NCBI GenBank assembly: GCA_022538095.1
Contig: JAKYXN010000048.1
Span: 1-40,961 of the forward strand
DNA length: 40,961 nt
Source: Puniceicoccaceae bacterium K14
Lineage (GTDB): Bacteria; Verrucomicrobiota; Verrucomicrobiia; Opitutales; Opitutaceae
Direction: 5' to 3'
Below are positions 1 through 40,961 of the stretch, one piece after another. Each line of letters starts with the position of its first letter. Within the stretch, counting starts at the first letter, position 1. The notes under the pieces are model-generated. The model searched no databases, was not told the origin of the DNA, and saw only the letters and a program-made list of their open reading frames with translations. Made by a program: the position numbers and the translations under genes.

Positions 1-135
1 ATACGCTGGGATCCGGCTAGAATGCGAGCAATCGACGTACCCGAAGCAGATCCATTCATCCGCCCTGAACGCAATCAATACGCATGGAAACCCAGATCCA
101 AAGATGCAAAGCACTTACCAGACTTTGAGTTATAA
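1..135 (+). CDS. C-terminal end of a Gfo/Idh/MocA-type oxidoreductase (partial)
   Basis: The frame is open from the first base to TAA at 133-135, giving 44 residues of a gene that begins outside the window. The segment RWDPARMRAIDVPEADPFI followed by RPERN resembles the usual tail of NAD(P)-dependent Gfo/Idh/MocA sugar or inositol oxidoreductases of Verrucomicrobiota and Planctomycetota, which carry a WDP...ANPLL/R..R..W type ending. That is recall of a family pattern, and there is no Rossmann or catalytic domain in view to confirm it. No hairpin with a T-run directly follows the stop. Confidence 0.5.
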   Translation: MRWDPARMRAIDVPEADPFIRPERNQYAWKPRSKDAKHLPDFEL

Positions 136-838
136 TTGTCCGCGATTGCTTTGCAACTAGGCGAAAGTTCACTCCACTGCCAAAGCAAGATGCACCAGAG
201 TTTCACTAAAAAGTATCCTACGCTAACACGCTAGAAACGCCTTGGAACATTCAATCGTTTAGGGCGAGGAGAAGAACCTAAGAATTACTATACGCAAGTA
301 AAACCAAGCCTCTCTCCAGGTAGTGGAATTCAAATTATCTCAAAGAATGAGAAGAGGTTTTGGTTACACTCCATATAACGCAGCCTTCCTGAACTCGCTA
401 TCAATGGTACCTTCACCTTCCCTCCATTGAAGGCAAAGTTGATTAGTACTCCGACATACTTATCCAGCAGCTCGCCGGATGGCAATAACTCATAGAGCAA
501 GAGAAAGCCAAGCTGTTTGGAAAATTGCAAGAAACTGCTCCAGCCATGCTCGTTTCATTCTGATAGCAAACCGATTCAAGAGTATCCTTCAGACTTAAAG
601 AGATAATCTATACATATCCAAATACTGGGCACAATTCTCAGAATTCAATATTTCGATCAATAGACAAAAGCGCTTAAACACAATAGAGTAAACAGCTTAC
701 TCGCCTTAAAACAGAACCTAATCCCATACCCTATCCCGCTTTCGTAGGGTGCCCCGATTGTGAATTTTATGTAAATAGAGTAAGATCAATCCCATCAAAA
801 AGGAGATCGCAAACGAGATCCTAACTCAGAAAATTCTT
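136..838. other. Gene-poor stretch with one possible decayed reading frame
   Basis: About 700 bases with no convincing intact gene. The minus strand holds an open stretch from about 554 down to 330 with no ATG (only a TTG at 530). Its translation contains protein-like pieces such as FLLLYELLPSGELLDKYVGV and GGKVKVPLIASSGRLRYM, so it could be the remnant of a gene, but I cannot assign a family. The remainder, including the part just before the gene at 839, is A+T-rich. An AGGAG at 801-805 is too far (33 bases) from the ATG at 839 to be an ordinary ribosome binding site for it. Confidence 0.35.
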
Positions 839-1411
839 ATGAAAACGACCATCAAAACCTTAGGAATCCTAGCAACTCTTTGCCTCGCAAGCGCTGCATC
901 TGCAATTTCTTCGTACACATACGACTTCACAGAGGGATCTTGGGGGTCAGGCGTCAGAGTTTTTGGCGACGGACTTCAAATAAATGCTCGCGACGTGAAT
1001 GGGAACGTCGGTTCTGTAACTAGCCGTACTGACTACGGTCTCGGTGTCGCAGGAGACTTGGACACACTCGATTTTGGCGAGCGCCTTCTTCTAAAGTTCG
1101 ACGAAGTCGTTAAATTTGAGTCTTTCACTGTACGCTGGGCAGGACGAGACACTGTTAACGTGCGAGTAAACGGACTAGGAACTGTATTTTCAGAAACAGG
1201 CTTAAAAACAGGTGATAGCTATAACTTCGACCCCAACATCCTAGGAAGCATTGCCCTGTTTGAAGACAAAGATTATTCTTCGAACAACGAACGAGGGTAC
1301 TATTTAAGTTCGGTTACTGTATCTAAAGTACCAGATGGAGGAACAACTGCCGCATTGCTCGGCTTAGGTCTCGCAGGATTGGTTGGCCTACGCCGACGTA
1401 TCGCGAAGTAA
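839..1411 (+). CDS. Secreted VPDGG-CTERM sorting-domain protein
   Basis: A 190-residue exported protein of unknown function. It has an N-terminal signal peptide (charged MKTTIKT, then a hydrophobic stretch ending about ASAIS, residues 1-23). The middle is polar and beta-rich (about 25-160). The C-terminus is a tripartite sorting signal: VPDGG at about 165-169, a hydrophobic helix rich in Ala, Leu and Gly (AALLGLGLAGLVG), then a basic LRRRIAK tail. This matches the VPDSG/PEP-CTERM class, which is recognised by an exosortase-type membrane protease that releases the protein to the surface or exopolysaccharide. No exosortase gene lies in the window. The gene stands alone and is followed by a strong terminator. 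The mature domain may bind a surface or polysaccharide, which is inference. Confidence 0.8.
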   Translation: MKTTIKTLGILATLCLASAASAISSYTYDFTEGSWGSGVRVFGDGLQINARDVNGNVGSVTSRTDYGLGVAGDLDTLDFGERLLLKFDEVVKFESFTVRWAGRDTVNVRVNGLGTVFSETGLKTGDSYNFDPNILGSIALFEDKDYSSNNERGYYLSSVTVSKVPDGGTTAALLGLGLAGLVGLRRRIAK

Positions 1412-1437
1412 GACAACTCAACTTCCATTAATAACCA

Positions 1438-1466
1438 ATCCCCTTCCTAAAGGCAGGGGATTTTTT
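1438..1466 (+). terminator. Intrinsic terminator of the VPDGG-CTERM gene
   Basis: Stem ATCCCCTTCC (1438-1447) pairs with GGCAGGGGAT (1452-1461) with a single T/C mismatch and a TAAA loop, followed by a run of T. It lies 26 bases after the stop at 1411 and just before the convergent gene that ends at 1471. Confidence 0.9.
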
Positions 1467-1470
1467 CGTA

Positions 1471-1917
1471 TTAATCTATAACCACAACTAACTCAATTTC
1501 CAACAAAGCCGCTTCATCTGCTAAGGCCTCAACCTGAACCCAAGACACTGCTGGATAGATGCCACTGTTATAAAAACGCTTTCTCTCCCTACTAAGTGAT
1601 TTCAGCATAGCCAAATCCGTCGTGTAAATTCGCTCCTGCGTGACATCATTCATTGTAGCTCCATAGCGGCCCAAGACGGATTGAAGCCTCATATAGATCG
1701 TTTTCATTTGGGTCTCCATGTTTTTGCCAGGAGCCCGAGTACCGGAAATAAAAATGACATTTCCAACTTTAACCGCCTGTGAATACCCCAACTCATTTTC
1801 CCAACCACCCGCTTGGTAGTGATCACGGAACAAGAGGTCTTCTTCCTCCGCCCACAGAGATATTCCACTCAATGCAACTACAACGAGAAAACCAATGATG
1901 TAGCGCATCACAATCAC
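1471..1917 (-). CDS. Exported RidA/YjgF-family protein lacking the catalytic arginine
   Basis: About 145 residues. The first 20-23 residues form a signal peptide (RYIIGFLVVVALSGISLWA then EEE), unusual for the normally cytoplasmic RidA family. The rest follows the YjgF/RidA fold: VGNVIFISGTRAPG near the start, a central ERIYTTDLAML segment, and the final beta strand LLEIELVVV. Active enamine/imine deaminases carry an arginine in the motif PARS; here the equivalent reads YPAVSW, so deaminase activity is doubtful. A GTG start at 1915-1917 overlaps the stop of the upstream gene as GTGA, which suggests coupled translation; an ATG at 1906-1908 gives a protein three residues shorter and is also possible. 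The partner is the FMN reductase upstream. Confidence 0.8.
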   Translation of the reverse strand: MIVMRYIIGFLVVVALSGISLWAEEEDLLFRDHYQAGGWENELGYSQAVKVGNVIFISGTRAPGKNMETQMKTIYMRLQSVLGRYGATMNDVTQERIYTTDLAMLKSLSRERKRFYNSGIYPAVSWVQVEALADEAALLEIELVVVID

Positions 1918-2447
1918 GCCTTTATTTTCTTAGATAAATCCAAGAATTCCTCGCCAAACTGGGTTAAACGCTCCGCCATTTTCTCACTAAGCGCATCGCC
2001 ATCCCAGTCCTGAGAAGACACATACACAAAGCGAGGCAGCACAATCATTCTAAAATCGAGCATCAGACTATTCGCAAAGCCCATGACTGACATGTAGCTC
2101 ATTGCTCCACCAGCCGCACAAACAAAGCCAGCAGTCTTCCCAACCATTGAATGTCCAAATAATTCTGCAAAGTTTTTCATGGCAGCATTTACACCATAGA
2201 CATAAATGGGGCTGGCAAAAATAATTGCGTCAGCACTCTCGACTAGCGCCTTTGTCTGAGCTACTTCCGGAAGCTCGTAAACACTTCCTCCATCGCACAG
2301 AGGTAAAACCGTATCCTGTAAATCTACGAGCGTTAGACTCAAACCTTCTTTTGACTCAACATTGGATACAAATTTCTTTGCAAGAGCACGGCTACGACTC
2401 TTTGGGTTTAAGCTACTGCTGACGACCAGAATATTCAAATTTTGCAT
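1914..2447 (-). CDS. NADPH-dependent FMN reductase, flavodoxin-like fold
   Basis: A 177-residue cytoplasmic protein of the NADPH-dependent FMN reductase family (SsuE/ChrR-like). The N-terminal VVSSSLNPKSRSRALAK is the phosphate-binding loop for FMN, and FASPIYVYGVNAAMKNFAE is the conserved SP.Y...... F substrate/FMN loop. Residues GKTAGFVCAAGG form the third flavin-contacting strand. It uses NAD(P)H to reduce flavin, quinones or similar small acceptors; the physiological substrate cannot be told from sequence. It is transcribed just before the RidA-like gene, with which it shares a GTGA stop/start overlap. Confidence 0.85.
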   Translation of the reverse strand: MQNLNILVVSSSLNPKSRSRALAKKFVSNVESKEGLSLTLVDLQDTVLPLCDGGSVYELPEVAQTKALVESADAIIFASPIYVYGVNAAMKNFAELFGHSMVGKTAGFVCAAGGAMSYMSVMGFANSLMLDFRMIVLPRFVYVSSQDWDGDALSEKMAERLTQFGEEFLDLSKKIKA

Positions 2448-2510
2448 ATACTCGAATCCTTGTCCACCGTGGCATCACTGTCCAACTAAAATGCGACTTA
2501 AACGCATTCG

Positions 2511-3008
2511 TCAAAAACCAAGGTCCTTGTCAAAGTCGTCTACCGACTCCGTGCTTTCGACCTCGTAAACAACCTTCTCCCGTAACTTGCCATCCACAAA
2601 AATGCTCAACTCATAAATCCCAATTGGGTCACCTTCATCAAATACAAACGGTACAGAAGCTCTATCCCAAACCAATTGGTCCAAAGAGGTATACACGTGA
2701 CCTCCTTCCGAATACCTGCCTGCGTCTGACGAGCCCGGTGCTTTAATAGGTTCCGGAAATCGAACCGCATACGATACCATAAATTGTCCCCCTCCTTTAC
2801 GTTGAACAGTAAAACCATGAGCATAGGACGGATCTACTCTAAAATCGATGTGTCTCGTCTCATGAAAAACGAAGGCCATTCCTTCTGCGTTTTTGTTCAT
2901 CAACCCGAAAGAGATCTTATAATTGCCAGCTATTGCCTGAGTCCCGCTCTGAACAAAAACAGCGAAGGAAGCTATAATTAATAACCGAATACAATTTAGG
3001 TTTTTCAT
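2511..3008 (-). CDS. Secreted protein of unknown function
   Basis: 165 residues with a signal peptide (MKNLNCIRLLIIASFAVFVQ through about GTQAIA, residues 1-27). I do not recognise the family. The mature part looks beta-rich, with phrases such as HETRHIDFRVDPSYAHGF and GIYELSIFVDGKLREKVVYE; the latter is typical of an immunoglobulin-like or accessory beta-sandwich domain. The end is acidic (ESTESVDDFDKDLGF). It lies 63 bases upstream of the FMN reductase on the same strand, so the three genes may form one transcript. Confidence 0.65.
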   Translation of the reverse strand: MKNLNCIRLLIIASFAVFVQSGTQAIAGNYKISFGLMNKNAEGMAFVFHETRHIDFRVDPSYAHGFTVQRKGGGQFMVSYAVRFPEPIKAPGSSDAGRYSEGGHVYTSLDQLVWDRASVPFVFDEGDPIGIYELSIFVDGKLREKVVYEVESTESVDDFDKDLGF

Positions 3009-3221
3009 ATGTACGAAGGCAATCTAACTCAAATACCACTGCCTTTAGCCACTAATCTCATAAATAGAAACTATTTGTTTCGCTTCACTTAAATTGTCAA
3101 TAATTGCAAGTTGATAGAAAAATTATCACGCTCGATTTCAACGATGTGACTCGTCTGCGCAATAGACTCTTTAGCTTTCTCGTTGATCCTTCTACATGCT
3201 AACCGACTACCAATCACTAAA

Positions 3222-3707
3222 ATGAAACCATTCTCTCTTCTGATTCTTGTCGCACTGCCAATTTTTTTCGCTAATCCCCTAGTCGCAAACGACTTAGAAT
3301 TGCGGCAAAGCAAATTTAATCTGAAGGAAAAAAGTGTAGCCCTTTACGGTTTTGACCCCGTTTCCTATTTTGAAGAGACTCCCAAGGTGGGAAATGAGAG
3401 TATCACTTTCGAAAACTCGGGAGTCACCTACCAGTTTTCATCTCAAGCTAATTTAGAAAAATTCAAAACCTCTCCCGAGAAATACGAACCACAATTTGGC
3501 GGCTGGTGCGCCTACGCCCTCCTCGATGGGGATTTAGTCGACGTGAACCCAGAACGTTATAAAATCATCGAAGGCAAATTGTACCTATTCTATGATGGGA
3601 TTTGGGGTAACACCCTCAAGCGTTGGAACAAACAAGCGAATGCTTCATCCGAGAGAACACTCGTCGAAACTGCGCACAATGCCTGGCAAGAGAAATACTC
3701 CAAGTAA
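3222..3707 (+). CDS. Exported YHS-domain protein
   Basis: 161 residues. I chose the ATG at 3222 because it gives a clean signal peptide (KPFSLLILVALPIFFANPLVA) in place of 13 unlikely residues from an upstream start. The mature part is a YHS-type domain: VALYGFDPVSYFE, then YQFSSQANLEKFKTSPEKYEPQ in two overlapping conserved blocks, then FGGWCAYAL. YHS domains are small cysteine-containing modules thought to bind metal ions and found in copper-associated proteins. Here the context gives no metal transporter, so the role is open. Similar exported single-YHS proteins are common in marine bacteria. Confidence 0.8.
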   Translation: MKPFSLLILVALPIFFANPLVANDLELRQSKFNLKEKSVALYGFDPVSYFEETPKVGNESITFENSGVTYQFSSQANLEKFKTSPEKYEPQFGGWCAYALLDGDLVDVNPERYKIIEGKLYLFYDGIWGNTLKRWNKQANASSERTLVETAHNAWQEKYSK

Positions 3708-3781
3708 GCCCGTACCCATATGCAAGCGATAGTCCGCCGCTAGCCTATTCGCTGTTTGACCCAGCGTACTCGTACAGTTCT

Positions 3782-3827
3782 TATCTCGTTAGTTAATTCA
3801 ACAACACAACCCCCAAAACACGAGATA
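3782..3827 (+). promoter_or_regulatory. Inverted repeat in the metY leader, next to the ribosome binding site
   Basis: TATCTCGT (3782-3789) and its perfect complement ACGAGATA (3820-3827) flank a 30-base A/C-rich loop. The right arm runs into AGGA (3827-3830), the probable ribosome binding site of metY at 3838. Folding would therefore place the site at the foot of a hairpin. It does not match the conserved core of a SAM-I or SAM-II riboswitch that I know. It may be chance, a protein operator or a small attenuating hairpin. Confidence 0.35.
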
Positions 3828-3837
3828 GGATTAAATT

Positions 3838-5118
3838 ATGCATTTGAACACAAAGTGCCTCCACGCCGGTCAACAACCCGACCCAACAACCAATTCGTGC
3901 GCTGTTCCCGTATACCGGACCGCTGCTTATGTATTCAAGAACAGCGAACACGCCGCCAATCTATTCGCGCTCAAAGAGCTTGGCAATATCTACTCGCGCA
4001 TTATGAACCCAACTCAAGACGTTCTTGAGCAGCGGGTCGCAGCACTTGAAGGTGGAGCCGCCGCCCTCGCGCTCGCTTCGGGGACCAGCGCGATTTTCTA
4101 CTCAATCATAAACATTGCCCAAGCCGGCGACAATATTGTATCCGCCAACAATTTGTATGGTGGATCGTATACACAATTTAACGACATCCTTCCTTCGCTC
4201 GGCATCACTGTAAAATTTGTAGACCCCAAGAATCCACAGAATTTCGCCGATGCAATCGACGACAAAACAAAAGCTGTTTTCTGTGAAACCGTCGGAAATC
4301 CTGCTCTCGACATTACAGATATCCAAGCTGTAGCCGACGTCGCCCACGCAAAAGGACTTCCACTCATCGTAGACAGCACCTTCTCTACTCCCTATCAAAC
4401 GCGCCCAATCGAACACGGGGCAGATATCGTTGTCCATTCACTCACAAAATGGTTTGGTGGCCACGGAACAGCCATTGGTGGCGTGGTGGTCGACTCCGGA
4501 AAATTCAACTGGGCAAGCGGCAAATTTCCACTCTACGATCAACCCGACGGTTCCTACCACGGGCTCCGCTGGGGTCACGATCTTCCAGAGCCCCTCGCTC
4601 CGCTTGCATTTATCCTCCGTATGCGAACTGTTCCATTGAGAAATTTAGGAGCCTGTATCAGCCCAGATAATTCTTGGATATTCCTTCAAGGAATCGAGAC
4701 GCTTCATCTACGTATGGAACGCCATTGTTCCAATGCCCTCTCGGTCGCCAAATCTCTTAAAGAAAACAATAAAGTAGAGTGGGTCATATATCCAGGACTG
4801 GAGGACAACTCGAACTACGAGCTCAACAAGAAGTACCTCGACGGCAAAGGAGGCTCTATGGTTGTCTTCGGAATCAAAGGTGGAGCCGAAGCTGGAGCGA
4901 AGTTCATCGATTCCCTCGAAATAATCAGTCACCTCGCAAATGTTGGAGACGCCAAAACACTGGCGATCCATCCAGCGACCACGACACACAGCCAATTGAC
5001 ACCTGAACAACAAACGGCCGGAGGTATCTCCCCAGAGATGGTTCGCCTCTCAATAGGCATCGAACACGTAGACGACATCCTCGCCGATATCGAACAGGCC
5101 CTAAACAAAGCCGTGTAA
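3838..5118 (+). CDS. metY: O-acetylhomoserine sulfhydrylase (aminocarboxypropyltransferase)
   Basis: A 426-residue cytoplasmic PLP enzyme of the Cys/Met-metabolism family, which makes homocysteine from O-acetylhomoserine and sulfide. The N-terminus HLNTKCLHAGQQPDPTTN is typical, as are the tyrosine-containing YSRIMNPTQDVLEQRVAALE, the residue block ALASGTSAIFYSI, the VDSTFSTPYQ strand, and VVHSLTKWFGGHGTAIGG holding the PLP lysine. The C-terminus (AIHPATTTHSQLT...GISPEMVRLSIGIE) is complete. Length fits MetY, which carries the insertion absent in shorter cystathionine synthases. The likely ribosome binding site AGGA is 7 bases before the ATG. It is alone between a leader hairpin and a terminator. 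Confidence 0.93.
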   Translation: MHLNTKCLHAGQQPDPTTNSCAVPVYRTAAYVFKNSEHAANLFALKELGNIYSRIMNPTQDVLEQRVAALEGGAAALALASGTSAIFYSIINIAQAGDNIVSANNLYGGSYTQFNDILPSLGITVKFVDPKNPQNFADAIDDKTKAVFCETVGNPALDITDIQAVADVAHAKGLPLIVDSTFSTPYQTRPIEHGADIVVHSLTKWFGGHGTAIGGVVVDSGKFNWASGKFPLYDQPDGSYHGLRWGHDLPEPLAPLAFILRMRTVPLRNLGACISPDNSWIFLQGIETLHLRMERHCSNALSVAKSLKENNKVEWVIYPGLEDNSNYELNKKYLDGKGGSMVVFGIKGGAEAGAKFIDSLEIISHLANVGDAKTLAIHPATTTHSQLTPEQQTAGGISPEMVRLSIGIEHVDDILADIEQALNKAV

Positions 5119-5187
5119 AACGAGATTTTCCTAAAATCATATACTTGGCGCGTGGCGCACATAAAGACGTGCCATCCGCAGATTTGA

Positions 5188-5224
5188 AAAGATGGCTGCC
5201 CACATGGGTAGCCATTTTATTTTC
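5188..5224 (+). terminator. Intrinsic terminator of metY
   Basis: Perfect ten-pair stem (one G-T) ATGGCTGCCC (5192-5201) with GGGTAGCCAT (5206-5215), loop ACAT, then TTTTATTTT. It begins about 70 bases after the metY stop. Confidence 0.9.
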
Positions 5225-5637
5225 CATGCATATGGATGATTCGATTTATTTTAGATTCTCCGGAGATTGGGCTAGCAACCTAATTCAAGTTTTCAACCGA
5301 CAGTAAAAACTCACGCTCTCCCCAGCCAGCCTTGCATTTCATCCCAAAATCTAAGGTTAAAATAAGTTTTCTGTGACAAATTTTTAGCCATTTGAGTCTA
5401 TTGAGTTAAAACCAATCCAGAGCTAGCAATGTAAAACCTGATAATCCACACCAAGTTCTTACTGAGAGTTCAAGATTACAAAAATATCTAACATTCTGCT
5501 ATTCATGATTTTATGAAAAATCTAAAGTTCATCAATCTGCAAAGAAAGTATTTACAACTTTCATTTTAATGTTTTTTTACTAAACGGTGCGTCCTGTACA
5601 TCGAATTTAACTCAACGACATCTAACCAATACAATAT
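5225..5637. other. A+T-rich intergenic region before mscS
   Basis: About 410 bases with no open frame worth reporting, no tRNA-like cloverleaf and no clear repeat. It presumably holds the promoter of the channel gene, but no -35/-10 pair is convincing enough to place. Confidence 0.5.
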
Positions 5638-6501
5638 ATGGCCGAAGAAACCATCCCTACAGAAACAACAGAATCCAACGGAATCATCGATCCCGTTTAC
5701 GTCGAAAAAGCCGTGGACTGGCTTATAGCTAATGGCACGAACCTACTCGCTGCTATCCTCATTTTCTTTATCGGAAAATGGGTAGCGAAAGTCATTCGCA
5801 ACAAAGTAAAATCCTTGATGGAGAAAAAAGAGGTGGACGCCGCTTTGGTTTCCTTCGCGACCAACATGCTTTACTATATGTTGATCATCGCTGTTACATT
5901 GGCCGCAGTGCAAAAGATTGGATTCCAAACAACATCTTTAGTCGCTATTCTTGGTGCCGCTGGTCTTGCAGTCGGTCTAGCGCTTCAAGGTTCCCTCTCC
6001 AACTTCGCTTCTGGAGTTCTTATCATCTTATTCCGACCATTTGGTATCGGAGACGTCATCACAGCAGGTGGCGTAACTGCATGTGTTAAGGAAATCGGTG
6101 TTCTTGTGACCATCATGGCGACTCCTGACAACAAGAAGATCATCATGCCAAACTCCTCAATCATGGGCGGGGCGATCACAAACATTACCGCTTACGACAC
6201 TCGCCGTGTAGACATGACAGTAGGCGTTAGCTACTCTGACGATCTAGACAAGGTTGCGAACATCATCGAAGAAGTAATCGCAGCTGACGATCGCATTCTT
6301 AAAGATCCTGCGGTTACAATCGCTGTATCTGAACTTGCTGACAGCAGCGTAAACTTCGTGGTTCGTCCATGGGTTAACAAAGCAGACTACTGGGGCGTGT
6401 TCTTCGATTTCCAAAAGACAATCAAGCAACGCTTGGACAAGGAAGGCGTATCAATTCCTTTCCCACAACAAGACGTGCATATGCACCAAGTTAGTAACTA
6501 G
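5638..6501 (+). CDS. mscS: Small-conductance mechanosensitive channel, MscS family
   Basis: 287 residues in the inner membrane, a channel that opens under membrane tension to release solutes after osmotic downshift. Three hydrophobic helices are visible: about 28-50 (ANGTNLLAAILIFFIGKWVA), 78-96 (MLYYMLIIAVTLAA) and the pore helix at about 103-130, with the characteristic small-residue pattern GAAGLAVGLALQGSLSNFAS. This is followed by the beta-domain entry VLIILFRPFGIGDVI and the MPNSSIMGGAITN signature of MscS. The C-terminal alpha/beta domain extends to the end. The length matches E. coli MscS. It is a single gene followed by a terminator. Confidence 0.93.
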   Translation: MAEETIPTETTESNGIIDPVYVEKAVDWLIANGTNLLAAILIFFIGKWVAKVIRNKVKSLMEKKEVDAALVSFATNMLYYMLIIAVTLAAVQKIGFQTTSLVAILGAAGLAVGLALQGSLSNFASGVLIILFRPFGIGDVITAGGVTACVKEIGVLVTIMATPDNKKIIMPNSSIMGGAITNITAYDTRRVDMTVGVSYSDDLDKVANIIEEVIAADDRILKDPAVTIAVSELADSSVNFVVRPWVNKADYWGVFFDFQKTIKQRLDKEGVSIPFPQQDVHMHQVSN

Positions 6502-6526
6502 GAATTCTCTTATACTTTCTAGAAAT

Positions 6527-6561
6527 GAAAAAGCTCCAGCCTTCCGGTTGGAGCTTTTTTT
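6527..6561. terminator. Bidirectional terminator between mscS and the ThuA-DUF1080 gene
   Basis: Stem AGCTCCAGCC (6532-6541) pairs with GGTTGGAGCT (6546-6555), one G-T pair, loop TTCC. It is flanked by A-rich sequence on the left and a T-run on the right, so it can end transcripts from both convergent genes. Confidence 0.9.
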
Positions 6562-6580
6562 ATTGAAAAATAGACTCAAT

Positions 6581-8350
6581 CTACAATCCCGTCTTCTGCT
6601 TCAAAATCTCGGGAAATGCATCGATAGGCCGGATCTTCATATTCTTATATTCAACTTCAGCGGCTTCAGATTGGATTTGAATTCCCCCCCGAAGCAAAGG
6701 CTTACCCTCTTTATCCAAGGCATCCTTTAACGACATAACAAGCCTTCCGTTTACCAGATGAATCGCCTGATCCCCTAAAACATAAATCTCCAAAGTATTC
6801 CATTCTCCATGAGGTGCATCCGGCTCAACTTCCGCATGAAGGTACCCCTTCCAATCCTCGTACTTAGCCTTCGGCTCGTAAACGCTCCGCTTGTCCGTTT
6901 TTTTGAAAGGCGCCTTCGCTCCTTTGATGGCAATAGTGATAAAATCCCCCAAATCACTCTCTTGCACTTGATATTCAAGACTACTCTTCCACACCTTCCA
7001 AAATGCGCCATGCTCGCCATGGGTGTGATACAATATCCCACTATCTCTCTTGTCCTCTAGACGAGGTTCCCACTTCTTATCGCCCCAACGCATTTGGGTT
7101 TTGAAGTGATAGTTCTCAAATTCGTCCAAAGTCGAAAGTCCCCCATAGATTTCTCCTGAAATCTTGAAAACTGTTTCCCCCTCTTCACTCTGGTAGGTCG
7201 TAAAAACATCCTTCGGATCATTCGACAAGCCCATAGGCGTACCACTAGTTACTTTATCACTTTGATATGTCCCAGTTGGCAAATCCTCTACCGTCGAATG
7301 CGGCACTCCCATAAAAACCTCCCACTGGCTGAGCTCTGGATCTAGCATCGACTTCCAATTCTCGTCAGTCGCACTCGCTCTAACAGAAGTTTCGTAGGCA
7401 TTCGGAAAATCGTCAGGTACCGGGATACTCACTTGACCAGTAGCCGCCCACTCAACACCGCGTTGGAACGTTGTGATAAAGCTCACATTGTTAACTGATT
7501 GAACATTTTCGTCCTCCTTGGCTCCAACATGGCCCAGAGTCGTATGAAAAACACGCCCCTTACCATAATCGACCGTAAACAAAAGCGGCTCATTATAAGG
7601 GGACGCTCCTCGGTAAGCTGGATTCGCAAATCCTGTTGCTAGGATTGTCATATTTTTTGCCGGGCCACGCAGATTAGAATAAATCTCATCACTCGCTTGT
7701 AGCCACATTTCTGGAAGATCCTCAGTGATTGGGTGATCAAATGTCCTCACTGTCATAAGAAAATCATGACGCTTTGGGTGATATGTCTTCCCCGGTAAAC
7801 TGTTATCGTGAACCATACAGCATTTGTGCCAGTAAACACGCGGGCCCCAACTCTCATCCCGACTCGCATGCTTTGATGGGTCATCAGGATAAAGTGGCGG
7901 GCTATGCAAACCAGCGCCTCCCCAGCCTCCTAATCCAATCATATCATTATACTCTGGCCAATATGGAAACGAATTATCAGCGCCATGAACTGTAACTAAA
8001 CCACCACCATTTTTCATGTAACGCACAAAAGACTCTTTAGTCGGCTCAGGCCACTCAGCTCCCTCATAATCAATAACGATCACTTGATACTTACTCCAGT
8101 CTGGCGAAAATCCATCGAGACTCTCACCTGTCGGGGACGTCACAACCTTATCCACAGAAAATATTCCGGCATCCAGTAAGTGCTGATGTAAAGCTGTACT
8201 TAAGCCTTCCCAACTATGATACTTGTTGGAACGCCCCGTAAGAAGCATTACCTTGATATCATCCTGCTCACCTTCACTAGCAGAAAGAGGAGCGTTAAAC
8301 ATTAACGCAGAAGCGATAAATACAACGAGGTACAATAACGGGGGGTTCAT
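6581..8350 (-). CDS. Exported ThuA-like plus 3-keto-disaccharide hydrolase (DUF1080) fusion
   Basis: 589 residues with a signal peptide (PLLYLVVFIASALMFNAPLSA). Residues about 30-315 form a ThuA-like domain, a class I glutamine-amidotransferase-like fold found in sugar-utilisation proteins (VMLLTGRSNKYHSWEGLS, the GGGLVTVHGADNSF loop, and the end YGKGRVFHTTLGHVG). Residues about 375-580 form the DUF1080 concanavalin-like domain, now named 3-keto-disaccharide hydrolase (FKTQMRWG, DSGILYHTHGEHGAFW, SLEYQVQESDLGD, WNTLEIYVLGDQAIHLVNG). The pairing is common in Verrucomicrobiota and Planctomycetota and implies periplasmic or surface breakdown of an oxidised disaccharide. The substrate is not deducible. 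There is no SusCD-like transporter or other carbohydrate gene next to it. Confidence 0.88.
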   Translation of the reverse strand: MNPPLLYLVVFIASALMFNAPLSASEGEQDDIKVMLLTGRSNKYHSWEGLSTALHQHLLDAGIFSVDKVVTSPTGESLDGFSPDWSKYQVIVIDYEGAEWPEPTKESFVRYMKNGGGLVTVHGADNSFPYWPEYNDMIGLGGWGGAGLHSPPLYPDDPSKHASRDESWGPRVYWHKCCMVHDNSLPGKTYHPKRHDFLMTVRTFDHPITEDLPEMWLQASDEIYSNLRGPAKNMTILATGFANPAYRGASPYNEPLLFTVDYGKGRVFHTTLGHVGAKEDENVQSVNNVSFITTFQRGVEWAATGQVSIPVPDDFPNAYETSVRASATDENWKSMLDPELSQWEVFMGVPHSTVEDLPTGTYQSDKVTSGTPMGLSNDPKDVFTTYQSEEGETVFKISGEIYGGLSTLDEFENYHFKTQMRWGDKKWEPRLEDKRDSGILYHTHGEHGAFWKVWKSSLEYQVQESDLGDFITIAIKGAKAPFKKTDKRSVYEPKAKYEDWKGYLHAEVEPDAPHGEWNTLEIYVLGDQAIHLVNGRLVMSLKDALDKEGKPLLRGGIQIQSEAAEVEYKNMKIRPIDAFPEILKQKTGL

Positions 8351-8600
8351 TCGCTATATCTTCAATCGATCTTTCGGTCTTGGTCAATCGCCAATAGAAA
8401 AATAAATTGACATATTTCGTCACAATGAAATTCGAGACCAAAATTGCACGCAAGCCAATTCCTCTCCTAAAACCTCTAACTCAAGCAGACATTTTCCCAC
8501 ATCGTGAATTGACGAATTCCCACATCGCGAGACTCAAAGATGTATACGTACAATGCCCTTTGAGCTCCTCTCCCTCAATCGACTGCTAAACACCCAACAA
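8351..8600. other. Intergenic region upstream of the ThuA-DUF1080 gene
   Basis: Presumed promoter region of the minus-strand gene starting at 8350. A plus-strand frame of about 54 codons from the ATG at 8425 is open but has no known motif and no clear ribosome binding site, and I do not call it. The only structure is the 11-base direct repeat listed separately. Confidence 0.4.
8494..8527. repeat. 11-base direct repeat, 23-base period, possible operator
   Basis: TTCCCACATCG occurs at 8494-8504 and again at 8517-8527, so the copies sit on about the same face of the helix, two turns apart. The location is about 145-180 bases upstream of the ThuA-DUF1080 start on the opposite strand. Two in-phase copies suit a dimeric regulator, but two short copies can also arise by chance. 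Confidence 0.35.
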
Positions 8601-8638
8601 AAAACAAAAAAAAGCGTCCCCGAATTTCGAGGACGCTT
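8600..8638 (-). terminator. Intrinsic terminator of groS-groL
   Basis: Read on the minus strand, AAGCGTCC pairs with GGACGCTT (plus positions 8631-8638 and 8612-8619), with an inner three-pair helix and small loop, then a long T-run (the A-run at 8600-8611 on the plus strand). It lies about 45 bases after the groL stop. Confidence 0.9.
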
Positions 8639-8683
8639 GGCATAAAAAAGTATTTTCTAAAGTAAAAAGCTTCAGGAGAATGA

Positions 8684-10336
<1,653 letters not shown>

Positions 10337-10382
10337 TTAATTTTTAACTATTTTATTTTAGATTTTAGCTCAGACCGACAAA

Positions 10383-10691
10383 TTAACCTTGAATAACACC
10401 AAGGATATCGTCTTCGCGAACGAGGATGTAAGCTTGGCCATCAACCTTAACTTCCGTACCACCATACTTGCTGATTAGTACTTTGTCGCCTACAGCAACA
10501 TTGAACTCGACTGCATTTCCGGACTCATCCTTACGGCCTGTTCCCAATGCAATTACTTCAGCTTCCTGTGGCTTTTCCTTAGCCGCGTCAGGGATAATAA
10601 TCCCTCCACGAACTTGTTCGTCTTCTTCAACGTGCTTGATCAACACGCGATCACCTAGAGGCTTAATTTTTACTGATGTAGTTGTGCTCAT
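10383..10691 (-). CDS. groS: Co-chaperonin GroES (10 kDa)
   Basis: 102 residues, the lid of the GroEL chamber. It has the start [11 protein letters not shown] and the mobile-loop region [20 protein letters not shown] that contacts GroEL, then [19 protein letters not shown] and the EDDILGVI end. An N-terminal extension MSTTTSV precedes the usual start. The gene lies directly before groL and about 100 bases after dnaK. The dnaK terminator lies in that gap, so groS-groL probably has its own promoter there. Confidence 0.97.
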
Positions 10692-10732
10692 TTTGAATTA
10701 TTTATATCTGGTTAGATTGTTCTGTTTAATTT

Positions 10733-10774
10733 TTTCAAAAGAAAAGGAAATGCAGCTAAATTAGCAGCATCTCC
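10733..10774 (-). terminator. Intrinsic terminator of dnaK
   Basis: On the minus strand GGAGATGC-T-GCTA pairs with TAGC-T-GCATTTCC (plus 10746-10774) with one internal T/T mismatch and a short loop, followed by TTTTCTTTT. It begins 20 bases after the dnaK stop, separating dnaK from groS-groL. Confidence 0.8.
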
Positions 10775-10793
10775 TTTCGTAATTAAAATTTGA

Positions 10794-12737
10794 TTACTTC
10801 TTTTCCTCGTCGTCAACGACTTCGAAATCAGCGTCAACAACATCAGCTTGCTTTGGCTCGCTGCTAGCTTGTTGGCTCGGATCACCTGCTGGTGGAGGAG
10901 TTGGACCGCCTTCTGGAGCGCCTGCCCCCGCTTCAGCTGCCGCAGCTTGGTAAAGTTCAGCGCCGACCTTGCTCAAGTTCTCAAGACCCGCCTTCATCTT
11001 TTCAAGATCACCGGTTTCGAGAGCTTCCTTTGCATCCTTAACAGCGGCTTCGATTGGAGCTTTCTTGTCATCCGGCAATTTATCACCGGCTTCTGTCAAC
11101 ATCTTCTCCATTTGATAGATTGTGGAATCGAGCTGATTCTTTGTTTCAGCTTGTTCCTTAATCTTCTTGTCTTCTTCAGCATGGAGCTCTGCGTCCTTAG
11201 TCATCTTGTCGATGTCATCTTCTGAAAGACCGCCTGAACCAGTGATAGTGATCTTTTGATCTTTGCCAGTTCCTTGATCCTTAGCGGATACATTCAAGAT
11301 ACCATTCGCATCGATATCGAAAGTAACTTCGATTTGTGGCACGCCACGTGGAGCGGGAGCGATACCATCAAGGTGGAATGTACCCAATACCTTGTTGTCA
11401 TTCGCCATTGGACGCTCACCTTGCAAAACCTTGATTTCAACCGATGGCTGATTGTCTGCGTACGTTGAGAACACTTGAGACTTCTTTGCTGGAATAGTCG
11501 TGTTACGTGGGATCATCGCTGTGGATACGCCACCCGCTGTCTCAATTCCCAGTGTAAGCGGAGTAACGTCGAGCAATAGAACATCTCGAACATCACCCTT
11601 AAGAACCGCTCCTTGGATCCCCGCTCCAATTGCAACCACTTCATCTGGATTAACGCCTTGGTGTGGTTTCTTGCCAGCAAGCTCTTCAGCGATTTCAACA
11701 ACCTTCGGCATACGTGTCATACCACCCACAAGGACGAGTTCGTTAACTTCGTCTGAATCGAGGTCGGAATCACGCAAACACGCTTCGAATGGAGCCTTAC
11801 AGCGTTGGAACAAGTCATCTGTGATCTGTTCAAGCTTCGCACGTGTCAACGGAATGTTTAAGTGCTTTGGCCCAGTTGCATCAGCTGTGATGAACGGAAG
11901 GTTGATGTCGTAGTTAGAAGCAGACGACAATGCGATCTTCGCCTTCTCAGCTTCTTCCTTGAGACGTTGGAGAGCCATTGGATCTCCCTTGAGGTCGATT
12001 CCGTTTTCTTTCTTAAATTCTTCAACCATCCAATCGATGATCGCTTCGTCCCAGTTGTCACCACCAAGCATGGTATCACCATTGGTAGCCTTAACTTCGA
12101 ATACGCCATCGCCGATTTCGAGAATGGAAACATCAAACGTACCTCCACCCAAATCAAATACGGAAATTTTCTCGTCGCTCTTTTTGTCCAAACCATATGC
12201 CAACGATGCCGCTGTAGGCTCGTTGATGATACGAAGAACATCAAGCCCTGCGATTTTTCCAGCATCCTTAGTTGCTTGGCGCTGACTGTCATTGAAGTAA
12301 GCTGGAACAGTGACTACCGCTTCAGTGATCGTTTCACCGAGGTAAGCTTCTGCATCCGCCTTTAGCTTGGCTAATACAAACGATGCGATTTGCTGAGGAG
12401 CAAATTGCTCTGTCTTGTCGCCAACTTGGCACTCGATGTACGCATCCCCATTCTCAGCTTCAACAATGCTGTATGGAATGCTAGTCGCTTCTTCCTGAAC
12501 TTCTGCGAACTTACGACCAATGAGTCGCTTAGCCGAAAAAATTGTATTTCTTGGATTAGTAACCGCTTGACGCTTGGCCGCTTGGCCAACGATGCGCTCA
12601 CCTGATTTCGTGAACGCTACGATTGATGGAGTGGTACGTGCCCCTTCAGCGTTTGGAATTACGATTGGCTCATCGCCATCCATAACTGCCATGCAGGAGT
12701 TCGTTGTACCTAGATCTATACCTAATACTCTTCCCAT
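10794..12737 (-). CDS. dnaK: Molecular chaperone DnaK (Hsp70)
   Basis: 647 residues from the ATG at 12737, chosen because the protein then begins [15 protein letters not shown], the standard Hsp70 start; an upstream TTG-type start would add 11 unlikely residues. The nucleotide-binding domain shows [15 protein letters not shown] and the late [12 protein letters not shown]. The interdomain linker reads [14 protein letters not shown]. The substrate-binding domain and helical lid (residues about 395-600) are complete, and the tail is acidic ([13 protein letters not shown]). It handles unfolded proteins with DnaJ and GrpE, neither of which is in the window. It is transcribed away from the LON-domain gene at 12971. 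Confidence 0.97.
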
Positions 12738-12893
12738 GCCTGCACTCTCAGCAGACCATATACCAAACAAACCAATAAAATTTTATAGCTTTATTAATCA
12801 ACAACTTACAAATCAAAAACACACATCCCCCTCCAGAATAACAAGGTCCAAACACGTCACGATGACACACCAATGTCCCACTTTTCACTCATC

Positions 12894-12911
12894 GTGTGAC
12901 ATGTGTGACAT
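12894..12911. repeat. Tandem 9-base repeat in the dnaK / LON-domain intergenic region
   Basis: GTGTGACAT is repeated exactly head to tail (12894-12902, 12903-12911). Related half-sites occur nearby (GTCACGATGACACAC at 12856-12870). The location, about 155 bases upstream of the dnaK ATG and 60 upstream of the divergent gene, suits an operator serving either promoter. No CIRCE element is present here. Confidence 0.35.
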
Positions 12912-12970
12912 TACAGCTCAAAACTCCCTTATCGCTGGCATATCAGCCGATTTGGTGTACATTGGCTTTT

Positions 12971-13663
12971 ATGGCATTAGCCGGAGCTGCAATTGAGATT
13001 CCTCAGGTCATTCCAGTGATGATCCTTGGCCGAACCGTTTTGTTTCCCCAATCGGTCATGCCGCTCTATATTTTCGAGAAGCGATACAAACGCATGCTAG
13101 CGGATATTCTCTCCGATCAGCGCATGTTCGTCCTAGCAAACCGAAATGACCAGCAAGTAATGCCTCAAAAACCAGGCGAGATCCCGCATATGATAGCAAC
13201 CGCTGGGCTCATCCGACTTTCGAGCCTGAACTCCGACGGCTCGTCAAACATTATGCTCCAGGGAATCTGTCGCGTACGCATCAAGCAAATCGTCCAAACT
13301 TTTCCTTACAAAAAGGTAGAAGTCGCGCGGGAACTCACCCCTGAAACGCCTACCACGCTATCCTTCGCGAAAGCCAAAGAGGACTTTATCAAACTACTCG
13401 AAGAGAGAGAGAAATATGGACTCGAGTTTTCCAAAGATGCGAAAAATGTCTTCAGGAACTTAAAAAACATTAACGCTCTTTCTGATCTAGCCGCCCATGC
13501 TTTTTGCAAGAATTCTGCAAACCGTCAAAAACTGTTGGAAACGTTGTGTCCGGAAAAAAGATTTCTCCTCTTAAGTAGATTTATACGACAAGAGATCAAT
13601 CATCTCCAACTTGGCAAGGACATCCAAGAGGGACTCGACGACCACGATATCGCTACGAACTAA
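12971..13663 (+). CDS. LON substrate-binding-domain (PUA-like) protein
   Basis: 230 residues from the ATG at 12971, which gives a start close to the conserved [20 protein letters not shown]. It consists of the N-terminal domain of the Lon protease (LON_substr_bdg) without the ATPase or protease part: [13 protein letters not shown], then IGTAGL-like IATAGLIRL and [11 protein letters not shown]. The C-terminal half is helical. Such stand-alone proteins are common; their role is not settled, with a protein-binding or Lon-adaptor function only inferred. It is divergent from dnaK and its last 11 bases overlap the convergent polX end. Confidence 0.85.
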
Positions 13664-15413
13664 GCGATTCCTTGAGATGATTCCTCTTGAGCGATAGTAT
13701 AGAAGTTACCTCATCGAGCGAACGAGTATTGAGTACATTTTCCGCTCCCAGCCAGCCCTTACGCGCTGCATTGATCCCTGCTTCAACAAACTCAAAATGC
13801 TCTGTGCGATGGGCATCGGGATTAATACTCGTCATCAATCCTTTTTCAGCAGCTCGTTTCCACAACCGCCAATCCATGTCCAAGCGCTTGGGGTTCGCAT
13901 TGAGTTCGATTATTACCGAATTAGCAATCGCGGCATCAATCACTTTCTGAGTATTCACCTTATATGGCTCGCGACGCAGTAAAATCCTTCCCGTCAGGTG
14001 ACCGATCATTGTAGTCGCCGGATGCTCAATCGCCTTGATAATACGAGCCGTCATTTCCTCTTCACTTTGCGTGAAACCTATATGCACCGACACGACCGTG
14101 TAATCGAGCTTCATCAATAACGCTTCACTCAAATCAAGGGATCCATCCACCAACAAATCACACTCGATCCCAGAGAACACATGCGTTTTGAATTTCCCTG
14201 AGGTATTCAAAGCATGGACCTCTTCGAGCTGCTGCAAGACACGATCTTCATTCATGCCGTTCGCTTGAAAACTGGCTTTCGAGTGATCCGCAACGCCCCA
14301 GTACTCCCATCCTTTCGCTTCCGCTGCAGCAGTCATCTCCTCAAGCGTGTTTCGCCCGTCAGATGCTACAGTGTGATTGTGAAAGACGCCCTTTAATTCT
14401 GAATACTCAAGCAACTTAGGGAGCTCACCCTTTTCCGCCGCTTCGATTTCTCCCAAACCTTCCCTCAATTCGGGCGGGACCCACTTCATATCCAGATGAG
14501 AGAAAATGTCTTCTTCCGTTTCAGCCACCAAGCTATTCTCAAACGTTTCATCCTCAACGGGCTTCAAACCCCACTCGCTCAAACTCAATCCGCGCGACAA
14601 TGCTCGCTGTCGCATCATTACATTGTGATCCTTGGAACCGGTGAAATGGTGCAATGCAAAGGCGAACTGCGGAGGTCGAACCACTCGTAGATCCGCCTGC
14701 AAACCACTTTCAAAGCGAACACTTGACTTCGTTTCTCCGTGAGCAGTGACTTCAGCGACACCCTCTTGAGCGACAAACCAGTCCATGATTGGCTTCGCCT
14801 CGTCCGATCCGACGATAAAATCTAAGTCGCCCACAGTCTCGCGTTTTCTACGAAGACTGCCTGCATGAGAGGCGTGAACAACCTCCGGTAGAGCTTTCAA
14901 ACCCGCAAGAATAGGATCTGCCACTGCTCGAGCAGCCCACCAGATATGCCGCTTTCCGTAAGCCTCTCGGTTCTTAATCCCAAGCAAAAGTTTTTCTTCA
15001 GTCTTCTTTCCAAATCCTTTCAATGCCGCCACACGGCCCTCTTCACACGCCTTCTGCAACGCTTCGATCGAATCAAGCCCCAGCGCTTTGTGCATCGCTT
15101 TGATTTTCTTCGCGCCCAAACCTGGTATTTCCAGCATTGATACAAGCCCCGGCTCCACCGAAGCCTTTAGCTTTTCATAAAATTCTAGCTTACCCGTCTC
15201 GAACAGTTCGGTGATTTTTTGCACCAAGGCATCACCAAATCCTTTGAGCTTGGACAATTCGCCCGATGAAATTAATTCTCCCAAATCGTCCTCTAAAGCC
15301 TCTAAATTTCGGGCTCCATTTTGGTAGGCTCGAATTTTAAAGGGGTTCTCCCCCTTCAGCTCCAGCAAAGTCGCAATTTCCGTCAAAACATCTGCGATTT
15401 CATTCTTCGTCAT
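13653..15413 (-). CDS. polX: DNA polymerase/3'-5' exonuclease PolX
   Basis: 586 residues, the usual bacterial PolX length. Order: helix-hairpin-helix and 8-kDa-like region (1-150; repeated LKGFG and [13 protein letters not shown]), the nucleotidyltransferase palm with [18 protein letters not shown] (the two metal-binding Asp in GDLDF), and a C-terminal PHP phosphoesterase domain from about 340 ([42 protein letters not shown]). The PHP metal ligands appear intact, so both gap-filling polymerase and exonuclease/AP-endonuclease activity for base-excision repair are expected. The gene sits 77 bases downstream of menE on the same strand. Confidence 0.94.
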
Positions 15414-15490
15414 GCCAGCAACCTCGACAATCCACTCGAAATTAGCAAGTCCAAGAACCCAATTTACACAAAGACCTCATAGCAAATTCG

Positions 15491-16882
15491 CTACCCCTGC
15501 CCAGCTCCTTGCAACAACTCTTCCATCAAGAGTTTCCCCGCCTCGTTTCTCGGAAGCGCAGTACGCCTCAAACACACTTTGGGTTCCTTATAATTGGTAA
15601 GCTTGCCCTTGATTGACTCTTTGATCGCTTGTTCGGTCACAAATGATTCAGTGGGTACATACGCCACGCCGAGTTTCATTCCCCATTCACGATCTTCTAG
15701 GCCAAAAGCCACTACATCTCGCACCAGCCCAGTATCTTCAAAAACCAGCTCGACTTCCCTCAAATTGATTTTTTCCCCACCAGAAATTATGACCCGATCC
15801 CGGCGCCCCATTACCTTCAAGCAACCGCGTTCATTTATGTAACCTAAATCCGAAGTCAAAATCACATTGGAAGGATCCGAACCCGACACACTGTAATACC
15901 CTTTAAAGAGTGCAGATGTAGAGATCTGAATACGCCCTATATCTCCATTTTCTAGCTCTTCACCCCCCTCATCTACAATCTTAACCGCCACATGCGGCAA
16001 AAGTCTCCCAACTGAGGATTCACCAGAGAGAAATTCATTTGGTTTCAAAGTCGCTACCTGAGCGGCCGTCTCCGTCATTCCATAAGTCAACGCTAGAGGC
16101 AGTTTCGCTTTGCGACATTCCTCAATCAAGCCAATTGGACACGGACCGCCGCCAACAAAAATTGCTTGATACGTCCTCAAACGTTCGAAGTTTTTCTGAT
16201 CACGCAACAATCGCTCCAATTGAGTTGGGACTACGGATAAAAAACAGTCATCGCTGCTCTCCTCGAATAACAAAGCATGCCCTTCCGCAAACGTCTCAGT
16301 ACGAGCAAATACAATTTGTCCAACGCACAAAATCGAACGAATCAATTGCATGAATCCGCTTACGTGATACAAAGGCAGCACGCACAATGATCGCACCGTC
16401 CCCGTTGAAAAATAGGACTGGAAACCATAAGCGGATGCAGACAAAGTCGACCAATTATGAACAGCAAAGCGAATCGCGCCAGACGTCCCTCCTGTTGGAA
16501 TCATCACTCGCAACCCTTCAGCGGACGTTTTGTGGCGAGAGCCTGATTCCATGCGCTGCTGCGCAAATTGCCCGTTGTTAAAATCTCCCAAAACCAAATG
16601 AGGCTCGGCAATAGCCATCGCCTCCCCTTGCTCATTCCTTCCCCACCTTGGATTGAAAAGAAACAAATCGATATCGGTGCGACACAAAGAAAGAAACAGG
16701 GCCGTGAACGACTCTTCATTAACCGTTCGTATGACCACTCGAATACGCTCTTTACTACCTGACTTGATTTCGCTTCGCAAGTTGCAGGCACGAGCAAAAT
16801 ACGTCGCCCATGAAGCCGAAAACTGAGGAAACATTCTTCCTCCGGAAACAAAATCCACAAGTCTGTCTAAATCTGGCTCCAC
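15491..16882 (-). CDS. menE: o-Succinylbenzoate-CoA ligase
   Basis: 463 residues, an acyl-adenylate-forming enzyme that activates o-succinylbenzoate with ATP and CoA in menaquinone synthesis. The ATP loop reads MIPTGGTSGAIRFAVHNW, the glycine-rich variant seen in cyanobacterial-type MenE and lacking the usual TGxPK lysine. Later motifs are YGMTETAAQVATL, the hinge GDIGRIQIS, SDLGYINERGCLKVMGRRD and ISGGEKINLREVE, and a catalytic-lysine region near the end (NEAGKLLMEEL). It starts with GTG at 16882 and overlaps the menC end by 16 bases, so the two are translated together. Confidence 0.88.
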   Translation of the reverse strand: MEPDLDRLVDFVSGGRMFPQFSASWATYFARACNLRSEIKSGSKERIRVVIRTVNEESFTALFLSLCRTDIDLFLFNPRWGRNEQGEAMAIAEPHLVLGDFNNGQFAQQRMESGSRHKTSAEGLRVMIPTGGTSGAIRFAVHNWSTLSASAYGFQSYFSTGTVRSLCVLPLYHVSGFMQLIRSILCVGQIVFARTETFAEGHALLFEESSDDCFLSVVPTQLERLLRDQKNFERLRTYQAIFVGGGPCPIGLIEECRKAKLPLALTYGMTETAAQVATLKPNEFLSGESSVGRLLPHVAVKIVDEGGEELENGDIGRIQISTSALFKGYYSVSGSDPSNVILTSDLGYINERGCLKVMGRRDRVIISGGEKINLREVELVFEDTGLVRDVVAFGLEDREWGMKLGVAYVPTESFVTEQAIKESIKGKLTNYKEPKVCLRRTALPRNEAGKLLMEELLQGAGQG

Positions 16883-17871
16883 AATGTATCTAATTCTTCA
16901 ATAGACGGGCAAAGTTGCCCTTGCAAGAAAGGCCCCAGCGCCATCCCCATATTTTTATCAGCAAACAATTTTTCTGTATCGAACCCCAAAGCCCTCCTGT
17001 CATTCCGGCTTTGCAAAGCAATTGCCAAGCAGTTAGCCAATCCGAATTTAGATTCTAAGGAACTGGAGAACACTACATCCATTTTACCAACACGCAACTC
17101 CTCCATCAATTCTTCGTACCCACCGCATAGCAGCGGTTTGAGAACAAACACACCTTCCCATTGCTGATCGCGCCATCGTTTCAAATCATTCACATGGCAA
17201 ACCGATTCGTCCAAGGCCAATCGAGTCGGAAAATCCGCCATCATTCGCATCATCGTATCTTCTTCCCCCTTCTCCAACGGCTGTTCGAGAAACTCAACCA
17301 CTGGAACATCCGCAAGATACTCCAGCCAGTCGATCGCTGTTTTTCGCGATAAAGCGCCATTTGCATCCAATCGAAGCGACACCGACTCACTCGTTTCCTC
17401 TACCAACCGATCAATCGCCCTCTTTTCAGAAGTCGCATCGCCCACCCCTATCTTCACCTTCAAGCATCGATAGCCTTGCTCCACAGCCTCTCGCCAACTT
17501 GAGTCATCTGCCAAATCTCGAACTAAGCCACACACAGGCCAGGGTTTTTCAAAGCCAGCGTAATAGTCATCTTGAGCATCAATCATAGCAACAGCAGCCT
17601 GCAAAGCAAACCGTGTCGCTGGGTAAGTTAACAACTCGTTAGTCGCACTTTCAGGCTCTATTTCTCCTTCCAACGAAGCACAGGCACCGAGAGCTGTTAC
17701 GAAACTCTCGCTTCCAAACGACTCGATTGGAGCGACTTCACCATAGCCCACACGCCCCTCGTCGCATTGCAAACGGACAATGATTCCTTCGCGCTTAGAC
17801 CAGACTTTGCGAGACGTCGACCATTCCCTCGAAAACGAGCGGCGGTATGCTTTGTATTCCAAACGATGCAT
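16867..17871 (-). CDS. menC: o-Succinylbenzoate synthase, enolase superfamily
   Basis: 334 residues from the ATG at 17871; a TTG 36 bases earlier would add 12 residues that do not look native. The enzyme dehydrates SHCHC to o-succinylbenzoate. The barrel carries the KxK catalytic motif (YRCLKVKIGV), the metal ligands in SLRLDANGAL, VEFLEQPL and LALDES, and the second catalytic lysine in VFVLKPLLCGG. The N-terminal capping domain begins LEYKAYRRSFSREWSTSR. MenC and N-acylamino-acid racemases are hard to tell apart by motif, but direct overlap with menE makes MenC the best call. The rest of the men genes are outside the window. Confidence 0.9.
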   Translation of the reverse strand: MHRLEYKAYRRSFSREWSTSRKVWSKREGIIVRLQCDEGRVGYGEVAPIESFGSESFVTALGACASLEGEIEPESATNELLTYPATRFALQAAVAMIDAQDDYYAGFEKPWPVCGLVRDLADDSSWREAVEQGYRCLKVKIGVGDATSEKRAIDRLVEETSESVSLRLDANGALSRKTAIDWLEYLADVPVVEFLEQPLEKGEEDTMMRMMADFPTRLALDESVCHVNDLKRWRDQQWEGVFVLKPLLCGGYEELMEELRVGKMDVVFSSSLESKFGLANCLAIALQSRNDRRALGFDTEKLFADKNMGMALGPFLQGQLCPSIEELDTLWSQI

Positions 17872-17969
17872 ACCCCGGAATCCATCCTTCCCCAGCCAAG
17901 CAAGCAATTTTTTTCAGTCAAATTCATCAAAATACTTGATTCAAAACTACTCATAATCTAGTCGGCACT

Positions 17970-19538
17970 ATGGCAAGTTTCGGTTTAGACGACTTCAACG
18001 AAAACGAGTTCTATAAAAGCTCTGACGAATTCTTTCACGCGCAGCGGGATATCGCACTCACATACGACGATGTTTCCCTAGCGACGAACTACAGCGAGAT
18101 ACTCCCCCGCTTCGCAAATCTGCAAACAAGCCTTTCCGATAGCTTGGAATTACAGATACCCATCATATCCTCCGACATGGATACCGTCACCGAATACGAT
18201 ATGGCCATCGCTATGGCACTAAATGGAGGCATGGGGATCATCCATTACAATATGCCCTTACGCGAACAAGTCTCTCAAGTAACCCGCGTAAAATACCATA
18301 TAAACGGGCTCTTAACCAATCCAATCACAATTTCGGACAGCGTATACATTGCAGACGTCCTCAAGCTGATCGAAGAAAAGGGCTACAAATTTCGCACCTT
18401 CCCCGTCATCCAAGAAAATGGCAAGCTAGCAGGCCTCCTCAACAAACGCGTCGTTAAAGAGCGCTACCGTCACTTATCGGTCCAAGAAGCCATGACCCCC
18501 CTTAGCGAAGTCTTCACTATCAAGGAAAAAGACATTGCCTCCAACCCAATCGATACTGCCGACAAATTTTTCAACGACCACATCGGGATCAACAAACTGA
18601 TCGTTGTAGACGATAGCAACAACCTTAAAGGGCTCATCGCTCTTTCGGATATCGAACGCATCATTGAGGATTCACACTCCACCCAAAAAGCAGCACGAGA
18701 CTCTGACTTTCGACTCGTTGTCGGAGCCGCCATCTCAACCGTTTGGAAATCGGACGGAACACTAGACCGCGACGCAATCGTTGACCACGTTTCCAACCTT
18801 GTATCTGAAAAAGTAAACGCGATAGCAGTATCCACTGCCCACGGGCACAGCAAAGGCGTTGGCGAAACAGTAAAGCTCCTTCGCAGCAAATTCAAAGACC
18901 TTACTCTTATAGCCGGGAACGTCACCTCTGCAAGTGGTGTTGAATACCTAGCCGACTGCGGAGCGAATGCGATCAAGATCGGCCAAGGTCCTGGATCCAT
19001 ATGCACGACTCGTATCGTAGCGGGAGTTGGAATACCCCAACTATCTGCCCTTCATGTGGCATCTCAAGGTGCCAAGAAAAAGGGCGTTCGCATCATAGCT
19101 GATGGGGGTATCACCAAATCGGGAGACATGGTAAAGGCTCTCACGCAATCAGACGCAGTCATCCTTGGAAGTATGCTCGCAGGCAGCCGTGAAGCCCCCG
19201 GAGAAATCATCGAAATCAATGGAAAACTCTACAAGCAATACCGCGGGATGGGCAGCCTCAGTGCAATGAAAAAAGGCTCTGCAGCACGTTACGGTCATGA
19301 CAAAAAAGACAAGACCCGCAAGTTTACTGCTGAGGGGGTCGAAGGCATGAAAGAAGTCCGCGGACCCGTTGCAAACTTACTAGCTGAGTACGCAGGTGGG
19401 ATCCAATCAGGCATGGGCTATTTAGGAGCTGCAAATTTGACAGACCTTAAGAAAAACGCCCGCTTTGTTCGCATAAGCCCGGCGGGTATGAAAGAATCTG
19501 CTCCACACGATGTTATCGAGATCGCGAAACGCGGATAA
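17970..19538 (+). CDS. guaB: Inosine-5'-monophosphate dehydrogenase
   Basis: 522 residues. It oxidises IMP to XMP with NAD, the committed step to GMP. The barrel contains the catalytic loop [20 protein letters not shown] with Cys345, the phosphate/NAD region [10 protein letters not shown] and the flap [11 protein letters not shown] pair of CBS domains (about 117-230) is inserted in the usual place, and the start LTYDDVSL is intact. The first 28 residues and the sequence as a whole are somewhat longer than the common ~490-residue bacterial enzyme. It is divergent from menC with 98 bases between starts and is followed by a terminator. Confidence 0.95.
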
Positions 19539-19562
19539 TCGATAAAAACGACTTTTTCCATC

Positions 19563-19596
19563 AAGCAGCCTTTTCACTCAAAGGCTGCTTTCTTTT
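19563..19596 (+). terminator. Intrinsic terminator of guaB
   Basis: AAGCAGCCTTT (19563-19573) and AAAGGCTGCTT (19580-19590) form a perfect 11-pair stem with loop TCACTC, followed by TCTTTTT. The convergent kinase gene ends at 19617 and has no equivalent T-run on its own strand. Confidence 0.92.
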
Positions 19597-19616
19597 TGCT
19601 TCACCAAGACTGCGGT

Positions 19617-22600
19617 CTAGGAGTTTCTAAAGAATCGTTTTACTTCAACTTGAAATAACTTGCTTTGCTTTTGATAGTCTCGATGTGCCTCCTCAAGCCC
19701 TTCAAAATCGCCACTCTTAACGACATTCTCCAAATTGGCTGCAGATGAAACGAGCCTATGTCCACCCACATTAGACAGTGCGCCTTTTACAGAATGAGCT
19801 ATTTGCTTAATAGTATCCGTATCCATTAACTCAAGCGCTTCTTCTAGCTCTTGGTCCTTACTTTCCAAATCTTTGATACAAGTAGTAGCAATAGTTTGTC
19901 CGAGTTCTCGATCGTTCATAACTCGAGACAAAAAATCTTTATGATCAAAAACTTCGTTCTTTCTTGGATCAATTAAAGCCTCTTGCTCAATACGTCCAAC
20001 AGAGGCTTTCAATAACCATTTTTTCATTACACGAGACAAACCCACAGGAGAAATAGGTTTACTCAAGTAATCATCCATTCCTGCATCCAAGCAAGTTTGC
20101 CTATCCTCTCTCTTCGCATGAGCAGTCAAAGCGATCACTGGTACATTATGATCTCTCACCCTTGACCCTCGATCTCGAATTACTCTGGTCGCTTCCAAAC
20201 CATCCATTTCCGGCATTTGCACATCCATCAAAACGAGATCGTAAGGCAAGCTCTCCAGAGCCTTAATCGCTTCTTTCCCGTTTGCCGCTACATCTGATCG
20301 GAATCCCATATTGTTTAGGATTCCTTGAGCTACCAATTGGTTAACCGCATTGTCCTCTACCAACAGCACTCTTGAATTAGAAAGTTCATCCAACGCTTCG
20401 TTTGCCAAGTCTTGTGCTTTCGAAACTGACGGGTTCACGCATTCAGAAATACCGTTATATAGCTGCGACAACCGAATCGGCTTAGACATGCTCGATTCAA
20501 AATTCCCTAAATCGCCTTTCGTTTTTCTGGAGAATCCCTCTATAGAGGTAAGCATGATCAACTTGATGTCAGCGATCAAGGATCGATTTTTTATCTTATC
20601 CGCTAGTTGAATACCGTTCATCTCGGGCATCTGCATATCCAGGATAGCGATATCAAATGAATTATTACTCATTCGAGCATCTTCCAATAATTTCAATGCA
20701 TCTTTACCGCTCTCGCATACTGAATTGCCGATACCCCAATAAGATAGCTGGTTCGCGAGGACATCTCTATTCGTTTGATTGTCATCCACGATTAAAATAC
20801 GAGAGTTTTTCACACGGTCTGATACCGTTAACCCACTGTCGAAATTCGGTAACTTTTCGAAGCGATTTGTGAACCAAAACTCCGCTCCCTCTCCTTCTTT
20901 ACTATTTACACCAATAGTACCGCCCATCAACTCTGCGAGCTGCTTTGAAATTGCCAAACCAAGACCAGTGCCACCATATTTCCGGGTTGTCGAGGCATCT
21001 GCCTGAGTAAATTTATCAAACAATTTGTCTTGAATTTTCTCGGGGATTCCTATCCCGGTATCCTTCACAGAAAAACGAATCACGACCTCATCCTCTCTTT
21101 CGCTACACACCTCGGCACGAACAACCACTTCCCCCTTCTTCGTGAACTTAATAGCGTTCCCAGCTAGGTTAAGCAGAATCTGCCTCAATCGACCGGAATC
21201 GCCCTTCAAAAAACGAGGTACATTCGGACCTGCTGTACAAATAAATTCCAATCCCTTCTCCTCAGCTTTCAATGCCAATATCGAGGCGAAATCGTCTAGA
21301 GTATCCAATAAATCGAATTCAATTGCTTCGATTTCTAAGTTTCGAGATTCAATTTTTGAGAAATCTAATATATCGTTAATCAGTGCTAACAACGACTCCC
21401 CACTCGTTCGTATAGTCTCTGCAAAATGACGCTGCTCCCCCGTCAAATCTGTCGTATCCAGCAGCAAACCAGTCATCCCAATAACGCCATTCATTGGCGT
21501 ACGAATTTCATGGCTCATATTAGCCAAAAATTCGCTTTTCGCCTCGCTCGCCATTTTGGCTTGTTCGGCAAGTTGCGAAAGCTCCGCTTCTCGCATGACC
21601 GCCTCGCTAATATCCCAATTCGTACCAATCAAACGAACAGGTCTCCCTTCAGCATCCCGCATTACCGTGCCCAAGGCTCTCAAATTGCGAATACTCCCAT
21701 CCTTCCAAACAACACGGAATCGAGTATTAAATTCGTTCTCTCCACTCAAAGCTTGCTGAACTTCCCGGTCAGTCCGTTCACGATCCTCAGCATGCAACCC
21801 TTCCGCCCAAGCTTCGTATTCGCTCGAAAAATCGTTTTGATCTACTCCATACAATTTGAACATTTGAGAATCCCAGGTGAGTTTGTTCTCTTGAATATCC
21901 CAGTCCCAAATCCCAATACCACCGGCTCTTGCGGCCAATGACAGTCGCTCGCTTGCGACTCGAAGCGACTCACTATACTTCTCCAACTCTCCCTGAGCCC
22001 TTGTCTGCTCATCGACATCCTGAAACGTACCATACAATCGGATACATCTTCCTTCAGAAAACTCAGCTTCACCAATCGCACGAACCCAAATCTCTTTTCC
22101 CTTCGCAGTAACGACTTGCAAAGTCACATCCCATGCTTCCCCAGTTTCGATACATCTCTGAACGGCTTTAGAAATGCAGTCACGACTCCATCCCTCTTTA
22201 TAAAACTCAATCCCGCTCTCAAGGTTCGGCTCAAAATCCTCACCTACTTCATGAATCTGGCGCGTCATTTCAGACCAATGCAATTCTCCTCTAACTAAAT
22301 TGAATTCCCAACCGCCAACTTTCGCCACCGAACTCGTTTTCTCCAGAAGGTAACTAGTGCGCCTCAAGGAACGCTCTGTCTCTTTCTGATCCGTTATATC
22401 TGTACGAATTGCGATGTACTCCAAGATTTCGCCTGCCGAATTTTTAAGTGGTACAATCGTCGAGTCTACCCAATAGAAGTATCCATCTTTTGCTTGGTTG
22501 CAAATTTCCCCATGCCAGACTTCACCATTATTAATTTTCGACCACATGTTCGTCCAAAAACTACGATCATGCGTCCCAGAACTTATAATTCTGTGATTCT

Positions 22601-23843
22601 TCCCAACGAGCTCATCCTTTGAATACAAGCTGACTTTACAGAACATGTCATTCACATACTTAATAGTGCCTCGTAGGTCTGTCATCGAGACCAGGGCATG
22701 CTCGTCAATAGCATACTTGAATGCATCTAAACTCGAAAGAGCTTCGACCAATTCTTGATTCTTAACACGCAGGTCCTTTTCGATTTTCTCAGTATCCGTT
22801 AAATCGACAGCCACAGCCACCAAGCGATTGCGATTTCCTCTTGGGTCAATTATGGGAAATTTGTCGGTCCGTATTTTTCTCGTGACGCCTTCCTCTGTCT
22901 CATATTTTTCAATGATTCCAATCACAGGTTCACCCAAAGCGATAACTTTTCTGTCATCTTCTAAATATGCCTTAGAATCTTCTTCCGGGAAAAAACCCTC
23001 AGTCTGTCGCCCCTCAATTTCATTTACCGGCTTCCCTATCGTTTCAGCGGCTCTCTTGTTTAAACGAAGTATCTTGTTGTTATTGTCCTTATAAAATATG
23101 AAGGCCGGCAACGTGTCTAAAATAGAGCGCAACTCCACAGTCATCGACTCAATGTGATCCAACATGCTATCCACTCTTCGGGATAATTGGCCAAGCTCAT
23201 CTTTACGTATGCTGCCCAAACGTGTCGGTTGATAATTCTCTACGTTATCATCAATGACCTCATAAATCTTTCTGACAGGTCCGAGGATGATTATCTTAAA
23301 AAGCAGATAGATTAGTAAACAGCTCGAAAACAGGACTAAGAATCCAATTAACGCGATACTATTGCGCGCTTCAATCACATCGCTTGCATCTATTTCCAAT
23401 GCAACCATACCCACATTTTCATTTTCTAGTGCGATTGGTTTCAAGTAGATCGCTTTTTTGTTTTCGACGCGAAGCAACCCAATTTGGTCCATACTAAAGC
23501 CTGATAGCTTGGCTAAAAATACCGAATCCGCCGCAATATCGCCCCTGCCTCTAGAAATTGCGACCGTCAATGGATTTCCATCGAGGGCTGCGACATTAAC
23601 AACTAAATCCTGTCTTGAAAGAACAGATACAAGTCGTTTTTCAGATTGTTCCAAACTTTCCTTACCCGTCATCACCACCGAGTTAACCAAAGCATCGCCC
23701 AACACACCGATTTCTCGAATAGAATTTGCTTCTCCTAACTTAAACACAAGAGCTTCGCCCAATATCAAAAAAGCCGCCAACGGCATCAACAATTTATAGC
23801 GCAAACTAACTCCACTGGAGGAAAGAACGTTTTTCTTAACCAT
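19617..23843 (-). CDS. Hybrid sensor histidine kinase with four PAS-like domains, two receivers and an HPt
   Basis: 1408 residues, an inner-membrane phosphorelay kinase. Order: transmembrane helix (16-34), a ~125-residue periplasmic sensor, second helix (163-187), HAMP (188-240), PAS-like domains at about 240-350, 375-485, 505-615 and 640-745, HisKA with phospho-acceptor His778 ([10 protein letters not shown]), HATPase (about 845-995; NAIKF, DTGIGIP, GGTGLGL), receiver 1 with Asp1069 ([11 protein letters not shown]), receiver 2 with Asp1207 ([11 protein letters not shown]), and C-terminal HPt with His1350 ([13 protein letters not shown]). The layout resembles BarA/ArcB-type kinases with an extra PAS array and receiver. 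There is no DNA-binding output domain and no response regulator nearby, so its partner is unknown. Confidence 0.95.
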
Positions 23844-24112
23844 ATATTGAATGAATTGTTTAGTTCATCGCAGCTATAAAACCTACTCATTAATCTTCCT
23901 TTATCCCCTTAAGTCAACTTTAGGACCGAAAAAGTCGTCGTATACATAGCTTACCCGATTCAACAAATCATTGAGTCCGATACAACCAACCGGAAGAATA
24001 CTTATCTTTTACTGGATTAAACGAAAACACCCATTCATTATTTTCGCTTTTTGGGCACTCGACTATGGAATCTCATTGAGTCGAGCGACGACAGATTTTC
24101 AAAACCGACAAA

Positions 24113-25669
24113 ATGGCACTAAACGAATTTAAGAGTAAACTCATTGCTGACTGTGGCATCAGCATGGGAGACGAAGGGAAAGGTCGCCTGATCTCAGAAG
24201 TAATAGAAGAACTTCGTCAAAAGACCGGTATGGACTCCCCCGTAGACGTTGTCCTCAAAGTAAATGGCGGGGCTAATTCTGGCCATACCGCTGGCGGGTT
24301 GAAACTAAACTTGCTGCCCGCCGGTGTTGTAGACGCATCTGTAAGCCATCTTGCTATCGGAGCGGGTGTAGTGGCAGATCCCCGTAAATTCCTCTGGGAG
24401 CTTATCCCAGTAGACGCCAAAGGTTTCAAAGTTTCGGAACGCCTCGTTATCGATCAACGTACGATGCTTTCTGATTTGACGCATAGGTTGCTCGATCTTG
24501 CTTGGGAATGGTATCGAGTAAACATTATCAACGAAGAGCCGCGTGGCAGCACCGGACGCGGCATCACTCCATCCTACTGCGACGAAGTAGGCCAATTCCA
24601 AATTTACTATTCCGATTTCCTAGCTAGCAAAGAAGATTTCGCCCAAAAATTGACTCAAAAAGCAGCCAGAGCCTGCCGTATCATTCAACACGTTTGCCAA
24701 GTAACGCCAGAAGCTTGGAATCAATTTTTCGATACACTCACCTCAGCTGAAAACCGTGCCAATGCCGAAGCCAAGGAAGCAGGGCTTTTCGACGAAACTG
24801 AATTCGACTTCACCCCCTTCAAAGGCCAGAACACCTTCGAGCTCAATATCGACGCTCTGGTCGAGATTTACTGGAACGCAGGACAGAAGCTAGCAAATAA
24901 AATTGGCGACGTTCGCGAGCTCGTTCGCAAAACTCAAAACGCAGGTAAGTACGTCATCGGAGAGTTCGGCCAAGCCTACTGGCTAGACAAGCGCCAAGGG
25001 TTCTCGCCGAACGTCTCCGCATCTCATACCTACGCTCCTGAATTTTTCAACTCGGCTTGTATCCCCGTGCAACCACTGCACGTTTTCGGAGTAGCCAAAG
25101 CTTACGACACCAAAGTGGGCACGCACGTATTCTTAACTCAAGTCGACGGGCCGCACCCATTGTTCGATCGTTTGAGAAAACTAGAATTCGGCACATCCAC
25201 TGGGCGTCAACGTATGGTGGGTTGGTACGATGCTGTGGAAAAAGCAGATACACTCCGTTACGGAGGCTTCGACGATCTGATGATCAACAAAATCGACGCC
25301 CTCACCCACGGAGACGACTGGAGTGGCAACCTACAAATTTGCTACGCCTATAAAACACAAGCAGGAGAAATCATCTACCGCGTACCGCGTACCGAAGCAG
25401 AGCGTAAAATGCTCACCCCTGTCTATCAAGAGTACGCAGGTTGGAGCGAAGATATTTCACATGCACGCACGTTCGATGAACTTCCTGCTGAAGCGAAGGC
25501 TTACGTTGCCGGTATGGTTAGAAGCGTATTGGACTCAGCTTACTACGGGGAGGAATGGCCAGGCAAATTGCCAAACCTTCGTTACCTCGGCGTTGGCCCA
25601 ATGCCCGCTCAGATCATCAAAGATATCCCAGAGACAAAAGAACTACTCAGCTTCGACGCTCCGCTGTAG
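24113..25669 (+). CDS. purA: Adenylosuccinate synthetase, long divergent form
   Basis: 518 residues against about 430 for E. coli PurA. It converts IMP, GTP and aspartate to adenylosuccinate on the way to AMP. Conserved: the GTP loop [10 protein letters not shown] with catalytic Asp20, [12 protein letters not shown] with catalytic His58, [11 protein letters not shown] (145-154), [18 protein letters not shown] (358-374) and the guanine-binding region [11 protein letters not shown]. Divergent: the GQG.LLD...GTYPYVTSSNT block reads [20 protein letters not shown] then ASHT, and roughly 45 extra residues lie between GRG and this block (about 190-265). Aspartate and histidine are kept, so it is not the phage PurZ type. 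It is divergent from the kinase gene, with a 269-base gap. Confidence 0.88.
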
Positions 25670-25675
25670 TTGTTT

Positions 25676-26587
25676 TTAGGATTTCGAGCAAACCGCTCGC
25701 AACAAGCCATACAGCATCTCAAGCCGCGGCATAGCAACGCCGGCGGCTTGCCCTTGCCGTAAAGCTTCACCCCAAATGGCTTCAACCTCAACAGGTCGAC
25801 CGTCAAGGAAATCAATCAAGCTCGATGGCTTGTATGCTTTCATTGGATAGGTGATCTCTATTTGATAATCCGCGAATCCAGGTTTTATCTCCATCCCTAA
25901 AGCGGCTGCCGCATCAATAATCTCATCCATCAAAAACTTGGCTAGCTTTCGCAAGTTTTCGCTCTCCAAGATAACATCCGTTGTCACCCCTCCAGCCGCG
26001 ATTGCGAGTCCATTGAAAGGCACATTCCAAACAAGTTTCTTCCACTGAGCAAAACGAAGATCGTCATATGTCTTGCATTCCACACCTGATTTTTCAAAAA
26101 GCTCGGCAAGCTCGCCCAAAAAAACATCAGCTTCCTTTCTATAATTACCAATAGCAACCGAACCTAGATGGAAATTTTCTACAACTCCCGGACTCGTACG
26201 GTTTAAGCAAACGAAACAAAGTCCACCCAACACCCGCCCTGCTCCAAACAAATTCGCCAGTGTTGTGTCACTCTCGAGCCCATTTTGAAGTGTAAGGACT
26301 CGTGAAGATTCACCCATCATAGGCGAAATCAGATCTTGCAAAGAATTGTTGGCCGTCGCCTTCAATGCCACGATCACCAAATCGCAGACGCCTACCTGCG
26401 AACTTTTTCGGTGAGCATTTACCCATGGTAAGTGAAAATTGCCATCGGGGGCCTTTACCCGGATTCCATCACTTTTCACGGCATCAAAATCTCCACGTAA
26501 CAAGTAGTGAACATCCGCTCCAGATTTTTGCAAACGCGCTCCATAATACAAGCCAACTGCACCGCACCCTATTATACAAATTTTCAT
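25676..26587 (-). CDS. panE: 2-Dehydropantoate 2-reductase (ketopantoate reductase family)
   Basis: 303 residues, the usual length. It reduces ketopantoate to pantoate with NADPH for pantothenate and CoA. The Rossmann loop is IIGCGAVGLYYGARLQKSG, followed by VHYLLRGD and a central VIVALKATANN. The C-terminal helical domain contains the catalytic-lysine region FAQWKKLVWNVPFN, and later SLIDFLDGRPVEVEAIWG, a clear family signature. Other ApbA/PanE paralogues act on different 2-oxo acids, so the substrate is likely but not proven. It ends 6 bases from the convergent purA. Confidence 0.87.
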   Translation of the reverse strand: MKICIIGCGAVGLYYGARLQKSGADVHYLLRGDFDAVKSDGIRVKAPDGNFHLPWVNAHRKSSQVGVCDLVIVALKATANNSLQDLISPMMGESSRVLTLQNGLESDTTLANLFGAGRVLGGLCFVCLNRTSPGVVENFHLGSVAIGNYRKEADVFLGELAELFEKSGVECKTYDDLRFAQWKKLVWNVPFNGLAIAAGGVTTDVILESENLRKLAKFLMDEIIDAAAALGMEIKPGFADYQIEITYPMKAYKPSSLIDFLDGRPVEVEAIWGEALRQGQAAGVAMPRLEMLYGLLRAVCSKS

Positions 26588-27339
26588 AGCTTCAATCTTC
26601 TAAAAATTCCTAAAAATCAACACCCCTATTAATCATTAGAAAACCTCTCTATTAGCCCCTTTTCCAAATTTCTTCACAATGAATCTGGATAAATACCTGG
26701 CTGTAAAGAAGCTTGTTAATATCTCAGCCCAATTGTCCCATTTGTGGGTCAGAATTGTAAAAAAGCGTACGTTTACTCTATCCGAATGCCATAAAAGTAC
26801 TAATACGCATTGCAATTCGCTTGTTACGATCAAGTGACCCCAGATCGAAGGAATTTTCCCTCAAAATACCTATTTGAGCATATTCATCATCGCCTACAGA
26901 CGAAGTATCATACAATCTCTTTATAATAAACGACTTAAGACTTCCTTTGCCAATTACGACTTTAGACATAAATTTCTCTAAGAGAAAAACGGCAAGAATT
27001 TCCACTGTTACGTTCTTGAAATAGAACCACACAAAGAAGTAAGAGAAAAAGAAATAGACCCTTTTACAATTAGAGGCATTTTCATTGTGAATTATGTAAC
27101 GAGATCTCCTCTAAAAGCACTAAATACCAAGTGTAAATCGAAAAATGTCCTCATTTACTCGCAAGTTATTCACAATGTGTCAGCAACCCGAAAATTCCTT
27201 TAAACAACCTATCAATATTTTGTAAATCGATTCGTAAAATTCAGAGTTTTCTTGCTTCGAATTCGCTCTTAAACATGAGGCCGAGCCTCCGTGTTTTAAG
27301 TTTGAAAATAACGCTTGTAGGACTAAGCCTGAAACCGCC
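26588..27339. other. A+T-rich gene-poor stretch with a possible reading-frame remnant
   Basis: About 750 bases with no confident gene. A minus-strand frame stays open from about 27108 to TAG at 26778, without ATG at its head (GTG at 27032, ATG at 26969). Its translation has a strongly hydrophobic beginning (VYFFFSYFFVWFYFKN, VEILAVFLLEKF) and a polar tail (SFDLGSLDRNKRIAMRIS), so it may be the remnant of a membrane protein or a small membrane protein. Overlapping frames in other phases are weaker. The part nearest the HAD gene presumably carries its promoter. Confidence 0.3.
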
Positions 27340-28023
27340 ATGGCATTGAACCCAAACTTCAACCAAGAAACAATAAAAGGCGTTCTAATCGATCTTGATG
27401 GGACACTCCTAGACCACTTGTCAGTAATATCACGGTGCTACGAATACGCTGCTGAAAAGATGGGGTACACAGCTCCAACATTCGAAGAGGTTAAGCGTGC
27501 CATCGGAGGTTCGATGCCAGTGACGACCGCTAAGTTTTTCAAACCAGAGCACGTCGAAGATGCGATAGGACATTGGAGAGAGCACTTTGAAGATATCTAT
27601 CTAGAAGACGTCCACCTTATGCCCGGGGCCATGGACTTATTGATTAATCTACAAAAACTGGAAATTCCGGCAGCCGTCTTCACCAACAAAAGTGGACGTC
27701 ACTCTCGTAGTGTCTGTGAATCACTCGGCGCAACACCGTACCTTAAATTTGTTTTAGGAACCGAAGATACCGAATATCGCAAACCACAACCAGAGTTCTC
27801 TCAAATCGCCCTCGAAAAACTAGGAGTAGACGCCTCACAAACGATTATGATCGGTGATTCTCCATTTGATATCCAAGCCGCTACTTCAGTCGGCATGACC
27901 AGTTTCACTGTACCCACTGGGTCTCACACAAAGGACGAATTGATATCCTCTGGATCCGACCGAGCCTTTAATAATCTTAAGGAAATCGCCGACCAAGTAT
28001 TTCCCGACCTTTGCCACACATAA
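27340..28023 (+). CDS. HAD-superfamily phosphatase, phosphoglycolate-phosphatase-like
   Basis: 227 residues, cytoplasmic. All four HAD motifs are present: motif I LIDLDGTLLD (nucleophile Asp near residue 18), motif II VFTNKS, motif III lysine in YRKPQPE, and motif IV MIGDSPFDIQAA. The inserted helical cap (about 30-95) is the subfamily-I type of phosphoglycolate phosphatase and related sugar-phosphate or nucleotide phosphatases. The substrate cannot be fixed from sequence. The recD2-like helicase follows by 37 bases on the same strand, so the two probably share a transcript. Confidence 0.85.
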   Translation: MALNPNFNQETIKGVLIDLDGTLLDHLSVISRCYEYAAEKMGYTAPTFEEVKRAIGGSMPVTTAKFFKPEHVEDAIGHWREHFEDIYLEDVHLMPGAMDLLINLQKLEIPAAVFTNKSGRHSRSVCESLGATPYLKFVLGTEDTEYRKPQPEFSQIALEKLGVDASQTIMIGDSPFDIQAATSVGMTSFTVPTGSHTKDELISSGSDRAFNNLKEIADQVFPDLCHT

Positions 28024-28060
28024 TACAAAAAGGCAATCCGCTCTCCCCATCCACTGCTAA

Positions 28061-30250
28061 TTGAATCAGCCAACAACAACAATTGATACTCTAGCCGGAG
28101 TCCTAGAGCGCATAATTTTTTTCAATGAAGAAAACAATTACTGCATCGCCGAACTAAAATCAGATAAAAGCCGCGAAAGAATAACTGTCGTCGGACAACT
28201 ATCAGGCGCACAATGCGGAGAAACACTCCGCTTAACAGGCAACTGGACTCAACACCCCACCCACGGAAGACAATTCAAAGTATCCTCAAGCCAATCCGAA
28301 TTGCCTGCTAGTGTGTATGGAATACGCAAATACCTTGGTAGCGGCTTAGTCAAAGGCATCTCCAAGGGAATTGCCGAAAGGATAGTTAAACGCTTCGGCG
28401 AGGATACTCTGAGAATAATATCTGAGGAATCCGCTCGGCTGCAAGAAGTCGAAGGAATTGGCAAACAACGAGCAGCTTCAATAAAGGTTGCTTGGGAAGA
28501 ACAATCCGTTCAACGAGAGCTTTTCATATTCGGCCAAACCTATGGTCTTTCACCTGCTCTTTGCCTCCGCGTATACAAGCAATTCGGCACTGACTCCATT
28601 CGCACTCTACGGAGCGAGCCTTATAAAGTGGCCCGAGACGTGCACGGAGTTGGCTTCAAGACAGCTGACAAAATTGCAATTAATACAGGAATCCCCAACG
28701 ATAGCCCACAACGTATCGACGCCGGGATCGAATTCGTTATGCAAGAGCTCCAAGACAGCGGACATACTGCCTACCCTGTCGATAGCTTAATGACTCAAGC
28801 CTGCGAAACTCTCGAGGCCGACGCTGGAATTATTCAGAATGGCGTTGTCAGATTGCTAGAATCCAAAGCTCTTCGAAAAATCGATACACTCGCCTCTGAA
28901 TCCTTTCTTCAACTACCACTTAATCAATTTTCAGAAGAAAAGATCGCAGCTTCAATCAAACGCCTACAAGCATCGCCCAGCGTCCTACCACCCATCAAGG
29001 TGGATTTAGCTGTAAAATGGGCACAAGAGAAAGCAGGTTTCGAATTTGGTGACTCTCAAATAGCGGCTATCAAAAATGCACTGACAAACAAAGTATTTAT
29101 TCTAACCGGCGGTCCCGGCACAGGAAAAACAACTATCCTCAGAGCGATCGTCAGTATCATAAAGGCAAAGAAGGCACGTCCACGACTTGCCGCTCCTACC
29201 GGCAGAGCGGCCAAACGACTTTCCGAATCCACCAGTAGCTTCGCTCAAACAATTCATCGCCTACTAAAGTTCGATGCCAGTCAAGCAACCTTCACCGTCA
29301 ACGAGTCCCGACCGCTAAACGCGGATATCGTGATCGTTGATGAGGCTTCAATGCTCGACGCTCGCCTCGCCTCTAGCTTGCTACAAGCAATTCCCAGCCA
29401 AGCCCATCTCATTCTAGTTGGCGACATTGACCAACTTCCCTCCGTCGGCGCTGGCAACGTATTGAAAGATCTGATAAATTCGCGAAGGATTCCGACAACA
29501 AAACTAGATATCGTTTTCCGCCAAAGCAAACAAAGCAGTATCGTTCACTACGCCCACGCGATCAATCAAGGCCAAGTTTCTTTGCCGACACCTGTAGAAT
29601 CTGTTGGCGAGCTCGTTAGCAAAAAAGATTTCCAATTCGTACGAGCCGAAGACCAAGACGACTGTGCACGTAAAACCCAAGACATTTTCAAACATTTTAT
29701 TTCGAATACACTTAACCTAGACCCTATCGCCCAGGCACAAACGCTAGCTCCCATGCACAAAGGCCTAGCAGGCGTTGGTAATTTAAATAAAGGACTTCAA
29801 GAAACCCTCAACCTGTCTCACGAATCCATCCCAGCAGGTTTTGAGAAATTTAAGACCGGAGACAAAGTCATCCAAACTCGAAATAACTATGATAAAAACG
29901 TTTTCAATGGAGACATCGGGATAGTCACTGCGATCGATGGTGCGAATGGTCTCATAGACGTTGATTTTGATGGTAACGAAGCCACCTACGATAAAGCCGA
30001 AATGATCGACCTATCTCTCGCATACTGTGTTAGCATTCATAAGTCGCAAGGAAGTGAATACCCAGTCGTTGTTATACCAATTCTAAAAGCTCATTTCATG
30101 ATGCTACAGCGTAACCTCATCTACACAGCAATCACCCGCGGAAAACGAAAAGTCATCTTAGTCGGCGACCCCGCTGCATACGCTATGGCAGTCAGAAATA
30201 GCGACTCCAAAACCCGCTGCACTCTCCTCCAAGAATACCTTAGAGCTTAA
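28061..30250 (+). CDS. recD2: RecD2-type ATP-dependent DNA helicase
   Basis: 729 residues, a 5'-3' SF1B helicase of the RecD/TraA type that works without RecBC. Order: N-terminal OB-like region (TLAGVLERIIFFNEENNYCI), helix-hairpin-helix region (about 90-200; EVEGIGKQRAASIKVAW, VHGVGFKTADKIA), Walker A GGPGTGKTT near residue 349, Walker B IVIVDEASMLD, GDIDQLPSVGAGNVLKDL, and the C-terminal UvrD-like domain with CVSIHKSQGSEYPVV and ITRGKRKVILVGD. The start is a TTG, since no ATG lies between the upstream stop and the conserved domain. It follows the HAD gene by 37 bases. A role in repair and stalled-fork handling is known for the family. Confidence 0.92.
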   Translation: MNQPTTTIDTLAGVLERIIFFNEENNYCIAELKSDKSRERITVVGQLSGAQCGETLRLTGNWTQHPTHGRQFKVSSSQSELPASVYGIRKYLGSGLVKGISKGIAERIVKRFGEDTLRIISEESARLQEVEGIGKQRAASIKVAWEEQSVQRELFIFGQTYGLSPALCLRVYKQFGTDSIRTLRSEPYKVARDVHGVGFKTADKIAINTGIPNDSPQRIDAGIEFVMQELQDSGHTAYPVDSLMTQACETLEADAGIIQNGVVRLLESKALRKIDTLASESFLQLPLNQFSEEKIAASIKRLQASPSVLPPIKVDLAVKWAQEKAGFEFGDSQIAAIKNALTNKVFILTGGPGTGKTTILRAIVSIIKAKKARPRLAAPTGRAAKRLSESTSSFAQTIHRLLKFDASQATFTVNESRPLNADIVIVDEASMLDARLASSLLQAIPSQAHLILVGDIDQLPSVGAGNVLKDLINSRRIPTTKLDIVFRQSKQSSIVHYAHAINQGQVSLPTPVESVGELVSKKDFQFVRAEDQDDCARKTQDIFKHFISNTLNLDPIAQAQTLAPMHKGLAGVGNLNKGLQETLNLSHESIPAGFEKFKTGDKVIQTRNNYDKNVFNGDIGIVTAIDGANGLIDVDFDGNEATYDKAEMIDLSLAYCVSIHKSQGSEYPVVVIPILKAHFMMLQRNLIYTAITRGKRKVILVGDPAAYAMAVRNSDSKTRCTLLQEYLRA

Positions 30251-30293
30251 TCCCCTTTAACTCCTGCTTACGAAGCCCCTCCCCAGGAAAGGC

Positions 30294-30309
30294 ACTCAGT
30301 AAACTGAGT
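30294..30309. repeat. Palindromic element between convergent recD2 and the ketoacyl synthase
   Basis: ACTCAGT and ACTGAGT, perfectly complementary, are separated by two bases. The palindrome sits in a G/C-richer block (AAGCCCCTCCCCAGGAAAGG at 30273-30292 precedes it; CCCTACAG follows), unlike the A+T-rich spacers elsewhere. There is no T-run, so it is not a standard terminator. Placement between two gene ends is typical for dispersed extragenic palindromes, but only one copy is visible in this window. Confidence 0.4.
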
Positions 30310-30361
30310 CCCTACAGAAAAACTCGTCGATTCACCGCAATTTTAGCGGACAAGAAATTTC

Positions 30362-31633
30362 TCAGTTCGGGTTTTTAAAAATCAAGCTAACATTCGCACC
30401 GCCAAAACCGCTACTATTACTCATCGCTATTTTAGGTGCCTGATTTTCAGTTTTTTGAATAATATCGAGTCCTTGAAAAACTGGATCCACCTCATTAATA
30501 TGAGCAGACCCTGGCGTAATTCCTTCAGCGATCGATAACCCTACAATACCCGCTTCGAGAGCGCTTGCTAAACTCAGGCCATGACCGGTGATCGCTTTCG
30601 TACTGGAAACCTTAGGACAAGCTCCTTTATCAATAAACACTTCTTTGATAGCCTTTCCTTCACTGGCATCGCCAATCAATGTCGATGTCGCATGCGCATT
30701 CAAATAATCGATATCTGATGCAACCAAACCACAGGAAGAAATCGCAAGTTCCATCGCACGAGAAAGTCCTACTCCTTCTGGATGTGAAATCGCAACGTTG
30801 TAACCATCGCTCGATTGTCCCCACCCCATTAATTCAGCGTAAGGGGTAGCTCCACGGCGCATCATTTCTTCTTCGCTTTCCAAAACAAGCACCACCCCTC
30901 CTCCGGCGCTAACAAAGCCATTCCGTTTCGTATCGAATGGGCAAGAGGCTCGACTCGGAGTCCCTTCCAAGGAAAGGGCTCGCATCCCAGCAAAAGGAAG
31001 CACGCTCTCGTAATTCAAATCCTCACCTGCCGCAATAAACATACGTTCTTGCCGGCCGAGCACAATCTCGTCGTAAGCAAACCCAATGGCATGCCCTGAA
31101 GACGCACATGCAGATGAAAACCCGCAAGAAGAACCTTGAATCTTAAAACTCGCGACCAAATTAAAGCTCAGCGTACCCGAAATTGAAGACACAATTCCAG
31201 TCGGAGGACAACGCATTGGCCCAAGCTGCCGCATGCGATTCATGTTATGGTAAAGACTTTTGGGCGAACCCGCCGAGGCAGTATAAATGCCTGTATTAAT
31301 ATTCGAATACTCTTCTTCAGATAACTGAGCATCCTCAATTGCCTGTTGCATCGCACAGTGCACATACACTCCATGTGGAGGCAATCCGCGTAGATACTCG
31401 CGTCTTATCTTATAAGGCGGCGGTAATTCCCAATCTTCGAAATCAGTCGATTCCAGCTCAAAATCTTTTACTGCAGAGACTAATTTTACGTCTGCTTTAG
31501 GATCATTTTCAAACGGAGGATAACTCGCAAAGCCGTGCCTTAAGCCCTTGAGCGAGTCCAGCACTGCACTTCTGCTATTCCCAATACTGCTAATGAAACC
31601 GACCCCAGTTAGATAAACCTTTCTTCTCTGCAT
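30362..31633 (-). CDS. Beta-ketoacyl-ACP synthase, FabB/FabF class
   Basis: 423 residues, a condensing enzyme joining malonyl-ACP to an acyl chain. The Cys-His-His triad is complete: Cys176 in SSACASSGHA, His314 in YLNAHATSTLIGD, and His351 in STKAITGHGLSLASALEAG. The end is SNSSGFGGANVSLIF, with the GFGG loop intact and Ser replacing the usual Phe before it. FabB-like features such as STKAITGHGLS place it nearer KAS I than KAS II, but the divergence suggests a specialised synthase rather than the main FabF. It lies downstream of the ACP-dehydratase fusion on the same strand, with a terminator between them, so it probably has its own promoter. Confidence 0.88.
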   Translation of the reverse strand: MQRRKVYLTGVGFISSIGNSRSAVLDSLKGLRHGFASYPPFENDPKADVKLVSAVKDFELESTDFEDWELPPPYKIRREYLRGLPPHGVYVHCAMQQAIEDAQLSEEEYSNINTGIYTASAGSPKSLYHNMNRMRQLGPMRCPPTGIVSSISGTLSFNLVASFKIQGSSCGFSSACASSGHAIGFAYDEIVLGRQERMFIAAGEDLNYESVLPFAGMRALSLEGTPSRASCPFDTKRNGFVSAGGGVVLVLESEEEMMRRGATPYAELMGWGQSSDGYNVAISHPEGVGLSRAMELAISSCGLVASDIDYLNAHATSTLIGDASEGKAIKEVFIDKGACPKVSSTKAITGHGLSLASALEAGIVGLSIAEGITPGSAHINEVDPVFQGLDIIQKTENQAPKIAMSNSSGFGGANVSLIFKNPN

Positions 31634-31739
31634 TCTCGTACGAATTTTCTACTCAGAACTAAACTACACCACAGACATGCGATCCGTTACACCTTAATTC
31701 GAGTCCAACGTTATCTTTATCTCTTAATTATGAACAAGA

Positions 31740-31770
31740 TAAAAAGAAGCCCTTCCTGACAAAGAAGGGC
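31740..31770 (-). terminator. Intrinsic terminator of the ACP-dehydratase fusion gene
   Basis: On the minus strand GCCCTTC pairs with GAAGGGC around an eight-base loop, followed by TTCTTTTTAT (plus positions 31740-31770). It is 30 bases after the fusion gene stop and separates it from the ketoacyl synthase. Confidence 0.85.
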
Positions 31771-31799
31771 AAACGGAAACTTAGAGAACGACGACGCAA

Positions 31800-32657
31800 C
31801 TACTTTTGAGCAAATGCGAGTGTAATTTCTTCGACTACTACCGCCTTCTCACCACCAACGGTAATCTTACCGCTGAATACTGCCAACGGCAGGTGCAATC
31901 GCTTCAATGAGACTTCTAAATCGAGCGTTTCGCCTGGCTTGCAAATTCGGCTACAACGTACTCCATCAGCTCCTGTAAAGTAAACTTCAGACGCATTCAC
32001 AGAGCTACGATCCAATCCATCGATCTGTCCCTTAAGCAACGAAAATACTGCTAGTTGCCCTAAAGCCTCTAACATAATCGACGCAGGGAAAACGGGGTTA
32101 TCCTTAAAATGTCCCTTCAAGAACGCTTCCTGGCCCGTTATCCGGTAACAACCATTAGCACTCGCTCTATCCAAATTCGCCTCGCTCAAAAACAAAAATG
32201 GCTCTTGGTGAGGCATCTCAGCTGCTATTTCTTCGAGTGGATAAAAAACACCTTTGGATTCTGTTCTGGACCCAGACATCTTCATATCGATGAATTCCTT
32301 GAGATCCTGAATCGTACGTAAGCTAATCAATTCTTCGTTCTTAATTGATACGCCTAAGGCCTCTTCAACCATCATGATCGCTTCGATCATAGTCAAAGAG
32401 TCAAGGCCCAAGTCCTCCATCAAATTGAGTGAATCATCGCCGCTATTGAGTTTTTCAGCCATTTCTGGCTCCAAAAATCGTTCAACGATTCCCAGGACGA
32501 TCGCCGAAACAAGTGAAGGGTCTTTCGTTTCGCGAAATTTAAGGGCAGCATCTATGGTCTTTGGGGAGCAACGCTTGAGAGTATCCTTTAACAGCTCAAC
32601 GCTTCCTGGTGCAGGCGCCGAGCCAAGGTCTGTAGTAGTTTGAGTCTGATCTGACAT
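31800..32657 (-). CDS. Acyl carrier protein fused to a FabZ-like hot-dog dehydratase
   Basis: 285 residues from the ATG at 32657 (an alternative start 21 bases earlier is unlikely). Residues about 45-128 are an acyl carrier domain: LNLMEDLGLDSLTMIEAIMM with phosphopantetheine serine Ser87. Residues about 138-285 are a FabZ/FabA-like hot-dog domain: EMPHQEPFLFL with catalytic His150, then GHFKDNPVFPASIMLEALGQ with Glu197 at the second catalytic position. Both active sites look intact. In standard fatty-acid synthesis these are separate proteins. A Pro/Ala-rich first 20 residues and an extra helix precede the ACP. With the ketoacyl synthase downstream, this could be part of a dedicated lipid, polyene or acyl-chain pathway, which is inference. 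Confidence 0.85.
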   Translation of the reverse strand: MSDQTQTTTDLGSAPAPGSVELLKDTLKRCSPKTIDAALKFRETKDPSLVSAIVLGIVERFLEPEMAEKLNSGDDSLNLMEDLGLDSLTMIEAIMMVEEALGVSIKNEELISLRTIQDLKEFIDMKMSGSRTESKGVFYPLEEIAAEMPHQEPFLFLSEANLDRASANGCYRITGQEAFLKGHFKDNPVFPASIMLEALGQLAVFSLLKGQIDGLDRSSVNASEVYFTGADGVRCSRICKPGETLDLEVSLKRLHLPLAVFSGKITVGGEKAVVVEEITLAFAQK

Positions 32658-32908
32658 TTTCCGTAGTTGAAGTAACAAAGGAGGGTGCCTAATTATTGTA
32701 AATGCTAAACAGCGTTAAAACTGCTATTATTCAAAGAGCAAATCCGAGGCGTAAAAGGTTATACGCACAATACTTAGATCAAGATTCGCCCAACAAGAAC
32801 TAATCACCCTCGCAGATTAGAACATACGTTTAAATGGTTGCCACCCCTTCAATTCTTTTCGCATCGTTTGCCAATACTTGCGGATATACGCTTACTTCAA
32901 GGATTTAG

Positions 32909-34123
32909 ATGAATTCCAAAATCGAAAAGCTGCCCATCGTGATGCTCACTCACGAGTTCTTCCCACACAAGGGCGGCATCGCGACTTTCACCGAAGAGAT
33001 GGCTAGAGCTGCAGCCGAAATCGGTCACCCCGTCGAAGTTTGGGCCCCAGAACACCATAACAAAAATTGTCAGAAATTCCCATTTATTGTAAAATGGCTC
33101 CCCCTAAAAGGCTCTCAGGACCTTTCCTGCCAATATAAACTCATCAAAGAACTGATAAAGGAGCGTCGCCGACTCCGCGATACCATACTCTACCTTTGCG
33201 ACCCAGGTCCTGTGTTGGCGATGTCTTACCTCCATTTTTTTAAGGCATTTCGGCCCGAAAAACTTCTTATAACTTTTCACGGTACCGAAGTGCAGCAATT
33301 TGCAGCCAGCCCAGGGCGCAAACAAATGCTCAATCAACTCATCCGCCGGGCCGACCGCATCAGCGCTCCTTCAGAATTCACCCATAAATTAATCACGAAC
33401 AATTTCTCTGCTGCGAAACTCAAAACCTTTCTCACCCCCTGCGCCCTACGCTCCGACTTCATTCCAGCAGAACGCAAATTAGGCAGAGGAAAGAGTTCGA
33501 AAGTTAATATCCTCACCGTAGGCCGACTACACCCGAGGAAAGGCCAAGCTTTCATAATCGAAGCTCTAGCGGCCCTTGGAAAAACGCACAGAGATAAAAT
33601 TTCCTTTTGGATAGTAGGAACCGGCAACAAATTTGGCTACGAGACCCAGCTCAAAAAGATGGCCTCAGAAACTGATTTAGACATAAAATTTTTCGGGGAA
33701 GTCGATAACGATAAATTAATGAAGCTCTACTCCGAGGCCGATATTTTTGCGATGACCAGTGTGAACTTCAAAAAAAGCGTCGAGGGCTTTGGGTTAGTTT
33801 ACTTGGAGGCTGCTGCCCATGGAATTCCCGTAATCGCTCACAAAGTAGGAGGAGCTCCCGAAGCGGTTTCACATGAAAAAAATGGGTTGATCGTACCTCC
33901 CCAAAACCGCGACGCACTACGAGACGCATTTGCAAAATTAATCGAGGACCCTCAGTTGAGAGAACAAATGGGAACCTACGGTTATGAGTGGTCACGTCGC
34001 AACAGTTGGCTACATTCCGCTCAACTTTTTTTCAACAACTGGGACATAAAGATCGATTCCTCTCTCGAATTTTCCAAAGACCAGCTAAACGAAGCGAGAA
34101 ACGGACCCCTACCAGAATCATGA
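32909..34123 (+). CDS. Family-4 glycosyltransferase
   Basis: 404 residues, a GT-B retaining enzyme that probably transfers a sugar from a nucleotide-sugar to a lipid or polysaccharide at the inner face of the membrane. The acceptor half begins VMLTHEFFPHKGGIATFTEE, with the glycine-rich loop of GT4. The donor half has VGRLHPRKGQAFIIEAL and the EX7E element SVEGFGLVYLEAAAHGIPVI, then GGAPEAVSHEKNGLIV. AAGGA lies 5 bases before the ATG. The stop overlaps the next gene by ATGA, so it is translated with the thioesterase. The donor and acceptor are unknown. Confidence 0.92.
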   Translation: MNSKIEKLPIVMLTHEFFPHKGGIATFTEEMARAAAEIGHPVEVWAPEHHNKNCQKFPFIVKWLPLKGSQDLSCQYKLIKELIKERRRLRDTILYLCDPGPVLAMSYLHFFKAFRPEKLLITFHGTEVQQFAASPGRKQMLNQLIRRADRISAPSEFTHKLITNNFSAAKLKTFLTPCALRSDFIPAERKLGRGKSSKVNILTVGRLHPRKGQAFIIEALAALGKTHRDKISFWIVGTGNKFGYETQLKKMASETDLDIKFFGEVDNDKLMKLYSEADIFAMTSVNFKKSVEGFGLVYLEAAAHGIPVIAHKVGGAPEAVSHEKNGLIVPPQNRDALRDAFAKLIEDPQLREQMGTYGYEWSRRNSWLHSAQLFFNNWDIKIDSSLEFSKDQLNEARNGPLPES

Positions 34124-34551
34124 TTGAAAGCGTATCAAAAATTACAGTTCGCTATGCAGAAACAGATGCCATGGGCATCGTCTACCATGCTAATTATATG
34201 CCCTGGTTAGAAATCGGCCGAACTCAACTGCTCAAAGAAATTGGTTTTCCTTACAAACAACTGGAAGAAGACAATCTCCTGCTGCCTGTTCTCGAAATCA
34301 ATCTTAAGTACAAACGACCTGCGAAATACGATGACGAAATAACTGTCATCACTCAGTTCAAAGAAAAACCTCTAGTTAAGATCCATCTAGACTACCAAGT
34401 CAAACGAGGCGAAGAGCTGCTCGCCACCGGCTATAGCGTCCACGCATTCATGAATCGCGATGGCCAACCGCTCAAGGCGCCGCGCCACTTCATCGATTCG
34501 ATTGGTCACATATTAGCAACCCGCCAACAAGCTCAACAAGCAGCCCAATAA
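34120..34551 (+). CDS. YbgC-like acyl-CoA thioesterase (4HBT hot-dog)
   Basis: 143 residues from the ATG at 34120, which overlaps the glycosyltransferase stop as ATGA; an in-frame start within the previous gene is not credible. The family signature is RYAETDAMGIVYHANYMPW, with the catalytic aspartate in ETDAMG and the YHANY block, followed by EIGRTQLLKEIG. It hydrolyses acyl-CoA or acyl-ACP thioesters; E. coli YbgC belongs to the Tol-Pal gene set, but no tol or pal gene is here. Its 3' end overlaps the convergent queG by 19 bases. Confidence 0.87.
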   Translation: MIESVSKITVRYAETDAMGIVYHANYMPWLEIGRTQLLKEIGFPYKQLEEDNLLLPVLEINLKYKRPAKYDDEITVITQFKEKPLVKIHLDYQVKRGEELLATGYSVHAFMNRDGQPLKAPRHFIDSIGHILATRQQAQQAAQ

Positions 34552-35753
34552 GCATACTCCTCGAGTACCGTTGCATCGCTTTCATTTGCACGGATGTCAG
34601 CTAAGAGTTCCGCTGCTCGAACTCCATCCATCAACCGATACAAAGCCCAAACGGCATGTACCCGAACCATGGATTCATCATGGCTCGCTAAATCCTTGAG
34701 GGCTTCCGTAACCGAAGTATAAAACGCGTTTTCTTCGGACTCTTCCATACCAGCCGGAAGCCACTCCTTATCGTCACGCAAATTCCCTGCTACGATACAG
34801 GCATTTCGCAGCAGCCCCCTCAATTTCAATCGCTTCACTGGCATTTTACGAAAAGTCTCACGAAACGTTTCCATATCCATTCGCAAAATTTCTAGCAAGC
34901 TCAAGTCCACCACCCCGTAGCGTTGTGCCAAAAGCATTTGCCTCCCCTCCTTCGCAAATCGATTCCACGGGCAAATATCCAGGCAAATATCGCAACCAAA
35001 AATTCGGGTCCCAATCGGTTTCCTTAGTTCTCTCGGAATTATGCCTTTGTTTTCGATTGTTTGATACGATATACAACGATTCGCGTTAATCATCCCTGGT
35101 TGAGCAATCGCGTTCGTCGGACAAGCATCCATGCAGCGGGTACATTTGCCACACAGCAACCCCAACTCGGTTCTATCACCCGATCGCGTTTCCGTGTTTT
35201 TCTTTCGAAGAGGTAAATCCGGCTCAATATCTAGACGCACCAGAATCGTAGCCAAAAGTAGCCAGTTCCCGTGAGTTTTGGAAATCAACATGCCGTTCTT
35301 GCCTTGCCACCCCATTCCAGAGGCCGCTGACCAACCACGTTCCATAACCGGTCCTGTATCCACATAATAACGATAATCACGCGGCCCCAGATCGAACTTC
35401 TCCTGCAACAACGCGCCAGCCGCTTTTACGCCCTTCAAAACAGTATCATGGTAATCCAAATACAGACTATATTTGCCCCAACGTTTTTGTTTAGATGCAT
35501 CTTCCCTCTCCGGAGGCAAATAGTTAACCCCGAGCATTATCGCCGAGCAGGCCCCTTCCAACACGAGATCTGGGTTTTGCCGTTTTTCGATGGAATTTCT
35601 CAACCATTCCATATCAGCATGGTAGCCTAACTCCACCCATTCTTGCAGCCGCGTGTTACTGATTGGTTCTAGAGTCGTAAAACGAGCTTCGTCAAATCCC
35701 AGTTCAAACAACTCCTTCCGAAACGAATCCCGCTCTTCGCTCCCTAGCCTCAT
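34533..35753 (-). CDS. queG: Epoxyqueuosine reductase
   Basis: 406 residues, a cobalamin-dependent enzyme that makes queuosine from epoxyqueuosine in tRNA with two [4Fe-4S] clusters. The clusters are bound in CGKCTRCMDACP and GCDICLDICPWN (Cys-x2-Cys-x2-Cys-x3-Cys pairs). The N-terminal half holds the cobalamin/substrate region (YVDTGPVMERGWSAASGMGW, GKNGMLIS), and the C-terminus is helical HEAT-like. I chose ATG 35753 since it overlaps the aroK stop as ATGA; the TTG at 35759 adds only two residues. It is the second gene of an aroK-queG pair. Confidence 0.94.
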   Translation of the reverse strand: MRLGSEERDSFRKELFELGFDEARFTTLEPISNTRLQEWVELGYHADMEWLRNSIEKRQNPDLVLEGACSAIMLGVNYLPPEREDASKQKRWGKYSLYLDYHDTVLKGVKAAGALLQEKFDLGPRDYRYYVDTGPVMERGWSAASGMGWQGKNGMLISKTHGNWLLLATILVRLDIEPDLPLRKKNTETRSGDRTELGLLCGKCTRCMDACPTNAIAQPGMINANRCISYQTIENKGIIPRELRKPIGTRIFGCDICLDICPWNRFAKEGRQMLLAQRYGVVDLSLLEILRMDMETFRETFRKMPVKRLKLRGLLRNACIVAGNLRDDKEWLPAGMEESEENAFYTSVTEALKDLASHDESMVRVHAVWALYRLMDGVRAAELLADIRANESDATVLEEYAYWAAC

Positions 35754-36286
35754 TTCCAATACTTAGATTCCAACTTATAAGAACGACAAATGTGGCTCAC
35801 CACATCAGCGATTGTTCTATTGTCTGTCAAAATCTCCGCTCCAACCTGCTTATAAATTGGCTCACGAATCGATAACATTTCTCGAATTTTCGCCAAAGGA
35901 TCTTCCACATTGAGCAAAGGCCTATTCGTATTGTTCTTAGTGCGTTCAAAGATCGTTTCGGCAGACGCAAGCAAGCAAATAGCTGGGCCTTTCGACTTCA
36001 CCAAATCAAGCATTCCTGGCTGGACGACAAGACCCCCGCCACAGGATACCAAACACCCTTCAACTGGGTGTCCCTTCTCAATGAACTCGCGCTCCATCAT
36101 CCGAAAAGCGGCCTCGCCCTCCGTTTCGAATAGCTTCGCAATCGACATCCCGATCTTTTCCTCGATCGCGTGATCGCTATCAATAAACTGAAACCCAAGC
36201 TTCTGAGCTACCTGTCTTCCAATGGTGCTCTTACCGGTTCCCATAAAACCGACTAAATAAAGATTAGGCTGCTTCTTTTTCGTCAT
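35750..36286 (-). CDS. aroK: Shikimate kinase
   Basis: 178 residues from the ATG at 36286, which starts just before the ATP loop; longer starts would add 35 unlike residues. It phosphorylates shikimate in the chorismate pathway. The P-loop is LVGFMGTGKSTIGRQVA, shikimate is bound through FIDSDHAIEEKIGMSI and the FRMMEREF segment, VSCGGGLVV is the second shikimate-contacting motif, and RPLL plus IREMLSIREPIYKQ close the lid and core. It is translationally coupled to queG and divergent from the MnmC-like fusion gene. Confidence 0.94.
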   Translation of the reverse strand: MTKKKQPNLYLVGFMGTGKSTIGRQVAQKLGFQFIDSDHAIEEKIGMSIAKLFETEGEAAFRMMEREFIEKGHPVEGCLVSCGGGLVVQPGMLDLVKSKGPAICLLASAETIFERTKNNTNRPLLNVEDPLAKIREMLSIREPIYKQVGAEILTDNRTIADVVSHICRSYKLESKYWK

Positions 36287-36413
36287 TCTTTGCTCTGCTA
36301 TAAATCTATCTAAACGCTGAGGTCTAAAAAATATCGAAACAAGAGCAAGAAGGTAATCCCTGCTGCACTTAGATTGACGCATTCCAAACAAGCCGTAACC
36401 TAACCAAGCTTAC

Positions 36414-38066
36414 ATGAGTAAAACGCCTCTAGATGCCATTATTGTCGGATTCGGACTCGCTGGATCTATTCTCTCTGAACAACTCAAGCGACGCGGCAAA
36501 CGATTCATAATCATCGACAATCCGCAAAAATCGCTATGCTCTCGCGTAGCCGCTGGGCTAATAAACCCCATAGGCGGCAAACGCATGAATCTCGTATGGA
36601 AAGCAGCTGATTTCATCCCATTTGCAATAGACTACTATGAGACTCTCTCCGAAGCTTCCGGTATCGAAGTTTTCAAAAAACGCCCAATTGCTCGAATTTT
36701 CAAAGACGAGCACGAACAAGCTGCTTGGAAAGCTAATCTAGAGAAGTCCAACTTTGAAGAGTGGGTACTACCCCTGGACAAAGAATCCGTTCCAACTATT
36801 TTTGCAAAAGAGCAAATAGATGGATTCTCAGTAAAAGACTCTGGTTTCTTGGATACAAATGCGATGCTCAATCATCTAAAAACAGAATTTCAACCAGTTC
36901 TTTTAGAAGAAGATTTTGACTACAAGAAACTCGAAATTTCCAGCAATGATATCCGCTACGGCTCCCTGTCTGCGAAAAATATATTTTTCTGCGAAGGTCA
37001 CTTAGCCACCAATAATCCATTTTTCGATTACGTCCCATACAAACCAGCTAAAGGAGTCATCGGAACGATTAAAACTTCCCACAAACTCGGACAAACCATC
37101 GTACTCAAAGGCAAATTTGCTATTCCGCTCGAAGACTATACAGTAAAAATAGGGGCCACTTACGCTTGGAATGACCCAAGCGACGAACCAGATCAATCAA
37201 GCATTGAGGAACTGGAAGCTTTCTTAAACCAGAACTTCGGTTCCGATTGGGAATGGATCCAATACCAAGCGGGTGTTCGCCCCTCAACTGCCGGAGCCTA
37301 CCCCGTCGTCGGGCCATCGCGAGCTTCTGGTCGCATAATCGCCTTTAACGGGTTCGGCAGCAAAGGTGCCATGCAAATTCCCTACATGGCGAATGCGTTG
37401 ATAGAATATGTCTTTGATAATAGATCGCTTCTCAAAGAATCCCACCCAGCTCGATTCGACAAAAGCAAGAAGCCCGAACTAAAACGCTGGAGAGCAACCG
37501 ATGTCGCTCGTGAGTGCAGCCTGCAAGCTATTGGCCCCGGCTCTATAGTTATTGACGCCACTGCCGGCAACGGCAACGACTCCCTCTGGATTGCAAATGC
37601 GGTTGGTCCAAGTGGCAAGTTGTACGTCTTCGACATACAAGAAATGGCCATCGCAAATACAAAGAAGCGACTGAGTGAGGCCGGTACCCCTTGTCCAACA
37701 GAGTACTTTCAAGCCGGCCACGAAACCCTTATTGAAAAAATCCCCTCCGCACATCACCGCGAGGTCGATCTCATCGTGTTTAACCTAGGATACCTACCTG
37801 GTGGTGATAAGGCGCTTATCACAAAAGCAAACACAAGTATCGATGCTCTAGAGCAATCTCTCCAAATCCTAAAACCAGGCGGCCTGCTAACCGTAGTCCT
37901 TTATCCAGCCCATCCAGGCGGGCAGGAAGAAGCAGTCACCATTCTCAATTGGACAAAATCACTGGACGCTCAAAATTTTGAAACTCGAATCGAAAACCAC
38001 CCTACCGGAATTAAAACATCTCCAATCCCAATATTCGTAGTCAAACTTAACCCAAACCACCCTTAA
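36414..38066 (+). CDS. FAD oxidoreductase fused to a YtqB/MnmM-type methyltransferase (MnmC-like)
   Basis: 550 residues with two complete domains. Residues 1-340 are a DAO-type FAD oxidoreductase: dinucleotide loop IIVGFGLAGS (9-18), SRVAAGLINPIGGKRMNL, and FAD-contact GVRPSTAGAYPVVG (287-300) then NGFGSKGAMQIP. Residues 355-546 are a class I SAM methyltransferase like B. subtilis YtqB (MnmM): TDVARE, motif I VIDATAGNGNDSLWIA (379-393), YVFDIQ, VFNLGYLPGGDK (455-466), LKPGGLL and YPAHPGGQEE. In E. coli, MnmC converts cmnm5U to nm5U by an FAD domain and then to mnm5U by a methyltransferase. In B. subtilis the separate MnmL and MnmM do this. Fusion of the two activities fits that role. It is alone, 127 bases from divergent aroK. 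Confidence 0.88.
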   Translation: MSKTPLDAIIVGFGLAGSILSEQLKRRGKRFIIIDNPQKSLCSRVAAGLINPIGGKRMNLVWKAADFIPFAIDYYETLSEASGIEVFKKRPIARIFKDEHEQAAWKANLEKSNFEEWVLPLDKESVPTIFAKEQIDGFSVKDSGFLDTNAMLNHLKTEFQPVLLEEDFDYKKLEISSNDIRYGSLSAKNIFFCEGHLATNNPFFDYVPYKPAKGVIGTIKTSHKLGQTIVLKGKFAIPLEDYTVKIGATYAWNDPSDEPDQSSIEELEAFLNQNFGSDWEWIQYQAGVRPSTAGAYPVVGPSRASGRIIAFNGFGSKGAMQIPYMANALIEYVFDNRSLLKESHPARFDKSKKPELKRWRATDVARECSLQAIGPGSIVIDATAGNGNDSLWIANAVGPSGKLYVFDIQEMAIANTKKRLSEAGTPCPTEYFQAGHETLIEKIPSAHHREVDLIVFNLGYLPGGDKALITKANTSIDALEQSLQILKPGGLLTVVLYPAHPGGQEEAVTILNWTKSLDAQNFETRIENHPTGIKTSPIPIFVVKLNPNHP

Positions 38067-38076
38067 TCAGAATACT

Positions 38077-39480
38077 TTAAAGGGACAAACGGAGTTGATT
38101 GATAGCTGCAAGTCGAAGATCTGTTTTGGGGCGTCGAATACCTTGAGCTTGGTGTAATTGGAGGTATTCGAATGATCGTTTAAAGTCATAGAAGGATGAA
38201 TACCCAACAGCCAAAATCCGCTGATACAAAATCGAAGATTGGATAAATTCACCTAAATTACCATTCACTTCAACTTCATCGTAATCTACAGCCGGAACAA
38301 TAAAAGGTTCATCGATTGCAAGATTTTCGTTAGCCTGGATCGCTTTTGCTAGGTCCACCAAAAGCCTTGTAGCGATATCCCGCCGGTGTGTTGCTAGGCT
38401 AAGACGAATCAGAGTGAGCAGGCGAGCAACGCTCGAATGCTTAGCACACGCTGAACGTACGTATTCGAATGCCAGCAGTAAATATTTCGTCTTATCAATT
38501 GACGATAATCCATTCTCCTCTGCGAGCGCTAAGATATTCAACCCCAAGCGATAGTTATCTGCTCCCGATTGTATCATCGGTTCGTCAAGTAATCCACATT
38601 CCGCTAACGCTTGGCCGTAGCTACTCTCTTTTAAATAAGACTGGAAAAAGTTTTCATCAATTTGTCGTAAATCTCCAATCGCCAACTTAGTATCACTGCA
38701 GAGATGACCCGCCTTTTCAAGCTGCGCGGCCCTGTCAGGCTTACAGGCAATCATATTCAAAGTTAGTCTACCATCAAAAGTATCAGGGTCGACAGGCACC
38801 AATACGTTAGTACCCGGGCAAAGCGTATAACCCTCGTAATCGAGCTTCTTCAGAGCGCGCCAACAGTTCAAGCTCATAGACGCTCCATGCATAATCTCAA
38901 ACAAAACTATAGGCGATTGTTTTTCGAATACATTTTTTCCACCGGAAACAATATTCTCTTCCTGTCCCTCCGCGTCAAGTTTCACGAAATCTAAAAAATG
39001 AATACCCAATTCAGAAACCAAAGAGTCAAGGGTTCGGCATGGCACCTTGATCTCAACATGAGCCTCCGATTCTTGAGTCAAAGCATTGAGTTCTGGATTG
39101 TCGCTTACGTAAAACGATACTTCGCCATTCTCTGCCCCGAGAGCGAAAGGTAATATTTCCATTTGCTCAAACGAGTTCGCCGCTTTGCTTCGTTCCAAAT
39201 GTTCCAAAACTGAAGGAGTAGGCTCAATTGACCACACTTTCCCAGTAGTGCCTACTTCAGCAGCAGCGCTTAGCGAATACGTTCCATAATTTGCTCCTAT
39301 ATCCAGAACCTTCATCCCCGGCTCTATGATTCGACGCATCCATCGAATTTCATCCTCAAACCAATCCCCTTGCTCAAGCAATATAAAAGGCGTCATCAGC
39401 TTTAGGTTAGCAGGGGCAGATACTTTGACATGATCGGCAATCTCGAACAGTCGGTGCGATGAAATAATCGATTCGGTCAT
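38077..39480 (-). CDS. FkbM-family methyltransferase with an extra C-terminal region
   Basis: 467 residues from the ATG at 39480; a TTG 36 bases upstream is the other option. Residues about 20-235 are an FkbM-type SAM methyltransferase: WFEDEIRWMRRIIEPGMK, motif I VLDIGANYGTYSLSAA, WSIEPTPSVLEHL, and DFVKLDAEGQEENIVSGG, which marks the FkbM family. These usually O-methylate sugars or polyketide groups. Residues about 250-467 form an additional region of helical appearance with no motif I recognise (AEENGLSSIDKTKYLLLAFE, RRDIATRLLVDLAKAIQA). The gene ends 10 bases from the convergent fusion gene. Confidence 0.82.
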   Translation of the reverse strand: MTESIISSHRLFEIADHVKVSAPANLKLMTPFILLEQGDWFEDEIRWMRRIIEPGMKVLDIGANYGTYSLSAAAEVGTTGKVWSIEPTPSVLEHLERSKAANSFEQMEILPFALGAENGEVSFYVSDNPELNALTQESEAHVEIKVPCRTLDSLVSELGIHFLDFVKLDAEGQEENIVSGGKNVFEKQSPIVLFEIMHGASMSLNCWRALKKLDYEGYTLCPGTNVLVPVDPDTFDGRLTLNMIACKPDRAAQLEKAGHLCSDTKLAIGDLRQIDENFFQSYLKESSYGQALAECGLLDEPMIQSGADNYRLGLNILALAEENGLSSIDKTKYLLLAFEYVRSACAKHSSVARLLTLIRLSLATHRRDIATRLLVDLAKAIQANENLAIDEPFIVPAVDYDEVEVNGNLGEFIQSSILYQRILAVGYSSFYDFKRSFEYLQLHQAQGIRRPKTDLRLAAINQLRLSL

Positions 39481-39663
39481 AGGAACCAACAATGTCCTAA
39501 AAAGAAAAAGTAGCAAGACTCTACGATGCTCATAACAAAGAATAAAATCAGCGATATCTTTGTTGATGAAAATTGGATACTGTGAATTTTTTGTTAAATA
39601 GACTTAAAGTGGATCTTGTAGTAAACTCATCGTTATCTCCCTACTTTCATCATATTTCGGATA

Positions 39664-39936
39664 ATGAAGGTCCAACAACTTGAGCGGGACTCCAAGCCAT
39701 TTCAGCAACCAGTAAATGAAGCGGACACGCAATTGGTCTTTTCACACAAACTAGCCCAAAAGAACATCTCCGAAATTAGGGAATTAAGTTCGGGCCTTTT
39801 CAACAATATCTATCCTATATCGACCAATCGAGATGCATACATTTTAAAAGTCTCTTCCTCAAATACCACCAACGTTTTTTACAATGAACGTCACTTAATG
39901 CGAGCGAGCCTACCCGGCCTCAGAACCTACCTTTAA
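39664..39936 (+). pseudogene. N-terminal fragment of an aminoglycoside-phosphotransferase-like kinase
   Basis: A 90-residue open frame, far below the 280-350 residues of the family. The part ISEIRELSSGLFNN then IYPISTNRDAYILKVSSS, followed by NERHLMRASLPGL, matches the N-lobe of APH/choline-kinase-like phosphotransferases, including the beta-strand lysine (ILKV). The catalytic HGD and DxD motifs are missing and are not found in other frames of the next 300 bases. It is best read as a truncated gene; the product would not be catalytic. No clear ribosome binding site precedes the ATG. Confidence 0.5.
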
Positions 39937-40649
39937 TAGGGTAATTAATTTAAGAATACAACAACACTTCAACTTGGTCATCGATCGCGTTCGCTTTAAA
40001 GCGGAACGTACCAAAATCATTCCCAGCGATCGTCTTGGGTATAAAAATAAGATAGGCTAAATAGAAGGCATTTTCGCTCTTCTATCCTCCTTAAATTCAA
40101 GTTACATCGATCAGCAGGTCGACCAATCAAGACTCAGTTGAAAATTTGGACTCTATTGTTAGAGCATAAACAAAGTAATCGATTCAGCTCTCGACAAATA
40201 TTCATTTCTTAGCGACTCGAATTTTGATCTTGTCCGCGAAGTAAGAACAGTCACCCACTCAATATTCCCAATAAACGATCCACAGAGAAACACACGCCCT
40301 AGCCCGAGTCTCAGGAAAGAACAACGATGGCTATATTCGAGGCCCTCTTGTCGTGTTTCCACAATTTGGATATCCATCAAATTATCATTTCCACTTTGGG
40401 ATTTTTCGAGATCGTTTCACCCCACCTTACTACAGTTTCGGTATCGGTGTATCATTGAAGCCAGCCTTTCATACTCCAGCACTTAACGTTTTCGCCTAGC
40501 ATATCGATTTTCTCATCAACACCGTCCACACAATAGCATTTAGGAATAGCCCTTCCCCTTCGGTGGCTTTCCGACAGATACCTGGACGATGAAAACAGTT
40601 CAGACTGTAATTTTATGTCCAACCGAAGTCATGAGGCTCTTTGATCTCC
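39937..40649. other. Apparently decayed region with a start-less open frame
   Basis: No intact gene. The plus strand is open from 40275 to TAG at 40497-40499 (75 codons including the stop) with no ATG or GTG. Its translation is protein-like and aromatic-rich (GYIRGPLVVFPQFGYPSN, then HFHFGIFRDRFTPPYYSFGI). I cannot assign it to a family. Short fragments in other frames, such as a minus-strand stretch ending at 40613 (AFRRGSYYEEIKEPHDFGWT), also look like gene remains. Together with the truncated kinase, this suggests mutational decay of transferred genes. Confidence 0.35.
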
Positions 40650-40961
40650 TCATAGTAACTCCCACGACGAAATGCTAACAACTCTATGGAGCGAGTTTTT
40701 AACGCCAGCTTTCAACTCACTTGGGTCTTTTCCCCTGTCTTCAGCTTGTAGAGTTAACTTCGCAAGCTCGCCAAAGACAGAGTCCATCGAAGGGGAAAGT
40801 TGCGTCTCTTTCGTATAGCGCTGCTTATAAATTCGTTTGAGAGTACAATGACCCTAAGCCTGATCCGTAAGCGTCCGTTCTAGAGCGTATTGACTTGGTT
40901 TTCTTTCCAGTTTTTCGGAGTTAGCTTTTCGGCTTCGAAGTTTGTCATGCTTGGGATTTTT
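40650..40961 (-). pseudogene. Edge-crossing reading frame broken by an in-frame TAG
   Basis: On the minus strand one frame runs from the right window edge to TGA at 40650-40652, 104 codons, with a single stop: TAG at 40854-40856. The part before the stop is 35 residues, basic and Lys/Arg-rich (HDKLRSRKANSEKLERKPSQ). The part after it reads like a helical protein (SMDSVFGELAKLTLQAEDRG, KDPSELKAGVKNSLHRVV). The family is not recognised. It could be a pseudogene whose body lies outside the window or, less likely, chance openness. Confidence 0.3.

Follow-up and report, generated by a model that had tools for sequence, protein, structure and literature searches.

Among the described enzymes closest to the protein considered here is MnmC of Escherichia coli (MnmC2-MnmC1), which joins the two reactions proposed for the fusion and whose oxidase is likewise of the DAO fold. 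In Bacillus subtilis and Staphylococcus aureus the methyltransferase is MnmM (YtqB), a separate protein, and the enzyme now proposed for the carboxymethyl-arm step in Gram-positive bacteria is MnmL (YtqA, TIGR01212), which would remove the arm before MnmM acts. Jaroch 2024 reportedly gives this radical SAM protein as the oxidase-step partner of MnmM, and its abstract is said to mention fusion proteins of some kind. A further relative is the glycine oxidase ThiO, which has the DAO fold and uses FAD to oxidise a glycine-like arm.

MnmL is listed in a table of the review PMC12548931. Cho et al. 2023 (PMC9976899) describe the MnmC(o)-like enzyme of MnmM organisms as unknown, state that Bacteroides and others have orphan mnmC(m), and report that an MnmC-like fusion or operon, which they had expected among the genes common to three Gram-positive species, was not found.

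The gene reported here lies in a window of 40,961 nucleotides (that is, the whole stretch of DNA analysed) from Puniceicoccaceae bacterium K14, and encodes a DAO domain joined to an MnmM domain. Very probably the product is a bifunctional tRNA wobble-uridine enzyme, predicted to take cmnm5(s2)U34 through nm5(s2)U34 to mnm5(s2)U34. It differs from E. coli MnmC in that the order of the two activities is opposite, in that its methyltransferase is MnmM in place of a PF05430 protein, and in that its oxidase falls below the cut-off of the MnmC1 model TIGR03197. It differs from the MnmL-MnmM system in that the partner of MnmM is a flavoprotein and not a radical SAM enzyme; the reference to B. subtilis MnmL in the first-pass annotation of this DNA needs correcting on this point, MnmL being a radical SAM protein and no DAO. 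No DAO-MnmM fusion is reported in the titles and abstracts of the literature searched, which does not show that it is absent from print, and priority of description is unsettled.

Domain architecture of the fusion

The protein has a real DAO-then-MnmM architecture (Table 1). A Pfam scan places DAO (PF01266) at residues 7-331 with 73.4 bits against a cut-off of 27.9, and PF06962 at residues 404-537 with 128.4 bits against a cut-off of 22.7, while the NCBIfam model for MnmM, NF053511, covers residues 361-544 with 177.8 bits, above its cut-off of 135. Neither PF05430 nor a radical SAM domain is matched in the Pfam scan of the protein. The first-pass annotation, made from the letters alone, had thus named both domains correctly and had seen that their order is the reverse of that in MnmC. 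It had also located the FAD loop at 9-18 (GFGLAG at 12-17), the second FAD contact stretch GVRPSTAGAYPVVG at 287-300, motif I of the methyltransferase VIDATAGNGNDSLWI at 379-393 and FNLGYLPGGD at 456-465, all of which stand where it put them. In the AlphaFold model (mean pLDDT 90.3, pTM 0.64) the sole weak stretch, residues 352-357, is interdomain; each domain is well predicted and, given the pTM, their placement relative to each other is unsure.

Table 1. Coordinates in the window of the fusion gene, its domains and motifs, and its divergent neighbours
Feature	Position	Strand	Remarks
DAO-MnmM fusion gene	36414..38066	+	single uninterrupted ORF, ATG start, 550 aa
FAD-dependent DAO domain, proposed MnmC(o)-like oxidase	36414..37466	+	residues 1-351; Pfam match 7-331
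GxGxxG dinucleotide-binding loop	36447..36464	+	residues 12-17, GFGLAG
Family motif VAAGLINP	36546..36569	+	residues 45-52
R289 (= E. coli MnmC R567)	37278..37280	+	104/104 family rows
GSKG	37356..37367	+	residues 315-318; basic residue 317, cf. MnmC1 GSRG/GARG
Linker	37467..37493	+	residues 352-360; low confidence at 352-357 in AlphaFold model
MnmM methyltransferase domain	37494..38045	+	residues 361-544; NF053511 177.8 bits
SAM motif I	37548..37592	+	residues 379-393, VIDATAGNGNDSLWI; contains D389 (= D34 of B. subtilis MnmM)
FNLGYLPGGDK	37779..37811	+	residues 456-466; N457 (= proposed general base N101), Y460 (= Y104)
YPAH	37902..37913	+	residues 497-500; Y497, H500 (= Y141, H144 of B. subtilis MnmM)
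QueG (epoxyqueuosine reductase), divergent neighbour, outside enzyme	34533..35759	-	PF08331
Shikimate kinase, divergent neighbour, outside enzyme	35750..36391	-	PF01202

The oxidase half

What kind of oxidase has been joined to MnmM? With the NCBIfam models the N-terminal half scores 62.7 bits for MnmC1 (TIGR03197, cut-off 174.2) and 51.6 bits for ThiO (TIGR02352, cut-off 250.8), and lies below both of these, the nearest two among the curated models. Alignment to E. coli MnmC equates G12, G14, G247 and G318 with G271, G273, G518 and G619, and with R289 the oxidase half, on the same DAO fold, holds equivalents of all the MnmC1 residues tested (G271, G273, G518, R567 and G619); most of these cofactor-site residues are also common to other DAO enzymes. 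In a table of PMC3648344 G518, R567 and G619 carry an FAD-binding label and G271 and G273 a SAM-binding one, the latter being taken here as a misprint because these two glycines sit in the GxGxxG loop of the FAD domain.

Within the family, G12 and G14 are present in all 104 rows, as is an arginine at the position of R289, which is found too in 6/6 MnmC1 rows, in both ThiO rows and in DadA; because ThiO and DadA share it, R289 alone is no pointer to tRNA. On the substrate arginine in glycine oxidase a literature search yielded nothing. At residue 317, lysine or arginine stands in 102 of the 104 family rows, in 6/6 MnmC1 rows and, in what is a small reference set, in 0/8 of the other DAO references, which include two ThiO rows; the GSKG region reads YRNG and YRHG in the two ThiO rows compared. 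The motif VAAG[LIVM]INP was given up as independent evidence of family membership, since it had itself served to fetch 80 of the 104 rows (80/80 carry it) and is present in just 11 of the remaining 24; it occurs in 0/14 reference DAO rows.

Fold comparison does not separate the candidates. Foldseek matches of the N-terminal half are glycine oxidases and MnmC, with sarcosine oxidases among them as well, and VIA-align leaves glycine oxidase (4ysh, Z 35.1) and E. coli MnmC (3ps9, Z 34.5) tied. In the trees the DAO family is a well-supported clade of its own. A quick tree of 118 rows has the family (104 rows, SH-aLRT 94) adjoining MnmC1 (6 rows, 99) with a join support of 86, and a careful tree of 41 rows recovers the family (27 rows) at UFB 100 / SH-aLRT 98 and sets it, together with MnmC1, apart from ThiO and the remainder at UFB 94 / SH-aLRT 88. 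The sister of the family is either MnmC1 or an alternative, in that constraining it to group with ThiO of rhizobia, or else with the remaining oxidases of the 41-row tree, gives p-AU 0.35 in each case and rejects neither. The fusion had been described in the first-pass annotation as a non-orthologous counterpart of MnmC, a description which is right for the methyltransferase half; the oxidase half shares its fold and its cofactor-site residues with MnmC1 and adjoins it in the trees, with the ThiO placement not rejected.

The tie in fold with glycine oxidase and the tolerated ThiO placement (p-AU 0.35) speak for a quite different explanation, in which only the methyltransferase half belongs to the mnm5U pathway, nm5U arises directly from MnmEG and ammonium, and the DAO domain is a glycine, sarcosine or D-amino-acid oxidase that has been fused for some other reason. 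MnmEG can indeed use ammonium, according to the pertinent parts of PMC3936742 and PMC3648344. This explanation is nevertheless unlikely, for the family forms its own clade at full bootstrap support, and its distribution, which is considered below, argues against it as well.

Linkage of the DAO family to wobble-uridine methyltransferases

The phylum sample consisted of 383 genomes, with at least 90% completeness requested, in which matches were accepted at E <= 1e-20 for MnmM, E <= 1e-20 for the DAO profile A1 and E <= 1e-7 for PF05430; the rows of A1 come from the host's family and order only. MnmM was found in 74 genomes (34 of 192 by genus), the DAO family in 100 and PF05430 in 107, with none of the three in 195. 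The DAO family is present in every one of the 74 MnmM genomes as against 26 of the 309 without MnmM (Fisher 3e-57, with kinship ignored), and 40 of the MnmM genomes fall outside the order from which all the profile rows were drawn, that of the host. The two genes are fused in 5 of the 74; in 20 the DAO lies directly upstream on the same strand with the matches <= 127 bases apart, in 2 more the pair falls within 2.8 kb, and in 47 the genes are apart or on different contigs. A TIGR01212 protein also occurs in 5 of the 74, which counts against a simple account of the pairing.

A second collection, the named loci, came from a single pattern drawn from eight closer DAO rows, with the best 80 of 542 related stretches kept, and for this reason it shows spread and not frequency. 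Among these 80 the fused ORF occurs in 12, all Verrucomicrobiota as judged by title or tree label. MnmM follows immediately after the DAO gene in 17 (15 proteobacterial, 2 Verrucomicrobiota) and lies within about 1.2 kb of it in 4 more, all proteobacterial, the same pair being seen in Zeta- and Gammaproteobacteria. PF05430 was tested in 46 of the 80 genomes. It is absent from 24 of the 25 that have DAO and MnmM (18/19 proteobacterial and 6/6 with the fusion; the exception scores 29.5 bits). Of the 18 Bacteroidota with DAO whose 3 kb flanks hold no MnmM, 17 contain it on its own in a frame of 219-257 codons, and one of the three remaining genomes contains it too. The loci L246-L253 and the Bacteroidota loci among L113-L178, in which DAO accompanies a lone MnmC2, offer a candidate for the missing MnmC(o).

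Co-occurrence and gene adjacency in several phyla strongly support the placing of the DAO partner in the MnmM pathway, as had been argued from the pairing alone. An amino-acid oxidase of ordinary metabolism is made less likely by the occurrence of DAO in 74 of 74 MnmM genomes, by its fusion or adjacency to MnmM in both Verrucomicrobiota and Proteobacteria and by its pairing with a lone MnmC2 in Bacteroidota, although the trees leave that reading standing. The favoured view, that the DAO half acts on the wobble uridine, may extend beyond the fusion. The family is probably a general MnmC(o) enzyme, as yet unnamed, for which two unrelated methyltransferases are interchangeable partners: it would serve MnmM where it is fused or adjacent to it in Verrucomicrobiota and Proteobacteria, and would serve an orphan MnmC(m) where it lies beside one in Bacteroidota and in further Verrucomicrobiota, a Tgt-MnmC(m) fusion being among these cases.

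Alternative enzyme combinations in the phylum

Enzymes of the pathway are also joined in other ways within the phylum. From other families 15 PF05430 loci were fetched (L230-L244). Six of them (L230-L235) align with E. coli MnmC over both of its halves, L230 being Methyltransf_30 plus DAO by Pfam, and nine match the methyltransferase half only, at their C-terminal ends. The three of these that were scanned, L236:73-1977 (+), L238:1318-3048 (-) and L243:1471-3267 (-), read Radical_SAM, Radical_SAM_C and Methyltransf_30. Across the sample, 66 of the 383 genomes have a TIGR01212 frame of at least 520 codons together with a PF05430 match (three such frames were Pfam-scanned), and none of the 66 has either DAO or MnmM. 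A fusion of a TIGR01212-type radical SAM protein with MnmC2 is apparently common elsewhere in the phylum. In the host's own family the two frames scanned, L046:1315-3276 (-) and L045:1330-3279 (-), join Tgt to Methyltransf_30. Such a fusion of Tgt (queuine tRNA-ribosyltransferase) with MnmC2 puts two wobble enzymes, for G34 and U34, on one chain, and a stand-alone DAO is also seen in six genomes with a Tgt-fusion-like PF05430 match (G004, G017, G025, G027, G029 and G034). The first-pass annotation had supposed that a bifunctional enzyme was built twice; with the radical SAM-MnmC2 and Tgt-MnmC2 fusions in the same phylum, that number is too low.

Less easily fitted to a simple account are the 26 of 100 DAO-positive genomes that are without MnmM, which comprise 15 with a PF05430 match and 11 with neither methyltransferase. 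Two of the 11 (G100 and G166) are weak DAO hits of 80 and 92 bits, three (G189, G235 and G338) have MnmM-bearing relatives within their own genera, and G393 is the only member of its own genus code. The remaining five, G007, G019, G212, G223 and G314 (two of which are represented by L097 and L101), come from the host's family, are of high completeness and have DAO and neither MnmM nor MnmC2. In the 118-row tree the branches of the G007 and G019 DAO rows are longer than those of most rows nearby, and the six frames scanned within the 1.5 kb flanks of these two DAO genes include no methyltransferase.

These eleven genomes, two of them weak, could be read as a sign that the DAO half works in the same pathway at another step or on another set of tRNAs, for instance as a demethylase from mnm5U to nm5U or on some isoacceptors, with the fusion serving to tune the mark, and DAO-fold enzymes do include N-methyl amine oxidases (sarcosine oxidases are among the fold matches). 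Such a role is improbable, more so than that of an ordinary amino-acid oxidase, because the family pairs with two unrelated methyltransferases and is absent from the 66 genomes with a long-frame radical SAM protein and PF05430, a pattern that a step before methylation fits best.

The methyltransferase half

In B. subtilis MnmM the residues D34, N101, Y104, Y141 and H144 have base-binding or catalytic roles according to the part of PMC9976899 that treats them. Alignment to that enzyme shows their equivalents D389, N457, Y460, Y497 and H500 all to be present in the window protein, and in the same order the letter is kept in 20, 19, 16, 19 and 18 of 20 MnmM domains from the host and its relatives and in 17, 16, 11, 16 and 14 of 17 aligned fusions. 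Among these fusions Y460 is replaced by F in four, which are Pelagicoccus-like and in which an aromatic ring would therefore remain, by H in one and by R in one, while H500 is changed in three, in two of them to R; the Pelagicoccus mobilis homologue has F in place of Y460. PMC9976899 also describes a contact made by Q163 of the second protomer of B. subtilis MnmM, and the alignment puts this position near A519 of the window protein. By Foldseek the C-terminal half superposes on 8h0s, a crystal structure of B. subtilis MnmM in complex with an anticodon stem-loop, with a target TM of 0.93 at 37% identity. The predicted methylation of nm5U to mnm5U by this half is well founded, resting as it does on close homology to an assayed enzyme that it joins above the equivalog cut-off with the catalytic residues kept.

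A distant DAO-MnmM fusion in genome G012 (L095:871-2547, minus strand) has lost the equivalents of N457, Y460, Y497 and H500 and scores 103 bits, below the cut-off of 135; its methyltransferase half is perhaps inactive or functionally altered. Decay does therefore occur in the lineage, but that the host's own fusion should be inactive or degenerate is scarcely credible, with its ORF intact, its MnmM score over the cut-off and D389, N457, Y460, Y497, H500 and R289 all kept.

Distribution and genomic neighbourhood

The host genome (G000), a 5.7 Mb draft that is 97% complete, encodes MnmE (358.6 bits against a cut-off of 252.6). The first-pass annotation had asked for a test of the absence of canonical mnmC and of separate mnmL and mnmM. 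In searches of this genome no second MnmM passes the cut-off (the next match, at 24.9 bits, is far below 135), PF05430, the mark of an MnmC2 domain, is matched nowhere, and for MnmL the best TIGR01212 match reaches 27.1 bits against a cut-off of 180; this radical SAM model also matches in E. coli and hence is not specific for MnmL. The host holds 18 further DAO matches, all weaker than that of the fusion and mostly short.

The architecture is seen again in Opitutaceae/Pelagicoccus. In a sample of relatives made up of 57 genomes (the host, 36 other genera of its family and, from elsewhere in the order, one genome per family for 20 families), which overlaps with the named loci, MnmM is over the cut-off in 19 with one extra at 103 bits; 7 of these 20 MnmM-bearing genomes, the host included, have the fusion, and all 20 have a DAO match. 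The fused ORF is no assembly artefact, for it is seen again and again, in 12 of the 80 named loci, among them Pelagicoccus isolates (L106 and L108) and a MAG contig labelled as a chromosome (L105), and in 7 of the 57 genomes of the relatives' sample. Several independent fusions, which would have been extra evidence, were not established: by parsimony the fusion state changes twice on the quick tree, and a single fused clade is not rejected (p-AU 0.68 with 118 rows and 0.22 with 41).

Upstream and divergent from the fusion, 10 of the 12 named fusion loci carry QueG and 11 carry shikimate kinase; L114 and L140 are truncated by contig ends. With QueG in this pair of neighbours (window 34533-36391), a gene for queuosine (G34) stands beside one for U34. 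None of the three neighbours scanned is a thiamine gene.

Proposed function and implications

In the proposed mechanism, MnmE-MnmG would make cmnm5(s2)U34, the N-terminal FAD domain of the fusion would oxidise the C-N bond of its carboxymethyl-amine (glycine-like) arm as MnmC1 does, and water would then release glyoxylate to leave nm5(s2)U34, the freed amine of which the C-terminal MnmM domain would methylate with SAM to give mnm5(s2)U34. The oxidation step is attributed to the DAO half from its fold, residues and context. In the portion of PMC9976899 concerned with substrate choice MnmM follows a U33-U34-U35 rule, from which the main targets of the fusion are predicted to be tRNA Gln, Glu and Lys.

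The combinations described here suggest a two-step pathway built from interchangeable parts, with two kinds of first-step enzyme (flavin and radical SAM) and two methyltransferases. The fusion acts as a Rosetta stone, in that it ties a testable flavoprotein family to the oxidation step in Verrucomicrobiota, some Proteobacteria and Bacteroidota. For a step that is without an assigned enzyme in many bacteria, its oxidase half is a promising candidate and, if the family is indeed a general MnmC(o), the gap described in PMC9976899 and cited at the outset would be closed in part.
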